NCBI GenBank assembly: GCA_019634615.1
Contig: JAHCAZ010000001.1
Span: forward strand, 62,001 to 126,000
Reading direction: 5' to 3'
DNA from: Opitutaceae bacterium
Lineage (GTDB): Bacteria; Verrucomicrobiota; Verrucomicrobiia; Opitutales; Opitutaceae
DNA: 64,000 nt
This document shows, piece after piece, positions 1 through 64,000 of the stretch (the first letter of the stretch is position 1; the number at the start of each line of letters is the position of its first letter). The position numbers were made by a program, and so were the translations under genes. The notes under the pieces were generated by a model, which saw only the letters and a program-made list of their open reading frames with translations, did no database searches and was not told the origin of the DNA.

Positions 1-786
1 GTTGAAGAGCAGGTTGCCCTTGGTGAAGACGGGTGTCTCCGGTGAGTTGACGTACTTGGCCTCGCGGGCGGGATCGTCCTCGGGCGTGAGGTCGGTCTGG
101 CGGGCGGTGAAGGCCACGACGCGGCCCTGGTGGTCGCGGATCGGGATCATGAGCCGGCCGCGGAAGCGCGGGCGGAGCGAGCCGAGGCCGAAGATGGCGC
201 CGTCGCGCACGAAAAACAGCCCGCACTGGCGGAGGGCCTCCTCGGAGAACTTGCGTTTCAGCAGCAGCGCGGCGAGCCCGTCGTCACCCGGGGCGGCGGC
301 GCCGATCTTGAACTCGTCGGCGATCTCGGGCGCGAATTTGCGCTTGGTTGTCCAATACTCGCGCAGGAACGTGCCGACGGGCGTGGCCGCCTTGAAGGCC
401 TGATGGTAGTGCTCGGTGGCGAGCTCGTGGATCTCGAAGATCTCCTGGCGCAGCGAGCGCTCCTCGCGGGAGGGGCCGGCGCCCTCCTCGTACTCGATCA
501 CGATGCCGTAGCGCTGGCCGAGGGCCTCGATGGCCTCGGTGAAGCCGAGTTGCTCGGTCTCGCGCACGAACGTGATGACGTCACCGGCCTTGCCGCAGCC
601 GAAGCACTTGTAGAAGCCCTTGTCGGGATCGACGTGGAAGGAGGGGGTCTTCTCGTTGTGAAAGGGGCAGAGGCCCTTGAGGCGCGAGCCGCCCGCCTTG
701 CGCAACGTCACGACCCGCCCGATGACGTCGGCGAGGTTCACCCGCAACTTCAGGTCGCGGACGCAGGTGGGCTTGATGGCGGGCAT
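1..786 (-). CDS. dnaG: DNA primase DnaG, N-terminal part (gene cut by window edge)
   Basis: Makes RNA primers at the replication fork. The 262 codons visible start with MPAIKPTC and run off the left edge with no stop. The N-terminal CHC2-type zinc ribbon is complete: ligands C40, H43, C61 and C64 around the conserved CPFHNEKTPSF and YKCFGCG segments. The start of the TOPRIM-linked core follows, with RGRLMIPIRDHQGRVVAFTAR near residue 220. The start ATG is at 784-786; no earlier in-frame start gives a better fit to the family. The gene is transcribed away from the DUF362-like gene at 906, so the two share a 119-base divergent gap. Family identity is very secure; only the C-terminal two thirds cannot be seen. 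Confidence 0.96.
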   Translation of the reverse strand, partial: MPAIKPTCVRDLKLRVNLADVIGRVVTLRKAGGSRLKGLCPFHNEKTPSFHVDPDKGFYKCFGCGKAGDVITFVRETEQLGFTEAIEALGQRYGIVIEYEEGAGPSREERSLRQEIFEIHELATEHYHQAFKAATPVGTFLREYWTTKRKFAPEIADEFKIGAAAPGDDGLAALLLKRKFSEEALRQCGLFFVRDGAIFGLGSLRPRFRGRLMIPIRDHQGRVVAFTARQTDLTPEDDPAREAKYVNSPETPVFTKGNLLFN

Positions 787-905
787 GAACGGGCGGAGGA
801 CGGTCGGAACCGCAAAGAATGCACTTTCAACCGGCCGGGAGGGCTGTCAAGTTTCGCGGCTCGCGGAGGAAACATCGGCGCCGTTTAGGCGACTCACCCA
901 CCAAC

Positions 906-1949
906 ATGCGTTTCAAGCTACTCACGGTTCTCACCCTGGCCCTCATCCCCTGGATGCGGGCCGATCCGGCTGTCGCCGCCCCCGAGGGGGCCCGTCCCGC
1001 GGCCGAGCCGGTCTGGGAATCGCAGTTGCCGGACTTCTCCGCCGAAACCTACGACGCCAAGGTCGAGGGCCTCCTGTCCCAGTTTGAGGCTGCGACGGGG
1101 CGCAAGCTGGTCCCGGGCGAAAAGAAAAAGGTGGGCCTCAAGATCTACGCCGACTCGGGCCCGGGCATGGCGACCCCGCTGCCGCTCGTGCGGGCCGTCA
1201 TCCGGGCGCTCGAGCGCCGCGGTTTCGCGACGGAAAACATCTTCCTCGTCGGCCTCAACCAGCTCCGCCTCCGCATGACGGGCTACCTGCCTTCGCTCGT
1301 CACCGGCGAGTCCCCGTTCCCGGGGCATCCGATCTTCGTGCTCGAGTCGGGCAAGTTCTACGACCCGGTCTGGTTTTACGACAGCCCGCTGCCGCAGCGC
1401 TTCGACCCCATCTTCATCGAGTCGCAGACGCGCGACGTGCCCAACACCTCCACGAAGGACGAGGACCGCAAGAGCTTCCTCGCGACCCCGCTCTTCCTCG
1501 ACGCCGATTTCTGGATCAACCTGCCCGTCTACACCGACCACCCCATGCTGGGGGTCAACGGCGCGCTCGTGAACGCGACCCTCTGGAACGCCTCGAACAC
1601 GGCCCGCTTCTTCCGCAGTCCCGCCAACGCCCCGGCCGCCGTCGCGGAGATGAGCGCCATCCCCGAGCTGCGCGAGACCTGGGCCTGCACCATCGTCAGC
1701 CTCCAGCATTACCAGTACATCGGCGGGCCGTTCTTCAACTCCCTTTACGCGGCGTCCGAGCCGCTCATCTGGCTCAGCCGCGACCCGGTGCTCCTCGACA
1801 CGCTCATGCTCGAGCGCATCAACCGCCTGCGCAAGCTCACGGGCTTCAACCCCGTGCCGGAGGACATCCGCACGCTCGAGTTCGCCGAGCTGCTGGGCGT
1901 CGGTTCCATGAACACGGACGCGGCCCGCATCAAGCGGCTGGACCAATAA
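906..1949 (+). CDS. Secreted DUF362-like protein
   Basis: A 347-residue protein with a signal peptide (MRFKLLTVLTLALIPWMRADPAVAA) that decides the start; the frame is open further upstream but that part has no secretory character. The segment KVGLKIYADSGPG followed by PLVRAVIRALERRGF resembles the DUF362 pattern in which a lysine-containing strand precedes a helix beginning with an arginine/valine pair. No cysteine cluster for an iron-sulfur centre is visible, unlike the ferredoxin-fused members of that family. Function is unknown; export to the periplasm is an inference from the signal peptide. It is the first gene of a rightward run that continues into nuoA 43 bases on. Confidence 0.7.
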   Translation: MRFKLLTVLTLALIPWMRADPAVAAPEGARPAAEPVWESQLPDFSAETYDAKVEGLLSQFEAATGRKLVPGEKKKVGLKIYADSGPGMATPLPLVRAVIRALERRGFATENIFLVGLNQLRLRMTGYLPSLVTGESPFPGHPIFVLESGKFYDPVWFYDSPLPQRFDPIFIESQTRDVPNTSTKDEDRKSFLATPLFLDADFWINLPVYTDHPMLGVNGALVNATLWNASNTARFFRSPANAPAAVAEMSAIPELRETWACTIVSLQHYQYIGGPFFNSLYAASEPLIWLSRDPVLLDTLMLERINRLRKLTGFNPVPEDIRTLEFAELLGVGSMNTDAARIKRLDQ

Positions 1950-1992
1950 AACCGCTTGCCGCCCGGCGGGGCTTTCGCGCAGGTTTGGGGCG

Positions 1993-2364
1993 ATGGCATC
2001 CGACTACCTTCCGTTCCTGATCCAGGCCGCCTTGGCCGCCCTCATCACCGGCGGCGTCATCGGCGCGAGTCATTTCTTCGGCCAGCGCATGGCCAAGAAC
2101 CGCATCAAGGACACGGCGTACGAGTGCGGCCTCGCCTCGGAGGGTGTCGGCCGCACGCGCTTCTCGGTGAAGTTCTTCGTCACCGCGCTGCTCTTCCTCA
2201 TCTTCGACATCGAGGTCGTGTTCCTCATCCCGTGGGCGTTCATCTACCGCGAGTTCCTCGCCCAGAACCTCCCGATCCTCGGCCCGATCCTGTTCTTCAT
2301 CGGCCTGCTCGTCCTCGGCCTCGTCTATGAGGTCCGCAAGGGCGCCCTCGAATGGGAAAAGTGA
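1993..2364 (+). CDS. nuoA: NADH-quinone oxidoreductase subunit A
   Basis: Small three-helix membrane subunit of respiratory complex I, sitting at the junction of the quinone-binding and proton-pumping parts. The 123 residues match the family length, and the signature YECG followed by FSVKFFVTALLFLIFDIE and FLIPW is intact. Hydrophobic segments lie at about residues 5-28, 62-85 and 92-114. No other nuo gene is present in the 64 kb, so it is detached from any nuoBCD-N operon here. It lies 46 bases before the cyclase gene and 43 after the DUF362-like gene and may be co-transcribed with both. Confidence 0.95.
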   Translation: MASDYLPFLIQAALAALITGGVIGASHFFGQRMAKNRIKDTAYECGLASEGVGRTRFSVKFFVTALLFLIFDIEVVFLIPWAFIYREFLAQNLPILGPILFFIGLLVLGLVYEVRKGALEWEK

Positions 2365-2410
2365 CGGGCGCCTGATCCCGCGACGCCGGCCCCGCGCCTG
2401 ACCCCCTGCC

Positions 2411-3751
2411 ATGCGTCTCGACAAGATCATCGCCCGCAGCCGCATCGTCGACCTGCACAGCCTCACCCTGCAGGGCGCGCTGCAGGAGCTGCTCGAGGTC
2501 TGCGTCCAGACCTTTCCCGACCTCAAGCCCGACGCCCTGTTGAAGGGCCTGCTCGCCCGCGAGAGCACGATGACCACCTACCTCGGCCTCGGGGTGGCGC
2601 TGCCGCACGTGCGCGTGAAGATGAACCGGCGTTTCGTGCTCGCCATCGGCCGCAGCCGCGCCGGCATCCGGCACGACGGCGCGAAGGACGAGGAGAAGGT
2701 GCGCCTCATCTTCATGCTCATCGCCGGGCAGCAGGCGCGCGACTACCTGCAGGTGCTCGCGTCGATCGCGCGGCAGGTGCGCGAGCCCGACCTCGTCGAG
2801 AACCTCGTCGGTGCGCCCGACCTCGACGCTCTCTACGAGCGCCTCCTCGGCGGTTTCGGCGGCATCCGCCCCGTCCACGCGCAGCAGAACCGGATCAACA
2901 AGATCATGTTCAACGAGGCCCAGCGCGTCGCCAAGGGCGCGGACTGCGGCGCCATCATGGTCTTCGGCGACACCTTCGTCGGCGGCATCCAGGCCGGCGC
3001 GCTCCAGGCGAAGATCAAGACCATCCTCGTCACCCGCAACCCGATCGAGCCGAGCGAGGACCAGAAGGACTTCGCTGAGACGATCCAGGTGCGCTCGTTC
3101 TCCGCGCAGCGCATGGCCCAGCTGCGCAGCGCCATCCTCGTGGCGCTGACCCGCGGCATCGTGGCCTACAACGACCGCGTGTGCTGCATTGGCGGGGTCA
3201 CGGGCAGCAACCAGTTTGACACCCTCGCGGTGGTCGACATCGAGCGCGAATTCCAGTCGGTCCTCACCGGCCAGAGCCAGCTGCTGCCCGAGGACGTGAA
3301 GGCGGAGGTCCTCGAGCGCGTGATCGCCGTCGCCACCGAGCTCGCGGTCGAGGGTCGCGAGGGCAAGCCGGTCGGCTGCCTCTTCGTCGTGGGCGACTCG
3401 GGTACCGTCGAACAGCTCAGCAAGCCCCTCGTGCTCAATCCGTTCTACGGCTACAAGGAGGAGGACCGCAACATCCTCAACCCGTTCATGGACGAGACCG
3501 TGAAGGAGTTCTCCTCGATCGACGGCGCGTTCGTGATCCGGGGCGATGGCGTGGTGATCTCGGCCGGCAGTTTGATCCAGGCGATCGATACCAACAACGT
3601 CCTGCCCAGCGGTTTGGGCACGCGGCACGCCGCGGCGTCAGCCATCAGCCTGGCCGCCCAGTGCATCGCCATCGTCGTCTCGTCGAGCACGAGCCAGGTC
3701 ACGCTCTTCCGCCGCGGGGTGATGCTGCCGCTGACGGAAAAGCGGCGGTAG
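2411..3751 (+). CDS. PTS IIA / diadenylate cyclase fusion
   Basis: A 446-residue three-part protein. Residues 1-150 are a PTS EIIA domain of the fructose/nitrogen type, with the phospho-accepting histidine at H66 in GVALPHVRV. Residues about 160-330 form an alpha/beta region (NEAQRVAKGADCGAIMVFGD) that recalls the pyruvate-kinase C-terminal-like domain found before archaeal DacZ cyclases. Residues 360-440 are a DisA_N/DAC domain with DGA at 371-373 and GTRHAAA at 403-409, the two motifs that bind ATP and metal in c-di-AMP synthases. The usual SE(E) after the VVS strand is SSS here, so activity should not be taken for granted. No membrane segment is visible. It is predicted to make c-di-AMP under PTS control; that coupling is inference. 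Confidence 0.85.
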   Translation: MRLDKIIARSRIVDLHSLTLQGALQELLEVCVQTFPDLKPDALLKGLLARESTMTTYLGLGVALPHVRVKMNRRFVLAIGRSRAGIRHDGAKDEEKVRLIFMLIAGQQARDYLQVLASIARQVREPDLVENLVGAPDLDALYERLLGGFGGIRPVHAQQNRINKIMFNEAQRVAKGADCGAIMVFGDTFVGGIQAGALQAKIKTILVTRNPIEPSEDQKDFAETIQVRSFSAQRMAQLRSAILVALTRGIVAYNDRVCCIGGVTGSNQFDTLAVVDIEREFQSVLTGQSQLLPEDVKAEVLERVIAVATELAVEGREGKPVGCLFVVGDSGTVEQLSKPLVLNPFYGYKEEDRNILNPFMDETVKEFSSIDGAFVIRGDGVVISAGSLIQAIDTNNVLPSGLGTRHAAASAISLAAQCIAIVVSSSTSQVTLFRRGVMLPLTEKRR

Positions 3752-3823
3752 GCAGCAAAGAAACTTTGGGGTTGCCCTCATCCAACCCGCGCCTTTGCTC
3801 TGACCCTTCAACCTTTTAAAACT

Positions 3824-3988
3824 ATGCAAGAAGTCGTCACCCTGGAATGCACCGAAGCCAAGAAAGAGGGCAAACCCGCCTCGCGCTATCTCACCAAGCG
3901 CAACAAGAAGACGGTCACGGAGCGCATCGAGAAGAAGAAGTACAATCCCTTCCTGCGCCGTCACACGCTGCACAAGGAGATCAAGTAA
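3824..3988 (+). CDS. rpmG: 50S ribosomal protein bL33
   Basis: A 54-residue basic protein ([20 protein letters not shown] at the start, ending [10 protein letters not shown]) with the family core [24 protein letters not shown]. It has only one cysteine, so it is the zinc-independent C-minus form. It is followed within 30 bases by a strong terminator hairpin. It sits alone rather than next to secE/nusG. Confidence 0.95.
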
Positions 3989-4015
3989 GCTTTCTGTCCT
4001 GATCGGACAGCCACA

Positions 4016-4042
4016 AAGCCGGGCTATCCGCCCGGCTTTTTT
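4016..4042 (+). terminator. Rho-independent terminator after rpmG
   Basis: Nine-base-pair GC-rich stem (AAGCCGGGC at 4016-4024 with GCCCGGCTT at 4030-4038), a five-base loop, then a run of six T ending at 4042. It lies 27 bases after the rpmG stop. Because of the symmetric A/T flanks it may also stop leftward transcription from the gene at 4063. Confidence 0.9.
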
Positions 4043-4062
4043 GTTTCCGCGCCAGCCGGCGC

Positions 4063-4323
4063 CTACTTCCGCTCCTGGAGGACGGGGCTGCCGGCGACCC
4101 CGGCGCCCTGTTGCTGCTGCCGGCGGGCGGCGCGCCAGCCCTCGCGGTGCTTGCGAATCCAGTCGAGCAGGGCGCGCTCGAAGCCGATGTCGTAGCCCAA
4201 GCGCTCCGATTCCAACCACTTGTGTTTCAGGATCTCTTCCCGTTCGGCCAGAAATTCCTGGTAGAGACTGGATTGCTTGACGAATTCACGCGAATTCGCG
4301 GGCTCGTGAACGGAGGAACTCAT
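4063..4323 (-). CDS. Small conserved hypothetical protein
   Basis: An 86-residue, charged, soluble protein starting MSSSVHEPANSREF. The core HKWLESERLGYDIGFERALLDWI resembles a short pattern seen in DUF4032 proteins (W-x-x-SE-x-x-G-x-D-x-G-x-x-x-A), but the similarity is too short to assign function. The C-terminus is rich in Q/R and disordered-looking. An upstream in-frame ATG at 4347 would add eight residues; the chosen start fits a compact helical protein better. It runs in the same direction as the Mrp gene that lies upstream of it. Confidence 0.65.
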   Translation of the reverse strand: MSSSVHEPANSREFVKQSSLYQEFLAEREEILKHKWLESERLGYDIGFERALLDWIRKHREGWRAARRQQQQGAGVAGSPVLQERK

Positions 4324-4394
4324 GCGGTGATCACCTGGGCGAATCATCAGAGTGCCCCGCGGCGCCTGTCAATGCCTGCAATGTCGCCATATCG

Positions 4395-5486
4395 TCACAC
4401 GGCCGGCACCCGCGGCTGGGCGAGGCGCAGGAGCAGCGTGGCCGCCAGGTCGCGGAAGACGCCGGCGACCGGGCTCTGCGGGGCGCTCACGACCACCGGC
4501 CGACCGGCGTCGCCGCCCTCGCGGATGGCCGGCACGATCGGCACCTGGCCCAGCAAAAGCGTGCCGAGCTTCTCGGCGATCGCCGCGCCGCCGCCGCTGC
4601 CGAAGAGTTCGTGTTTCTGGCCGGCGGGATCGATGAAGTAGCTCATGTTCTCGGCGACGCCGAGGAGGGGCACGTTGACCTTCTGGAACATCAGGCCGCC
4701 CTTGCGCGCGACGTTCGTGGCGGCGGGCTGGGGCGTCGTGACGAGCACGGCGCCGTCGAGCGGGAGCGTCTGCACGAGCGAAAGCTGGGCGTCGCCGGTG
4801 CCGGGCGGCAGGTCGACGAGGAGGACGTCGAGTTCGCCCCACTTCACGTTCTGCACGAACTGCTGCACCGTCTTCATGATCATCGGGCCGCGCCAGACGA
4901 CGGGCGTGTTGTCGTCCACGAGGAAGCCCATGCTCATGACCTTCACGCCGTGATGCTCCATCGGAATCAGCATGGCCTCGGCGCCGTCGCCCTCGACCTC
5001 GGGCCGGCCGGAGAGGCCCATCATCAGGGGCACACTGGGGCCGTAGATGTCGCAGTCCATCAACCCGACGCGGCCGTGGCGGCCCTTGGCGCCGAGCACC
5101 TGGGCGAGGGCGCAGGCGAGATTGACGGCGAACGTGCTCTTGCCGACGCCGCCCTTGCCGGAGGCGATGGCGACGGCGTGCTTGATCGTCTTCGGGGCGC
5201 TGCCGGTGCCGGCGAGGTTGCCGCCGCCCGCGGCCGGGGTCTTCACGGCGGAGACGGCGATGTCGATGATCGTGTCCTTCACCCCGGGCAGCGCGCGCAG
5301 GCACTGGTCCACCTCGCGCTTGAGGTGCAGGGGAACCTTGGGATCGCTGGTGGTGACTGCGAGGGCGACCTTGACCGTGCCATCGACGAAGGCGGCGGAG
5401 CGGACCAGGCCGAACGATACGATGTCGCGGCTGAAGCCTGGGTACTTCACCTGCTTGAGTTGTTCTTTGATGGCTTCGGGTGTCAT
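4395..5486 (-). CDS. mrp: Mrp/NBP35-family ATPase (ApbC-like), lacking the CxxC motif
   Basis: A 363-residue P-loop ATPase of the Mrp/Ind1 family, normally a carrier of iron-sulfur clusters to apo-proteins. Residues 1-80 are the MIP18/DUF59 domain; the deviant Walker A SGKGGVGKS lies at 109-117, and VDLPPGTGDAQLSL at 224-237 is the family switch region. The family normally has CxxC after ENMS; here ENMSYF is followed by IDPAGQK (residues 285-291) with no cysteine, and the DNA read confirms this. Cluster binding in the usual way is therefore doubtful. The gene is divergent from tolB. A frameshift does not explain the loss because the flanking blocks are in frame. Confidence 0.92.
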   Translation of the reverse strand: MTPEAIKEQLKQVKYPGFSRDIVSFGLVRSAAFVDGTVKVALAVTTSDPKVPLHLKREVDQCLRALPGVKDTIIDIAVSAVKTPAAGGGNLAGTGSAPKTIKHAVAIASGKGGVGKSTFAVNLACALAQVLGAKGRHGRVGLMDCDIYGPSVPLMMGLSGRPEVEGDGAEAMLIPMEHHGVKVMSMGFLVDDNTPVVWRGPMIMKTVQQFVQNVKWGELDVLLVDLPPGTGDAQLSLVQTLPLDGAVLVTTPQPAATNVARKGGLMFQKVNVPLLGVAENMSYFIDPAGQKHELFGSGGGAAIAEKLGTLLLGQVPIVPAIREGGDAGRPVVVSAPQSPVAGVFRDLAATLLLRLAQPRVPAV

Positions 5487-5584
5487 GACGAAAATTTGGA
5501 ACCGGAGGGGATTTAAGTTGTTAAGCGGGGGCGGGGTGTAAATAGAAATGCCCCGGAATCAGTTTTCTTCAACCCAGTCCGCTC

Positions 5585-6775
5585 ATGTCCTTCTTTCTGC
5601 GTCTCGCCCTGATTTTTTCCCTCGGGCTCACGGTGGCCTCGGCCCAGACCAAGATCGGTGAGGTGATCGTCACCGCCGACACCAAGACCGTGCCGGTGCG
5701 TGTCTCCTCCACGAACCCGGAACTGAATTCCCTGGCCATCCAGGCCTTTCGTTCTCATGGCCGCTACCGCGTCGTCGCGAGTGGCTATACCTACGACATC
5801 AAGTTCACGCCGGTCGGCGCGACGCAGGTCCGCGTCGAGATCGCGCGCAGCTCCGGCACGCCGGTGCACAGCGAGGTGGCGACCGGCAGCTCGGCCCGCA
5901 ACGCGCTGCTGCGCGCGGCCGACGTCGCCGTCGAGAAGACCAACGGCCTCGGACTGAAAGGCTTCTTCACGGCCAAGGTCGCCTTCATCGGCGAGCGCAC
6001 GGGCAAGAAGGAGATCTACGTCTCGGACCTGTTCTTCGGCGAGGTGAAGCAGATCACCCGCGACAATGCGCAGGCCCTCGGCCCGCGCTGGGCGCCGGAC
6101 GGTTCCAAGCTCCTCTACACGAGCTACTACAAGTCCGGCTTCCCCGACATCTTCCAGATCGACCTCAACTCCTACCAGCGCACGACCTTCGTGAGCTTCA
6201 AGGGCACCAACAGCGGCGCCCGCTTCAGCCCGAACGGTTCACAAGTGGCCATGGTGCTCTCCGGCGAGGGCAATGCCGAGATCTACGTGAGCGACGCCAA
6301 CGGCAAGCGCGTCTCGCGCCGCACGCGCACCGATGCCGTCGAGGCCTCGCCGTGCTTCTCGCCCGATGGCAGCCGCATCGTGTTCACCTCCGATGCTGCG
6401 GGCGGCCCGCAGCTCTACATCATCCCGGCCGGCGGCGGCTCGATGCAGCGCGTGGCGACGAACATCAGCGGCTACTGCGCCGAGCCCGACTGGTCGCGCG
6501 CCAACCCAAACAAGATCGCCTTCACGGCGCGCATCGGGCGCGGCTATCAGATCGCGGTGCACGACTTCTCGAAGGGCAAGAGCGCGCAGGCCTCGAACGC
6601 GCCGTTCGACGGCGTGGAGCCGAGCTGGCTGCCCGACGGGCGCCACCTCGTCTACACGGCCCGCGATCGCACCACGAGCCGCATCTGCATCCTCGACACC
6701 GAGAGCGGCGCCAGCATGCCGATCAGCCCGACGAGCTTCGGCCCGGCGCTGCAGGCGAGCGTCTGGGCGCCGTAA
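5585..6775 (+). CDS. tolB: TolB-like periplasmic beta-propeller protein
   Basis: A 396-residue protein with a signal peptide ending ASAQ (residues 1-21), an N-terminal alpha/beta domain to about residue 135, and then WD40-like PD40 repeats such as RWAPDGSKLLYTSY, RFSPNGSQVAM, CFSPDGSRIVFTSD and SWLPDGRHLVYTARD. This is the TolB layout, a component of the Tol-Pal envelope system that links outer membrane and peptidoglycan during division. No tolQ, tolR, tolA or pal is adjacent, so the assignment rests on domain structure. A strong terminator follows. Confidence 0.88.
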   Translation: MSFFLRLALIFSLGLTVASAQTKIGEVIVTADTKTVPVRVSSTNPELNSLAIQAFRSHGRYRVVASGYTYDIKFTPVGATQVRVEIARSSGTPVHSEVATGSSARNALLRAADVAVEKTNGLGLKGFFTAKVAFIGERTGKKEIYVSDLFFGEVKQITRDNAQALGPRWAPDGSKLLYTSYYKSGFPDIFQIDLNSYQRTTFVSFKGTNSGARFSPNGSQVAMVLSGEGNAEIYVSDANGKRVSRRTRTDAVEASPCFSPDGSRIVFTSDAAGGPQLYIIPAGGGSMQRVATNISGYCAEPDWSRANPNKIAFTARIGRGYQIAVHDFSKGKSAQASNAPFDGVEPSWLPDGRHLVYTARDRTTSRICILDTESGASMPISPTSFGPALQASVWAP

Positions 6776-6805
6776 CTGCAGGGCACGTTAAAGACCCTCC
6801 CACAA

Positions 6806-6834
6806 AAAAGCCGCCCCAGATCGGGGCGGCTTTT
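6806..6834. terminator. Bidirectional terminator between tolB and sod
   Basis: A 12-base-pair hairpin: AAAAGCCGCCCC pairs with GGGGCGGCTTTT across a five-base loop (6818-6822). It has T runs on both strands, so it can end tolB from the left and sod from the right, the two genes being convergent. Confidence 0.92.
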
Positions 6835-6858
6835 GTTTTGAAGGCGGGGGCGAAACGC

Positions 6859-7491
<633 letters not shown>

Positions 7492-7556
7492 GATGAATGG
7501 AGGGTTGGTGTGATGGATAAACGAGAAAGGCAAAGATGCACCGCCCGGCGGAAGCG

Positions 7557-8093
7557 TCAACTGCCGCCTGTGTCTTCCGTGGTGCGCTTGAGCCGGAAAA
7601 ACGCCTGGAGCAGCTCGCGGCACTCGGCCTCGAGCACGCCGCCGGCGGTGATCTCGAGGTGGTGGTTCACGCGCGGCAGGGCGTTGAGGTCGGTGGCGCC
7701 GCCGAGGCAGCCCATCTTCGGATCGGGCACGGCGTAGCACACGCGCTGGAACCGCGACATGAGCGTCGCACCCGAGCACATGGGGCAGGGTTCCTTGGTG
7801 ACGTAGAGCGTGCAACCCTCGAGCCGCCAGTCGCCGAGTTTCGCGGCGGCCTGGGTGATCGCCAGCATCTCGGCATGGGCGGTCGGGTCGTGCGCACCCT
7901 CGACCGTGTTGTGGGCGGCGGCGATCACCTCGCCGTCGCGGGCGATGACGGCCCCGATCGGCACCTCGTCCTGCCGCCACGCATCGATCGCCTGGTTGTA
8001 GGCCAGGCTCATGAAAAACCCGTCATCCCGCACGAGTTGCGACGGGAACCGCTTCTCGAACGGGCAGGGAAGAGCGGATGCGGGCTGGGCCAT
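7557..8093 (-). CDS. tadA: tRNA-specific adenosine deaminase
   Basis: A 178-residue zinc deaminase that converts A34 to inosine in tRNA-Arg. The catalytic HAE is at 73-75 and the zinc pair PCPMC gives C103 and C106; [16 protein letters not shown] is a family block. The start MAQPAS was chosen because the conserved domain begins near residue 28; a start at residue 28 ([10 protein letters not shown]) is also possible. It is followed by sod 65 bases on in the same direction and is divergent from infA. Confidence 0.93.
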
Positions 8094-8205
8094 GATTGGG
8101 TTAAAGCCTTGACTTACGGGGGGTAGATCGGGCTTACAAGTGGCTTTTCCGCACCGACCTACTGCATGAACCATACTACCGCCGGCTCGTCCCGTTCCTC
8201 CCTCC

Positions 8206-8466
8206 ATGGCTGAAGGCAATTCGATTGAAGTTGAGGGTAAGGTGGTTGCAGTCCTCCCCGGCACGATGTTCAAGGTCCAGTTGTCCAACGGACACGTGGT
8301 TTTGGCCCATATCTCGGGCAAGCTCCGCAAGCACTTCATCAAGATCGCCGCGGGCGACATGGTGAAGATGGAGATGAGCCCGTACGACCTGGAGAAGGCG
8401 CGCATCACTTTCCGCATGAAGGAAAGCTCGCCGCCGCCGCCGATGCCGCAGCGCCGGCGTTACTGA
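8206..8466 (+). CDS. infA: Translation initiation factor IF-1
   Basis: An OB-fold protein of 86 residues that binds the 30S A site during initiation. The core [23 protein letters not shown] and [37 protein letters not shown] is complete. It carries a tail of about 14 residues, rich in proline then RRRY, beyond the usual 72-residue length. It lies alone, not in a ribosomal protein operon, 17 bases before xerD. Confidence 0.95.
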
Positions 8467-8483
8467 TCCGCCCCCCGCCGGCC

Positions 8484-9437
8484 ATGCCGGGCCGCCCCAC
8501 CAGTCGCGTTCCCGCCCAGCCGGCGCCCAGTGCGGCCTTTGCCCGGGAGATCGACGGCTTCATCGGCTTTCTCGAACTGGAGCGTGGACTCGCCCGCCGC
8601 ACCTGCGAGAATTACCAGAGCGACCTGCAGCAATGCGCCGCCTGGCTCGCGCGGCACGGCGTCAAGGACTGGGCCGCTGTAACAGGCGAACACGCCAGCG
8701 GCTGGATCCGCTCCCTCAGCGGCGACGATTACACGGTCGCCAGCCTCGCCCGCAAACTCGCCGCCCTGCGCGGACTCGCCCGTCACCTCGTGCGGGAAAA
8801 GGTGCGCGACGACGATTTCACGGCGCTGCTCTCGAGCCCCAAGCTCGTGCGCCGCATTCCCGGCACGCTCACGCCCGCCGAGGTGGCGAAGCTCCTCGCC
8901 GCCCCGAACGGCGGTGACGCGTACTCGCTGCGCGATCGTGCGCTGCTCGAATTGTTTTATTCCAGCGGCCTGCGCGTCTCGGAACTGGCCGGGCTCAACC
9001 TGCAACAGGTCGACCTCGAGCACGGCTACCTGCGCGTGTTCGGCAAGGGGTCGAAGGAACGGGTCGTCCCGGTCGGCACCAAGGCAGCCGACGCCATCGC
9101 GACGTATCTCGCCTCCGGCCGGCCGCACTTCGTCAAGCCCCGCACCGGCAGCCAGCTCTTCCTGAGTGAGCGCGGCACCGCGCTGTCGCGCATGATGCTC
9201 TGGCTCATCGTGCAGAAGTACGCCAAGCGCGCCGGCATCACGAAGAAGGTCAAGCCGCACCTGCTCCGCCACTCGTTCGCCACGCACCTGCTGGAGGGCG
9301 GCGCCGATCTGCGCGCAATCCAGGAAATGCTCGGCCACGCCCACATCGGCACCACGCAGATCTACACGACCGTCGAATCCCAGCGCCTCCTCACGCAGCA
9401 CGCGAAGTTCCACCCGCGAAACCAGGGAAGCCCTTAA
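8484..9437 (+). CDS. xerD: Tyrosine recombinase XerD-like
   Basis: A 317-residue site-specific recombinase of the XerC/XerD type, which resolves chromosome dimers at dif. Residues 20-110 are the SAM-like core-binding domain; the catalytic set is R164, K188, H259, R262, H285 and nucleophile Y294. No integrase-type arm-binding domain or neighbouring phage gene is present, which favours the housekeeping role. XerC and XerD cannot be separated from the sequence alone. It follows infA by 17 bases. Confidence 0.9.
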   Translation: MPGRPTSRVPAQPAPSAAFAREIDGFIGFLELERGLARRTCENYQSDLQQCAAWLARHGVKDWAAVTGEHASGWIRSLSGDDYTVASLARKLAALRGLARHLVREKVRDDDFTALLSSPKLVRRIPGTLTPAEVAKLLAAPNGGDAYSLRDRALLELFYSSGLRVSELAGLNLQQVDLEHGYLRVFGKGSKERVVPVGTKAADAIATYLASGRPHFVKPRTGSQLFLSERGTALSRMMLWLIVQKYAKRAGITKKVKPHLLRHSFATHLLEGGADLRAIQEMLGHAHIGTTQIYTTVESQRLLTQHAKFHPRNQGSP

Positions 9438-9441
9438 CCGC

Positions 9442-9500
9442 GGATTTCGCGGATCTGTAATTAAGAATCTCCGCGACCTCCGCGCCTCTGCGAGAGCCCT
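9442..9500. repeat. Imperfect intergenic inverted repeat
   Basis: The gap after xerD holds a weak dyad: AACCGCGGATTTCGCGGAT on the left and ATCTCCGCGACCTCCGCG on the right. The word pattern (CGCGGAT / CCGCGAC) resembles the outer arms seen at 43757-43921. Too degenerate to be more than a candidate decayed palindrome. Confidence 0.45.
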
Positions 9501-9507
9501 CTTCCTG

Positions 9508-9921
9508 TTACTTCACTCGCGACAGCGTCCGCGCGAAGCCCCAGACGGCGTACAGCAGCAGCAACGCGCCGACCGGGACGAGCAGCACGCCGAGGCCTGG
9601 GTCGCCGTCGTGGATGATCAGGCCGCCGAGGAAGAAACCTGCCGGCAACAGCCCCGAGCCCCAGAGCAGCGACTGCGACTGCGCACGCGTCACCTCGAAG
9701 CCCTTGACTGCCCGCAGCGTCAGGCCGGCGGCGATGTTGACAAGGCCAAGCAGCGTGCCGTGGGCGTGCGCCAAGGTGAACATGAGCCGCCGCATGTCCG
9801 CGCTGGCGTCGAGGTACCAGCCGATCTTGAAGCCGTGCAGGACCTCGAGCAGGACGCCGAGGCTCAGGAAGATGCAGACGGCCCACCAGCCGTAGCGGAG
9901 ATGTCGGTCGGAGGAGTTCAT
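9508..9921 (-). CDS. Hypothetical four-helix membrane protein
   Basis: A 137-residue protein with four hydrophobic segments at about 10-30, 48-66, 83-100 and 108-130. Between segments 1 and 2 is FKIGWYLDASADMRRLMFTLAHAHGTLLGL, with histidines set where a heme or metal could be bound, though this is only a visual impression. I do not recognise the family. It lies next to the multiheme cytochrome gene in the same orientation, separated by a palindromic repeat, so a redox role is possible but unproven. Confidence 0.6.
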   Translation of the reverse strand: MNSSDRHLRYGWWAVCIFLSLGVLLEVLHGFKIGWYLDASADMRRLMFTLAHAHGTLLGLVNIAAGLTLRAVKGFEVTRAQSQSLLWGSGLLPAGFFLGGLIIHDGDPGLGVLLVPVGALLLLYAVWGFARTLSRVK

Positions 9922-9958
9922 GGGAAAGGATCAGATGGCGGGCCGCATTGGGGTTGAG

Positions 9959-10044
9959 CGCCACCGTAGGCAGCCCGCTTGCGGGCGCTCGAACGGCATG
10001 CGCACGCCAAACCAGCGCCCGCGAGCGGGCTGCCTACGGTGGCG
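9959..10044. repeat. Palindromic repeat, family 2 (copy a)
   Basis: Two 31-base arms (9959-9989 and 10014-10044) match as an inverted repeat with one mismatch; the shared core is CCGTAGGCAGCCCGCT. A related palindrome is at 14011-14090 and a half copy at 38665-38686. There is no T tract, so it is not a classical terminator. Confidence 0.9.
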
Positions 10045-10061
10045 GGTTAGGTTGGCTGGGT

Positions 10062-12059
10062 TCATTCCACGAGCATCATCTTGCGCGTGCTGCGCTGGTC
10101 GAGCAGTTGCTCGAGCAACTGCTGGCGGAACTGGCCGTCGGGTTCGAGCAGGACCTCGGAGCGGAAGGGTTCGCGCTTGTTGCGCACCTCGAACCACCAG
10201 CGCTGGTACGACTTTGCGACGGCGGCCTTCTGGTGGGCGTCATCCGCGGTGTAGTCATAATCGTGCTCGGCGAAACCGGGCAGCGTCTGCAGCGACTTGT
10301 CGGCGGCGAAGCGCACGGCGGCGTACGGGTCGTTGAGCGTGAAGATCAGGTGCGGGTAGATCCACTCGTAGCCCGAGGCGAACTGCGCCGGCTGCCAGCC
10401 CATGCTCCAGGCGATGAGCGCGCGCTGGCCGGCGTCGCCCTTGAGGAGCCATTGCACGCTGGCCGACAGCTCGTGGTCCTCGCGGGAAAGGGCGACCGGC
10501 GCCTGGCCGTACCACTCGGTGAGCTTTTCCCCGGTCCAGGCGAGTGACTTGTCGAGGTGGCAGAGGTTGCAGGCATTGGGCCGGCCGACCTCGACGCTCT
10601 CGCGCACGGTCGGCGACGTGATGGTGTGGCTGCGGATGGCGCGCAACAGGCCGTACGTGGTGTGCGGCATGTGGCAGTTGTAGCAGCTGCTGCCACTCGA
10701 GGCCGGCGCGTGGCGGGTGTGGGCCGTCAGCTTGGCGGTGTCGGCGTATTGTTGGTGGCACTGCAGGCAGGCGCGGTTGGCGTCCATGCCCGGCGCCATC
10801 TGGTCGGGCCGCCAGGCGGCGAGCGACGCGGCGTCGGTGCGCTCCGGGTGCATCTCGTGGCACGACAGGCACGAGAACTTGCCGCCCTTGAAGCAGGGCG
10901 ACGCCTGCGTGCCGTTGAGTTCGCGGCCGGTCACGCGGACCTGGCCGTCGCCCCAGAAGCTGTCGCCGAAGGGGTGGGGGCTCGTCTCCAGCAGGGCCGC
11001 GCGTTCGTCGGGATGGTCGGTGCCGTGGGGTTGAAAGACCCAGCGCTCATCGAGCTCCTTCATGCCGGGGCGGAAGCGGTCGCCGTCGCGGTCGAAGCGC
11101 GTCGTGTCGTTGGGGTTCTTGAAGGCCCAGATGCTGTGACAGGAGCCGCACACGAGCGACGACGTGGGACCGTCCATGCGCGCGGGATTCGCGATGGTCG
11201 GGTCGGGCGCGCCGGTCAGGTGGAGGGCGAAGCGGCGGAGCGGGTTGCGGTTGCGCTCGACGTGTTCCTTGCCGCCGCTGTGGCACGCCTCGCACGCGAT
11301 GCCGAAGTCGGCCACGCGCGAGTCGAACACGCCGTTGCCCTCGGGCCGCGCGCGGCCGTGGGTGGTGTGGCAGTTGATGCAGCCGTTGTTCCAGTCGCCG
11401 CGGTCGTACACCTGCTTCGGGCCGGGCGGGACGAGGAACGTCATCTCCATCGGCACCCACTTCTTCTCGGCCACGAGATAGCCGTACGGAAACTGCGCAA
11501 GCGTCCGACCCTCGCCGGCGGAGAGCCAGAGGATCTGCAGGTTGTGTGAGCCGGTGGTGAGGACGACCTCCTGCGGCGGACCGAAGGCGGAGGCGGGGGC
11601 GGCGGTGGGCTTCGTGCGGACGAAGTACGCGTCGCCCGTGCGCTCGACGCGGTAGTCGAGGCCGTCGTAATTCACCTCGAGCCCGTCGATGTCGGCGGCG
11701 AGGTGCGCCGGTTTCGCCACCTGCGTCATCGTGCGGTGGTGCGAGGCGTGCCAGCTCGCGTGGTTGCCGGGGTGGCAGGCGCGGCAGGTGTCGGCCGTGA
11801 TGTAGGCGCCCGTCGGCGTCTGGATCGGGCGATTGGCCGGCGGCGTGGCGCGCTCGGCCTGGATCAGCGAGAGCGCGGTCATCGCGAGGCCCCAGGCGAC
11901 GGCCAACAGCCCCCAGCGCGCGGCGCGCGAGGCGGGCAGGAGCGGGTTGCGGCGGGCAGGTGCGGGGGGCGCGGGGTCGGCCACGCGGAAAAGAAACGGG
12001 GATGCGCCCGTGGTGGAAAGAATTTTCGCTAACAGCCGCGCTACGCCAGCGCATCGCAC
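10062..12059 (-). CDS. Octaheme c-type cytochrome, membrane-anchored
   Basis: A 665-residue protein with one hydrophobic segment near residues 48-66, likely an uncleaved anchor or signal, then eight CxxCH heme sites at residues 92, 227, 256, 304, 397, 431, 459 and 497. This marks it as a periplasmic electron-transfer or reductase protein matured by the cytochrome c system. The segment after the last heme (about 510-650) has no heme site. It does not show the CxxCK site of NrfA or a recognisable hydroxylamine-oxidase crosslink, so the substrate is unknown. A GTG at 11984 would remove 25 residues and is an alternative start. Expressed divergently from the CBS gene. Confidence 0.88.
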   Translation of the reverse strand: MRCAGVARLLAKILSTTGASPFLFRVADPAPPAPARRNPLLPASRAARWGLLAVAWGLAMTALSLIQAERATPPANRPIQTPTGAYITADTCRACHPGNHASWHASHHRTMTQVAKPAHLAADIDGLEVNYDGLDYRVERTGDAYFVRTKPTAAPASAFGPPQEVVLTTGSHNLQILWLSAGEGRTLAQFPYGYLVAEKKWVPMEMTFLVPPGPKQVYDRGDWNNGCINCHTTHGRARPEGNGVFDSRVADFGIACEACHSGGKEHVERNRNPLRRFALHLTGAPDPTIANPARMDGPTSSLVCGSCHSIWAFKNPNDTTRFDRDGDRFRPGMKELDERWVFQPHGTDHPDERAALLETSPHPFGDSFWGDGQVRVTGRELNGTQASPCFKGGKFSCLSCHEMHPERTDAASLAAWRPDQMAPGMDANRACLQCHQQYADTAKLTAHTRHAPASSGSSCYNCHMPHTTYGLLRAIRSHTITSPTVRESVEVGRPNACNLCHLDKSLAWTGEKLTEWYGQAPVALSREDHELSASVQWLLKGDAGQRALIAWSMGWQPAQFASGYEWIYPHLIFTLNDPYAAVRFAADKSLQTLPGFAEHDYDYTADDAHQKAAVAKSYQRWWFEVRNKREPFRSEVLLEPDGQFRQQLLEQLLDQRSTRKMMLVE

Positions 12060-12156
12060 CGGCTGCTAACTCGGCCCGGGCCGCGACGCGGCGCTGACAT
12101 CACCGGCCGCCGGGAGTAACCAAAGGGTTCCCCGGCCTGCCGCCGGGTGCCTCATC

Positions 12157-12654
12157 ATGAAATCGCACGATCCCAATGACGTCACCTGCCGCGCCATCAT
12201 GGACCCGGCCCCGGCGGTCCTGGCGCCCGCGGTGACCTTCGCGGCGGCGGTGCAGCGGCTCCTCGATGAGCGCCTGCTGGCCATGCCCGTGGTCGATGCG
12301 GGCGGGCGCTACCTCGGCCTGTTCCGCAAGAACCTCGTGATCTCCACCGTGCTCCCGCAGGTGGCGGTCCACTCCGACCGCTTCAACCAGGTCGTCCGCA
12401 TGATCGATGCCGGCCTCCTGCGCGACAACCTGCGGGACATCCGCGACCGCTACGCCCTCATCGCCCAGGACCCGGTCGCGAGCCACCTCGACAAGGATGC
12501 CCCGGTGCTGCGCCCCGACCAGTCGCTCGTCACCGCCCTCTACCACCTTTACCGCGGCCGGAACTTCCTGCCCGTGGTCGATCCGGCCAACAGCCGCCTG
12601 CTGGGCGTCGTGTCCACCTGGGACGTGCTGGAGACCATGCGGGGAGGCGTCTGA
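12157..12654 (+). CDS. CBS-domain protein
   Basis: A 165-residue protein consisting of two CBS motifs (about residues 12-65 and 103-160), the typical pair that binds adenosine nucleotides. The sequence AMPVVDAGGRYLGLF and NFLPVVDPANSRLLGVVSTWDVL are the two strand-helix cores. It ends three bases before the transporter gene, so the two are surely co-expressed, and it probably acts as a nucleotide-sensing regulator of that transporter. That role is inference from the pairing. Confidence 0.88.
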   Translation: MKSHDPNDVTCRAIMDPAPAVLAPAVTFAAAVQRLLDERLLAMPVVDAGGRYLGLFRKNLVISTVLPQVAVHSDRFNQVVRMIDAGLLRDNLRDIRDRYALIAQDPVASHLDKDAPVLRPDQSLVTALYHLYRGRNFLPVVDPANSRLLGVVSTWDVLETMRGGV

Positions 12655-12657
12655 GCC

Positions 12658-13995
12658 ATGAGCGCCGGCACCTTCCTTGCCTCGCTGACGGGGTCGGCGG
12701 CGACGTGGCTCGCGGTCGGCATCCTGCTGCTCACGTATGCGGTGATCATGACCGAGCGGCTCAACCGCGCCATCGTCGCCCTGCTCGGGGCCGTGCTCAT
12801 GATCGCCGCGGGGCTCCTCAACCAGGAGGAGGCGGTGGCGGGCATCGACTTCAACACCATCGGCCTGCTCGCAGGGATGATGGTGATCGTCTCGATCGCG
12901 CGGAAGAGCGGCATCTTCGAGTACCTCGCGATCCGCGCCGCCAAGCTCGCCCGGGGCAGCCCGGCGGGCATCCTTGCGCTCCTCGTGCTGGTGACGGCCG
13001 TCGTCTCCGCGCTCCTCGACAACGTCACCACGGTGCTGCTCATCGTGCCCGTCACGCTGGTCATCTGCAACGAGCTCAAGGTGCCGCCGTACCCGTTTCT
13101 GCTCTCGCAGGTCATCGCGTCGAACATTGGCGGCACGGCCACGCTGATCGGCGATCCGCCCAACATCATCATCGGCGCGCAGGTCGGCCTGTCGTTCAAC
13201 TCGTTTCTCTACAACCTCACGCCGGTGATCGCGGTCATCCTCGCGGTCCACGTGGTGGCGATCCACGTGTTCTGGGGCCGGGCGCTGCGGACGAGCCCGG
13301 AGGCGCGGGCGCGGATCATGGCGATGGACGAGCGGGCGGCCATCACCGACGGGCGGCTGCTGGTGAAGTCCATGGCCGTCCTCGGGATCGTGCTCGCGGC
13401 CTTCGTGGGCGCGCGTTTCATCGGCCTCGAGTCGGGCACCATCGGCATCGGCGGCGCGGCCCTGCTGCTCCTGCTCGACAATCTCGGCCGGCCGGCGGCG
13501 CGGCAGTCCGAGAACGTGACCCAGGTGTTCAACGAGGTGGAGTGGGTGACGTTGTTCTTCTTCATCGGCCTTTTCGTCGTCGTGCGCGGCGTGGAGCACA
13601 CCGGCGTCCTCCACACGCTCGCCGGGAAACTGCTGGCGGCGACAGGCGGACGCCTCGAGGCGACGGGCCTCGGGATCCTGTGGTCCTCGGCGCTGCTGTC
13701 CGCGATCGTGGACAACATCCCCTTCGTCGCGACGATGATCCCGATGATCAAGGCGATGGCCTCGGCCTTCGGCGGACCCGACGGGCTGCTGCCGCTTTGG
13801 TGGGCGCTGTCCCTGGGCGCGTGTCTCGGCGGCAACGGCACGCTGGTGGGGGCCAGCGCCAACCTGACTGTCGCCGGCCTGGCTGAGCGGAACCACGTTC
13901 CCTTCCGGTTCCTGACCTACACGAAGCACGCGCTGCCGATGATGTTGGTGCACGTCGGCATCGCGCACGTGTACTGGGTGTGGCGTTATCTGTGA
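12658..13995 (+). CDS. SLC13 / ArsB-NhaD family ion transporter
   Basis: A 445-residue membrane protein with about 11-12 hydrophobic segments. Two inverted halves are visible through the repeated motif LLDNVTTVLLIVPVTLV (near residue 120) and AIVDNIPFVATMIPMI (near 345), which is the ion-transporter superfamily signature, together with NIGGTATLIGDPPN. Members carry out arsenite, sodium/proton or dicarboxylate transport; the substrate cannot be told here. It lies three bases after the CBS protein gene and forms a two-gene operon with it. Confidence 0.88.
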   Translation: MSAGTFLASLTGSAATWLAVGILLLTYAVIMTERLNRAIVALLGAVLMIAAGLLNQEEAVAGIDFNTIGLLAGMMVIVSIARKSGIFEYLAIRAAKLARGSPAGILALLVLVTAVVSALLDNVTTVLLIVPVTLVICNELKVPPYPFLLSQVIASNIGGTATLIGDPPNIIIGAQVGLSFNSFLYNLTPVIAVILAVHVVAIHVFWGRALRTSPEARARIMAMDERAAITDGRLLVKSMAVLGIVLAAFVGARFIGLESGTIGIGGAALLLLLDNLGRPAARQSENVTQVFNEVEWVTLFFFIGLFVVVRGVEHTGVLHTLAGKLLAATGGRLEATGLGILWSSALLSAIVDNIPFVATMIPMIKAMASAFGGPDGLLPLWWALSLGACLGGNGTLVGASANLTVAGLAERNHVPFRFLTYTKHALPMMLVHVGIAHVYWVWRYL

Positions 13996-14010
13996 GGGGC
14001 GGAATCCGGC

Positions 14011-14090
14011 AACCGTAGGCAGACCGCTTGCGGGCGCTGGTTGGGCATGCGCTGCCGGTTCGAGCGCGCGCAAGCGCGCTGCCTACGGGG
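14011..14090. repeat. Palindromic repeat, family 2 (copy b)
   Basis: Imperfect inverted repeat sharing the core CCGTAGGCAGaCCGCTTGCG with copy a at 9959. Left arm 14011-14038, right arm 14063-14090. Flanking bases (GGCAACCG on the left, CGGTTGCC near 14104-14112) extend the dyad outward. It fills the gap between the SLC13 gene and the next small gene. Confidence 0.8.
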
Positions 14091-14142
14091 CCGCACCGCA
14101 TTCCCGGTTGCCAACGCTTCCGGGCCGGCGTAGGCGAACACC

Positions 14143-14367
14143 ATGTCCTCACCCCAACTCAAGGCCCTCAGTAACCTTTGCTTCACCCTCGGTTTCGTCT
14201 CGATCGCGACTTCGATCGCCCTTTGGTACCTCATGAACGGCGACACGGCCGTCGCCCAGGCGCATGCCGAGCGCACCGGCATCTTCGTCGGCATGTGGGC
14301 GCCGACGTTTTTCATCCTCTCCAACCGCTTTGATCGCTACGCGGAGAAGGCGGAGAAGGGCGCTTGA
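14143..14367 (+). CDS. Small two-helix membrane protein
   Basis: A 74-residue protein starting MSSPQLKALSNLCF, with hydrophobic segments at about 12-32 and 44-60 and a charged C-terminus (RFDRYAEKAEKGA). No family recognised. It sits between two palindromic repeats and faces purL. The coding potential is supported by codon-position GC bias and the coherent membrane profile. Confidence 0.55.
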   Translation: MSSPQLKALSNLCFTLGFVSIATSIALWYLMNGDTAVAQAHAERTGIFVGMWAPTFFILSNRFDRYAEKAEKGA

Positions 14368-14373
14368 AGTCCC

Positions 14374-14450
14374 GGGTGGCTACGAGCGTGAGCGAGTGGC
14401 GAATCAGCCGAGCGGGCCTCACGGCCACTCGCTCACGCTCGTAGCCACCC
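14374..14450. repeat. Palindromic repeat, family 1 (copy a)
   Basis: Perfect 27-base arms (14374-14400 and 14424-14450) with a 23-base loop. Core word GCTACGAGCGTGAGCGAGTG. The most perfect of six copies in this window; lies between convergent genes (small membrane protein and purL). Confidence 0.97.
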
Positions 14451-14465
14451 GGCCTGGCGCCGATG

Positions 14466-17400
14466 TCAACCCACCCAGGCGCGGGCGTTGTAGAAGAGCT
14501 GCATCCAGGGCGAGTCCTCGCCCCATTCGCGCGGCGACCAGCTCATGCAGGCGGAGCGGAAGACGCGCTCGGGGTGCGGCATCATGATCGTGACGCGGCC
14601 CGTCGTCGTGGTCAGCGCCGTCAGGCCGAAGGGTGAGCCGTTCGGGTTCAGCGGATAGTGCTCCGTGGGCCGGTGGTGGTTGTCCACGAAGCGGCCGGCG
14701 ACGAGGCCGGAGCGATTGAAGGCCTCCGCGGCGGCGGCGTCCTTGAACTCGGTGTAGCCCTCGCCGTGGGCGACGGCGATGGGGATCACGGATCCCGCCA
14801 TGCCCTGGAACAGCACGCTCGGACTCGATTCGATCTTGAGCGAGACGAAGCGGCCTTCGTAGCGCTCGCTCTGGTTCTGCACGAACCGCGGCCAGGCTTC
14901 GGCGCCGGGGATGATGGACTTGAGGTTGCTCATCATCTGGCAGCCGTTGCACACGCCGAGGCCGAAGGTGTCCTCGCGGGCGAAGAACGCCGCGAACTCG
15001 GCGCGGGCGCGATCGTTGAACAGGACGCTCTTGGCCCAGCCCTCGCCGGCGCCGAGCACGTCGCCGTAGCTGAAGCCGCCGCAGGCCGCGAGGCCACGGA
15101 AGTCGCGGAGCGAAACCCGGCCCGCGAGGATATCGCTCATGTGCACGTCGACCGCGCGGAAGCCCGCGCGGACAAACGCCGCGGCCATCTCGACCTCGCC
15201 GTTGACGCCCTGCTCGCGCAGGATGGCGACGGCGGGGCGGGCGCCGGCCGCCTTGAATGGCTTCGGCGAGAAGGTCACCACGGGCGTGATCCCGGGGTTC
15301 TGCCGGTCGAGGCGCAACTGGTGCTCCTGGTCGGCGGCCGCCGGGTTGTCGCGCAGGGCGGCGATGCGGTGGGTCACGTCGGACCAGATCGCGCGCAGCG
15401 CGAAAAGGTCTTCCTCGAGCAGCACCTTGGCGCCGCGCCTGACGCGGAAGGTGTGCGTGGAATTCAGCGTGCCGAGACGCGACACGCAGGCCTTGAGGCC
15501 GTGCTGGCGGAAGGTGAGGAGGACGTGGTCGAGGTCCGACTCGCGCACCTGGACGACGGCACCGAGCTCCTCGCTGAACAGGGCCGCGAAGGCGTCGTGG
15601 CCCGGCGGCAGCGTGAGGTCCACGCCGGTGTGGCCGGCGAAGGCCATTTCAACGGCGGTGGCGAGCAGGCCGCCATCGGAGCGGTCGTGATAGGCCAGCA
15701 GCTTTTGCTCGCGGCCGAGTTGCTGGATCGCCTGCCAGAAGTTCTTCAGGTCATCGGCGCGGTCGACGTCCGGCGTGGCCGCACCCATCTGGGAAACGAC
15801 CTGGGCGAGGATGGAGCCGCCGAGGCGATTTTGCCCGCGGCCTAGATCCACCAGGAGCAGGACGGAGTCCGATACTGGCTGGAGCTGGGGAGTCAGCGTC
15901 AGTCGGATGTCGGCGACCGGCGAGAAGGCCGACACGATGAGTGAGATCGGGGCGGTGATGCGCTTCGCCTTGTCGCCGTCCTGCCAGACGGTGGACATGC
16001 TCATGCTGTCCTTGCCGACGGGGATGGTGATGCCGAGGGCGGGGCAGAGTTCCAGGCCCACGGCCTGCACGGCGGCGTAGAGGTCGGCGGCGTCGCCGGG
16101 GACAGCCGGGGCGGCCATCCAGTTGGCCGAGAGGTTGACCTTGCCGAGGTCGCCGATCTGGGCGGCGGCGAGATTGGTCAGGGCCTCGCCGACCGCGAGG
16201 CGGGCGGAGGCGGCGGCGTTGTTGACGGCGACGGGGGTGCGCTCGCCCATGGCCATGGCCTCGCCGGTGTAGACGTCGAAGGCAGCCGCCGTGACGGCGC
16301 AGTCGGCGACCGGCACCTGCCAGGGGCCGACCATCTGGTCGCGGGCGATGAGGCCGCCGAGCGTGCGGTCGCCTATGGCGATCAGGAAGGTCTTGTCGGC
16401 GACGGCCGGGTGGGCGAGGACGCGGCGGACCGCCTCCGCCAAGGTCAGGTCGCCGAGATCGAGCGGCTGCTGCGGGCGCGTGAGCGACTGTTCCTGCCGG
16501 TGCATGCGCGGCGGCTTGCCGAGCAGGACCTCGAGCGGGAGGTCGATGGGCTTGTTCTGGAAATGCGGGTCCTCGACGGTGAGCTGCTTTTCCGCCGTGG
16601 CCTCGCCGACGATGGCGAAGGGCGCGCGCTCGCGTTCGCAGAGCTGGCGGAAGGTGTCGATGCGGTCGGCGGGGATGGCAAGGACGTAGCGTTCCTGCGA
16701 CTCGTTGCACCAGAGTTCGAGCGGGGACATCCCGGGCTCGGCGTTGGGGAGCTGGCGCAGGTCGAACTTGCCGCCGCGGCCGCCGTCATTGACGAGCTCG
16801 GGCAGGGCGTTGGAGACGCCGCCGGCGCCGACGTCGTGGATGAACGCGATCGGGTTGGCGTCGCCGAGCGCCCAGCAGCGGTCGATGACCTCCTGGCAGC
16901 GGCGCTGCATCTCGGCGTTGTCACGCTGCACGCTGGCGAAATCGAGGTCCTCGCTGCCATGGCCGCTGGCCATCGAGCTCGCTGCGCCGCCGCCGAGGCC
17001 GATGAGCATCGCGGGGCCGCCGAGGACGACGAGCTTGTCGCCGGGGTTGATCTTCCCCTTCTGCACGTGGTCGGCGCGGATGTTGCCGAGGCCGCCGGCG
17101 AGCATGATGGGCTTGTGGTAGCCGCGCAGCTCCGCGCCGTTGGCCCCCGGGACCTTCTGCTCGAAGGTGCGGAAATAGCCGTTGATCGCCGGGCGGCCGA
17201 ACTCGTTGTTGAAAGCGGCGCCGCCGAGGGGGCCCTCGATCATGATGTCGAGGGCGGAGACGATGCGGCCGGGTTTGCCGTGGTCCTTTTCCCAGGGCTG
17301 GATGGCGCCGGGGAGGCGGAGGTTGGACACGCTGAAGCCGACGAGGCCGGCCTTGGGCTTGGCGCCGCGGCCGGTGGCGCCCTCGTCGCGGATCTCGCCG

Positions 17401-18362
17401 CCGGAGCCCGTGGCGGCGCCGGGGTAGGGCGAGATGGCGGTTGGGTGGTTGTGCGTCTCGACCTTGCAGAGCAGGTGGATGTCTTCCTCGGCGGTGACGT
17501 ATTCGTTCGTGCGCGGGTCGGCGAAGAAGCGCCCGCCCTTCGAGCCGACGAGGACGGCGGCGTTGTCCTTGTAGGCCGAGAGAATACCGTCCGCGTGCAG
17601 CTGGTAGGTATTCTTGATCATCTGGAACAGCGACTTGTCCTGGCGGAGGCCGTCGATCTCCCAGGTGGCGTTGAAAATCTTGTGCCGGCAGTGCTCGGAA
17701 TTGGCCTGCGCGAACATCATCAGCTCGACGTCGTGGGGGTCGCGGCCGAGTTTGGTGAACGCGGCCACGAGGTAGTCGATCTCGTCCTCCGCCAGGGCGA
17801 GCCCGAGCGCGGTGTTGGCCTCGACGAGGGCGGCGCGGCCCTGGGCCAGAATCGGGACCGTGGTGGCGGGGCGCGGGGACTCGTGGCGGAAGAGGGCGGC
17901 GCAAGAATCGAGGTCGGGGAAGACGACCTGGGTCATGCGATCGTGCAGCCGGGCGCGGAGGAGGGCGAGCTGCGTGGCGGGGACGACGTGCAGCGGGGGT
18001 CGCAGCGCCGCGTTGTCGATCGCGACGGTGTAGGCGATGACCCGCTCGATGCGCCGGACGTTGGTCAAGCCGCAGATGTGCGCGATGTCGGTGGCCTTGG
18101 ACGACCAGGGGGAAATGGTGCCCGGGCGCGGGGCGACGACCTGGAGCAGCCCGGTGACGGCGGCGGCGGAGCGGCTGGGGCCGTAGGTGAGGAGCCGATC
18201 GAGGATGGCGCGTTGCGCAACCGTCAGGTCGCCGTCGATTTCCGCAAGATGCACAAACTCGGCGCTGATGGCGCGGACCGGAAACCCGGCGGCAGTCAGG
18301 CCTTCGAGGAGCTTCTGGAGCCGGAAGGGAGAGAGGGCAGGCGAGCCGCGGAGGATCAGCAT
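14466..18362 (-). CDS. purL: Phosphoribosylformylglycinamidine synthase (large, single-chain)
   Basis: A 1298-residue enzyme of purine synthesis that converts FGAR and glutamine to FGAM. It is the long single-chain form: an N-terminal PurS-like part, two AIR-synthase-like halves with the ATP site (GGxGxG segments, [20 protein letters not shown]), and a C-terminal class I glutaminase with the nucleophile in GVCNGCQMM and the histidine/glutamate pair in PHPERVF. The start [12 protein letters not shown] fits the family; an open frame continues upstream to 20375 but only as the reverse shadow of purF. Divergent from purF over a 216-base gap, which suggests shared control of the pathway. Confidence 0.96.
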
Positions 18363-18578
18363 GGTCGGAAAAGCGATGTTTCCCAAGTCCCCGGGCGCGT
18401 CAAGGGGCGGGCGCGCCGGGCGCGGACTTTTTGCCGCCGCGTGACCGAGAAAGCCGTTGACGATTGGTGACGACTGCGCGGAATGAACGGCTTTGCCGCC
18501 CGTGAGGACCAATTCCGACCAGAAATCCATGCCGCGCCGCCCCGAGGGGAGCGCCATGGACACCAAAGGACACCGGCC

Positions 18579-20483
18579 ATGAGCGACCGGATCACCCACG
18601 AATGCGGCGTCGCCCTCGTGCGGCTCCTGAAGCCGCTGTCCTACTATCAGGAGAAGTACGGTTCCCCCCTGTGGGGCTTCACCAAGCTTTTCCTGCTCAT
18701 GGAGAAGCAGCACAACCGCGGCCAGGACGGCGCCGGTGTGGCCTGCGTGAAACTCGATACCCCGGCGGGCGACGCGTTCATGTTCCGCGAGCGCAGCGTG
18801 AAGAGCAACCCGCTCGACAAGATCTTCAAGACCCTCCTCGCCCAGTACAACGAGAAGGTCGGCGCCGGCACCATCCACCCGGAGTTCGCGGACACGGTCA
18901 AGAAGCACTTCGACTTCGGCGGCGAGCTCCTCATGGGCCACCTCCGCTACGGCACCAGCGGCGGCTACAACCTCTCCTCCTGCCACCCGTTCTTCCGCCG
19001 CAGCCCCTGGCCGACGCGCAACCTCGCGCTCTGCGGCAATTTCAACCTCACCAACACCGCCGAGCTCAACGCGTCGCTCACCGCCATGGGGCAGCACCCC
19101 ATCCACGCGACCGACACGCAGGCGATCCTCGAGAAGATCGGCTTCTTCCTCGATGAGGAGCACGAGGACATCTACCGCTTCCTGCGCAAGCGCGACCTGA
19201 GCGGCGACGAGCTGTCGCGCCGCATCAGCGACGAGCTCGACGTCACCCGCATCCTCACCCGCGCGTCGCAGCGCTGGGATGGCGGCTTCACCCTCTGCGG
19301 CCTGATCGGCAACGGCGACGCGTTCGTCGCCCGCGATCCCTCGGGCATCCGCCCCTGCTTCTGGTTCCAGAACGACGAGGTCGCCGCCTTCGCTTCCGAG
19401 CGCGCCCCGCTCATGACCGTGTTCGACCTCGCCGCCGAGCAGGTCCGCGAGGTCAAGCCCGGCCACGTCGTCGTCCTCAAGCGCGCCGGCGCCATCACCG
19501 AGAACGCGTTCACCGCGCCGCTGCCGCGCTCCTCGTGCTCCTTCGAGCGCATCTACTTCTCGCGCGGCAACGACCTCGACATCTACCGCGAGCGCCAGGC
19601 CCTCGGCGGGCAGCTCGCCGACCAGGTCATCACCGCCATCGGGCACGACTGGGCGAACACCGTCTTCAGCTTCATCCCCAACACCGCCGAGGTCGCCTAC
19701 TACGGCCTCATGTCGGCCCTGCGGAAGCGCCGACGCGACGAGGTCAAGGCCGCGATCCTCGAGGCCTGCCGTTCCGGCAAGCTCGATGAGGCCCTGCTCG
19801 ACGAGCTGATCCTGCGGAACTGGCCGCGCGGCGAGAAGGTCGTCAGCAAGGACATCAAGCTCCGCACCTTCATCGGCCAGGAGGGCCTGCGCAACCAGCT
19901 CGCCAGCCACGTCTACGACATCACCTACGGCTCGATCAGCCCCGGCGACAACCTGGTGTGTGTCGACGACTCGATCGTCCGCGGCACGACCCTCCGCAAG
20001 TCCATCCTCCGCATCCTCGCGCGCCTCAACCCGCGCAAGATCGTCATCGTCTCCACCGCCCCGCAGATCCGCTACCCTGACTGCTACGGCATCGACATGT
20101 CGGAGCTCGGGAAATTCATCGCCTTCGAGGCTGCCGTCGAACTGCTCAAGGAGCGTGGCCAGGGCGACCTGCTGCAGGAGGTCTATTCCCTCTGTCGCGA
20201 CGAGGTGAAGCGCGGCGGCTCGGTCAACCACGTCCGCAAGATCTACGAGTCGTTCACCGCCGAGGAGATCTCCGCCAAGATCGTCGAGCGCGTGCGGCCC
20301 AAGGGCGACTGGAAGGGCGAGATCGAGATCATCTTTCAGAAGATCGAGAGCCTCCACGCCGCCGTGCCCAACCACACCGGCGACTGGTACTTCACCGGCA
20401 AATACCCGACGGCCGGCGGCTACCGCGTCGTGAACCAGGCCTACCTGAACTATTTCGAAAAGGCCGAGGGAAGAAGCTATTGA
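18579..20483 (+). CDS. purF: Amidophosphoribosyltransferase
   Basis: First step of purine synthesis: PRPP plus glutamine to phosphoribosylamine. A 634-residue protein, much longer than the about 470-510 of enterobacterial or Bacillus PurF and like the long form seen in Bacteroidota. The amidotransferase nucleophile is probably C9 ([12 protein letters not shown]), implying an eight-residue propeptide is removed. The PRPP motif is [12 protein letters not shown]. The start at 18579 was chosen because of the propeptide; upstream in-frame codons encode no conserved sequence. Followed 27 bases later by purM. Confidence 0.95.
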
Positions 20484-20510
20484 TCGCGGGGGCGTTCCCG
20501 CGATTCAACC

Positions 20511-21617
20511 ATGTCACTCAGCTACGAATCCTCCGGCGTCCGCTACGACCAGCTCGATGCGTTCAAGCGCGCCTGCCAGCAGGCCGCGCGTACCACGGCG
20601 CCGCTGCTCCAGGACCACGGCTACGCCGAGCCCGCCACCACCCGGGGCGAGAGCGCCTACCTGATCGAGGCGTCCGACCATTACCTCGCCCATGTCGAGG
20701 AGGGCCTCGGCACCAAGAACCTCGTGGCCGACGCCGTCTACGCCGCCACGGGCAAGGGATTCTACCGCGAGATCGCGATCGATACGGTCGCGACGATCGT
20801 CAATGACCTCGCCACCTGCGGCGCGCTCCCGATCTCGGTCGCCATGCACGCCGCCGTGGGTGACTCGGGGTGGTTCGCCGACGCCAAGCGCATGCAGGCG
20901 CTCGTCGCCGGCTGGGCCGACGGCTGCCGGCAGGCGGGTGCGGTCTGGGGCGGGGGAGAAACGCCGACCCTCAAGGGCATCGTCAACGCCGACACCATCG
21001 TCCTCGCCGGTTCCGCCATCGGCAAGATCGCCCCGAAATCGCTGCGCATCACCGGCGACGTGCGCGACGGCGACGCCATCATCTTCCTCGCCAGCTCCGG
21101 CGTGCAGACCAACGGCCTCAGTCTCTGCCGCCTCATCGCGGACAAGCTGCCGCAGGGCTATCAGACGCCCATCGGCCACGGCGACTCGCGCACCTACGGC
21201 GAGGCCCTGCTCGCGCCGTCGGTCATCTACGTCGCCTTCGTGCGCGAGTGCCAGCGCCGCGGCCTCAAGCTCAACTACGTCGCCCACGTCACCGGCCACG
21301 GCTGGCGCAAGCTCATGCGCCTCGAGGAGCCCTTCGTCTACGAGATCACCACGCCGCGCGCCCCGCTCCCGCTTTTCCAGTTCCTCGAGCAGGCCGGCCC
21401 GATCACGACGCGCGAGATGTACGCGACCTTCAACCAGGGTGTCGGCTTCGCCGCCTACGTGGACCCGAAGTCGGCTGACGCCGTCCTCGCCGCGGCCAAG
21501 GCCGCCGGCTACGACGCCTGGCTGGCCGGCCGCGTCCACAAGGACGGCACCCGCAAGGCCGTGACCGTGCCTTCGCTGGGGATCACCTTCGAGGGCGACA
21601 CGCTGCAGGTGCGGTGA
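20511..21617 (+). CDS. purM: Phosphoribosylformylglycinamidine cyclo-ligase (AIR synthase)
   Basis: A 368-residue AIR synthase that closes the imidazole ring of FGAM with ATP. The glycine-rich segment DGYAEPATTRGE is unusual, but VEEGLGTKNLVADAVY, AVWGGGETPTL and ASSGVQTNGLSLCR are family blocks. Together with purF it forms an operon, 27 bases apart. The sequence is of the longer type also found with long PurF. A family 1 palindrome follows. Confidence 0.93.
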   Translation: MSLSYESSGVRYDQLDAFKRACQQAARTTAPLLQDHGYAEPATTRGESAYLIEASDHYLAHVEEGLGTKNLVADAVYAATGKGFYREIAIDTVATIVNDLATCGALPISVAMHAAVGDSGWFADAKRMQALVAGWADGCRQAGAVWGGGETPTLKGIVNADTIVLAGSAIGKIAPKSLRITGDVRDGDAIIFLASSGVQTNGLSLCRLIADKLPQGYQTPIGHGDSRTYGEALLAPSVIYVAFVRECQRRGLKLNYVAHVTGHGWRKLMRLEEPFVYEITTPRAPLPLFQFLEQAGPITTREMYATFNQGVGFAAYVDPKSADAVLAAAKAAGYDAWLAGRVHKDGTRKAVTVPSLGITFEGDTLQVR

Positions 21618-21626
21618 GACCCCTTG

Positions 21627-21703
21627 GTGTAGCCACGAGCGTGAGCGAGTGGACGTTGGGGCCAGGTTGCCTGCGGTCCACTCGCTCACGCTCGTAGCCA
21701 CAC
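21627..21703. repeat. Palindromic repeat, family 1 (copy b)
   Basis: Arms 21627-21653 and 21677-21703 match as an inverted repeat with two mismatches; core word ACGAGCGTGAGCGAGTGGA. Lies between convergent purM and the solute-binding protein gene. Confidence 0.93.
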
Positions 21704-21718
21704 GGCTTCTGCCTCCGA

Positions 21719-23326
21719 TTATTCCGCCGGCGCCCGGTTGAGCGTGCGGCGCACGAGCCGCGCCACGGCCTCCTGCTCGAGGCTGGCTTCCCACAGCGCA
21801 TCCCGCCGGGCGGCATGCACCGCCGCCTCAGGGCCGGCGAGGCTGGCCAAGCGGTCGAGGCAGGCGCCAATCGTCTCATTGCGCAGCACCGTCTCCTCGC
21901 GCTCCTTGATGTCGCGCCGGGCGTCCACGCGCATGGCCCGCTCGTATAGCGGCAGGACCTTGGCCACGTAGCGATCCTCCGCGCCGGGGCGCGCGTCGGC
22001 CAGCAGGTACAGGTTCGCCTGGTCGATGCGCGCGATCTCGCCGGCGCGGCTCGTGTCGTAGCAGGCCAGGTCGAAACCGAGCTGGAAGCCGCCGGCCTGG
22101 TCGGCGAGATAGGGCCGGAGGTTCGGGTGCGGTTCGACGCCGACGATCGACGGGGTCCACCGCGCCACCTGCGCAAAGATCCGGTTGCCCTGCTCGCTCG
22201 TGGCGAACCGCAGGAAATCGAGGGCGCGGGCGCGGTTGCGACCATTGAGGGCCAGGCCGACCTCAAAGTGGGAGGTGTAGCTCTTGTCCTCGGCGGGGCC
22301 GGGGACGTTGCGGCCGAACCGGGGTGTCGTCGGCAGCGGGGCGGGCACGCGCACGACGCCGAGGGGAAATTGGATCTGACGGCGCACGGATTCATCGGAG
22401 TTGCTGAAGCTGATCAGGGTCAGGGCGTGGCCCTGCGTGAAATACATGTCGGCGTCCTCGCGCCCCAGCTGGGTGAAACCCGGCTGCATCAGGCCGGCCA
22501 GCTCGTGCGTCATGCCCATGAGGTCGCGGATCTCCGGCGTGGCGAAGCTGTAGCGGCCCTCGAGCCAGGCGATGGTCTGCTCCGTGTTGGAGTAGCGCAG
22601 CGTGCGCGTGAGATTGAACTCCTGCGCGAGCCGGGCGGTCTGCGTGCGCACGAGCAGGCGGACGAGCACCGGGGCGTGGTAGAGCGAGCTGGCGATGGGG
22701 TGAACCTTGCGGCCGGTGCGCTCGGCGTAGGCCTGCGTCTCGCGGCAGAGCTGCACAAAACCCTCGTAGGTCTGCGGCCACGGCCGGTCGCCGAAGATCT
22801 CGCGGTACAGGTCGAGGTTCACGAGCAGGCGCGTCGTCGTGTTGGTGAACGGCACGCTGTAGTAATCCAGCAGGGTGTCGAAATACGAGCTGCGCAGCCC
22901 GGCGGCGAAGGTGTTGCGCCAGGGCACGCCGGCGAGGCGCGTGCCGGCGTTGTAGGGGTTGGGCTTGGCCAGCTCGTCGCCGAGGGGCTGGATGTAGCGC
23001 GCCAGCCGCTCGTTGGTGCTGCCGGCGTGGATGGCGAGGATCTCGGGCGTATCGTGGCTGAGGAGCTGGGTGATGAACCAGCTCGCGTACAACCGGTGCG
23101 GCACGGCGATCTGGACCACGCGCACGCGCTCGCCGCGCTGGCGACAGGCCTCCTCGTAGGCGCGGCCCAGGGCGTCGATGGCCGGCTGGGTCTCGAGGAA
23201 GATATGGCCGATGCGGACGACCTCCACGTCGCCCGGCCCGAGCCACCCGGTCCGGCGGGCCAACTGCCAGGCCCCGAGCCCGGCGAGGCCGAGGAGCAGC
23301 GTGGCGAGGATCAGGGCCGGCCGCAT
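21719..23326 (-). CDS. Membrane-anchored extracellular solute-binding protein
   Basis: A 535-residue protein with an N-terminal hydrophobic segment (MRPALILATLLLGLAGLGAW) and then a family 1-type substrate-binding fold (RIGHIFLETQPAIDALGRAYEE, HAGSTNERLARYIQPLGDEL, EGFVQLCRETQAYAERTG). It lies 15 bases after the AraC gene in the same direction. No permease or ATPase gene is in the window. About 90 residues beyond the usual SBP length form a helical C-terminal tail. It probably binds a sugar, and the regulator pairing suggests it may serve in sensing as well as uptake; both are inference. Confidence 0.8.
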   Translation of the reverse strand: MRPALILATLLLGLAGLGAWQLARRTGWLGPGDVEVVRIGHIFLETQPAIDALGRAYEEACRQRGERVRVVQIAVPHRLYASWFITQLLSHDTPEILAIHAGSTNERLARYIQPLGDELAKPNPYNAGTRLAGVPWRNTFAAGLRSSYFDTLLDYYSVPFTNTTTRLLVNLDLYREIFGDRPWPQTYEGFVQLCRETQAYAERTGRKVHPIASSLYHAPVLVRLLVRTQTARLAQEFNLTRTLRYSNTEQTIAWLEGRYSFATPEIRDLMGMTHELAGLMQPGFTQLGREDADMYFTQGHALTLISFSNSDESVRRQIQFPLGVVRVPAPLPTTPRFGRNVPGPAEDKSYTSHFEVGLALNGRNRARALDFLRFATSEQGNRIFAQVARWTPSIVGVEPHPNLRPYLADQAGGFQLGFDLACYDTSRAGEIARIDQANLYLLADARPGAEDRYVAKVLPLYERAMRVDARRDIKEREETVLRNETIGACLDRLASLAGPEAAVHAARRDALWEASLEQEAVARLVRRTLNRAPAE

Positions 23327-23341
23327 CGCGGGGCGCGGGGC

Positions 23342-24400
23342 TCAGCTGGCGCAGCGGACCCGCGGCTCGGCGGTCGCCTCGCGCGGCGGGATCGGGCTCG
23401 TGGTGCCGCGGAAGGTGTGGGGGTTGCCGGCGCCGTACGGGTTGGCCCGCCGGCCCGAGAGCATCTGGGCGCGGTAACCGTTGGGCGTGCCCATGAGGTG
23501 CGTGCGGAACAGGCGGCAGAAATAGCCGACATCGTGGTAGCCGAGGTCGAACGCGATCGTCTTCACCGGATGATCGGTCGTCGCGAGCAGGCGCTGCGCG
23601 GCGCGCAGCTTCTGGTCGACGATGTAGCGCCCGAGCGCGACGCCGCTCTCCTCGCGGAAGATGCGCGCGATGTGGCGCACGCTGTAGTGGAAGTGGCTGG
23701 CGATGTCCTCGAGCTGGATCGGCTGGTTGATGTTCTGATGCACGAAGTCGACGATCTGCTGGTACTTCGAGGTCGCGACCGACTCGGGATCGATGGGGAA
23801 GGGCGCCTGGGACTGGGGGAACGAGGTCTGCGGGGCGGCGCGATCGATCATCTCCTGCACGAAGAGCTCGGTGAGCGAGCGCAGCTTGTCCGCCAGCAGC
23901 GGGCTCGGCGGCGATTGGTGCAGGAGTTCCCACATCGTCTGGTGCAGCCGGGTGTGCACCGGGTTGCGGCGGATGTGGAAGTGCCCGGCATCGACGCGAT
24001 CGAGGAGGGACTGGAGCGTGTCCTGGCCGGACTTCTCGAGGGCGCCGACCTTGATCTGCAGGCTCGCGATGACGACCGGCGCCTTGAGCGTCGACCAGCT
24101 GTGCTGGCGCCCGGGGGGCATGAAGAAGATGTCGCCGGGCTGGAAGGTCGCCGCGTGCTTCGGCGTGCGGTATTGCAGGCGTCCCTTGCACAGCAGCGCG
24201 ATCTCGAACCAGTCGTGCTGGTGCATCGTCACGCGGTAGTCGGACTCGACCGGGCAGCAGTAGTAGAAGCATTGGAGGTACCAGCGCAGGCCGCACAGGA
24301 GCCACGGCGGCGCGCCGTCGAGGTGCTGCGCCAGCGTCTGGTTGCAGCGCAGGAAGGCCCGCATATCCGCGGCGGCGACAGGAGTGGGGTTACCGGGCAT
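23342..24400 (-). CDS. AraC-family transcriptional regulator
   Basis: A 352-residue regulator. Residues about 50-110 are a cupin-like ligand domain (HQHDWFEIALLCKGRLQY, FQPGDIFFMPPGRQHSW), residues 213-312 hold the two helix-turn-helix motifs (QLEDIASHFHYSVRHIARIF and VKTIAFDLGYHDVGYFCRLF), and the tail is disordered. Such proteins activate sugar-use genes upon ligand binding. It is divergent from the sialidase-like gene, and a copy of the 17-base site that also precedes three other genes of this region lies in the shared gap, at 24476-24492. It is the only regulator of this class in the region and is therefore the best candidate to read that site. Confidence 0.93.
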   Translation of the reverse strand: MPGNPTPVAAADMRAFLRCNQTLAQHLDGAPPWLLCGLRWYLQCFYYCCPVESDYRVTMHQHDWFEIALLCKGRLQYRTPKHAATFQPGDIFFMPPGRQHSWSTLKAPVVIASLQIKVGALEKSGQDTLQSLLDRVDAGHFHIRRNPVHTRLHQTMWELLHQSPPSPLLADKLRSLTELFVQEMIDRAAPQTSFPQSQAPFPIDPESVATSKYQQIVDFVHQNINQPIQLEDIASHFHYSVRHIARIFREESGVALGRYIVDQKLRAAQRLLATTDHPVKTIAFDLGYHDVGYFCRLFRTHLMGTPNGYRAQMLSGRRANPYGAGNPHTFRGTTSPIPPREATAEPRVRCAS

Positions 24401-24475
24401 GGTCGGAATCTCCTATCCGCACCCAAGCCGCTCCCACGGGATTCGGCAAGCCTCCGTCCCTTCCTTCCCATGCAT

Positions 24476-24492
24476 GTCCTAAAAGTCCCATA
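24476..24492 (+). promoter_or_regulatory. Candidate operator, site A
   Basis: GTCC-N5-GTCCCATA, reading toward the sialidase-like gene, whose start is 101 bases on. It also lies 76 bases before the divergent AraC gene. Two further ATGTCC words follow at 24521 and 24541. Confidence 0.7.
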
Positions 24493-24592
24493 CCGCGGAC
24501 TTCGCGAATCGGGGGTCGCCATGTCCTGATGAGCCGATGGATGTCCGCTCAAATGTTTTGCCGGAAATCGCCGGCCCGGCGAAACCTGCGTC

Positions 24593-25975
24593 ATGACCAC
24601 CGCTTCCCCGGCCACCCCCGCGGCGCCCAGCCATGCCGGCCTGAAGGCGCGGCCGTTTGCGTACGCGGACATCTACCGCCACCCGGCCACGCCGGGCCGC
24701 GACGTGTCGCCCGCGCTGGCCGGACTGCGCAAGAACGAGTCCGCCAACGTCGTGATTCGCGCCGACGGGGCCTGGCTCGCGACCTGGAGCCAGGGTTCGT
24801 CGGAGGCGGCCCTCGACGAGCGCGTGGTCGCGGCCGTCAGCCACGACCTGGGCCGCACGTGGAGTGAGCCGTGGACGGTCACGGCCTCGACCCCGGACTT
24901 TCGCCGGGCCTACGGCTGCCCGTTCGTGGTGCCGGGCAGCGGGCGCATCTACTTCTTCCTGCATGAGGGCCGCCAGCACGGCGGCGGGCTGGAGCGCACC
25001 GCGGTCGAGGTGGATGCCGGCTGGTTCGCCTATCATTTTTCGGACGACGGCGGCGTCACCTGGTCGGCGCCGCACCGCGTGCCGGTGTTCCCGCGCGACA
25101 TCAGTGTGTTCGCGGATCGCATCCACGCGCACCTCAACCATGGTCCGCAGGTGATGCCCGACGGCGAGGTCGTCCTGCCATTCACGCACCATCACCGCAA
25201 CGGCGCCACCCGGCGCGCCTGGCAGCTGTGCTGGGCCGAGGCGTCGCTGCTGCGGTGCGAGAACCTCCTGACCGAGCGCGATCCGACCCGGCTGCGCTTC
25301 TCGCTGCTCCCACCGGGCACCCACGGCCTGCGCGTCGATGTGCTGGAGCACGGCACCAATCCCGCGGTGCGGCGCCTCGCGGCGGCCTACGGCGGGCGCC
25401 CCGTCGAGCTCGCGGCCAACGCCCAGGAACCCACCGTCGTGCCGCTGGCCGGTGGCCGCTGGCTTTGCGTCGTGCGCACCTACCTCGGCTCGCCCGGCTA
25501 TGCGATCTCGGCCGACGCCGGGCTGACCTGGACGCCGGTGGAGCGGCTGCGCTATGCCCCGGGCGGCCCGTTCATCGATCATCCGCACACCATGTGCCCG
25601 ATCGCACGGCTGCCGGACGGGCGCTATCTGCTCCTCTTCACGAACAACGACGGCACGCGCAACGGCGCCGCGCACGTCTGGGACGGCGGCAACCGCACGC
25701 GGAACCCGCAGTGGTTCGTGGTGGGCCGCGAGACCCCGGGCGAGACCCGCAATGCCGGCCTCGTGTTCGGCGAGCCGCGGATCCTGGCGGAGGCGAACGA
25801 CGACGAATGGCCCGACGGTTTCCGCGCCTCCTTCTGCACCGGCATCGCGATGCCGCAGTATTTCGCCGCCGCGGGCCGGCACTTTGTCCAATACGGCCTG
25901 AAGAAGGAGCACATCCTGCTCGACGAGATCCCGGCGTCGGTCATCGACGCCATGACGCCGGCGCTCCCGCGATAA
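24593..25975 (+). CDS. Sialidase-fold (Asp-box) hydrolase-like protein, first copy
   Basis: A 460-residue beta-propeller protein with three Asp boxes: SHDLGRTW, SDDGGVTW and SADAGLTW. This is the exo-alpha-sialidase/BNR fold, used by enzymes that remove terminal acidic sugars; the family is broad and substrate is unknown. There is no signal peptide, so the protein should be cytoplasmic. The start MTTASPATP is 192 bases from the AraC gene on the other strand. The next gene begins 26 bases after its stop, which supports an operon with the SGNH hydrolase. A second, distinct family member is at 30962. Confidence 0.82.
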   Translation: MTTASPATPAAPSHAGLKARPFAYADIYRHPATPGRDVSPALAGLRKNESANVVIRADGAWLATWSQGSSEAALDERVVAAVSHDLGRTWSEPWTVTASTPDFRRAYGCPFVVPGSGRIYFFLHEGRQHGGGLERTAVEVDAGWFAYHFSDDGGVTWSAPHRVPVFPRDISVFADRIHAHLNHGPQVMPDGEVVLPFTHHHRNGATRRAWQLCWAEASLLRCENLLTERDPTRLRFSLLPPGTHGLRVDVLEHGTNPAVRRLAAAYGGRPVELAANAQEPTVVPLAGGRWLCVVRTYLGSPGYAISADAGLTWTPVERLRYAPGGPFIDHPHTMCPIARLPDGRYLLLFTNNDGTRNGAAHVWDGGNRTRNPQWFVVGRETPGETRNAGLVFGEPRILAEANDDEWPDGFRASFCTGIAMPQYFAAAGRHFVQYGLKKEHILLDEIPASVIDAMTPALPR

Positions 25976-26001
25976 CGTCCCCAACCGCCATCCCCGCTGC
26001 C

Positions 26002-27096
26002 ATGTCCAACCCCGAGAAACCCGATCCGGCCGCCGTGCCCGTGGTGAGCCGCCCGGCGGTCGCGCTGGCCTGGCATGATGTCACGCAGTGGGGGGTCGAG
26101 GGCCGCGCGTGGTTGGACCAGCCGCGGCTGCGCTGGTTCGACCGCCTGCCCGCGGCGGCGCAGGCGGAGACGAGCAGGCTCCTCGACTTCTACGGCAAGT
26201 TCAGCGTCTGGGATCTCAGCCGCTGCAGCGCCGGCATGATGGCGCGGTTCCGTTCGGACGCCACGGCGCTGCATGTGCGCTACCGGCTGACCTCGCCCGA
26301 GCTGGCGCTGCCGCACATGCCGGCGACGGGCGTCAGCGGGGTGGACCTCTACGCCCGCGACGCGACGGGCACGTGGCGCTACGTGCAGGGCAACAAGCCC
26401 AAGGCCCAGGATTTCGAGGGCGAGATCATCGCCGGCCTCGCGCCGGGCGAGCGCGAATACGCGCTTTATCTGCCGCTCTACAACGGACTCGAGCGCCTCG
26501 AGATCGGCGTGCCCCGGGATGCGCGGTTCGCCGGCCTGGCGCCGCGGGCGCGGCCGGTGGCGTTTTACGGCACCTCCATCACCCAGGGCGGCGTCGCCTC
26601 GCGCCCGGGCATCTGCCACACCGCCATCCTCGGGCGGCGGCTGGACCGGCCGGTGCTGAACCTCGGGTTCTCCGGCACGGGGCGCATGGACCCCGTGATT
26701 GGTCGCTACCTCACGCAGGTGGACGCCGCGCTTTTCGTGATCGAGTGCTGCGGCAACATGCAGCCCGCGCAGATCCGCGAGCGCTGCGTGCCGCTCGTGC
26801 GGCAGCTGCGCGCGGCGCGGCCGGACACCCCGATCGTGCTGGTCGAGGACCGGGGTTTCCCGAACGCGTGGATCGAAACGGCCAAGGCGGATTACAACCG
26901 CGCCAACCACGCGGCCCTGCGCGAGGCCTACGCGGCGCTCCAGCGGGAGCGGCTCCCGCGGATCCACTACATCGCGGGGGCGGAACTCTACGGCACGGAC
27001 TCGGAAGGCTCGACGGACAACGCGCATGCGAACGATCTCGGCTTCCTGCGCATGGCCGACGTGATGGAGCCGGTGCTGCGGGCCGCGCTGGCCTGA
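26002..27096 (+). CDS. SGNH/GDSL-type hydrolase
   Basis: A 364-residue protein. Residues 1-180 are a beta-rich N-terminal domain, residues 185-364 a SGNH domain: FYGTSITQGG gives the nucleophile S192, the block around GFSGTG (near 223) and CCGN (near 251) supply the oxyanion residues, and DNAH at 339-342 gives the Asp/His. Related enzymes remove O-acetyl groups from sugars. There is no signal peptide. It follows the sialidase-like gene by 26 bases, suggesting de-acetylation of the same substrate. Esterase activity is inference. Confidence 0.85.
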   Translation: MSNPEKPDPAAVPVVSRPAVALAWHDVTQWGVEGRAWLDQPRLRWFDRLPAAAQAETSRLLDFYGKFSVWDLSRCSAGMMARFRSDATALHVRYRLTSPELALPHMPATGVSGVDLYARDATGTWRYVQGNKPKAQDFEGEIIAGLAPGEREYALYLPLYNGLERLEIGVPRDARFAGLAPRARPVAFYGTSITQGGVASRPGICHTAILGRRLDRPVLNLGFSGTGRMDPVIGRYLTQVDAALFVIECCGNMQPAQIRERCVPLVRQLRAARPDTPIVLVEDRGFPNAWIETAKADYNRANHAALREAYAALQRERLPRIHYIAGAELYGTDSEGSTDNAHANDLGFLRMADVMEPVLRAALA

Positions 27097-27174
27097 GGCG
27101 GCGGGGGAAGACCGGCGGAATCCCGGGCGTGGCGCGGCCGGTTCGGCGGGAGGGCCGGGCGGAGTGCCATGGAA

Positions 27175-27191
27175 GTCCGATTTGTCCCATA
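27175..27191 (+). promoter_or_regulatory. Candidate operator, site B
   Basis: GTCC-N5-GTCCCATA, 83 bases before the TonB receptor start and in the same orientation as site A relative to its gene. It abuts the -35 position of the likely promoter whose -10 box is at 27213, the usual place for a class II activator site. Confidence 0.75.
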
Positions 27192-27212
27192 GCGTCCCCC
27201 GGGTCGCTCGTC

Positions 27213-27218
27213 TATGAT
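27213..27218 (+). promoter_or_regulatory. Likely -10 box of the TonB receptor promoter
   Basis: TATGAT, 56 bases before the start codon. The -35 position at optimal spacing (27190-27195) has no TTGACA match, which fits dependence on an activator bound at site B. Confidence 0.5.
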
Positions 27219-27273
27219 GGACGCACCGAGCGCGGCCCGTGCCGTGCGGCCGGCAACCCCAAATAACTACACC

Positions 27274-29529
27274 ATGAAAGTTCCCCTGTCATGCTTTGCT
27301 CCCGCGAGACTGCGCCGAATGCTCGGCGTAGTGATCGCTTGCCTCGGCTTGAATGCGCAAGCGCAGACTCCCGTTGCCCAGGATGACGCGAAGGAAAACA
27401 CCGCGGCCAAGGAGGAGGAGATCACCAAGCTGAACGTGTTCACCGTCGAGGCGACCAAGGGCCAGGGCTACGGCGCGTCCAACCTCGCCTCCGCCACCCG
27501 CCTGAACACCCCGGCGGAAAACGTCCCGCAGTCCATCAGCGTGATCAATTCGAACCTGATGAAGGACATCGGGGCCTACCAGTTCGACCAGGTCATGCGC
27601 TACACCCCCGGCGTCACGCCGCGGCAGAACGCGCCCAACGCCACCATCGTGCGCGGCTTCATCGTCGGCAACCGCTACCGCAACGGCTTCTTCATGCCGC
27701 GCATCGAGACCGACATCGCCAACCTCGACCGCATCGAGATCATCAAGGGGCCCTCCGCCTCGATCGCCGGTTCGTCCGAGTCCGGCGGCCTGGTGAACTT
27801 CATCACCAAGCGCCCGCAGTTCACCCCCTCGAACTCCGTCTCGGCGACATTCGGCTCGTTCAACTTCATGCGGGGCATGGTCGACACCACCGGCCCGGTG
27901 CCGGGCCACGAGAACATGGCCTTCCGGCTGATCGCCTCCGCCACGCAGTCCGACACCTATCGCGACAACGACCACCTCAGCAAGACGGCGGTCTATCCCT
28001 CCTTCCAGTGGAACATCACCAGCAAGACCCAGCTGCTGGTGGAGGTGGAGCTGCTGAACGCCAATTTCCCGACCGGTTTCGGCGCGGTGTACCTCGCCCC
28101 GGTCGAGGCGGGCGCGCCGTTCTCCACCGTGTTGCCGGTCGGCGTCACGCCGCGCGTCCAGGTGAACCGCTGGGCGCCTCTCACGCTGAACACCAGCGGT
28201 GAGCCGGGCATGCACTGGAAGCACGACGTGAACGCGATCTTCGTCACGCTCAGCCACCAGTTCAACGACGTCTTCTCGGTCCGCCAGGCGCTGGCGTGGT
28301 ACACGTTCGTGGACGACCACTACTTCGCCTCGGTGAACAACACGCTGTTCTTCGACAGCGCCGGCAACATCTTCTCCAACCGCACCATGACCAAGTTCTG
28401 GCGCGACGAGACCAACTTCCGCCTCCAGGGCGACCTGGCGGTGAAGAAGCAGGTCGCCGACAACAAGTTCGGCCTGGTCTTCCTCGCCGGCTACGACATC
28501 GGCGACGTGGAGTTCGACCAGCGCCAGGCGAACGGCGTGCTGCAACCCATCAACCTGATCGACCCGGTGTACGGCCTGCCGGCCACCACGCCGCTGTCCG
28601 CCATCAACGACTCCAGCGGCGACACCGGCTCGGTGGGCATCTTCGCCAACACCCAGATCTCCGCCTTCAACGACCGGGTCATCCTCACCGGCGGCCTGCG
28701 GCGGGATTACAACAAGGCGGCGACCACCCGGAACAACTTCACCAACACCGCCACCAACACGCCCAAGACCCCGACCATCCAGAGCCCGCTGTTCGGCCTC
28801 ACGATCAAGCCGCTGCCGTGGTTGTCGGTCTACGCCGTGGACAGCGAGGCCGGTGCCGCCCAGACCACGATCTCCATCTACCCCGGCATCCCGACGAACG
28901 ACCCGCTGCAGAAGCTGGTCACGATCGAGCCGGTCACCACGAACAAGGAATTCGGCGTGAAGATGAACTTCCTCGACGGCAACTTCACGGTGAACTTCGC
29001 CAAGTTCAAGATCGTGCAGAGCGACTTCGTGCGCCCGCAGACCGACTTCAGCGCCCCGGGCGGTTCCTACCGCATCATCGACCAGGGCGTCACGATGGAC
29101 GGCTATGAGATCGAGTGGGCGGGCGACCTCACCAAGCAGCTGCTCCTCTACGGCGGCTATGCCCACATGAAGACGAAGGTGCCGGCGGTCCGCCCCGGCG
29201 GCCTCGACGGCGAGCAGCGCGGCGTGCCCCGGCACAAGTTCCAGCTGTTTGCGCGCTACAACCTCTCGGATTACCGCGACCGCGGCTTCAGCGTGCGGGG
29301 CGGCGTAGTCTACCAGAACTCCCACTTCGGCATCGCGCAGAACACCTACCGCGTGCCCGGCGCCACCCGCTATGACGCCGGCGTGGACTACCGGATCGGG
29401 CCCTGGAACCTCAGCTTCACCGTCGAGAACCTGACCGATGTGATCTTCTCGCAGGCGGCCATCGCGGCGGGCAGCAACACCGTGGATGCACCCCGGTCCT
29501 ACTATGTCTCCGGTTCGCGCAGCTTCTGA
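27274..29529 (+). CDS. TonB-dependent outer membrane receptor
   Basis: A 751-residue receptor: signal peptide to about residue 31 (ACLGLNAQAQ), a TonB-box-like stretch EEEITKLNVFTVEAT, plug domain (about 50-170: ENVPQSISVINSNLMKDIG, RYTPGVTPRQNAPNATIVRGF, ERIEIIKGPSASIAGSSESG-type motif), and a beta-barrel ending in aromatic YVSGSRSF. The siderophore-receptor class is favoured by the plug sequence, but in this lineage such receptors also import sugars. The start at 27274 was taken because it gives the signal peptide. No SusD partner follows. A candidate operator and -10 box precede it. Confidence 0.92.
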   Translation: MKVPLSCFAPARLRRMLGVVIACLGLNAQAQTPVAQDDAKENTAAKEEEITKLNVFTVEATKGQGYGASNLASATRLNTPAENVPQSISVINSNLMKDIGAYQFDQVMRYTPGVTPRQNAPNATIVRGFIVGNRYRNGFFMPRIETDIANLDRIEIIKGPSASIAGSSESGGLVNFITKRPQFTPSNSVSATFGSFNFMRGMVDTTGPVPGHENMAFRLIASATQSDTYRDNDHLSKTAVYPSFQWNITSKTQLLVEVELLNANFPTGFGAVYLAPVEAGAPFSTVLPVGVTPRVQVNRWAPLTLNTSGEPGMHWKHDVNAIFVTLSHQFNDVFSVRQALAWYTFVDDHYFASVNNTLFFDSAGNIFSNRTMTKFWRDETNFRLQGDLAVKKQVADNKFGLVFLAGYDIGDVEFDQRQANGVLQPINLIDPVYGLPATTPLSAINDSSGDTGSVGIFANTQISAFNDRVILTGGLRRDYNKAATTRNNFTNTATNTPKTPTIQSPLFGLTIKPLPWLSVYAVDSEAGAAQTTISIYPGIPTNDPLQKLVTIEPVTTNKEFGVKMNFLDGNFTVNFAKFKIVQSDFVRPQTDFSAPGGSYRIIDQGVTMDGYEIEWAGDLTKQLLLYGGYAHMKTKVPAVRPGGLDGEQRGVPRHKFQLFARYNLSDYRDRGFSVRGGVVYQNSHFGIAQNTYRVPGATRYDAGVDYRIGPWNLSFTVENLTDVIFSQAAIAAGSNTVDAPRSYYVSGSRSF

Positions 29530-29576
29530 GCGAGGCGGTGGTTGATCTTGCCTGCCGGGCGGGCTTGTGGAGGTAA

Positions 29577-30413
29577 ATGGGCGTGCGCACTGCCATGGCC
29601 CTCCGCCTGATCCGTCACCTTGGCCGGCTCGGGTTGGTGGGTTTGTCGGGCTGGGCGGCCGCCGCCCAGCCCGAGCCCGCGAGCGAGGTTTTGGAGGATA
29701 CCTGGCGCCTGGGGGCGCAGGGGCACTTCATCGAGGCGGCGGCGGCGCTCGAGGGTGCCGCCACCACCGAGGAGGAGACCCGCTTCACCCGGGCCCTGCT
29801 GCTGTTCAACCGCCAGCCCCGCACGGAGGCGGACCTGGTGGCGGCGGTCGAACTGTTGGCGGCCCTGTCCAAGGACGGTACAACCCCGGCCTTGCGCGCC
29901 CGCAGCCTGTATTTCTGGGCGCGGGCGGAAACCCTGCGGCTCCGCGAAGGATCGCCGGCACCGGCGGTGCGCCTCTACGAACAGCTTTGGCGGGAGTACC
30001 CGGCGCAACCGTATGGGCAGCGCGCCCTCGTGCACCTGCTGCTCATCGCTCTCTACGCCGACGAATCGCGGGCAACGATCCTGGCCCAGGCTGCGCAGAT
30101 CGAGCGGCAGGCTGACGGGCTGACCGATCCGCTGGTGCGCTCCCAGTTCCACCAGGTCGCTGCGCGCGGCTACCTTCACCTGGGCGGAGCGGAGCCGCAG
30201 GCCCTGGAGCATCTCCTCGCGGCACATCGGCTCGGCGTGGTGCGGCGCGAGGCGCAGGGCGACCTGCACGTCAGCATCGGCCTGCTCGCGGCCGCGCACG
30301 GCCGGCCGGAGGTTGCCCGGGAGCACTACGCGACGTTCCTGCGGGAGTTCCCGAACGATCCGCGCGCCTTCACGGTTCGCGCGTGGCTCGCGGCCTTGCC
30401 GCCTGCACGGTAG
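29577..30413 (+). CDS. Exported TPR-like hypothetical protein
   Basis: A 278-residue protein with a likely signal peptide to about residue 30 (GLVGLSGWAAAAQ) and then alpha-helical, alanine- and leucine-rich repeats, such as ALRARSLYFWARAETLRLRE and ARGYLHLGGAEPQALEHLLA, that look like degenerate TPRs. No catalytic motif. It lies 47 bases after the TonB receptor stop and may be read from it. An alternative start is the ATG at 29595, six codons in. Confidence 0.6.
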   Translation: MGVRTAMALRLIRHLGRLGLVGLSGWAAAAQPEPASEVLEDTWRLGAQGHFIEAAAALEGAATTEEETRFTRALLLFNRQPRTEADLVAAVELLAALSKDGTTPALRARSLYFWARAETLRLREGSPAPAVRLYEQLWREYPAQPYGQRALVHLLLIALYADESRATILAQAAQIERQADGLTDPLVRSQFHQVAARGYLHLGGAEPQALEHLLAAHRLGVVRREAQGDLHVSIGLLAAAHGRPEVAREHYATFLREFPNDPRAFTVRAWLAALPPAR

Positions 30414-30534
30414 GACGGGCCCGACGATGCGGAATGCATGGTGGCGGCCGCGGGGTGAAACGCGCCCACGTTGACGGCCAACGACTTGCCGGCACCGGCG
30501 GCCGTGGCACGCGCGCTGCAAGGATAGCGTCGCC

Positions 30535-30894
30535 ATGAAAAACCAATATCACACCCAGATCATCACCCTGTTCTCCTGCCTGTTCGTCCTCGTCACGCCG
30601 GCCCTGCTGGTGGCGTCGGCCGTGCCCCCGCCCGATGTCATGATGACCGCCGCCGTCGCGGCGGATGAAGCCGAAACCACGGTCACCGGCAAGGTGGCGA
30701 CAAAGGACAACGGCAGCCTCCAGATCGACGGCACCACCGTGCTCGTGACGGATTCGACCCTCTACGTCCGCGGCGGCGCGTCGGTGAGCCTGGCCGATAT
30801 CCAGATCGGCGACGAAGTCAGCGTGACCTGCGTCAAGGGCACCGGCGGGAGCCTGGTGGCCATCCGGGTTGAAGTGACGGCGCCGGCCGGTTGA
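30535..30894 (+). CDS. Small exported DUF5666-like beta protein
   Basis: A 119-residue protein with a signal peptide (MKNQYHTQIITLFSCLFVLVTPALLVASA) and a short beta domain (TVTGKVATKDNGSLQIDGTT, then ADIQIGDEVSVTCVKGTGGSLVAIRVEV), the pattern of DUF5666-type OB-like domains. No function is known. It is convergent with the second sialidase-like gene. Confidence 0.65.
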   Translation: MKNQYHTQIITLFSCLFVLVTPALLVASAVPPPDVMMTAAVAADEAETTVTGKVATKDNGSLQIDGTTVLVTDSTLYVRGGASVSLADIQIGDEVSVTCVKGTGGSLVAIRVEVTAPAG

Positions 30895-30908
30895 ACCGGC
30901 GGCGGCGA

Positions 30909-30948
30909 CCGGCCCGGTGCTCCCCCGCAACGGCGGGCGCCGGGCCGG
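30909..30948. terminator. Possible hairpin between convergent genes
   Basis: CCGGCCCGG at 30909-30917 pairs with CCGGGCCGG at 30940-30948 around a 22-base loop. No T tract, so the terminator role is tentative; its place between two convergent stops supports it. Confidence 0.4.
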
Positions 30949-30961
30949 ATCCGCCTCGCGC

Positions 30962-32266
30962 TCAGCGCTCCGGCACGGCGATTTCCCCGATCAATGACCG
31001 TGGGAGCCGCTTCCCGAGGAGGAAGAATTTCCGCTCGGGGTACCACAGGATGTGCCCCTCGTCCGTCGGCGTGAGGCTCGAGTACATCGCGAGATCGGGC
31101 CGGCGCAGCGAGACGCCGCCGTTGTCCATGAAGAACTGCGGTTCCGAGAACCATACCGGTTGCCGCGCGCCGGGCCGGAATTGCCCGCGGAGCAGCCAGA
31201 TCGGGCGGCGGTGGAGATTGCAGTCCATCGGCCCCCAGCCCCCGATGTGCCCGTCGTGATTGTGAATGAAGAACACGTAGTCGCCCGGCCCGACCTCGTA
31301 GATGGGGCAGGGGCTGCACGGGTGGCGCAGCGGGAGGCTCGTGTCGGTCTGCCGCAACGGCACCGGCTGGGTCCAGGTCGTGCCGCGGTCGGCTGACTCC
31401 GACCAGACCGGGTGGCCGACGTTGGTGCGCATGATGCAGAACAGACGTCCGTCCGGCAGGGGCACGATGCCCGGTTCCTGCAGCACGCTGACCTCCGGGT
31501 GTCCGATGTGGCCGTAACGCAGCGCGTCGCCGTCGTGCGCGCACGGCGTGACCTGCAGGTCGCGGGGCGCGGGATCGGCGTCGACGTTGTCGAAGCGCAT
31601 GAACTCGACGACCGAGGCGTCGGACCACCAGACCTTCAGCTTGCTGGGCCCGGACACGACCGGGCTGAGCCAGCGCGTCAGGCCGACGAAGTAGGGTCCG
31701 CCCAAGAGCCGTTGCGGGAGCTGCCAGACGATCGCGTTGGCCGGCACGCGCGGGTCCGGGTTGTCCCAGCGCGTGCGGGGCATGGGCACCACCTGCTCCT
31801 CCGACCAGGTGTGGCCGGCGTCGTCGCTGGTGACCGCCGCGGTGACGCCCGTGACCGAGGCGGCATAATCGTGCACCCCAACGTAGCGGTTGTAGAGAAT
31901 GTAGATGCGGCCGGAGCGGGACACCAAAGAGTACCCGAAACGGGCCATGTGGCGCGTGCCGTCCGGGCCCGCGATCATCACCGGCCGGCTCCAGGTTGCG
32001 CCGCCATCGCGGCTGCGGGCGAACACCACCCGCTGGTCGGGCTTGCCCTCGTGCGTGCCCTGGGTCCAGACGGCCATCAGCTCGCCGTTGGGGTGGGTGA
32101 AGACCAGGAAATGCTCGTTGCCGGTGTTCTGGCCGGGTCCGTCCACGCTCTCCGGCCGATAGGCGATGAAATCAGGCTGGGTGCGACGGATTTCGCGGGC
32201 GAGGTCGCGGGAGCCGGGAGCGTAGGGGCCTTGGCGCCCGGCCGGGGTGGGGGAGGCGGAATTCAT
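30962..32266 (-). CDS. Sialidase-fold (Asp-box) hydrolase-like protein, second copy
   Basis: A 434-residue beta-propeller protein with Asp boxes SRDGGATW, SDDAGHTW and SADRGTTW. It shares the fold but not close sequence with the 24593 gene product (segments such as FSEPQFFMDNGG are specific to it). There is no signal peptide. The start MNSASPTPAG is 82 bases downstream of candidate operator C. Substrate is unknown. It is separated from the rraA-like gene by 143 bases, so it probably has its own promoter. Confidence 0.82.
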   Translation of the reverse strand: MNSASPTPAGRQGPYAPGSRDLAREIRRTQPDFIAYRPESVDGPGQNTGNEHFLVFTHPNGELMAVWTQGTHEGKPDQRVVFARSRDGGATWSRPVMIAGPDGTRHMARFGYSLVSRSGRIYILYNRYVGVHDYAASVTGVTAAVTSDDAGHTWSEEQVVPMPRTRWDNPDPRVPANAIVWQLPQRLLGGPYFVGLTRWLSPVVSGPSKLKVWWSDASVVEFMRFDNVDADPAPRDLQVTPCAHDGDALRYGHIGHPEVSVLQEPGIVPLPDGRLFCIMRTNVGHPVWSESADRGTTWTQPVPLRQTDTSLPLRHPCSPCPIYEVGPGDYVFFIHNHDGHIGGWGPMDCNLHRRPIWLLRGQFRPGARQPVWFSEPQFFMDNGGVSLRRPDLAMYSSLTPTDEGHILWYPERKFFLLGKRLPRSLIGEIAVPER

Positions 32267-32347
32267 CGCGGGTGGCAGCGGCCACTTATACGATGGAAGA
32301 AGAGAACACGCGATGCGGAGCCCGAATGATTGGCGGATGCGTTTATC

Positions 32348-32364
32348 TATGGGACATTACGGAC
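32348..32364 (-). promoter_or_regulatory. Candidate operator, site C
   Basis: GTCC-N5-GTCCCATA on the minus strand, 82 bases before the start of the second sialidase-like gene; same orientation and nearly the same distance as site B. Confidence 0.75.
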
Positions 32365-32409
32365 AGGTTCGCACGTCGCCGACCTTGAGACCCATCGCCG
32401 CGCCCGGCC

Positions 32410-33114
32410 CTACATGATGCCATACTTGGCGAAGGCGGCCTTGGCGCGCATCCCGCGGGCGATGGCCTTTTGCACCACCTTTTCGCCGCGGGCCTTTTCG
32501 AGCGCCCGGGTGAAGACCTCGCGCTCGAGCGCCTTGGGCACGGCGCATACGCCGTCGATGTCGCCGAAGAGGATGTCGCCGGGCTCGATGCGCACGTCGC
32601 CGATCTGCAGGGGCACGCGGAAGTCCACGACCTTGCCGCGCGGGGCCTGGTCCTGGGCATACGGGCCGTACGAAAACGTGGGGAAATCCAGCGCCAGGAT
32701 CCCGCGCGTGTCGCGGGAATAGCCGTCGACGATCGCGCCGACCGCGCCGCAGCGCAGGGCGCGGGTGCTCATCAGCTCACCCCAGAGCGCATAGGTCGGC
32801 GAGGCGCCGGCGCAGACGTAGATTTCGTTCGGCTGCAGGTCGTCGAGCGCCTCGAGCATCAGGCCGAAGGGCTTTTTGAGCAGCGCGTTGCGGCCGCCGG
32901 CCGGGCGGTCGGCGAAGACATCGGCCTCGAGGACGGTCATCGCGCGGCCGATCGTCACCATGTCGGGCCGCAGCGGCCGGATCTGCGGCGGCAGGAACTG
33001 ACGCTGTGCGCCGAGCTTGTCCATGATGTCGCCGACGACCGCGGTGAACAGCTCCGCCCGGGCGAGGGCGAACAGGCTGGCGTCGTCGGACCAAAGGCGG
33101 TTTTTGGCTTTCAT
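32410..33114 (-). CDS. RraA-like protein (class II pyruvate aldolase-type fold)
   Basis: A 234-residue protein with the RraA/HMG-aldolase block WGELMSTRALRCGAVGAIVDGYSRD (the G-E-L and R-D parts bind metal and keto acid in aldolases of this fold) and the C-terminal RGMRAKAAFAKYG. Members include 4-hydroxy-4-methyl-2-oxoglutarate aldolases and other keto-acid lyases. Its ATG overlaps the TGA of the dehydratase gene (ATGA), so the two are translationally coupled. An aldolase acting on the keto-deoxy acid made by that dehydratase is a reasonable inference. Annotation as ribonuclease regulator or as a methyltransferase would be misleading. Confidence 0.85.
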   Translation of the reverse strand: MKAKNRLWSDDASLFALARAELFTAVVGDIMDKLGAQRQFLPPQIRPLRPDMVTIGRAMTVLEADVFADRPAGGRNALLKKPFGLMLEALDDLQPNEIYVCAGASPTYALWGELMSTRALRCGAVGAIVDGYSRDTRGILALDFPTFSYGPYAQDQAPRGKVVDFRVPLQIGDVRIEPGDILFGDIDGVCAVPKALEREVFTRALEKARGEKVVQKAIARGMRAKAAFAKYGIM

Positions 33115-34277
33115 ACGTAAAAATTGCGGCCGGCCGGCACGGTGCGGAGCCCGGGGTGCCGGCGCAACTCGGCCTCGTTGAGGTCGAAGCCCAGGCCGGG
33201 CCGGTCGGGCAAAATGAAGTAGCCGCGCTCGATGGGCAGGGGGTGGGAGAGGCACCCGTCGCGCCAGGGCACGTCGTTCACCATGAATTCCTGCCGGAAG
33301 AAGTTCGGGATCGTCGCCATCGTGTGGGCCGACGCGATAGTGGAGATCGGGCCGTTGGGGTTGTGCGGGGCGAAGGGCACGTTGTGGGTCTCCGCCAGGT
33401 TCGCCATCTTGCGCATCTCGGTGATGCCGCCGCAGCGGGTGATGTCGGGCATGACGACATCGGCCGCCTGCGCCTCGAGCACGGCGCGCAGCATGAAGCG
33501 CGAGTGGATGCGCTCGCCGACGCAGACGGGCAGGGGGATACGCCGGCGGATGTCGGCGATGGCCGCAGGGAACTCGGGCAGGGCCGGCTCCTCGTACCAC
33601 ATGCAGTTGAAATTCAGACGTGCGAGCCGCTGCGCCATCTCGACGGCGGTGGGGCCGTTGAGAAAAGCGTGGGTCTCGATGGCGATGGCAACCTCGGGGC
33701 CGACGGCCTCCGCGACCGCGGCGACGACATCCACGGCCAGGCGCTTCTGGGCCTCGGTCAGGCTGTTGTTGTCGCTTAGGTCGGAGCCGTACGTGTAGTT
33801 GACGTGGGCAAAGGGGTCGAACTTCAGCGCGGTGAAGCCCTGCGCGACCGTGGCCTTGGCCTGCCGGGCGTAGTCGGCGGGCGAGTGGCTGCCGCCGGTG
33901 AACCAGTAATTGGCGTAGAGCTGGATCTTTTTGCGGTAAGCCCCGCCGAGGAGCTCGTAGACTGGGGCGCCGAGCGCCTTGCCCTTGAGGTCCCAGAGCG
34001 CGATGTCCATGCCGCTGATGGCCGAGAGCAGCGGTCCGGCTTGGCCGAGCCAATGCAGGTCGCGATACACCTTTGTCCAAAGATAATCGATTCGCCGTGG
34101 GTCCTCGCCGATGAGGCGCTCGCCGACATGCCGGCACGCGGCCTCGACCAGCGGCGAGCCGGGCCAGTTGGTCGCCTCGCCCCAGCCGTGCAACCCGGCG
34201 TCGGTCTCGATCTTCAGGAGGGTCCAGTTGTACTTGATGCCCTCGACGAGGAAGGTTTCGCAGGCGGTGATCTTCAT
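33111..34277 (-). CDS. Enolase-superfamily sugar acid dehydratase (galactonate dehydratase-like)
   Basis: A 388-residue protein of the mandelate racemase/muconate lactonising branch. The candidate metal ligands E201, E229/E230 (YEEP) and E255 (GERIHSR) and catalytic pair ETH (201-203) and H305 (APHNPNGP) follow the D-galactonate dehydratase pattern. It would remove water from a sugar acid to give a 2-keto-3-deoxy acid. The start MKITACETF is preceded by a gap holding degenerate operator D. It overlaps the rraA-like gene by four bases. Exact substrate cannot be told. Confidence 0.9.
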   Translation of the reverse strand: MKITACETFLVEGIKYNWTLLKIETDAGLHGWGEATNWPGSPLVEAACRHVGERLIGEDPRRIDYLWTKVYRDLHWLGQAGPLLSAISGMDIALWDLKGKALGAPVYELLGGAYRKKIQLYANYWFTGGSHSPADYARQAKATVAQGFTALKFDPFAHVNYTYGSDLSDNNSLTEAQKRLAVDVVAAVAEAVGPEVAIAIETHAFLNGPTAVEMAQRLARLNFNCMWYEEPALPEFPAAIADIRRRIPLPVCVGERIHSRFMLRAVLEAQAADVVMPDITRCGGITEMRKMANLAETHNVPFAPHNPNGPISTIASAHTMATIPNFFRQEFMVNDVPWRDGCLSHPLPIERGYFILPDRPGLGFDLNEAELRRHPGLRTVPAGRNFYV

Positions 34278-34345
34278 GGGGTGATCAATGGGAGCGCGGA
34301 GGTTACGCTAGGAAACACAGTCCGGCCGGCGGTGCACGATGCGGC

Positions 34346-34362
34346 AGTTGGATAATGCGGAC
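34346..34362 (-). promoter_or_regulatory. Candidate operator, site D (degenerate)
   Basis: ATGTCC-N5-ATCCAACT on the minus strand, matching the GTCC-N5-RTCC spacing of sites A-C but with a divergent tail. It lies 69 bases before the dehydratase start and within the divergent gap shared with the HPS-like gene. Confidence 0.5.
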
Positions 34363-34456
34363 ATGCATGGCAGGGACCGACGCAACTTCTACCGGTAGAC
34401 GCGACGCAGCGTTGACCCTGCGCCCGACGAGTTCAACGGTGCGGATCGAGTTTCCC

Positions 34457-35170
34457 ATGCGCCCCGTCGTGCAAATCTCCCTGGACCTCACCGACATCAA
34501 CGAGGCCCTCACCACCGCGACCATGGCCCGCCGGGCGGGCGTGGACTGGCTCGAGGCCGGCACGCCGCTCATCCTCGCGGAGGGCCTGCACGGCGTGCGG
34601 GCGCTGCGCGAGCGCTTCCCGGGCGTGCCTATCGTGGCCGACCTGAAGACGATGGACGGCGGCTACCTCGAGGCCGAGATGATGGCCAAGGCCGGCGCGA
34701 CCCACGTCGTCGTCATGGCCCGCGCCCACGAGGAGACCCTCAAGTGCGTGGTCAAGGCCGGCCGCGACTACGGCGTCAAGGTCATGGGCGACAACCTCGG
34801 CTGCCCCGACATGGTCGCTGGCGCCAGGCTCATCGAGGATCTCGGCTGCGATTTCGTGATCCACCACATCGGCTACGACGAGCGCCGCGGCATCGCCGCC
34901 GCCGGCCGCCGGATGCCGAGCCCGCTCGACCAGCTCCGCGAGGTCGTCAAGGCCGTCAAGGTGCCGGTGCAGGCCGTCGGCGGCCTCACGCTCGAGCAGG
35001 CCGTGCGCACGCCGGAGTACGGCGCGCCCCTCGTCGTGATCGGCGCCCCGCTCGCCGTGGATGCCGATGCCTTCCGCACCGCGGACGGCAACCTCGAGGG
35101 CACGCTCCGCCTGATCTGCGAGAAGGTGCACGGCTACGGAGATGTCGCCGTGAGGGATCGCGGACAATGA
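34457..35170 (+). CDS. HPS/KGPDC-like enzyme (OMPDC superfamily)
   Basis: A 237-residue TIM-barrel protein of the hexulose-6-phosphate synthase / 3-keto-L-gulonate-6-phosphate decarboxylase group. The D-x-K-x-x-D motif is D62, K64, D67 in ADLKTMDGG, the metal and substrate site of the family. The start at 34457 (MRPVVQISLDL) begins the first strand of the barrel; an earlier ATG at 34355 adds 34 unrelated residues. It is divergent from the dehydratase/RraA pair. Whether it makes or cleaves a ketose phosphate cannot be told. Confidence 0.85.
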   Translation: MRPVVQISLDLTDINEALTTATMARRAGVDWLEAGTPLILAEGLHGVRALRERFPGVPIVADLKTMDGGYLEAEMMAKAGATHVVVMARAHEETLKCVVKAGRDYGVKVMGDNLGCPDMVAGARLIEDLGCDFVIHHIGYDERRGIAAAGRRMPSPLDQLREVVKAVKVPVQAVGGLTLEQAVRTPEYGAPLVVIGAPLAVDADAFRTADGNLEGTLRLICEKVHGYGDVAVRDRGQ

Positions 35171-35177
35171 ACGATTT

Positions 35178-35303
35178 GATTTTACAGGAGGAAACGGAGG
35201 CGGCCCAAACTGTTTCTCCTCCGCCGCACCCAGGCGCCTCCGTTTTTATCTGAAATCCTGAGCGTCTTTCCTCTGTTCTCTCCGTTTCCTCCTGTAAGAA
35301 TCC
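35178..35303. repeat. Long inverted repeat between HPS-like and alcohol dehydrogenase genes
   Basis: Left arm GATTTTACAGGAGGAAACGG (35178-35199) and its complement in CTCCGTTTCCTCCTGTAAGAATC near 35281-35303 bracket an inner dyad GGAGGCG / CGCCTCC (35196-35241). The arms contain AGGAGG on the plus strand; the right arm's pairing partner would be exposed near the next start at 35320. Function unknown. Confidence 0.7.
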
Positions 35304-35319
35304 ATTCCTTTCTTTCCCC

Positions 35320-36345
35320 ATGAAAAGCCCTGCGGTCGTCAACTATGCGTCCGAACCCCACAGCGTTGAGCTGCGCGAATTCGCCCGCCCCGAGCCCGGC
35401 CCGGAGGATGTGATCCTCGCGGTCGAGGCCGTCGGTGTCTGCGGCAGCGACCTCCACCAATGGACCAGCTCGCACAGCTGGAAGGTCAATTACCCCGTCG
35501 TCCTCGGTCACGAGTTCGGCGGTGTCATCGCGGCAAAAGGTGCGGCGGTGAAAAACTGGTCGGAGGGCGACCGGGTGGTCAGCGAGACTGCGGCCGTCAT
35601 CGACCCCGACAGCCCGCTCAGCCGCGCGGGGCTCTACAATCTCGACCCGACGCGCAAGGGCTTCGGCTACGGCGTGGACGGCGCGATGACGCGCTACGTG
35701 CGCGTCCCCGCCCGCTGCCTGCACCGCGTGCCGGCCGGCCTGCCGATGGAGCATGCGGCGCTCACCGAGCCGTGCTGCGTCGCCTACAACGCCGTCATCA
35801 ACAACGCCAAGATCCGGCCCGGCGACCGCGTGATCGTCCTCGGCCCGGGGCCGATCGGCATCCTCTGCGCGGCGATGGCCCGGCTCCACGGCGCGCAGGT
35901 CGCGCTCGTCGGTCTCGAGCGCGACAAGGTGCGCCTCGAGAAAGCCAAAGCCTACGGCTGCGAGGTCATCATCGGCGACGCCTCGGCCTGGGCGAAACAG
36001 CGCGATGGTTTGGGCGCAGATGGCGTGATCGACGCCGCTGGCGTCTCGGCGGCGCTCAAGGCCGCGCTCGAGCTCGTGCGGCCCAACGGCTGGATCAGCA
36101 AGGTGGGTTGGGGCCCGCAGCCACTCAATTTCTCCCTCGATCCGCTCGTGCAGAAGAACATCACGCTGCAGGGCAGTTTCAGCCACAACTGGCCGGTCTG
36201 GGAGCGCGTGCTCGCGCTGCTGGCGTCGGGTCAGCTCGACCTGAAGCCCGTCATCGGCGGCGTCTGGGGCCTCGAGGCCTGGCACGAGGCCTTTGAGAAA
36301 ATGCACAGCGGCGCCATCGTGAAGGCCGTGCTCAAGCCGGCTTGA
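35320..36345 (+). CDS. Zinc-dependent medium-chain alcohol dehydrogenase
   Basis: A 341-residue MDR oxidoreductase. Catalytic zinc site C41 (GVCGSD) and H64-E65 (GHEFGG); NAD(P) motif GPGPIG near 178. The four-cysteine structural zinc loop is absent; its place is taken by a stretch around VIDPDSPLSRAGLYNLDP. Likely oxidises a polyol or sugar (sorbitol/threonine dehydrogenase type). It begins a tight rightward run ADH-OsmC-SDR-isomerase. Confidence 0.9.
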   Translation: MKSPAVVNYASEPHSVELREFARPEPGPEDVILAVEAVGVCGSDLHQWTSSHSWKVNYPVVLGHEFGGVIAAKGAAVKNWSEGDRVVSETAAVIDPDSPLSRAGLYNLDPTRKGFGYGVDGAMTRYVRVPARCLHRVPAGLPMEHAALTEPCCVAYNAVINNAKIRPGDRVIVLGPGPIGILCAAMARLHGAQVALVGLERDKVRLEKAKAYGCEVIIGDASAWAKQRDGLGADGVIDAAGVSAALKAALELVRPNGWISKVGWGPQPLNFSLDPLVQKNITLQGSFSHNWPVWERVLALLASGQLDLKPVIGGVWGLEAWHEAFEKMHSGAIVKAVLKPA

Positions 36346-36349
36346 GTTC

Positions 36350-36814
36350 ATGTCCGAGCACAAGGCGACCATCGACTGGCGGCGCAGCGGCCCGGATTTT
36401 GGCAAAGGCCGCTACTCGCGCGAGCACACGTGGACGTTCGACGGCGGCGTGACCGTCCCGGCCTCGCCGTCGCCGGCCGTGGTGCCCGTGCCTTGGTCGA
36501 ATCCGGCCAACGTCGATCCCGAGGAGGCTTTCGTCGCCGCCGTGGCCAGTTGCCACATGCTGACGTTCGTGTTCCTCGCGGCCCGGGCCGGATTTGTCGT
36601 GGATGCCTATCGCGACGAAGCGGTCGGCGTGATGACCAAGAACGAGCGCGGCGTCCCCTGGGTCAGCCGCATCGCCCTGCGCCCGCGCATCACGTATGAC
36701 CCCGCGGCCAAGCCTGACGCCGCTGCCGAGGCGACGCTGCACCACCAGGCCCACGAGCAGTGCTTCATCGCCAACTCGGTCAAGACCGAGGTCGTGGTGG
36801 AGGCGGTTGTATGA
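36350..36814 (+). CDS. OsmC/Ohr-family peroxiredoxin-like protein
   Basis: A 154-residue protein of the OsmC family, which reduces organic peroxides with two cysteines. The pair is C68 (AVASCHML) and C138 (HEQCFIANSV). Starts four bases after the alcohol dehydrogenase stop, so it is surely in the same operon. Its role here may be protection against reactive aldehydes or peroxides, which is inference. Confidence 0.88.
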   Translation: MSEHKATIDWRRSGPDFGKGRYSREHTWTFDGGVTVPASPSPAVVPVPWSNPANVDPEEAFVAAVASCHMLTFVFLAARAGFVVDAYRDEAVGVMTKNERGVPWVSRIALRPRITYDPAAKPDAAAEATLHHQAHEQCFIANSVKTEVVVEAVV

Positions 36815-36836
36815 TGGTTCCGAACAGATTGCCTCC

Positions 36837-36918
36837 GTGGGTAGGGCCCGGCCTCCGGACGGGCCGCGTAATGCCTACGCATGCCGAACCGCCCGTCCGG
36901 AGGCCGGGCGCTACCCAC
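36837..36918. repeat. Palindromic repeat, family 3 (copy a)
   Basis: Arms 36837-36863 and 36891-36918; near-complement except at a few bases, core GGCCTCCGGACGGGC. Second copy at 43797-43878. Lies between OsmC and SDR genes. Confidence 0.88.
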
Positions 36919-36943
36919 TAATCGGAGGTTAGTTTCTTTCCCC

Positions 36944-37714
36944 ATGCGCCTCAAAGACAAAGTCATCATCGTCACCGGCAGCACCACCGGCATCGGCCGC
37001 GCCATCGCGGAGCGCTGCGTCACCGAGGGCGCACGCGTACTCGTGCACGGGCGCGACCGTGCGCACGGCGAGGCGGTCGTCGCGAAGCTCGGGCCCGCGG
37101 CCGTGCTGCACCTTGATGACCTTTCCGATCCCGCCTGCCCGCCGCGCATTGCGGCCGCGGCGATGAAGGCCTTCGGGCGCATCGACGGCATCGTGAACAA
37201 CGCCGCCATCGTCCCGCGCACCACGATCGAGACCGCGACGGTCGATGCCTTCGAGTACACCATGGCCGTCAACGTGCGCGCGCCACTCTTCCTCATCCAG
37301 GCCGCCTTCCCGCAGCTCAAGGCCAACCAGGGCAGTGTCCTCAACATCGGCTCGATCAACGCCCACAGCGGCGAGCCGACCTTCCTGCACTACGCAGTCT
37401 CCAAGGGCGCCCTGCAGACGATGTCGCGCAACCTCGCGAACGCCCATGGCACCGACAAGGTGCGGTTCACGCATTTCAACGTGGGCTGGGTGCTCTCCGA
37501 CAACGAGTACGCCAAGCAAGTCTCCGAGGGTCTCCCCGCCGACTGGCATCTGAAGGTCCCGCCGCAGTATGCTCCCTCTGGCCGCATCATCGCCCCCGAG
37601 ACCATCGCCGCCGCCGCGGTCTTCTGGCTGAGCGACGAGTCCCGCCCCATCAGCGGCACGGTGATGGAGCTGGAACAATTCTCCGTCTTCGGCCGCAACC
37701 CGGCCAAGACCTAA
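36944..37714 (+). CDS. Short-chain dehydrogenase/reductase
   Basis: A 256-residue Rossmann-fold SDR: TGSTTGIGRA cofactor motif, NNAA, catalytic S in IGSINAHSG and YAVSK (Y-x-x-x-K). The start at 36944 begins the first strand (MRLKDKVIIVTG); a start at 36881 would add residues coded by the palindromic repeat. It is followed four bases later by the isomerase gene, so those two are coupled. Confidence 0.9.
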   Translation: MRLKDKVIIVTGSTTGIGRAIAERCVTEGARVLVHGRDRAHGEAVVAKLGPAAVLHLDDLSDPACPPRIAAAAMKAFGRIDGIVNNAAIVPRTTIETATVDAFEYTMAVNVRAPLFLIQAAFPQLKANQGSVLNIGSINAHSGEPTFLHYAVSKGALQTMSRNLANAHGTDKVRFTHFNVGWVLSDNEYAKQVSEGLPADWHLKVPPQYAPSGRIIAPETIAAAAVFWLSDESRPISGTVMELEQFSVFGRNPAKT

Positions 37715-37718
37715 CTCC

Positions 37719-38603
37719 ATGCCCAAGCTCGCTGCCTTCCCCAAAGCCTACATCCGCGCCCTCGTCCAAGGGGGCATGAACCTCCGCGAGTGGGTGGATC
37801 TCGCTGCACCGCTCGGGCTCGACGGGCTCGAATTCTACAGCGGCTTCCACGAGCTCGCCGATCCCAAGCGCTGGCCGGAGCTGCGGCGCACGGTGGAGTC
37901 GGCGGGGATGACGATTCCGATGATGTGCTGCTCGCCGGACTTCTCGCAGCTCGACCCGACGCTGCGCCGTCAGGAGATCGAGAAGGAGAAGCAGTGGATC
38001 CGCATGTCGGCCGAGCTCGGGGCGAAGTATTGCCGCGTGCTTTCGGGTCAGCGCCGGCCGCAGCTCACGCAGGAGCAGGGCCTGCGGATCGTCGTCGAGA
38101 ACATCGAGGCCTGCCTGCCGGAGGCCGAGAAGTGCGGCGTCACCCTGATCATCGAGAACCACTACAAGGACGATTTCTGGGAGTATCCGGAGTTTGCGCA
38201 GAAGATGGATGTCTTTTGCGAACTCGTGAGTCGCATCCATCACCCGCGTTTCGGCGTGAACTACGACCCGAGCAACGCGTTCCTGGCGGGTGACGACCCG
38301 CTGGAGCTGCTTGAGCGCGTGAAACACCGGGTCGTCACCATGCACGCGAGCGACCGCTTCCTGCTCTCCGGCACCCTGGAGGATCTGCGGCGCGAGGAGG
38401 GCGGGGCGCAGGGCTACGCGAAACGCCTGAGCCACGGCGAGATCGGCAAGGGCCTCAACGACTACGACGCCATCTTCCGCATCCTCCGCGGCGTCAGCTT
38501 CGACAGCTGGATCAGCATCGAGGACGGCGTCGATGGCATGGAGCAGCTCCAAGGTAGCGTGCGCTTCCTGAAGGCGAAGATCGCCCAGCACTGGCCGCGG
38601 TAG
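37719..38603 (+). CDS. Sugar phosphate isomerase/epimerase-type TIM barrel
   Basis: A 294-residue protein of the xylose isomerase-like TIM-barrel group. Metal-binding segments: LIIENHYKDDFW with a glutamate near residue 147, HHPRFGVNYDPSN with D and H, VTMHASDRF, and SWISIEDGVDG with E near 268. It lies four bases after the SDR. Family members catalyse ketose epimerisation or inosose dehydration; substrate unknown. Confidence 0.85.
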   Translation: MPKLAAFPKAYIRALVQGGMNLREWVDLAAPLGLDGLEFYSGFHELADPKRWPELRRTVESAGMTIPMMCCSPDFSQLDPTLRRQEIEKEKQWIRMSAELGAKYCRVLSGQRRPQLTQEQGLRIVVENIEACLPEAEKCGVTLIIENHYKDDFWEYPEFAQKMDVFCELVSRIHHPRFGVNYDPSNAFLAGDDPLELLERVKHRVVTMHASDRFLLSGTLEDLRREEGGAQGYAKRLSHGEIGKGLNDYDAIFRILRGVSFDSWISIEDGVDGMEQLQGSVRFLKAKIAQHWPR

Positions 38604-38621
38604 GCACGGCGAGGGTAGGAA

Positions 38622-38686
38622 CCGCGAAGGACGCGAAGAGACGCGAAGGAAACCGGGGCATCGGAAGGCAGCCCGCTCGCGGGCGC
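38622..38686. repeat. Unpaired half arms of palindromic repeats
   Basis: The gap after the isomerase gene holds a lone copy of the outer arm ACCGCGAAGGACGCGAAGAG (38622-38641), as found paired around 43757-43921, directly followed by a lone family 2 half, GGCAGCCCGCTCGCGGGCGC (38667-38686). Both lack their partner arms here. Confidence 0.65.
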
Positions 38687-38881
38687 GGATTGCTCATCTC
38701 CTGGACCGGGAGCACCGCAAGGCGGAGATAGCGTTCAATCTCGGACGGTGATAATGGAAACCAGGAAACCCAACTGATCTGAGCTGAACTCCTGCTTTTT
38801 TCCGCGCATGGCCACTGTCCTGAAGGATTGCCTCCCTAAGCGGCAGGGCACATTCTTGGCCGGAATCGAAAGGAACAAGCC

Positions 38882-39166
38882 ATGCAAAGTACTGCGCAGG
38901 AAGTCTTGGCTGATCTGAAAGCCAAACGCGAACTAACCGGCCCAGCGTTACACTTCCGTGATTACTGGCGAACGTATGGCTTGTTGGTTCTTTATGGAGC
39001 TGCCGTTCCGTTCTTGGCTGTGAATCTGAAAAGTCACATTGCCTGGATCTTCGGTTACGCGGCGACGACGGCCATCATCGCAACCGCGGTGAATGACAGC
39101 CGGAGAGCGATTAACCGCCGATTCGAGGTCTTGGTGGAACTGCTCCAAAAAAAGGGAGTGCTGTAG
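38882..39166 (+). CDS. Small two-helix membrane protein
   Basis: A 94-residue protein starting MQSTAQEVLADLKAKRE with two hydrophobic segments (about 29-46 and 50-70) followed by a basic C-terminal helix. No family recognised. The surrounding bases are clearly less GC-rich than the neighbourhood, and codon use differs, which suggests recent acquisition. It stands alone between two gaps of about 275 bases. Confidence 0.5.
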   Translation: MQSTAQEVLADLKAKRELTGPALHFRDYWRTYGLLVLYGAAVPFLAVNLKSHIAWIFGYAATTAIIATAVNDSRRAINRRFEVLVELLQKKGVL

Positions 39167-39436
39167 AGATAAAGAGCGACCGCGGAGTGCCCGTACCACG
39201 CCATACCCGGGGCGGGACACCGGTGGTATTCCAAGGCAGGACGGAGTCCGTAGCCACGCTGCGTCGCGCGCTTGAGTTCTTTGCGATGCACCTGGGCGAA
39301 CCGAAATGTACGGACGGACACGTGTCCAGAGTTCCGATTGTTCGACCTGCCGATGCGATCGAAACCTGCCCGCGTACGCTGTTCGCAGCTTGTCTCCGCC
39401 CTTGCCACAGCCGGGCTGGCGGCCAGTTTTTCGCGC

Positions 39437-39778
39437 ATGGCGAAATACCTGATCTCGTTTCCCAGTGCGGCGATGAAGGTGCCTGACGGCGAGTGGGAGG
39501 CGGTGGGGCGCGACGCGCACGCGGTGATCGACGAGGCGAAGGCCGCCGGCGTCTATGTCTTCGGGGGCGGTATCGACGAAGCCGTGGCGCCCGTGCTTGT
39601 CGCGGCCGACGGCACGGTCACCGCGGGCGGCTACCCGTGGGCGCCCTCGCTCGACGGGGGTTTCACCGTGCTCGAATTGCCCTCGCGGGCGGACGCCGTC
39701 GCATGGGCCGCGCGCATCGCGAAGGCCTGTCGCTGCCGCCAGGAGCTGCGCGTCTTTCAGTTCGACCCGCAGTCCTGA
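39437..39778 (+). CDS. YCII-related (DGPF-type) protein
   Basis: A 113-residue YCII-like protein (MAKYLISFPSAAM; IDEAKAAGVYVFGGGID; DGGFTVLELPSRADAVAWA). Members are small alpha-beta enzymes or subunits with uncertain roles. The start was placed at 39437 because the conserved domain begins there; an upstream ATG at 39272 would add 55 unconserved residues. Convergent with the transporter gene and followed by a terminator. Confidence 0.78.
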   Translation: MAKYLISFPSAAMKVPDGEWEAVGRDAHAVIDEAKAAGVYVFGGGIDEAVAPVLVAADGTVTAGGYPWAPSLDGGFTVLELPSRADAVAWAARIAKACRCRQELRVFQFDPQS

Positions 39779-39789
39779 CGGATCCTGGG

Positions 39790-39817
39790 CGCAGACCCAA
39801 AAATCCGTCTGCGTTTT
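39790..39817 (+). terminator. Terminator after the YCII gene
   Basis: Stem CGCAGAC (39790-39796) with GTCTGCG (39807-39813), loop of ten bases, followed by TTTT. Confidence 0.7.
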
Positions 39818-39843
39818 CTGTGCGCATGCGGCAGCGGCTTGTT

Positions 39844-41844
39844 TCATGACGTGATCGCACCCTCCGCCTCCGCCACGCGGATCGGGAGGATCACGAGGGG
39901 CAGGTTCGCGAGCAGGAAACGGCGCTGGAGGGTGAAGGCGGTGTGGTTGTGGAGCCAGCGGGTGAGGTTCGTCTCGCGGGCGAAGACGAGCTGGCCGGCG
40001 AAGAAGACCTGGTTGGAGAAACGCTCAGCTGCCTGGCGGGCGAGCTTCATGACCTCGCTGGTGAGGTCGTGGCCGATGGCGGTGTAGGTTGCCGTGCCGT
40101 AGCCGTGCGCTCGCGCCCAACTGGCGTAGCGGTCGGCCTCGCTGGCGGTGTGGGCCTGCAGCGCGTCGAGTTCGGCCGCGCCCTTGAAATTTCCGGCGTC
40201 GACCACGCCGACCTGGATGAAGGCGAGGTTGCGGAAGGTCTCGCCGAACATGCGCGGCACCTGCAGGGCGGTGTGGAGGCCGAGACCGTTGAATCCGTTC
40301 ACGAGGATCACGGCGGTGCGGGCCAGCGGGTCGGGCTCCGCCGGGGCAGGGCGGCGTGAGGTCGTCTCGACGGCCGCCGCCTCGACGATGACGTCGAGGC
40401 GCCCGAGCTGGGTGGTGACGTTGCGGTAATGACGCCGGATCGCGAACGCGAGGGCCACGAGCAACCCCGTCGCGACCAGCGTCACCCAGCCGCCCTCGTG
40501 GAATTTCACGACGGCAAGTGACACGAGAATGAACGTGGTCAGCGCGAGGCCGAGGCCGTTGACGGCGATGCGCCGCCGCCAGGCCGGATCCGCGCGCCGC
40601 TGCTGCCACCAGTGGCGCACCATGCCGAGCTGCGAGAGCGTGAAGGTGATGAACACGTTGATCGAGTAGAGCACGACGAGCAGCGCGACCGATCCACGCG
40701 TGACGAGCATCATGACGAGCGCGGCGCCGCCCATGAGCAGAATGCCGTTCTGGGTGACGAGGCGGTCGCTGAGATTGGCGAAACGCGTGGGCAGCCAGCG
40801 GTCGACGGCGAGGTTGGCGAGCACGCGCGGACCGTCGAGGAAGCCGGCCTGCGCGGCGATGAACAGCAGGGCGGCCTCGGAGGCCAGGGTCGCGCCGACA
40901 AATGCCGTGGCCGCGCCCGGCGACCAGTCCGCGGTGAGGCGGCCAAACAGCACGGCATTGAGCGTCTTGCCCTCCTCGGGCGCGACCGCGAAGAGCAGGT
41001 AGGCGAGAAGCAGCCCGGCGACGGTCAGGGCGAGCGAGACGCCCATGTAGAGCATCGTCCGCCGACCCGTGCGCACCCGGGGCTCGCGCAGGATGGGCAG
41101 GCCGTTGCTCACGGCCTCGATGCCGGTGTAGGTGCCGGCGCCCATGCTGTAGGCGCGGAGGAGAACGGCGCCAAGGCCGAGCCAGCCGACCGAGCTGCTG
41201 ACGGTCTGCACTTCCGCGACGGTCGCCCGGGCCACGTCATCGAGGCCGGCGGCGTGCGTGATGAGGGCGTAAAGGACCGCAAAGGCGTGGGTGCCGATGA
41301 AGACGAAGAAGACCGGCACCCACAGGAGCACCGATTCGCGCACGCCGCGGAGGTTGAGCACCGTCAGGAAGACCACGCCCGCGAACGCGAAGGGCAGCTT
41401 GGCGGCATGCCAGGGCGGGGGCAGCAGGCTGAAGAGGGCGTCGGCGCCGCTGGCCACCGAGATCGTGATGGTCAGCACATAGTCGATGAGGAGCGCGCTG
41501 CCCGAGACGACGCCCACCGCCGGCGACAGCAGTTTGCTCGCGACGAGGTAGCCGCCGCCGCCCGAGGGAAAGAGCGCGATGATCTGCGCGTAGCTCGCGC
41601 AGATCACGACGATGGTGACGACCGAGGCGAGCGCGACGAACACCGCAAGGTGCGGGTGGGCGCCGAGGGCCCGGAACGCTTCCTCCGGGCCGTAGCACGA
41701 CGAGGACAGGCCGTCGGCGCCGAGTCCGACCCAGGCGAAGACGGCGATGAGCGAGACTTTGTGGAATAGATGCTGGTCGGTCAGCGAGCGGGCGCGACCG
41801 ATCACGAGGGCCTTGAGGGACCCGAGGAACGAGTGGTGTGGCAT
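39844..41844 (-). CDS. KimA-like potassium transporter (APC superfamily)
   Basis: A 666-residue membrane protein with 12 predicted helices and a cytoplasmic tail of about 170 residues. The N-terminal block ADGLSSSCYGPEEAF and the blocks SYAQIIALFPSGGGGYLVASK and LLIDYVLTITISVASGADAL match the Bacillus KimA (YdaO) pattern, a proton/potassium symporter of the APC group whose C-terminal USP-like domain binds c-di-AMP. A c-di-AMP riboswitch lies in its leader. Together with the cyclase at 2411 it forms a potassium homeostasis unit in this genome; direct c-di-AMP binding by the protein is inference. Confidence 0.85.
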   Translation of the reverse strand: MPHHSFLGSLKALVIGRARSLTDQHLFHKVSLIAVFAWVGLGADGLSSSCYGPEEAFRALGAHPHLAVFVALASVVTIVVICASYAQIIALFPSGGGGYLVASKLLSPAVGVVSGSALLIDYVLTITISVASGADALFSLLPPPWHAAKLPFAFAGVVFLTVLNLRGVRESVLLWVPVFFVFIGTHAFAVLYALITHAAGLDDVARATVAEVQTVSSSVGWLGLGAVLLRAYSMGAGTYTGIEAVSNGLPILREPRVRTGRRTMLYMGVSLALTVAGLLLAYLLFAVAPEEGKTLNAVLFGRLTADWSPGAATAFVGATLASEAALLFIAAQAGFLDGPRVLANLAVDRWLPTRFANLSDRLVTQNGILLMGGAALVMMLVTRGSVALLVVLYSINVFITFTLSQLGMVRHWWQQRRADPAWRRRIAVNGLGLALTTFILVSLAVVKFHEGGWVTLVATGLLVALAFAIRRHYRNVTTQLGRLDVIVEAAAVETTSRRPAPAEPDPLARTAVILVNGFNGLGLHTALQVPRMFGETFRNLAFIQVGVVDAGNFKGAAELDALQAHTASEADRYASWARAHGYGTATYTAIGHDLTSEVMKLARQAAERFSNQVFFAGQLVFARETNLTRWLHNHTAFTLQRRFLLANLPLVILPIRVAEAEGAITS

Positions 41845-41892
41845 GGACTGTCTCCGGCAAGGTCCGGGCCGCGACGGTGTTCCCGCCGCGGC

Positions 41893-41936
41893 GTGCGGAC
41901 GCAGTTAACGTGGGGAGACCGTGGAGACATCCGCAC
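41893..41936 (-). promoter_or_regulatory. Possible expression-platform hairpin
   Basis: GTGCGGA and TCCGCAC pair across 41893-41936, between the aptamer and the transporter start at 41844. It is the only clear stem downstream of the aptamer; no U run follows it, so translational control or Rho-type control would be needed. Confidence 0.4.
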
Positions 41937-41959
41937 TGGCGGAGCCCTAGTGGATCACC

Positions 41960-42125
41960 CTTCCCGCTGCCGACGAGGTTAGCTGACGGGCTCGGTCCCA
42001 GGAAGTGACCTTGGCTGCGGTTGCCCGCGGCCGTGCGCCCCGTCCGCCGCCGGTGAAGGCGACGGAATTTGGTTCCCCCGTGACGCCGCGCAGGAAGGCG
42101 CGCCGCCTTAGGCGATGAAAGAACG
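41960..42125 (-). promoter_or_regulatory. c-di-AMP riboswitch (ydaO-yuaA class)
   Basis: On the minus strand the leader reads GGGGGAACCAA near 42078, a stem CCGTCGCC / GGCGGCGG, GGGGCGCA near 42022, and then the strongest mark of the class, CCCGTCAGCTAACCTCG, at about 41974-41990. These are the conserved elements of the ydaO riboswitch (GGGGGACCCA, GGGGUGAA, CCGUCAGCUAACCUCG). It precedes the KimA-like gene at 41844. Boundaries are approximate: the 5' partner of P1 could be at 42120 or, alternatively, near 42155. Binding of the ligand would turn expression of the transporter down. Confidence 0.87.
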
Positions 42126-42247
42126 CGGCGGAGAATGGAATTGCGCGACCGGCAGGCAATCCTTGCGACACCCTAGACGGCCTAAGTGACGTCGGGCGCG
42201 CGGCATGGCCGTGTAATTTACGAATGTGTCAGGCCCGGCGGACGTCA
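42126..42247. other. Rest of the 472-base gap upstream of the transporter
   Basis: Between the aptamer and the family 1 repeat lie about 120 bases with no convincing gene. The transporter promoter is expected here; GTGTAATTTACGAATG (42211-42226) is the most AT-rich stretch and could hold a -10 element, but no confident -35/-10 pair can be named. Confidence 0.5.
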
Positions 42248-42320
42248 GTGGCTACGAGCGTGAGCAAGTGGTGATAGGACGGATGCGCCGGCCAACCCAC
42301 TCGCTCACGCTCGTGGCTAC
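42248..42320. repeat. Palindromic repeat, family 1 (copy c), overlaps a stop codon
   Basis: Arms 42248-42271 and 42297-42320. The right arm contains CTA at 42317-42319, which is the TAG stop of the beta-propeller gene on the minus strand, so the repeat supplies the end of that gene. Confidence 0.9.
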
Positions 42321-43699
42321 GATTGCTGCATGGCGAAGAGATCCGCCTCGCGCAGCGTGAAGCGCAGGCGGATGGGCTGGCCGGCGAGCTGCGACCAGGC
42401 GCGTGACTTTTTCCAAGTGACCGGATGCATGACCGCGTCGCCGAAGAGGACGGGCGCGCTGCGACCGGAGAAACCAGGGATCGGCCGGCCCTCCGCGGTG
42501 AGCGCCTCGACCTTGACGGTGCCGGTGGCGCTCGTGGCGAAGTTGAGGCAGAGGCGTTCGCCAGCGGCGATAAAGGGGCGGGTGAGCGCCATTCCGGGCT
42601 TCGCTCCGGCACGCAGGCGGGCGAAACCGTCGGTGCGGACGGTCATGAGCTCGATGCGGTTGCGGGTCGTGCCGTAGCCGTGCTGGCGGTAGAAGCCGAT
42701 GCGGTCACCGGGCAATTCGAGCAGGCCGAGCGCGGCCATGTTGCTGCGACCCACCCAATCGGTGGGCTCCGGGCCCGGGCGGACGAGAGCCTGTGGGAAC
42801 TGCCGCTGGTAGCGGTTGCCGCCGCGGGTCGTCAGGAAGACGAGGTCGGAAACGTCGCCTTCGCGGCCGTCAAGCACGCCCGCCGCCGCAGCGGTTGCAT
42901 GATCGAGCCATTGGCGACCGGGCACGAAGCGCGATGCCAGCGCGACGCTGAGATGCGGCGCGGGCGGGTAGGGTTGCGTGGCGTTGGTGTAGAGGTGCTC
43001 CGCCGCCGCATCGCCGAACGTCATGCGCTCGGGCGGGGTCCAATTGAGGAAGTCCGGCGAGGTCGTGCGCGCGATGGTGCGAAAGCCATGGTAGCCCTCG
43101 CCCGTCCACACGCGGAAATAGAGCACGTAGCAGCCCTCCGCTGCCGACCAGAAAGGAACGTTCTGCGAATCGAAAACACCTTGGGTGAAGACGGGCGCGT
43201 CCTGCAGCGGGCGCCACTCGATGCCATCGGGCGAACCGTAGGCCCGCAGGCCCTCCTTTTCACCGGCGACACCCTTGAAGCGGGCGGAGGAATCGGCGGC
43301 CGGGTTGGTGTCGAGGAAGGGCGTGAAGTTGTGGCAGAGCGCGGGGTCGTCGGCGAAGAGGATGTTGTTGTCGGTGCTGCCAGCGAAGGCGTGTCGGCCG
43401 AGCGAGGGCCGCTGCCAGGCAATGCCGTCGGCGCTGGTGGCGAGGCAGGTGAACTCCTTGTCGGCGGCGTGATCGCGCCCGCGGTAGTAAAGCAGATATC
43501 GGCCACCGTCGCGGATGAGCGTGAAGTACCCGGTGTACGGACCCTCCCATGGCCGATCGAGGGTGAAGACCTGTCCGGTCGGCACCGGGTCGGCGAGCTC
43601 CCAGCTCAGGCCGCCTGACGTGCGCTCCAGCATGTAGTCGTCGAAGAACGGCTCGCGCCGCAGGCCAAGGTCGAGGGGAAGCGGGGGGATGGCGGCCAT
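42317..43699 (-). CDS. Beta-propeller glycoside hydrolase-like protein
   Basis: A 460-residue protein starting MAAIPPLPLDLGLRREPFFDDYM. The phrases GPYTGYFTLIRDGGRYLLYYRG, CLATSADGIAWQRPSLG, AYGSPDGIEWRPLQ and TTSPDFLNW are the repeated blades of a five-bladed propeller, as in GH43/GH32-like hydrolases (S-x-D-G-x-x-W). No signal peptide. Residues after about 330 form a second beta domain. Its stop lies inside a palindromic repeat. Substrate unknown; it lacks the AraC-type operator seen elsewhere. Confidence 0.75.
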   Translation of the reverse strand: MAAIPPLPLDLGLRREPFFDDYMLERTSGGLSWELADPVPTGQVFTLDRPWEGPYTGYFTLIRDGGRYLLYYRGRDHAADKEFTCLATSADGIAWQRPSLGRHAFAGSTDNNILFADDPALCHNFTPFLDTNPAADSSARFKGVAGEKEGLRAYGSPDGIEWRPLQDAPVFTQGVFDSQNVPFWSAAEGCYVLYFRVWTGEGYHGFRTIARTTSPDFLNWTPPERMTFGDAAAEHLYTNATQPYPPAPHLSVALASRFVPGRQWLDHATAAAAGVLDGREGDVSDLVFLTTRGGNRYQRQFPQALVRPGPEPTDWVGRSNMAALGLLELPGDRIGFYRQHGYGTTRNRIELMTVRTDGFARLRAGAKPGMALTRPFIAAGERLCLNFATSATGTVKVEALTAEGRPIPGFSGRSAPVLFGDAVMHPVTWKKSRAWSQLAGQPIRLRFTLREADLFAMQQS

Positions 43700-43756
43700 G
43701 GTCGCGAAGCTAGGTTCGGCGAGGGTGATGGCCAAGGGAATACGCAGACGAGGGTT

Positions 43757-43921
43757 CTGAAACCGCGAAGAACGCGAAGAGGCGCGAAGGCATGTTATTG
43801 GGTAGGGCCCGACCTCAGGGCGGGCCGTTGGGCGTGCGCGGGTCGAACCGTCCGTCCGGAGGCCGGACGCTACCCAATGAGAATTTCTCTTCGCGCCCCT
43901 TCGCGTCCTTCGCGGTTTCAA
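43757..43921. repeat. Nested composite palindrome (outer arms)
   Basis: Outer arms GAAACCGCGAAGAACGCGAA (about 43759-43778) and TTCGCGTCCTTCGCGGTTTC (about 43900-43919) enclose a complete family 3 palindrome. The same outer word occurs unpaired at 38622. Lies in the divergent gap between the propeller and helicase genes. Confidence 0.8.
43797..43878. repeat. Palindromic repeat, family 3 (copy b)
   Basis: Arms 43797-43827 and 43848-43878 (ATTGGGTAGGGCCCGACCTC and its near complement), nested in the larger dyad at 43757-43921. Resembles copy a at 36837. Confidence 0.88.
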
Positions 43922-43976
43922 ATTCGTCGCCTGCGATTGTGCTCCGCTTTCCCGCGCCCTTCCCGTACCCTGCGAC

Positions 43977-45707
<1,731 letters not shown>

Positions 45708-45714
45708 GCCTTTC

Positions 45715-45789
45715 TGTAGCCACGAGCGTGAGCGAGTGGATGCTCGGCGAGCGTTGCGCCCGGGCCACGCGCGCACGCTCGTAGCTACG
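45715..45789. repeat. Palindromic repeat, family 1 (copy d, degenerate)
   Basis: Arms 45715-45739 and 45765-45789. The left arm carries the full core ACGAGCGTGAGCGAGTGG; the right arm is decayed (CCACGCGCGCACGCTCGTAG). Confidence 0.8.
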
Positions 45790-45871
45790 GAACGATGTCA
45801 ACCGCCGCGCGATCGTCACGGTCCAGACCCTTGACAGTCCGGACGCCGCGGCGCTAAAGCCATGGCCCCGT

Positions 45872-46489
45872 ATGGAGCTCGCCCTTGATCAACCGGTCCT
45901 GGTGCTGAACCGCCTCTGGCAGGCGGTGAACATCATCGGCGCGCGGCGGGCGTTCAACCTCCTGGCCCGCGGGCATGCGCAGGTCGTATACAACGACGAG
46001 GACAACTTCCGCACTTTCTCGATGCTGGATTGGATGGATTTCTCGGTGCACAACCCGCCGATGAAGGACATCGAGACCGTGCACACGCCGACCCGCACGA
46101 TCCGGCTGCCGCGGGTGATCCTGCTGACCTTCTTCGACAAGCTGCCCTGCAAGGAGCTGAAGCTGACGCGCAACAACGTCTTCGAGCGCGACAAGAACAC
46201 CTGCCAGTACTGCGCGCGCGTGATGCCGCGCGAGCAGCTCAACCTCGACCACGTCATCCCGCGCCACTACGGCGGCAAGACCACGTGGGAGAACATCGTG
46301 TGCTCGTGCATCCGCTGCAATTCGCACAAGGCCAACCGCCTCCCGCACGAGGCGCACCTGCGCCTGATCCGCAAGCCCGTCCGCCCGAAGTGGCGCCCGG
46401 TGATTTCCCTCGTCCTCGGCAACCAGCACCGCGAGATGTGGAAGGATTTCCTCGATCTGGCGTACTGGAACGTGGAGTTGGATGAATGA
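45872..46489 (+). CDS. HNH endonuclease
   Basis: A 205-residue protein with an HNH core: CxxC C111/C114, D126-H127 in LNLDHVIPRHYGG, N141 in WENIV and a second Cys pair C146/C149 (CSCIRC). Such proteins are common in aquatic bacteria and are usually housekeeping-type nucleases of unknown role. N-terminal half (VLNRLWQAVNIIGARRAFNLL) is a conserved part of this subfamily. No inteins, phage or restriction genes adjoin it. Confidence 0.88.
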   Translation: MELALDQPVLVLNRLWQAVNIIGARRAFNLLARGHAQVVYNDEDNFRTFSMLDWMDFSVHNPPMKDIETVHTPTRTIRLPRVILLTFFDKLPCKELKLTRNNVFERDKNTCQYCARVMPREQLNLDHVIPRHYGGKTTWENIVCSCIRCNSHKANRLPHEAHLRLIRKPVRPKWRPVISLVLGNQHREMWKDFLDLAYWNVELDE

Positions 46490-46557
46490 CGGCGGGCCGC
46501 GGGCGGCCCGAACGTTCAACGCTCAACATTCAACGCTGAACGCTCAAGTGACGGCAG

Positions 46558-46630
46558 GTAGCTACGAGCGTGAGCGAGTGGCCGTTGTGCGCACGCCGCG
46601 TCTCATCCACTCGCTCACGCTCGTAGCTAC
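46558..46630. repeat. Palindromic repeat, family 1 (copy e)
   Basis: Perfect 24-base arms (46558-46581, 46607-46630) with a 25-base loop. Flanked by short words AACGCTGAACGCTCAAG (46532-46548) and GTTAAGCGTTGAGCGTTCC (46662-46680) that form a looser outer dyad. Confidence 0.95.
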
Positions 46631-46705
46631 GCGGTTCGGCGGTGAGCGTTAAAAGTTGCGAGTTAAGCGTTGAGCGTTCCCTGTCCGACGCGGTAGCGTC
46701 GGCCC

Positions 46706-47236
46706 ATGCTCACGACCCTTGTCATGACGGTCATCGGGGCCGATCGCCCCGGTCTGGTGCAATTGGTGGCGGCCCGCGTGGCCGATCACGGCGGCAATTG
46801 GCTGGAGAGCCGCATGTGCCACCTCGGTGGGCAGTTTGCCGGCATCCTGCGGATCGAGGTTTCGGCGGATAAGGCCGAGGCGCTGATGCAGGCGCTGCGG
46901 GGGCTCGAGGCGTCCGGGCTCCAGGTCGTCTTCCACACGGTGAGCGGCACGCCGGTCGCCGTCAGCGGCACGATCGCTTCGCTCGAGCTCGTCGGCCACG
47001 ACCGGCCGGGCATCCTGCGCGCCGTGTCGGCGGTGCTCGCGCAGCACGGGCTCAACGTCGAGGACCTCGCCTCGGAGCGCGTGAGCGCCCCGATGGGCGG
47101 TGGCACGCTGTTCCAGGCGCGGGTGCGGGTGGCGGTGCCGCCGACGGCGAACCTCGCCGCGGTGCGTGCGGACCTGGAGAAAATCGCGTCTGACCTGATG
47201 GTCGACCTGCGGTTGAACCCGGCGGCGGGCAAGTAG
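46706..47236 (+). CDS. Tandem ACT-domain protein (GcvR-like)
   Basis: A 176-residue protein with two ACT domains (MTVIGADRPGLVQLVAARVADHGGN at 8-32 and LELVGHDRPGILRAVSAVLAQHG near 93-115). This is the GcvR/PurU-type arrangement of small amino-acid-binding regulators, including the repressor of glycine cleavage, but a DNA-binding part is absent. The role is regulatory by family; the ligand is not known. Convergent with the small membrane gene. Confidence 0.82.
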   Translation: MLTTLVMTVIGADRPGLVQLVAARVADHGGNWLESRMCHLGGQFAGILRIEVSADKAEALMQALRGLEASGLQVVFHTVSGTPVAVSGTIASLELVGHDRPGILRAVSAVLAQHGLNVEDLASERVSAPMGGGTLFQARVRVAVPPTANLAAVRADLEKIASDLMVDLRLNPAAGK

Positions 47237-47249
47237 CCGCGGTCGGAGG

Positions 47250-47468
47250 TCAGTTCTTCTTGGAGAAATACTGGCGGCCGACCAGCCACACGGCGGCGGC
47301 GGCAACGAGGTCGGTGAACGCCACGCCGAGGCGCAGCGGCAGGGGCAGCTTCACGGGCAGAATGAGGAGCAGCACGGCCCCGAGCACCAGGGCGCTGCAC
47401 ACGATCGTCATCGTGAGTTTCTTGCGGGCGATATCGCCGGCGCGGGGATCGGTGGGCGGGAGGGGCAT
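47250..47468 (-). CDS. Small two-helix membrane protein
   Basis: A 72-residue protein starting MPLPPTDPRAGDIARKK, with hydrophobic segments at about 18-38 and 45-63. It ends 13 bases from the ACT gene stop and its start lies 18 bases downstream of the histidine kinase stop, so it may be an accessory of that operon. Family not recognised. Confidence 0.6.
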   Translation of the reverse strand: MPLPPTDPRAGDIARKKLTMTIVCSALVLGAVLLLILPVKLPLPLRLGVAFTDLVAAAAVWLVGRQYFSKKN

Positions 47469-47486
47469 GGGAGAGTGGGCTAGACG

Positions 47487-49187
47487 CTACCGCGCGAGGG
47501 GGAGGTTGAGGCGCAGGGTGGTGCCGGTGGGGCCGGTGGCGACGAGGACGATGTCGCCGTGGTGGCTGAGCATGACGCGCTTGGCGATGGCGAGGCCGAG
47601 ACCAGTGCCACCTTCGCGGCCGGAGAGGAAGGAGTCGAAGATGCGGTCGCGGATGCCCGCCGCGATGCCGCTGCCCGTGTCGGCGACATCGAGCGTGGCC
47701 TGGCCGGATTCGGCCCCGAGCGTCAGCGTGAGCGTGCCGCCGGCCGGCATGGCCTGCATGGCGTTGAGGATGACGTTGAGGAGCACCTGCTGGAGCTGGC
47801 CCTTGTGGGCGTCGACCAGCGGGGCGCGGGCGGGCGGGTCGAAGCGGACCTGGACCTTGGCCTGCGCGAGCTTGAGGCGCACGAGGAGCAGGGTGTCGTT
47901 GACGATCTCGGCGAGCGACCAGCGCGAGTGGAGGCTTTGGGGCGCCTTGCCGAACTGGAGGACGCGGGTGACGATGCCCTCGAGCTGGTCGAGCTTCTCG
48001 TTGATGATGCGCAGGTCGGTCCGGCGCGGGTCGTCGGGCGCGAAGTCGAGGCCGAGCCCGCCGTGCAGGAGCTTGAGCACGGTGAGCGGATTGCGGATCT
48101 CGTGGGCGATCTCGGCCGCGAGCAGGCCGAGGGTCGTGAGCTGCTCGCTCTTGCGGAGCGTCTCCTCGCTGCGGAAGACGCGCGCATAAAGGCGGGTGTT
48201 CTGCAGGGCGACGGCGCCGAGGCTGGCGAGGGCGGCGGCGAGGCGCTTGGCGTCGTTGTCAAAGCGGTGCACGCGGCCGCTGTACACCGCGAGGGCGCCG
48301 AGGGTCTCCTGCTCGTAGATGAGCGGGGTGATGAGGACGGAGTGCAGGCCGGGGTCGCTCGGGAGGTCGGCCAGGCCGCGGAACTCGGGCGACTGCACGT
48401 CGGCAAACTCGGTCTGCCGGCGGGTGTTGAGCGTGGCGCCAGCCAGGCAGGTCGCGACCGCGAGGTCACCCGCGGGCGCGGCCATCGGGCGGGCCGCGTT
48501 CAACGAGACACAGCGGAGGGTCTCGTGGGCCGGATCCTGCAGGAGCAGCGTGGCGGTCTCGGCGCCCAGCATCAGGCGCGCATCGCGCACGATGGTGTCG
48601 AACAGCTCCTGCGGCTCGAACTTGGCGACCAGCGCCTGGCCGGTGGTGATGAGCGTCTCGAGCTGGCGGGCCTTGCCCTGCAGGTGCTCGAGGAGCCAGA
48701 GGCGGCGCAGCGATCGGGTGGCCTCGTCGGCGAGGGCCACCAGGGTTGCAAGGTCCGCGGGCGCGAATCCGTGCTTCCGGCGGTGATCGAGGAAGACGAC
48801 CCCGAGCACCTGGTCGTCGGCCGCCAGCGGCGCCGCCATCTGGCACCGGACGCGATCGTGCACGGCACGGTAACGGGCGTCGGTGGTCACGTCGGCGACC
48901 AGCACGGGCTGGGTGTGCAGGGCGACCCAGCCGGGCAGGCCCTGGCCGAGGTCGAAGGTCAGGCCGTCAGCATCGGCGAGGGCGTGGCTCGCCTCGACCT
49001 CGAGGCGGTTCGTGTCGGGGTTGAACAGGAGCAGCGCCCCGCTGTCCGCCCTGACCGCCCGGGCCATGATGGCGAGCGCTTCCTGGGCCGCCACGGTGGC
49101 CGCAAGTTCGCGGTTCGCAAGCGTGGCGATCGCGTAGAGAAAGTCCGAGACCGGAACGGTGCTGGGTTTCGCCGAGGATTTTGCCAC
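47487..49187 (-). CDS. Soluble GAF-GAF sensor histidine kinase
   Basis: A 566-residue kinase without any membrane segment. Two GAF domains (about 15-165 and 185-335) precede a HisKA helix with the phospho-accepting H362 in AEIAHEIRNPLTVLK, then HATPase motifs N-box (LLNVILNAMQAM), G1 (DTGSGI) and G2 (GGTGLGLAIAKRV). Phosphotransfer partner is not encoded nearby: no response regulator is present. GAF domains could bind a small molecule or nucleotide; the ligand is not evident. Confidence 0.92.
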   Translation of the reverse strand: MAKSSAKPSTVPVSDFLYAIATLANRELAATVAAQEALAIMARAVRADSGALLLFNPDTNRLEVEASHALADADGLTFDLGQGLPGWVALHTQPVLVADVTTDARYRAVHDRVRCQMAAPLAADDQVLGVVFLDHRRKHGFAPADLATLVALADEATRSLRRLWLLEHLQGKARQLETLITTGQALVAKFEPQELFDTIVRDARLMLGAETATLLLQDPAHETLRCVSLNAARPMAAPAGDLAVATCLAGATLNTRRQTEFADVQSPEFRGLADLPSDPGLHSVLITPLIYEQETLGALAVYSGRVHRFDNDAKRLAAALASLGAVALQNTRLYARVFRSEETLRKSEQLTTLGLLAAEIAHEIRNPLTVLKLLHGGLGLDFAPDDPRRTDLRIINEKLDQLEGIVTRVLQFGKAPQSLHSRWSLAEIVNDTLLLVRLKLAQAKVQVRFDPPARAPLVDAHKGQLQQVLLNVILNAMQAMPAGGTLTLTLGAESGQATLDVADTGSGIAAGIRDRIFDSFLSGREGGTGLGLAIAKRVMLSHHGDIVLVATGPTGTTLRLNLPLAR

Positions 49188-49267
49188 GACGGGCAGTTAT
49201 GAGCGATACGCCTTCATTGGCCAGATATTCTCCGGCCTTTCCGGTTTCCGGTATCCCCCATCCGAAA

Positions 49268-52066
49268 TCACTTCGCCGGTGCTTCCGGTTCCGCCGGCTT
49301 GATCACCTCGGCGAGCGTGTCGCGCAGCGTGTGCAGCCGCGCCGTGTCGGCGGGGCGGGCGGGGTCGGAGCTCTCGATGTAGAACGTGTCGAGGGCGACG
49401 CCGCGCTCGGTGCCGATGCGGGCGAAGGTGATGTCGAAGCCCTGGTCGGAGATGGTTTTGGCCAGCCGGTAGAGGAGGCCGATCTGGTCGCGGGCCTGGA
49501 TGTCGACGATCGTGCGCTCCATCGAGAGCTCGTGGTAAACCTCGACCGTCGGCGGGAACGAGGTGTGAGGGCCGGCGGCGGCACCCGGGGCGTAGCGGCT
49601 GGTGTACTTCTTGGCCTGCGTGAGGATCTCCGGGTAGAGGTCGCGGTTGGTGACGAGGGCGGACTCGATCGTCTTGGCGAAGAGCTCCTGGGCGTTGGCG
49701 CTCTGGACGACGCCGCGGCCGGGCTCGACGACGTAGAAGGTGTCGATGGCGATGTGGTCGGAGCGCGAGATGACCTTGGCGCCGAGGATGGAGAGGCCGG
49801 CGACGCTGAAGGCGCCGGCGAGCTTGTAGAAGAGGCCGGCGCGGTCCCAGGTGACGACGTTGACGATGGTGAGCGAACGGTTGAGGTCGTCCTTCCAGTC
49901 GATCACGGGCTTGAGGGTGCCGACGGAGTCCGCGGTGGAGATGGACTTCAACAGGCGGTTGACCATCGAGATGTGCAGGGAGATCTCGGCGGCGTCGGTG
50001 TGGACGAAGTAGCGCTCGGGCAGGAGGCCGAAGTGGGCGGTGATCTCCTCGGAGCTGATGCCGGGGATGGTCTGCGCGATGAGTTCCTGTTGGATCATGA
50101 GCTTTCTCTCCTGATAGCTGGCGTGGACGGCTTCGCCAAGTTTCAAGCGCTCGAGGGTGGAGCGGAAAAGGCTGGTGTGGAGGGTGTCCTTGTAACTGTT
50201 CCACAGGCTCGCCGCGGTGCCGCGGGCGTCGCAGAAGGTGTGGACGTAGAGATAGCGGAGCTGTTCGTCATCCTCGACGATCTCGGCAAAGGCGGCGGCG
50301 GTCTGGGGGTCATCAACGTCACGCTTCTGCCAGAATCGTGCCATGATGAGATGATTTTTGATGACGAAGGACACGACCTTTTTCATCCGCGGCGGGATGT
50401 TCTGGCGGTCCATGATCGGCCCGGCGATGCGGACGCCGCTCTCGGCGTGGCCCTGGATGCCCTCGGCCTTGCCGATGTCGTGCAGGAGGAGGATCAGGTA
50501 GAGCAGGTCGGGGTCGGCGGTCTCGTGCAGGGCCTCGCGGTATTTGAGCGTGATGGGCTCGGCCTGGGTGAAGATGCGGTCGAGCTCGCGGATCGTGTTC
50601 AGCACGTGCACGTCGGCCGTGTACCGGTGGTAGAACTCGTGCTGCACCATGCACGTAAGCTTATCGAATTCCGGTATGAACCGGCCGAGGACGCCCAGCT
50701 CATGCATCAGGCTGAGGGTGGGGTGGACCTCGCCGGGCTGGGAGAGGATGGCGCGGAAGCTGGTGTTGGCGTCGGGGGAGTTGACGATCGCCGGGGTGAT
50801 GAGGGGGAGGCTGGCCCGGATGAGCTGGGTCAGGTGGATGTCGGGCGCGCAGTCGAGCTGCTGGCAATGCCGGAAGACGCGCACGAGGCGGTTGGGATCC
50901 TCCTGAAAGACGTCGGGCTTCTCCGCGGCGAGTTCGCGGCCGCGGAGGACGAAGCCGTCGATGCGCTTGGTGCGCTGGTTGCGCTGGGCGCGGAGGATGT
51001 CGCGGAACGAGATCTTGATGCCGCCGGTGCGCTCGAGGCCGAGGGCGAGGCGGCTTTCGACGAGCTTGGAGATGCGGTGGATCGTGTTCGCCGCCCGGTA
51101 GTAGTCCTCCATGAACCGCTCGACCCGCTGGAGGGCGCCGGGCTGGGTGTAGCCGAGGCTGATGGAGATGCGGTTCTGGCTGTCGAGGTCGAGGAGGTCG
51201 GTCGGGCGCTTGACGAGGAAGTGCAGCTCGTTGCGCACGCGCAGGAGGAAGTCGTAGGCCTGGCTGAACGCCTCGATGTCGGCGAGCGGCAGGTAGTTCT
51301 GCGTGGCCAGCTCCTCCATCGTGGTGATGCCAAGTTTCACCCGGGCCATCCACAGGGTGTTCTGGTAATCGCGCAGGCCGCCGACGCCGTTCTTGATGTC
51401 GGGTTCCTGCAGGAAGACCGTGTCCCCGAACTTGGTGCGGCGGGCGACCTGGTCGTCGAGCCGGGCGGCGATGTAGCTCTTGGGGTCCTCGGTGGTGAAG
51501 TAGCTGCGGTAGGCCGACGCGAAGTTCTCGTACAGCACGGCCGAGCCGGCGATCAGGCGGGATTCGAGCAGGGCGGTCTTGGTCTGGATGTCCTTGCGGG
51601 CCTCGACGAAGACCTCGTCGACGTTGCGGGTGGAGTGGCCGACCTTCAGGTCACAGTCCCACAACGGGTAGAGAATCTCGTTGGTCAGGTGCTCCTGGAG
51701 GGTCTTGACGAGGGCTGGCTTCGTCTTGGCCGGGAAGAGGAACATGATGTCCACGTCGCTGCGCGGGCTGAGTTCCCCGCGGCCGTAGCCGCCGAGGGCG
51801 ACCAGGGCGACGGGGGCGGGCGGGTTGCCGTGGCGGCCCTGGTAGGTGTGGAGGGCGTGGGCGAAGAGGCGGCGGAGCAGCTCGTCCACGCGGGCGGCCC
51901 GGGCCCGCACGACGGCGAAACCCGAAGCCCCGGCCGCGTGGTGCTCCCGGAGAGCGGCGTCCTCCGCCTGCAGGAAGGCCCGGCAGACAGCGAGGCGCTC
52001 CGCGGGATCGATATCGCCGGGGAGGGCCAGCACGGTGCGGGCGGGGGGCACGGGGAGGGCGGACAT
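49268..52066 (-). CDS. glnD: Bifunctional [protein-PII] uridylyltransferase GlnD
   Basis: A 932-residue enzyme that adds and removes UMP on PII in response to glutamine. Nucleotidyltransferase motif LGGYGRGELSPRSDVDIMFL (91-110, with D104 and D106), a helical linker, an HD domain (LLLHDIGKAEGIQGHAESG, near residue 490) and two C-terminal ACT domains (VNVVTWDRAGLFYKLAG and IVDIQARDQIGLLYRLAK). The start at 52066 begins after an unrelated leader. Divergent from valS. Confidence 0.95.
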   Translation of the reverse strand: MSALPVPPARTVLALPGDIDPAERLAVCRAFLQAEDAALREHHAAGASGFAVVRARAARVDELLRRLFAHALHTYQGRHGNPPAPVALVALGGYGRGELSPRSDVDIMFLFPAKTKPALVKTLQEHLTNEILYPLWDCDLKVGHSTRNVDEVFVEARKDIQTKTALLESRLIAGSAVLYENFASAYRSYFTTEDPKSYIAARLDDQVARRTKFGDTVFLQEPDIKNGVGGLRDYQNTLWMARVKLGITTMEELATQNYLPLADIEAFSQAYDFLLRVRNELHFLVKRPTDLLDLDSQNRISISLGYTQPGALQRVERFMEDYYRAANTIHRISKLVESRLALGLERTGGIKISFRDILRAQRNQRTKRIDGFVLRGRELAAEKPDVFQEDPNRLVRVFRHCQQLDCAPDIHLTQLIRASLPLITPAIVNSPDANTSFRAILSQPGEVHPTLSLMHELGVLGRFIPEFDKLTCMVQHEFYHRYTADVHVLNTIRELDRIFTQAEPITLKYREALHETADPDLLYLILLLHDIGKAEGIQGHAESGVRIAGPIMDRQNIPPRMKKVVSFVIKNHLIMARFWQKRDVDDPQTAAAFAEIVEDDEQLRYLYVHTFCDARGTAASLWNSYKDTLHTSLFRSTLERLKLGEAVHASYQERKLMIQQELIAQTIPGISSEEITAHFGLLPERYFVHTDAAEISLHISMVNRLLKSISTADSVGTLKPVIDWKDDLNRSLTIVNVVTWDRAGLFYKLAGAFSVAGLSILGAKVISRSDHIAIDTFYVVEPGRGVVQSANAQELFAKTIESALVTNRDLYPEILTQAKKYTSRYAPGAAAGPHTSFPPTVEVYHELSMERTIVDIQARDQIGLLYRLAKTISDQGFDITFARIGTERGVALDTFYIESSDPARPADTARLHTLRDTLAEVIKPAEPEAPAK

Positions 52067-52176
52067 GGGAGGAGGCAGGAGTGAAGCCAAAAACCCGCGG
52101 TCGGCGAGGGGATTTAACCACTTGCCTCGCGCCGCCCTGCGCGGTTTTCTCCGCGGTTCATATCCCGCAACCACCC

Positions 52177-54912
52177 ATGGCCGAAATCAGCAAGAGTTAC
52201 GATCCGCACGAGGTTGAGCAGAAATGGTATGCCGCCTGGGAGTCCGCGGGCGCCTTTGCGGGACGCGTCAACCCGGCCAAGCGACCCTACACGATCATGA
52301 TCCCGCCGCCCAACGTGACGGGCGTGCTGACGATGGGGCACGTGCTCAACAACACGTTGCAGGACATCCTGATCCGTCGCGCCCGCCTGCAGGGCCAGGA
52401 GGCGCTTTGGCTGCCGGGCACCGACCATGCCGGCATCGCCACGCAGACCGTGGTCGAGCGCGAACTGCGCAAGCAGAAGGTCCACCGCCGCGACCTCGGC
52501 CGCGACAAATTCCTCGCCAAGGTCTGGGAATGGCGCGAGGAGAAGGGCGGCATCATCCTCAAGCAGCTGCGCGCCCTCGGCGCCTCCTGCGACTGGGAGC
52601 GGACGCAGTTCACCATGGACCCGCATTACTCGCGGGCGGTGCTCAACGTCTTCGTCGACCTCTTCGCCAAGGGCCACATCTACCGCGGCAAGCGCATGGT
52701 GAACTGGTGCCCGGTGTCGCTCACCGCCCTCTCCGACGAGGAGGTCATCATGAAGCCGGTCAAGGGCCACCTCTACCAGGTGCGCTACGAGATCGTGGAC
52801 CGCCCCGGCGAGTACATCACCGTCAAGACCACCCGCCCCGAGACGATCCCGGGCGACGTGGCCATCGCCGTGCACCCCGAGGACCCCCGCTACACCGCGC
52901 TCCTCGGCCGCAAGGTGCGCCGCCCGCTCGGGCCCGCGGCGGAGATCCCGATCATCGCCGACGCGATGGTGGACAAGGAATTCGGCTCCGGCGCGCTCAA
53001 GATCACCCCGGCCCACGACAAGGTCGACTTCGAGATCGGCCAGCGCCACAAGCTCCCGCCCATCGACGTGCTCAACGCCGACGGCACGTTGAACGAACTC
53101 GCCGGCCCCGAGCTCGCCGGCCTCGACCGCTTCGCCGGCCGCAAGCGCGCCGCCGAGCTGCTCAAGGAGCGCGGCGCCCTCATGCAGGAGGAGGCCTACG
53201 AGAACAACGTGGGCTACTCCGAGCGCGCCGACGTGCCGATCGAGCCCCGCCTCACCTGGCAGTGGTGGCTCAGGTACCCGCGCATCGAGGAGGCCAAGGC
53301 CGCCGTGCGCGATGGCCACATCCGTTTCCACCCCGAGCGCTGGTCCAAGGTCTACCTCCACTGGCTCGAGAACATCCAGGACTGGTGCATCAGCCGCCAA
53401 CTCTGGTGGGGCCACCGCATCCCCGTCTGGTACCGCGCCGGCCTCGACAAGGAAAAGCTCACCGAGGCCGACCTGCGCGACCCGGAAAAGGTGCACGTCT
53501 CGCTCGACGGCCCCGCCGACAAGACCGGCTGGGTGCAGGAGGAGGACGTCCTCGACACCTGGGCTTCGTCCTGGCTCTGGCCGCTCGCGACGCTCGGCTG
53601 GCCCGATCAGGCGGCCATGGGCAAGTCCGGCTACAACTATTTCTACCCGACCAGCACGCTCGTCACGGGCCCGGACATCATCTTCTTCTGGGTCGCCCGC
53701 ATGATCATGGCCGGCCTCGAGTACGCCAACCCCGGCCAGCCGATCGAAAAACGCATCCCGTTCCGCGACGTTTATTTCACGGGCATCATCCGCGATTCCC
53801 TCGGCCGCAAGATGTCGAAGTCCCTCGGCAATTCGCCCGACCCGCTCGATCTCATCGCCAAGTACGGCGCCGACGGCCTCCGCTTCGGCATCGTGTCCAT
53901 CGCGCCGCAGGGCCAGGACATCCGTTTCCAGGAAGACCGGATCGAGGGCGGCAAGAACTTCTGCAACAAGCTCTGGAACGCCTGCCGCTTCCGGCAGATG
54001 AGCGGCGAGATGGCCGACAACTCCTCGGCCTCGGCGATCCTCGGCCGCTTCAATCCCGCCTGCTTCGACGCCGACGACCACGCGATCCTCGATCGCCTCT
54101 TCGCCACGACGCGCGAGGTGGACCGCTGCTTCGGGCAGTTCGAGTTCAGCGCCGCCGTGCAGGCGATCTACGGTTTCTTCTGGAACGATTTCTGCGACTG
54201 GTACGTCGAGGTCTCGAAGGCCAAGCTCCAGGACCCCGCGCTCAAGGCCAATTGCCTCGCCATCCAGGACCTCGTGCTGCGGCAGACCCTGCTGCTGCTG
54301 CACCCGTTCACGCCCTTCATCACCGAGGAACTCTGGCGCATGCTCGGCTACGGGGCCGAGGGTTCATTCATCAGCCAGGCCGGCTACGATGACGCTTCGA
54401 GCCTTGCCAACGCCGGCGTGCTCCACGGCCTCCATCTCAACATGGACGCTGCCGCCGAGGTGGCGCAGATCAAGCAGACCGTCTCCCTTCTCCGCGCCCT
54501 GAAGGCGGAGCAGGGCGAGGCGGCGAAGAAGGACTGCGAGTTCGTGGTCGAGTGCGCCGACCGGCAGTGGGACACCATTGCCGCCAACCTGGCGAAACTG
54601 AAGCGCATGGTGGGCGCGGCCAGCATCACGCGCGGGGCGATGTCGCCCAACGCGCCGGTCTGCGTCACGGCCCACGGTTCGTGGAATCTCATCCGCCAGC
54701 TCAAGGGCGCCGACATCGCGGCCGAGAAGGCCCGGCTCGCCAAGGAGATCGAGGCCCTGGCGAAGCACATCGCCGGCACCGAGGCGCGCCTCGGCAACGA
54801 GGCCTTCGTGAGCAAGGCCCCGCCGGCCGTCATCGCGGGCGCCCGCAAGCAACTCGCCGACCAGCAGGCCAAGCGGGCCGAGCTCGAGCGGCTGCTCAAG
54901 TCGCTGGGGTAA
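52177..54912 (+). CDS. valS: Valyl-tRNA synthetase
   Basis: A 911-residue class I synthetase. The HIGH motif is TMGH in PPNVTGVLTMGHVLNN, so the first histidine is a threonine. KMSKS is GRKMSKSLGN; editing domain signature KTTRPETIPGDVAIAV; C-terminal coiled coil (KEIEALAKHIAGTEARLG to LERLLKSLG). The start at 52177 (MAEISKSYDP) is the family start. Divergent from glnD with a 110-base gap. Confidence 0.96.
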   Translation: MAEISKSYDPHEVEQKWYAAWESAGAFAGRVNPAKRPYTIMIPPPNVTGVLTMGHVLNNTLQDILIRRARLQGQEALWLPGTDHAGIATQTVVERELRKQKVHRRDLGRDKFLAKVWEWREEKGGIILKQLRALGASCDWERTQFTMDPHYSRAVLNVFVDLFAKGHIYRGKRMVNWCPVSLTALSDEEVIMKPVKGHLYQVRYEIVDRPGEYITVKTTRPETIPGDVAIAVHPEDPRYTALLGRKVRRPLGPAAEIPIIADAMVDKEFGSGALKITPAHDKVDFEIGQRHKLPPIDVLNADGTLNELAGPELAGLDRFAGRKRAAELLKERGALMQEEAYENNVGYSERADVPIEPRLTWQWWLRYPRIEEAKAAVRDGHIRFHPERWSKVYLHWLENIQDWCISRQLWWGHRIPVWYRAGLDKEKLTEADLRDPEKVHVSLDGPADKTGWVQEEDVLDTWASSWLWPLATLGWPDQAAMGKSGYNYFYPTSTLVTGPDIIFFWVARMIMAGLEYANPGQPIEKRIPFRDVYFTGIIRDSLGRKMSKSLGNSPDPLDLIAKYGADGLRFGIVSIAPQGQDIRFQEDRIEGGKNFCNKLWNACRFRQMSGEMADNSSASAILGRFNPACFDADDHAILDRLFATTREVDRCFGQFEFSAAVQAIYGFFWNDFCDWYVEVSKAKLQDPALKANCLAIQDLVLRQTLLLLHPFTPFITEELWRMLGYGAEGSFISQAGYDDASSLANAGVLHGLHLNMDAAAEVAQIKQTVSLLRALKAEQGEAAKKDCEFVVECADRQWDTIAANLAKLKRMVGAASITRGAMSPNAPVCVTAHGSWNLIRQLKGADIAAEKARLAKEIEALAKHIAGTEARLGNEAFVSKAPPAVIAGARKQLADQQAKRAELERLLKSLG

Positions 54913-54982
54913 GTGGCGAAGGAGGTTTAGCCGATTTGGTGTAGGACCGGTGGCTTGCGCTGGCGGCTGGTCGGGCTTGCCT

Positions 54983-55555
54983 ATGGTCATGCCCACCACA
55001 CCCCGTATCCTCGCTTTCGCCGGCAGCGCCCGGCGGGAGTCGCTCAATCGCAAGCTTCTCGCCGTCGCCGTCGAGGCCACCCGGGCGGCCGGGGGCGATG
55101 TCACCCTCATCGATCTCAACGACTACGCGCTGCCGCTCTACCACGGCGACCTGGAGGATGCCCAGGGCCTGCCGCCGGCGGCGGCGAAACTGATCGAGCT
55201 CGTGAATGCCCACGCCGGCCTGCTCATCGCCTCGCCCGAGTACAATTCGTTCATGACGCCGCTGCTCAAGAACACGATCGATTGGATCAGCCGCGCCGAC
55301 GACAACCCGTTCACGGGCAAGGTGGCCGCGGTGGTGTCGGCGTCGCCCGGCGCCCTCGGCGGGGCGCGCTCGATGATGCATGTGCGGCACCTCCTGCTGC
55401 ACCTTGGCTGCCATGTCGTGCCGGCTCAGTGCCTGCTCCCCCATGCCGACACGGCTTTCGACCCGGCTGGCAAGCTGATCGAGGCGCGCCCGCGGCGCTC
55501 GGTCGAGACCTTGGCGCGGCAGTTGGTCGATCTGACGACGCGCCTCGGCCGGTGA
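54983..55555 (+). CDS. NADPH-dependent FMN reductase-type flavoprotein
   Basis: A 190-residue flavodoxin-like enzyme with phosphate-binding loop GSARRESLNRKLL and the substrate motif ASPEYNSFMTPLLKNTIDW. It reduces FMN, quinones or azo compounds with NAD(P)H. The start was taken at 54983 (MVMPTTPRIL); 54989 is equally possible and two residues shorter. Confidence 0.88.
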   Translation: MVMPTTPRILAFAGSARRESLNRKLLAVAVEATRAAGGDVTLIDLNDYALPLYHGDLEDAQGLPPAAAKLIELVNAHAGLLIASPEYNSFMTPLLKNTIDWISRADDNPFTGKVAAVVSASPGALGGARSMMHVRHLLLHLGCHVVPAQCLLPHADTAFDPAGKLIEARPRRSVETLARQLVDLTTRLGR

Positions 55556-55628
55556 TGCACGACGGCGAGGGCGTTTGAACTTTCAGGGCTTGTCGGCGCC
55601 GGGTGCATTTGTCTGAGTTCAACTCAAA

Positions 55629-56645
55629 ATGAAGAAAGCACTCATCACCGGCATCACCGGTCAGGATGGTTCCTATCTGGCCGAGCTGCTGCTCGCCAAG
55701 GGTTACGAGGTGCACGGCGTCATCCGCCGGGCCTCGACCTTCAACACGGCGCGCATCGACCACCTTTACCGCGACCCGCACGTCAACGGCGTGCACCTGT
55801 TCCTCCACTACGGCGACCTCGCGGACTCGGTGCAGATGGTGAAGCTCCTCTACGAGCTCCAGCCGGACGAGATCTACAACCTCGGGGCGCAGTCCCACGT
55901 GCGCGTGTCGTTCGACATACCCGAGTACACCGGCGACGTCGACGGCCTCGGCGCCCAGCGCATCCTCGAGGCCATCCGCGAGGCGGGCCTCGTGAAGAAG
56001 TGCCGGTTCTACCAGGCCTCGTCCTCCGAGATGTTCGGCAAGGTCCAGGAGGTGCCGCAGGTCGAGACGACGCCGTTCTGGCCGCGGTCGCCCTACGGTT
56101 GCGCCAAGGTGTACGCCTACTGGCTCACGGTGAACTACCGCGAAAGCTACAACCTGCACGCCTCCAACGGCATCCTCTTCAACCACGAGAGCCCGCGCCG
56201 CGGCGAGACCTTCGTCACCCGCAAGATCACTCGTGCCGCGACGCGCATCAAGATGGGCCTCCAGGATGCGCTCTACATGGGCAATCTCGATGCCAAGCGC
56301 GACTGGGGCTACGCCAAGGAATACGTCGAGATGATGTGGGTCATGCTCCAGCAGGACAAACCCGACGACTACGTGGTCGCCACCAACGAGACCCACTCCG
56401 TGAAGGAGTTCATCGAGGAGACGTTCGGCCTGCTCGACCTCGATTGGCGGAAATACGTCAAGCACGACGCCCGCTATGAGCGTCCCGCCGAGGTCGAACT
56501 CCTTATCGGCAACCCGGCCAAGGCAAAGAAGCAGCTCGGCTGGGAACCCAAGGTGAAGTTCAAGGAGCTCGTGAAGATCATGACCGAGGCCGACCTCGAG
56601 CTCGCCAAGCGCGAGGCCCAGATCGCGAACCTGCCGAAGCCGTGA
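55629..56645 (+). CDS. gmd: GDP-mannose 4,6-dehydratase
   Basis: A 338-residue SDR-fold enzyme making GDP-4-keto-6-deoxymannose. NADP motif [15 protein letters not shown], catalytic Y-x-x-x-K in [12 protein letters not shown], and family block [17 protein letters not shown]. It is slightly shorter than the 345-373 residues common for the family, the difference lying at the C-terminus. Followed 10 bases later by fcl. Confidence 0.95.
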
Positions 56646-56655
56646 GGCGCTTCCC

Positions 56656-57591
56656 TTGAAGATATTCGTCGCAGGACATAACGGGATGGTCGGCGGGGCG
56701 CTGGTGCGGCGGCTCCAAGGCGAGGCGGGCGTGCAACTGGTATTGCGCAGCCGGCGCGAGCTTGACCTGACCGACCAGGCGGCGGTCAACGCGTTCTATG
56801 CCGCGGAGAAGCCGGACGTCGCCATCATCGCGGCGGCCAAGGTGGGCGGCATCCACGCCAACAACACGTACCCCGCGGACTTCATCTACGCCAACCTCAT
56901 CATGGCGGCCAACTGCATCCACGGGGCCTATGCCGCCGGGGTGCAGCGCCTGCTCTTTCTCGGCAGCTCGTGCATCTACCCGAAGCACGCGCCGCAGCCG
57001 ATGCCCGAGGATAGCCTGCTGACGGGTCCACTCGAGCCGACCAACGAGGCTTACGCCATCGCGAAGATCGCGGGCTTGAAACTCTGCGAGTTCTACCGGC
57101 GCCAGCATGGCGTCTGTTTCCACTCCGCGATGCCCACCAATCTCTATGGTCCGGGCGACAACTACCATCTGCAGAACTCCCACGTGCTGCCGGCCCTGAT
57201 CCGCAAGTTTCACGAGGCCAAGATCGCCGGCCGCCCCGAGGTCGTGGCCTGGGGCACGGGCTCACCGCGGCGCGAGTTCCTGCATGTCGATGACCTCGCC
57301 GATGCCTGCGCCTTCCTGCTGCGCCTGCCGGGCCCGCCGGACCTCATCAACGTGGGCACCGGCACCGATGTCACCATCCGCGAGCTCACGGAGATCGTCG
57401 CCGTCGCGGTCGGCTACACGGGTCGCATCACTTGGGACGCCACCAAGCCCGACGGGACCCCGCGCAAGCTGATGGACGTCAGCAAGCTCACGGCCCTCGG
57501 TTGGCAGGCCCGCACCGCGCTGCGCGACGGCGTGGCCGCGACTTACGCGAGCTTTCTCGCGGAGCAGGCCGCCGGGACGCTGCGGGGTTGA
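56656..57591 (+). CDS. fcl: GDP-L-fucose synthase
   Basis: A 311-residue SDR enzyme that epimerises and reduces the Gmd product to GDP-L-fucose, a donor for surface polysaccharides. NADP motif [14 protein letters not shown] and Y-x-x-x-K in [11 protein letters not shown]. The start codon is TTG at 56656; no ATG lies in the right place. It forms an operon with gmd. A perfect 33-base palindrome follows. Confidence 0.95.
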
Positions 57592-57600
57592 GCGGTCGGA

Positions 57601-57680
57601 TCGTACTCGTTCTCTTAATCGTTCTCGTTCTCGACGGGTTCGAAATCCGAGAACGAGAACGATTAAGAGAACGAGTACGA
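57601..57680. repeat. Perfect 33-base inverted repeat, family 4
   Basis: Arms 57601-57633 and 57648-57680 are exact complements with a 14-base loop. Core word GTTCTCGTTCTCG is itself a near tandem repeat. No second copy in this window. It lies in the fcl-prfB gap. Confidence 0.97.
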
Positions 57681-57737
57681 TTCCCGCGAATTCCCGCTTG
57701 CACCTCCCGCCAGTCTTTGCGGCCATTGCCCCCCGCC

Positions 57738-58884
57738 ATGATCGCACCTGAGACCTTCAGCCACATCGAGAACATCAAGAAGCGCGCCGGCCACCTGTGG
57801 AGGTTTCTTTGACTGCGAACAAAAGCAGCGTGAGATCGAGGCTATGGAGGCCCAGCAGGGCGCTCCGGATTTCTGGAACAACAACGAGCGCGCGCAGAAG
57901 CACATCGCGAAGCTCAACAGCCTGAAGAAGGCCGTCCTCCCGGTCGTCGCCTTCCACAAGCGCGTCGAGGACCTCGACGTCATGGTCGAGCTCGTCGAGG
58001 CCGCCAGCGGGGCCGAGCTCGACACCTACGCCCGGGAACTCAACGAGACCGTGGCCGGCATGGTCACCGAGCTCGACGCCCTTGAGATCGCCTCGTTCCT
58101 CACCGGCCAGTTCGACCGCAACAACGCCATCTTCTCCATCCAGGCCGGCGCCGGCGGCACCGAGTCCAACGACTGGGCCGACATGCTCTTCCGCATGTAC
58201 AACCGCTGGGCCGAACGCCGCGGGTTCACCGTGGAGCTGCAGGATGTGCAGGCCGGCGACCAGGCCGGCATCAGCAAGGCCACCATCCTCATCAAGGGCG
58301 AGAACGCCTACGGCTACGCCAAGGCCGAGCGCGGCGTGCACCGCCTCGTGCGCATCAGCCCGTTCGACGCCAACAAGCGCCGGCACACCTCGTTCTGCGC
58401 CGTGGACGTGATCGCGGAGGTCAACGAGGACATCGACATCGAGGTCCCCGACAGCGAGATCCGCGTCGACGTCTACCGCTCGTCCGGCAAGGGCGGCCAG
58501 GGCGTCAACACGACCGACTCCGCCGTGCGCATCACGCACATCCCCTCCGGCATCGTGGTCGTCTGCCAGAACGAGCGCTCACAGATCAAGAACCGCGCCA
58601 GCGCCATGAACGTCCTCAAGGCGCGCCTCTACGAAAAGAAGCTCGATGAGCAGCGCAGCGAGATGGAGAAATTCTACGGCGAAAAGGGCGAGATCGGGTG
58701 GGGCAGCCAGATCCGGAGCTACGTGCTGCAGCCCTACCAGATGGTGAAGGACCTCCGCACCGGCGTGAGCACCAGCGACACGCAGGGCGTACTCGACGGC
58801 GACATCGACCGTTTCATCAACGCCTGGCTCCGCGCCGGCTGCCCACGGCACCGGAACAAGGACATCCAGATGGATGACGAGTGA
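57738..58884 (+). CDS. prfB: Peptide chain release factor 2 (programmed +1 frameshift)
   Basis: RF2 ends translation at UGA and UAA. The gene is read in two frames: 57738-57809 (24 codons, [20 protein letters not shown] then WRFL) to the slippery CTT-TGA-C, then from GAC at 57811 to 58884. The in-frame stop TGA is 57810-57812, and the skipped base is 57810. A Shine-Dalgarno-like TGGAGG precedes the slip site by three bases, as in the classic autoregulated RF2 genes. The joined product is 381 residues. GGQ is in [12 protein letters not shown], the UGA-recognition SPF in [11 protein letters not shown]. Confidence 0.97.
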
Positions 58885-58935
58885 GGCGGCGCCCGCGCCG
58901 GGCGCGGGCGAACGCTGAACGTTCAAGGGGAGGGA

Positions 58936-59009
58936 GGTGGCTGCGAGCGTGAGCGAGTGGCCTGCGTGTAACGGATGTCCAACGGCCACTCGCTCACGCT
59001 CGTAGCTAC
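58936..59009. repeat. Palindromic repeat, family 1 (copy f)
   Basis: Arms 58936-58962 and 58984-59009, one mismatch in the core (GCTGCGAGCG against GCTACGAGCG). A flanking word AACGCTGAACGTTCAAG (58911-58927) matches the one beside copy e. Confidence 0.92.
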
Positions 59010-59074
59010 GGGCATCGGATCCTCCGTATTCTGATTCGCAATTTCGCAGCTTCGGCCTTCAGTCTTCCCCTTTC

Positions 59075-60532
59075 ATGTCCGACCTGCCTTACGCCTCCAT
59101 CCGCGCCGCGCTCGACGCCCAGCCTTTGTTCGAGGCGAAGACCTGGCAGTTGTCGCCGGCGGCGTGGATGATCACGCCGGAGCAGGCTGAGGAACTGGCT
59201 GCCATCGGCGCGGCCTGCCTCGAGTTTCACACGGCGCTGGAGACGCTCTACCTGCGGTCGGTCGGTGGCCGCAACCTGCTGCGCAACAAGCCGCTCGTCG
59301 CCCCATGGGTGGCCGAGTATCTCGACCGCGGCAAGCCGGCGGAGCTCATCGCCCATGCCCGCGATGCCCGCAACCGCGGCGCGGTGCCGCCGGTGCTGCG
59401 GCCCGACCTGCTGCTGACCGACGACGGGTTCGCCCTCACCGAGCTCGATTCCGTCCCGGGCGGCATCGGTCTCACGGCCTTCCTCAATCGCCTCTACGCC
59501 AGCCAGCCCGGCATCATCGGGGAAGGCGACCGCATGATCACCGGCTTCCACGCCGCGCTCGCCGCCCTCCGACCCGACCTCCCGAACCCGCTCATCGCCC
59601 TCGTCGTGAGCGAGGAGGCGGCCACCTACCGACCCGAGATGGAGTGGCTGGCGCACCAGCTGCAGCTCCTCGGCAAGCGCGTGTTCTGCGTGCGGCCCGA
59701 GGCGTTGTTCCCGCTGGAGAACTCGCTCTTCATCGACCACGACGGCAACCCGGAGAAGGTCGACATCATCTACCGCTTCTTCGAGCTCTTCGACCTGCCG
59801 AACATCGGCTCGCTGCGCTACATCCTCGAGGCCTGGCAGGCCGGTGAGGTCGCGCTGGCGCCGCCGCTGCGCCCGTTTCAGGAGGAGAAGGCCTCGCTGG
59901 CGCTCTTTCATCACCACCTGCTGCAGGATTTCTGGGTCGAGAACCTTTCCGCCCGCAGCCTCAAGCTCCTGCGCCGGCTCATCCCGCATTCGTGGATCAT
60001 GGATCCCGCGCCGCTCCCGCCCGGCGCCGTGCTCGACGGCCCCAAGGTCGGCGGCCGGCAGCTCAACGACTGGCGCGACCTGATCGGCGCCTCGCAGAAG
60101 GAGCGCGACCTCATCATCAAGATCAGCGGCTACCACGAGACCGCCTGGGGTGCCCGCAGCGTCGTCCTCGGCAGTGACTGCTCCCGCGAGGAATGGCAGG
60201 CCGGCATCGAAAACGCCATCGCCCTCGCCCCGACCAACCTCCACCTCCTCCAAACCTACCGCAAACCCAAGCGGATCACGCACCCCGTCTACGACACGTC
60301 TCAGGAGGGCCTGCCCACCGTAGGCTCGGCGAAGGAGGGCCTGCCAGCCGTAGGCTCGGCGAAGGCTGGGCGCCTCCGCCTTTGCCCCTACTACTTCGTC
60401 CGCGATGCCAAGGCCGAGCTTGCCGGCGCCCTCGCGACCTTCTGTCCGCCCGACAAGAAGATCATCCACGGCATGCAAGATGCGGCCTTGCTCCCTACTA
60501 GGGTTTTCTCCTTAAACGAAATCCGTGCGTAA
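59075..60532 (+). CDS. Unrecognised 485-residue protein, possibly ATP-grasp-like
   Basis: A soluble protein starting MSDLPYASIRAALD. Features: ALTELDSVPGGIGLTAFLNRLY (near 127-148), ALVVSEEAATYRPEMEWLAHQL and KISGYHETAWGARSVVLGSD (near 350-370). The pattern of acidic and glycine-rich blocks recalls circularly permuted ATP-grasp proteins such as the glutathionylspermidine synthase group, but I cannot assign it. Two 30-base tandem units at 60305-60364 insert EGLPTVGSAK and EGLPAVGSAK near the C-terminus. It overlaps the next gene by eight bases. Confidence 0.7.
   Translation: MSDLPYASIRAALDAQPLFEAKTWQLSPAAWMITPEQAEELAAIGAACLEFHTALETLYLRSVGGRNLLRNKPLVAPWVAEYLDRGKPAELIAHARDARNRGAVPPVLRPDLLLTDDGFALTELDSVPGGIGLTAFLNRLYASQPGIIGEGDRMITGFHAALAALRPDLPNPLIALVVSEEAATYRPEMEWLAHQLQLLGKRVFCVRPEALFPLENSLFIDHDGNPEKVDIIYRFFELFDLPNIGSLRYILEAWQAGEVALAPPLRPFQEEKASLALFHHHLLQDFWVENLSARSLKLLRRLIPHSWIMDPAPLPPGAVLDGPKVGGRQLNDWRDLIGASQKERDLIIKISGYHETAWGARSVVLGSDCSREEWQAGIENAIALAPTNLHLLQTYRKPKRITHPVYDTSQEGLPTVGSAKEGLPAVGSAKAGRLRLCPYYFVRDAKAELAGALATFCPPDKKIIHGMQDAALLPTRVFSLNEIRA
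60305..60364 (+). repeat. In-frame tandem repeat inside the 59075 gene
   Basis: Two 30-base units (60305-60334, 60335-60364) differing by two bases, each encoding EGLP(T/A)VGSAK. The word CCGTAGGC inside each matches the core of the family 2 palindromes, so a repeat fragment may have been captured in the gene. Confidence 0.85.
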
Positions 60533-63500
60533 CTCCGCCGTTCCGAATCGGAATTTCCTCCTCACCCCGCGCTCACGCACGCTCCTGATGGCGGCGCTGC
60601 TGGCGTTGGGGCCGGGCGTGGCACCCGTGGCGGCGCAATTCGACCTCGCGGCGATTCGCGCGCGGGCGGAGGCGGGCGATGCCGACGCGCTCAACACCCT
60701 CGGCAACCTGGCGGCTAACGGGCAGGGCCTGCCGCAGAGCGACGCCGAGGCCATGCGCCTTTACCGGCTCGCGGCCGAGCGCGGTCATGCCCCGGCGAAT
60801 TTCAACCTCGGCATGATGCACGAGCTGGGGCGCGGCACGCCGCGCGACCTCGCGGCCGCCTTCGGCTACTACCTCAAGGCCGCCGAGGCGGGCTTCGCCC
60901 CCGCCCAGTTCAATGTCGGCAACATGTACGCCAACGGTGTCGGCACGCCGCAGGACTACTTCGAGGCGGCGATCTGGTTCCGCCAGGCCGCCGAGCGCAA
61001 CGTGCCCGAGGCGCAGTACAATCTCGGCCTCGCCTACGAGCTCGGCCGCGGCCTGAGCAAGGACGAGACCCTGGCGATCAAGTGGTACCGCTCCGCCTCC
61101 GAGCAGGGTTACGCCCGCGCCCGCTACAACCTCGCCCTCATGCTGGAGGAGGGCCGCGGTGCCGCCGTCGACGAGGTCACGGCCGCGCAGCTCTACCGCA
61201 TCGCCGCCGAGCAGGGCTTCGGCCCGGCGCAGAACAATTACGGCATCATGCTGGCCGAGGGCCGCGGCGGTCTCGTACCCAACCTCATCGAGGCCTACGC
61301 CTGGCTCGCGCTCGCGGCCGACAACGGCGTCAACCCCGTCGGCCGCGACCTCATCGCCGGCCGCCTCGCGCCCGACCAGCTGGCAGCCGCGCGCAATCGT
61401 TACGCGACCGCTCGCGCCCAGCTCACCGGCCAGGGTGCGGCCTCGGCCCCGACCCCGGCGGCGGCCGCGCCCTCCGCACCCGCGCCGGCCCCCGCGGGCG
61501 ACGCGGGTGCCGCCCAGGCGGCCGCGTTGGCCTCCCGCCTGCAGGCCGCCGAGGCCGACCTCGAGCGCCTGCGCGGCGAGAACAACCGCCTCGCCTCGGC
61601 CGTGCAGGCACTGCAGCAGGAACGCGGCACGCTCGAGCAGCGGCTGAACCAGGTGGCCGCCGCCGCCCAGGCCGCGCCCGCGGCCCAGGCGCAGCTCGAG
61701 GCGGACCGCAATGCCCTGCGCACGGCCAACGCCGGCCTCACCGACCAGCTGGCGCAGAGCCGCGAGGAGTTGCGCCGCGCCACCGACAAGCTGACCCGGC
61801 TCGAGGCCGAGCAGGCCCGCCTCGCCGCCCGACCGTCCGCGCCCGATCCCGCCGTGGCCGCCTTGCGGGAGCAGGTCGAGCGCCTCACGCGCGAGACCTC
61901 GACGCTCCGCGAGGAAAAGGAGGCCCTGGCCGCCCAGAACCGCGATTTTTCCGCCCAGCTCCAGGCCGCCCGCACGGCGACCGCCCCGGCCGTGGCCGCG
62001 GCGCCCGAAAGCACGGACGAGAACCTGAACCGCCTGCGGGCCGAGAACCAGCGGCTCAACGACGAGGTCAAGCGCGCCACGATCGAGCTCAGCAACCTGA
62101 ACCGCCGCCTGCGCCGCGCCGAGGAACGCGCGGCCGGGGCCGCGCCGGCGACGACCGAGGCCCCGGGCGCGGAGGCGACGGCCCAGCTCGCCGCGCTCCA
62201 GCAGCAACTCGAGGCCGCCCAGGCCACCAATCGCCAACTGACCGAGGAGAACGCGCGGCTGGCGGCGCGACCGGCGGGCGATCCGGCCGTGGCTGAACGC
62301 CTCGCCGCGGCCGAGAACGAGGTTCAGGCGCTGCGCCGCGACGTGCAGGCGCAGGCCGCGAGCCTCGAGCAGGCCCGCAGCGCGCTGGCGGCGACGGAGC
62401 AGCAACTGGCCGCGGCCACCGCCGCGCGCAGTTCGGGTGAATCCCAGGGGAACGCCGAGAACCGCCGCCTCGCCGCCGCGCTCGCGGACGCGCAGGCCAA
62501 GCTCGATGAGACCACGGCCGAGCTGGTCTTGTCACGCCGCGAGGCCGAGGAGCTTCGCACCGAGGTCCAGGCCGGGCAGGGGCGCAGCACCGTCGAGATC
62601 AGCCGCCTGCAGGGCCAGTTGGCCGACGTGACCCGCCAGCTCGAGACCATCCGCGGCGAGAACGCCGCGCTCCAGCAGCAACTCGAGACCGCCGCGGCCA
62701 AGCCGGCGACCGGCAACCCCGAGTTCACCCAGGCCATCGCCGATCTCGCCGCGACGCGGGCCCGTCTGGCCGAGGCCCGACAGGCGGCGGACAACGCCGC
62801 CCAGGCCCTTCGCAATCGCGAGACCGAGAACACCGAGCTGCTCACCCAGATCGGCACGCTCCAGTCCCAGGTGGCGGCCCTGCAGAACCGCCCGGCCGCG
62901 CCCGACGTCAGCCAGGAACTGGCCGACCTGCGCGCGGAACTCGCCGTCGCCAAGGACGAGGCGGCCCGGGCGCAGCGCGATCGGCAGCGCCTCGCCGCGG
63001 AGGCGGCCGAGTCCAGGGATACGCTGAAGCGGACCGAGCAGGGCAGTGCCCAATGGCAGGCGCGGACCACCGAGCTCCTGGCCGAGGTCGATCGCCTCAC
63101 CCGCGAGAACCGCCAGCTGGCCGCCGCGCCGGCGAAGGCCGAACCGGGCCAGGACGTCGCGCAGTTGACCGCCCAACTTGACGCCGCCGCGCACACGCTC
63201 GAGGCCAAGGATCGCCGCATCAGCGAGCTTTCCGGCCAGGTCACGTCGCTGCAGGAGGATCTCGAGGTCGCAAAGCAATCCGCCGCCGCCGCCCTCGCGG
63301 CCCAGGCCACGGCGGCCCGCGCCGTGCCCGACGCGACGGCCATGCAGCTCGAGATGCAGACCCTGCAGGATCGGGTGAAGACCCTCGAGGCCCAGAACCA
63401 GCAGGACCAGAAGAACGCCGCCGAGGAATTCGCCCGGCTGGCCGGCCAGCTGCAGCTCGCGCGCGAGGCCAACCGCGCCCTGGCCGAGGCCAACCGGGCC

Positions 63501-64000
63501 CTGCTCAACTCGAGCAACACGGAGGCGGTGCGCACGCAGGAATCCGAGCAGCTCAACGCCAAGGTGCGCGAGCTGACCACGACGGCCGACAAGCTGACGC
63601 AGGAGCGCGACGGCCTGCGGACGCAGGTGGACGACATGTTCGCCAAGCTGGCCGACGCCGAGCGCCGCCTCACCCTGCTCAAGCAGGAAGGCGACCTCGC
63701 GCGCAACCAGGCCCAGAGCGCGCAGGCCGACCTCGCCGCCCTGCAAGCCAAACTTGCCGAGTCCGATCACGCCACCGACAAGCAGAGTGCCACGGTTGCC
63801 GAGCTCACCGGGCTCAACGACCGGCTCGCGCGCGACAAGACGAATCTCGAGTCCCAGCTGGCCCAGCTGAAGCAGCAGGCTGACCGCAGCCAGGCCGACC
63901 TCACGGCGCTGCGCGACCGGCTGGCCGCGGCCGAGCGGCTCGGCGAGATCCAGAAGGCCGACGCCAACGACCTCGCGACGGCCAACGAGCAATTGCAGGC
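60525..64000 (+). CDS. Sel1-repeat and long coiled-coil exported protein (gene cut by window edge)
   Basis: At least 1158 residues, running off the right edge. A signal peptide with the GTG start at 60525 (MRNSAVPNRN, then LLMAALLALGPGVAPVAA) favours that start over ATG 60588, which has no charged n-region. Residues about 60-280 are five to six Sel1 repeats (e.g. ALNTLGNLAANGQGLPQSDAEAMRLYRLAAERGH, ANFNLGMMHELGRGTPRD), then an Ala/Pro linker, then a very long coiled coil of heptads rich in L, E, Q, A and R through the edge. Likely a periplasmic scaffold. The frame overlaps the preceding stop by eight bases. Confidence 0.85.
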   Translation, partial: MRNSAVPNRNFLLTPRSRTLLMAALLALGPGVAPVAAQFDLAAIRARAEAGDADALNTLGNLAANGQGLPQSDAEAMRLYRLAAERGHAPANFNLGMMHELGRGTPRDLAAAFGYYLKAAEAGFAPAQFNVGNMYANGVGTPQDYFEAAIWFRQAAERNVPEAQYNLGLAYELGRGLSKDETLAIKWYRSASEQGYARARYNLALMLEEGRGAAVDEVTAAQLYRIAAEQGFGPAQNNYGIMLAEGRGGLVPNLIEAYAWLALAADNGVNPVGRDLIAGRLAPDQLAAARNRYATARAQLTGQGAASAPTPAAAAPSAPAPAPAGDAGAAQAAALASRLQAAEADLERLRGENNRLASAVQALQQERGTLEQRLNQVAAAAQAAPAAQAQLEADRNALRTANAGLTDQLAQSREELRRATDKLTRLEAEQARLAARPSAPDPAVAALREQVERLTRETSTLREEKEALAAQNRDFSAQLQAARTATAPAVAAAPESTDENLNRLRAENQRLNDEVKRATIELSNLNRRLRRAEERAAGAAPATTEAPGAEATAQLAALQQQLEAAQATNRQLTEENARLAARPAGDPAVAERLAAAENEVQALRRDVQAQAASLEQARSALAATEQQLAAATAARSSGESQGNAENRRLAAALADAQAKLDETTAELVLSRREAEELRTEVQAGQGRSTVEISRLQGQLADVTRQLETIRGENAALQQQLETAAAKPATGNPEFTQAIADLAATRARLAEARQAADNAAQALRNRETENTELLTQIGTLQSQVAALQNRPAAPDVSQELADLRAELAVAKDEAARAQRDRQRLAAEAAESRDTLKRTEQGSAQWQARTTELLAEVDRLTRENRQLAAAPAKAEPGQDVAQLTAQLDAAAHTLEAKDRRISELSGQVTSLQEDLEVAKQSAAAALAAQATAARAVPDATAMQLEMQTLQDRVKTLEAQNQQDQKNAAEEFARLAGQLQLAREANRALAEANRALLNSSNTEAVRTQESEQLNAKVRELTTTADKLTQERDGLRTQVDDMFAKLADAERRLTLLKQEGDLARNQAQSAQADLAALQAKLAESDHATDKQSATVAELTGLNDRLARDKTNLESQLAQLKQQADRSQADLTALRDRLAAAERLGEIQKADANDLATANEQLQ

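Follow-up and report, generated by a model that had tools for sequence, protein, structure and literature searches.

The window considered here is a stretch of 64,000 nucleotides from an Opitutaceae bacterium. Its minus strand carries a homologue of the potassium transporter gene kimA, preceded by an aptamer of the ydaO class of c-di-AMP riboswitches, and its plus strand carries a diadenylate cyclase gene. The features are the following, roles in switching being proposals.

2411-3751, plus strand: diadenylate cyclase, 446 aa, a PTS_EIIA_2 + DacZ_P + DAC fusion (Pfam E 3.4e-19, 2.1e-25 and 7.1e-20)
39844-41844, minus strand: kimA homologue, K+ transporter of 666 aa (PF13520, E 1.3e-23; PDB KimA 6s3k, E 3.7e-60)
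41850-41855, minus strand: S, the Shine-Dalgarno GGAGAC, complementary to GUCUCC 41919-41914
41871-41889, minus strand: hairpin GCGGCGG-GAACA-CCGUCGC within the predicted sequestor stem, its GAAYA loop conserved in 17 leaders
41913-41920, minus strand: arm A, GGUCUCCC, able to pair with T or with the Shine-Dalgarno
41953-41960, minus strand: tail segment T, GGGUGAUC, proposed anti-sequestor strand with seven T:A pairs (helix chosen by RNAalifold)
41953-42124, minus strand: riboswitch aptamer, RF00379 (cmscan and covariation)
41960-41964, minus strand: pseudoknot strand GGAAG in the aptamer tail, pairing with CUUCC 42005-42001
41990-41974, minus strand: conserved 3' core, CCCGTCAGCTAACCTCG / CCCGUCAGCUAACCUCG
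42001-42005, minus strand: CUUCC, loop strand of the pseudoknot, carried by the GGUC/GACC hairpin 42010-41994 and pairing with 41964-41960
42041-42034, minus strand: motif GGGGCGCA in the leader of kimA
42079-42069, minus strand: motif GGGGGAACCAA in the leader of kimA
42088-42104, minus strand: P2 hairpin with apical loop CUUCCU 42097-42092, compensatory change in 4/4 pairs
42111-42113, minus strand: 5' strand GCC of P1, pairing with GGC 41971-41969

An earlier sequence-only reading had assigned the leader to the ydaO class from three conserved motifs on the minus strand, all of which are present, and had proposed a search with the Rfam model as a check. In this search (cmscan), RF00379 (c-di-AMP riboswitch, ydaO/yuaA leader) matches 42124-41953 of the minus strand over its full length (model positions 1-134 of 134), scoring 50.1 bits where the gathering score is 38. 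The E-value is 1.2e-8 when both strands of the whole window are searched with all 4227 Rfam families, and 3.7e-10 in a 2-kb search. It is the single match in the whole 4.08-Mb assembly, and no other Rfam family reaches its own gathering score in the window. A match to MIR7724 at 42386-42286 (23.6 bits, gathering 100) was rejected as a chance match.

For comparison, 75 distinct aptamers were gathered, and 54 non-redundant ones from Verrucomicrobiota were used for pair counts. The 35 base pairs of the known architecture are standard pairs in 95.3% of cells across these 54, and 21 of them show compensatory change on both sides; the covariation score is 0.367 versus 0.144 in shuffled and at most 0.104 in slid controls. 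The paired regions thus covary strongly in relatives, and with the RF00379 match above its gathering score both checks named by the sequence-only reading come out in favour of the assignment. For the pseudoknot, in which loop CUUCC meets tail GGAAG, 97.8% of cells are paired, mostly through conservation and G-U pairs, with two compensatory cells, and the corresponding segments in a homologue of known crystal structure are CUCCUUC and GAAGGAG (PMC5393176). Covariation of the GGUC/GACC hairpin with the tail (GUGAUC/GCGAUC) failed in the wider set and was dropped. The aptamer had also been described as long and GC-rich with an uncertain P1; the GC content is indeed 69%, whereas P1 is a conserved helix of three pairs (GCC/GGC), formed in 54/54 relatives, its shortness thus being the rule in this lineage. 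The comparative evidence confirms that the locus carries a genuine but ordinary ydaO-class riboswitch in front of kimA, predicted to bind c-di-AMP.

The kimA open reading frame begins 109 nt beyond the aptamer end. Its 666-aa product, anticipated as KimA-like, proves to be KimA by sequence: it has one Pfam domain, AA_permease_2, and KimA of Bacillus subtilis is its sole PDB sequence match (phmmer). The K+-coordinating residues of KimA, Asp36, Tyr43, Thr230 and Tyr377 (PMC10284832), are all four identical in the alignment to 6s3k, and likewise Tyr118 and Asn237. Arg337, which increases c-di-AMP affinity in KimA (PMC10284832), aligns with Thr, an Arg being adjacent, and HNQS 579-582, like Arg337 assigned to the c-di-AMP pocket of the cytosolic domain, aligns with HNHT only in a sub-threshold stretch. 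Expression of this KimA would respond to c-di-AMP, and its activity perhaps as well. The closest named relatives of the protein belong to Opitutaceae and Opitutia MAGs. Relatives with 51-53% identity occur in contigs labelled as Methanosarcina(ceae) MAGs (L144, L152), by transfer or mis-binning.

Between aptamer and kimA, a long stem is predicted to enclose the Shine-Dalgarno, the GGAG of which is spaced 7 nt from AUG. All five pairs of the middle helix covary (score 0.370 versus 0.145 shuffled). The outer GUCUCC/GGAGAC helix has 6/6 pairs in the window, and in two sub-types 81% and 95% of its cells are paired. The sequences of arm A and Shine-Dalgarno region differ between clades and still match each other, e.g., GGUUGUC/GACAACC in L006, L019 and L021, GGUUGCC/GGCAACC in L003 and GACAAGGU/ACCUUGUC in L007, and leaders match their own Shine-Dalgarno region better than one swapped in from another species (2/5000 permutations). 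The sequestor stem is therefore well supported by comparative data. Its GAACA pentaloop (GAAYA, GNRNA-like) may offer a tertiary contact.

The alternative pairing of arm A with tail T is moderately supported. RNAalifold picks this helix in an alignment of 17 leaders, and when it is counted explicitly in 54 sequences 92.8% of cells are paired, mostly by conservation and wobble; its score is 0.214, while shuffling gives 0.192 (2/500) and sliding no more than 0.135. An energy permutation test of complementarity between T and the leader is not significant (289/5000), and RNAalifold predicts zero pairs on the wide 54-sequence T-to-A alignment (A3). In folding of single leaders, holding the tail lowers the average Shine-Dalgarno accessibility from 0.43 to 0.38, and the window's own leader loses practically none, so a clear switch is not reproduced by single-sequence folding.

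These pairings fit a model in which high c-di-AMP probably lowers KimA synthesis through sequestration of the Shine-Dalgarno, i.e., by translational OFF control. The OFF direction is also that of the sequence-only reading; the translational mode is added by the present comparison. Binding of c-di-AMP would fix the aptamer together with the pseudoknot (CUUCC 42005-42001 with tail GGAAG 41964-41960), upon which the adjoining T would release A, and the freed A would shut the long stem over GGAGAC and block translation. Without ligand, T would hold A and leave the Shine-Dalgarno accessible. We infer ligand binding, the ligand-favoured conformer and the OFF direction, the last from the riboswitch class, the gene, and loci in which the Shine-Dalgarno and the pseudoknot strand coincide.

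The same riboswitch could instead act by transcription termination, either Rho-dependent or at an intrinsic terminator of the kind that B. subtilis kimA has. Intrinsic termination is used by both B. subtilis ydaO/kimA and Bacillus thuringiensis kdp (PMC9960051, PMC6488665). Here, a consensus scan of the leader gives neither a terminator-like site nor a sigma-70 promoter, no U-run lies between aptamer and AUG, and the covarying stem covers the Shine-Dalgarno instead, which makes termination an unlikely mode of control, though a Rho-dependent form is touched less by these findings.

The direction of translational control is a separate matter. T and the pseudoknot strand overlap by one base, G41960, and mutual exclusion is therefore not forced by base overlap. 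Both could then coexist, the ligand stabilising a T:A helix stacked on the pseudoknot and setting the Shine-Dalgarno free, which would give an ON switch. Such a switch is highly improbable, as the ydaO riboswitches tested are OFF switches (PMC9960051, PMC6488665) and c-di-AMP represses K+ importers in the systems studied. Loci from another family of the class (L091-L094, L097), where the start codon of KimA lies about 37-39 nt past the aptamer core, bear on the same point: the tail strand of L091 and L094, GAGAGG, serves as pseudoknot strand and Shine-Dalgarno at once, an arrangement that fits OFF control only and so favours that direction. In L092, L093 and L097 the same double role of the tail strand would apply with TTG as start codon. 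The layout of L091 and L094 amounts to a minimal direct-occlusion design.

Translational OFF control of potassium import is in line with the genes found behind the riboswitch in relatives. Its distribution is patchy: 59/252 genomes of the family, 85/384 of the class and 24/388 drawn from the phylum have it. Among 141 relatives, it occurs in 16 of the 18 KimA-bearing genomes versus 6 of the 123 without KimA; among the 16, genome G053 bears a distant KimA copy, at a site apart from the riboswitch. Two Opitutaceae loci with a close KimA (L041, L045) have no upstream RF00379 match even at a relaxed threshold. The regulon count covers the 60 loci that a search with the RNA brought up, those retrieved through KimA being left out. 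The first recognised gene, assigned in 57 of the 60, is KimA in 32, SPFH/Band_7 in 16, Kup in 6, TrkH in 2 and KdpA in 1. Four of the eight SPFH loci studied over longer stretches have kimA and/or kdpAB behind SPFH, in these orders.

L024 (929-4931) and L033: SPFH-KimA
L025 (151-8726): SPFH-KimA-KdpA-KdpB
L027: SPFH-KdpA-KdpB

In L029, L030, L031 (3212-5164) and L032, none of the queried K+ transporters follows SPFH within the stretch covered. Among the papers searched, none links SPFH, c-di-AMP and potassium. The kdp genes lie behind the riboswitch in L025, L027 and L068, all outside Bacillales, to which control of kdp by a c-di-AMP riboswitch is apparently limited according to PMC6488665.

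The likely source of the ligand is the diadenylate cyclase, which lies 38 kb from the riboswitch and is the sole DAC match in the assembly. DAC is found in 52/57 relatives. In most of them the domain sits in open frames of similar length (~450 aa). The PTS-type domain suggests a link between c-di-AMP synthesis and phosphotransfer state; the cyclase that accompanies the K+ regulon in Opitutaceae is unusual in its domain make-up. That the aptamer is degenerate and has lost c-di-AMP binding, or that its target is other than KimA, is extremely improbable: the 50.1 bits rank low within the family and the GC content is high, but the core motifs are intact, relatives show compensatory changes, the RNA is linked to KimA and other K+ importers, and a cyclase is present.

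Several known systems resemble the locus in part. Bacillus subtilis ydaO/kimA shares the aptamer class and the KimA family downstream but has an intrinsic terminator (PMC9960051), in place of which a putative Shine-Dalgarno sequestor is found here. The nlpC riboswitch of Corynebacterium glutamicum likewise lacks a terminator, and for it a CTCC/GGAG switch giving translational OFF control has been proposed (PMC9960051); it controls a cell-wall peptidase, and its mechanism was derived from reporters, whereas the present one comes from comparative sequence analysis. Bacillus thuringiensis kdp also places K+ import under this class, as do the three kdp loci above, but through intrinsic termination, unlike the mechanism proposed here.

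The sequence-only reading had regarded the aptamer as a useful variant in a poorly sampled phylum. As a surprising variant it does not stand: PMC6488665, with reference to Nelson 2013 and Block 2010, gives c-di-AMP riboswitches before K+ transporters as already predicted in Verrucomicrobia, and the translational idea had been put forward for nlpC, so the locus is not a new class. What is added is comparative support, in another phylum, for a translational ydaO mechanism, of which one experimental example, actinobacterial, was found in the literature. Two further additions are kdp genes behind the riboswitch in bacteria other than Bacillales and a regulon that takes in an SPFH protein. For Opitutaceae and the class to which they belong, predicted c-di-AMP control of K+ uptake is now on firm ground, and the regulon is consistent. 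Two leads follow, one being the association of the SPFH protein with K+ importers and the other the doubled pseudoknot loop.

The latter also sets the aptamer apart from that of B. subtilis ydaO/kimA, as its P2 loop bears a lineage-conserved CUUCC. This CUUCC in the P2 apical loop, identical to that of the pseudoknot loop, is present in 39/54 Verrucomicrobiota aptamers and is, by sequence comparison, lineage-specific. In 49/54 sequences the P2 loop can pair with the tail at no fewer than four of five positions. Verrucomicrobiota aptamers might accordingly have a second pseudoknot option, the tail GGAAG pairing with either CUUCC loop and the choice of loop driving a translational switch on operons for K+ import, a dedicated SPFH membrane protein among their products; this remains a rather doubtful, tentative proposal. 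In 13/54 sequences, the tail fits the P2 loop better than the known pseudoknot loop.
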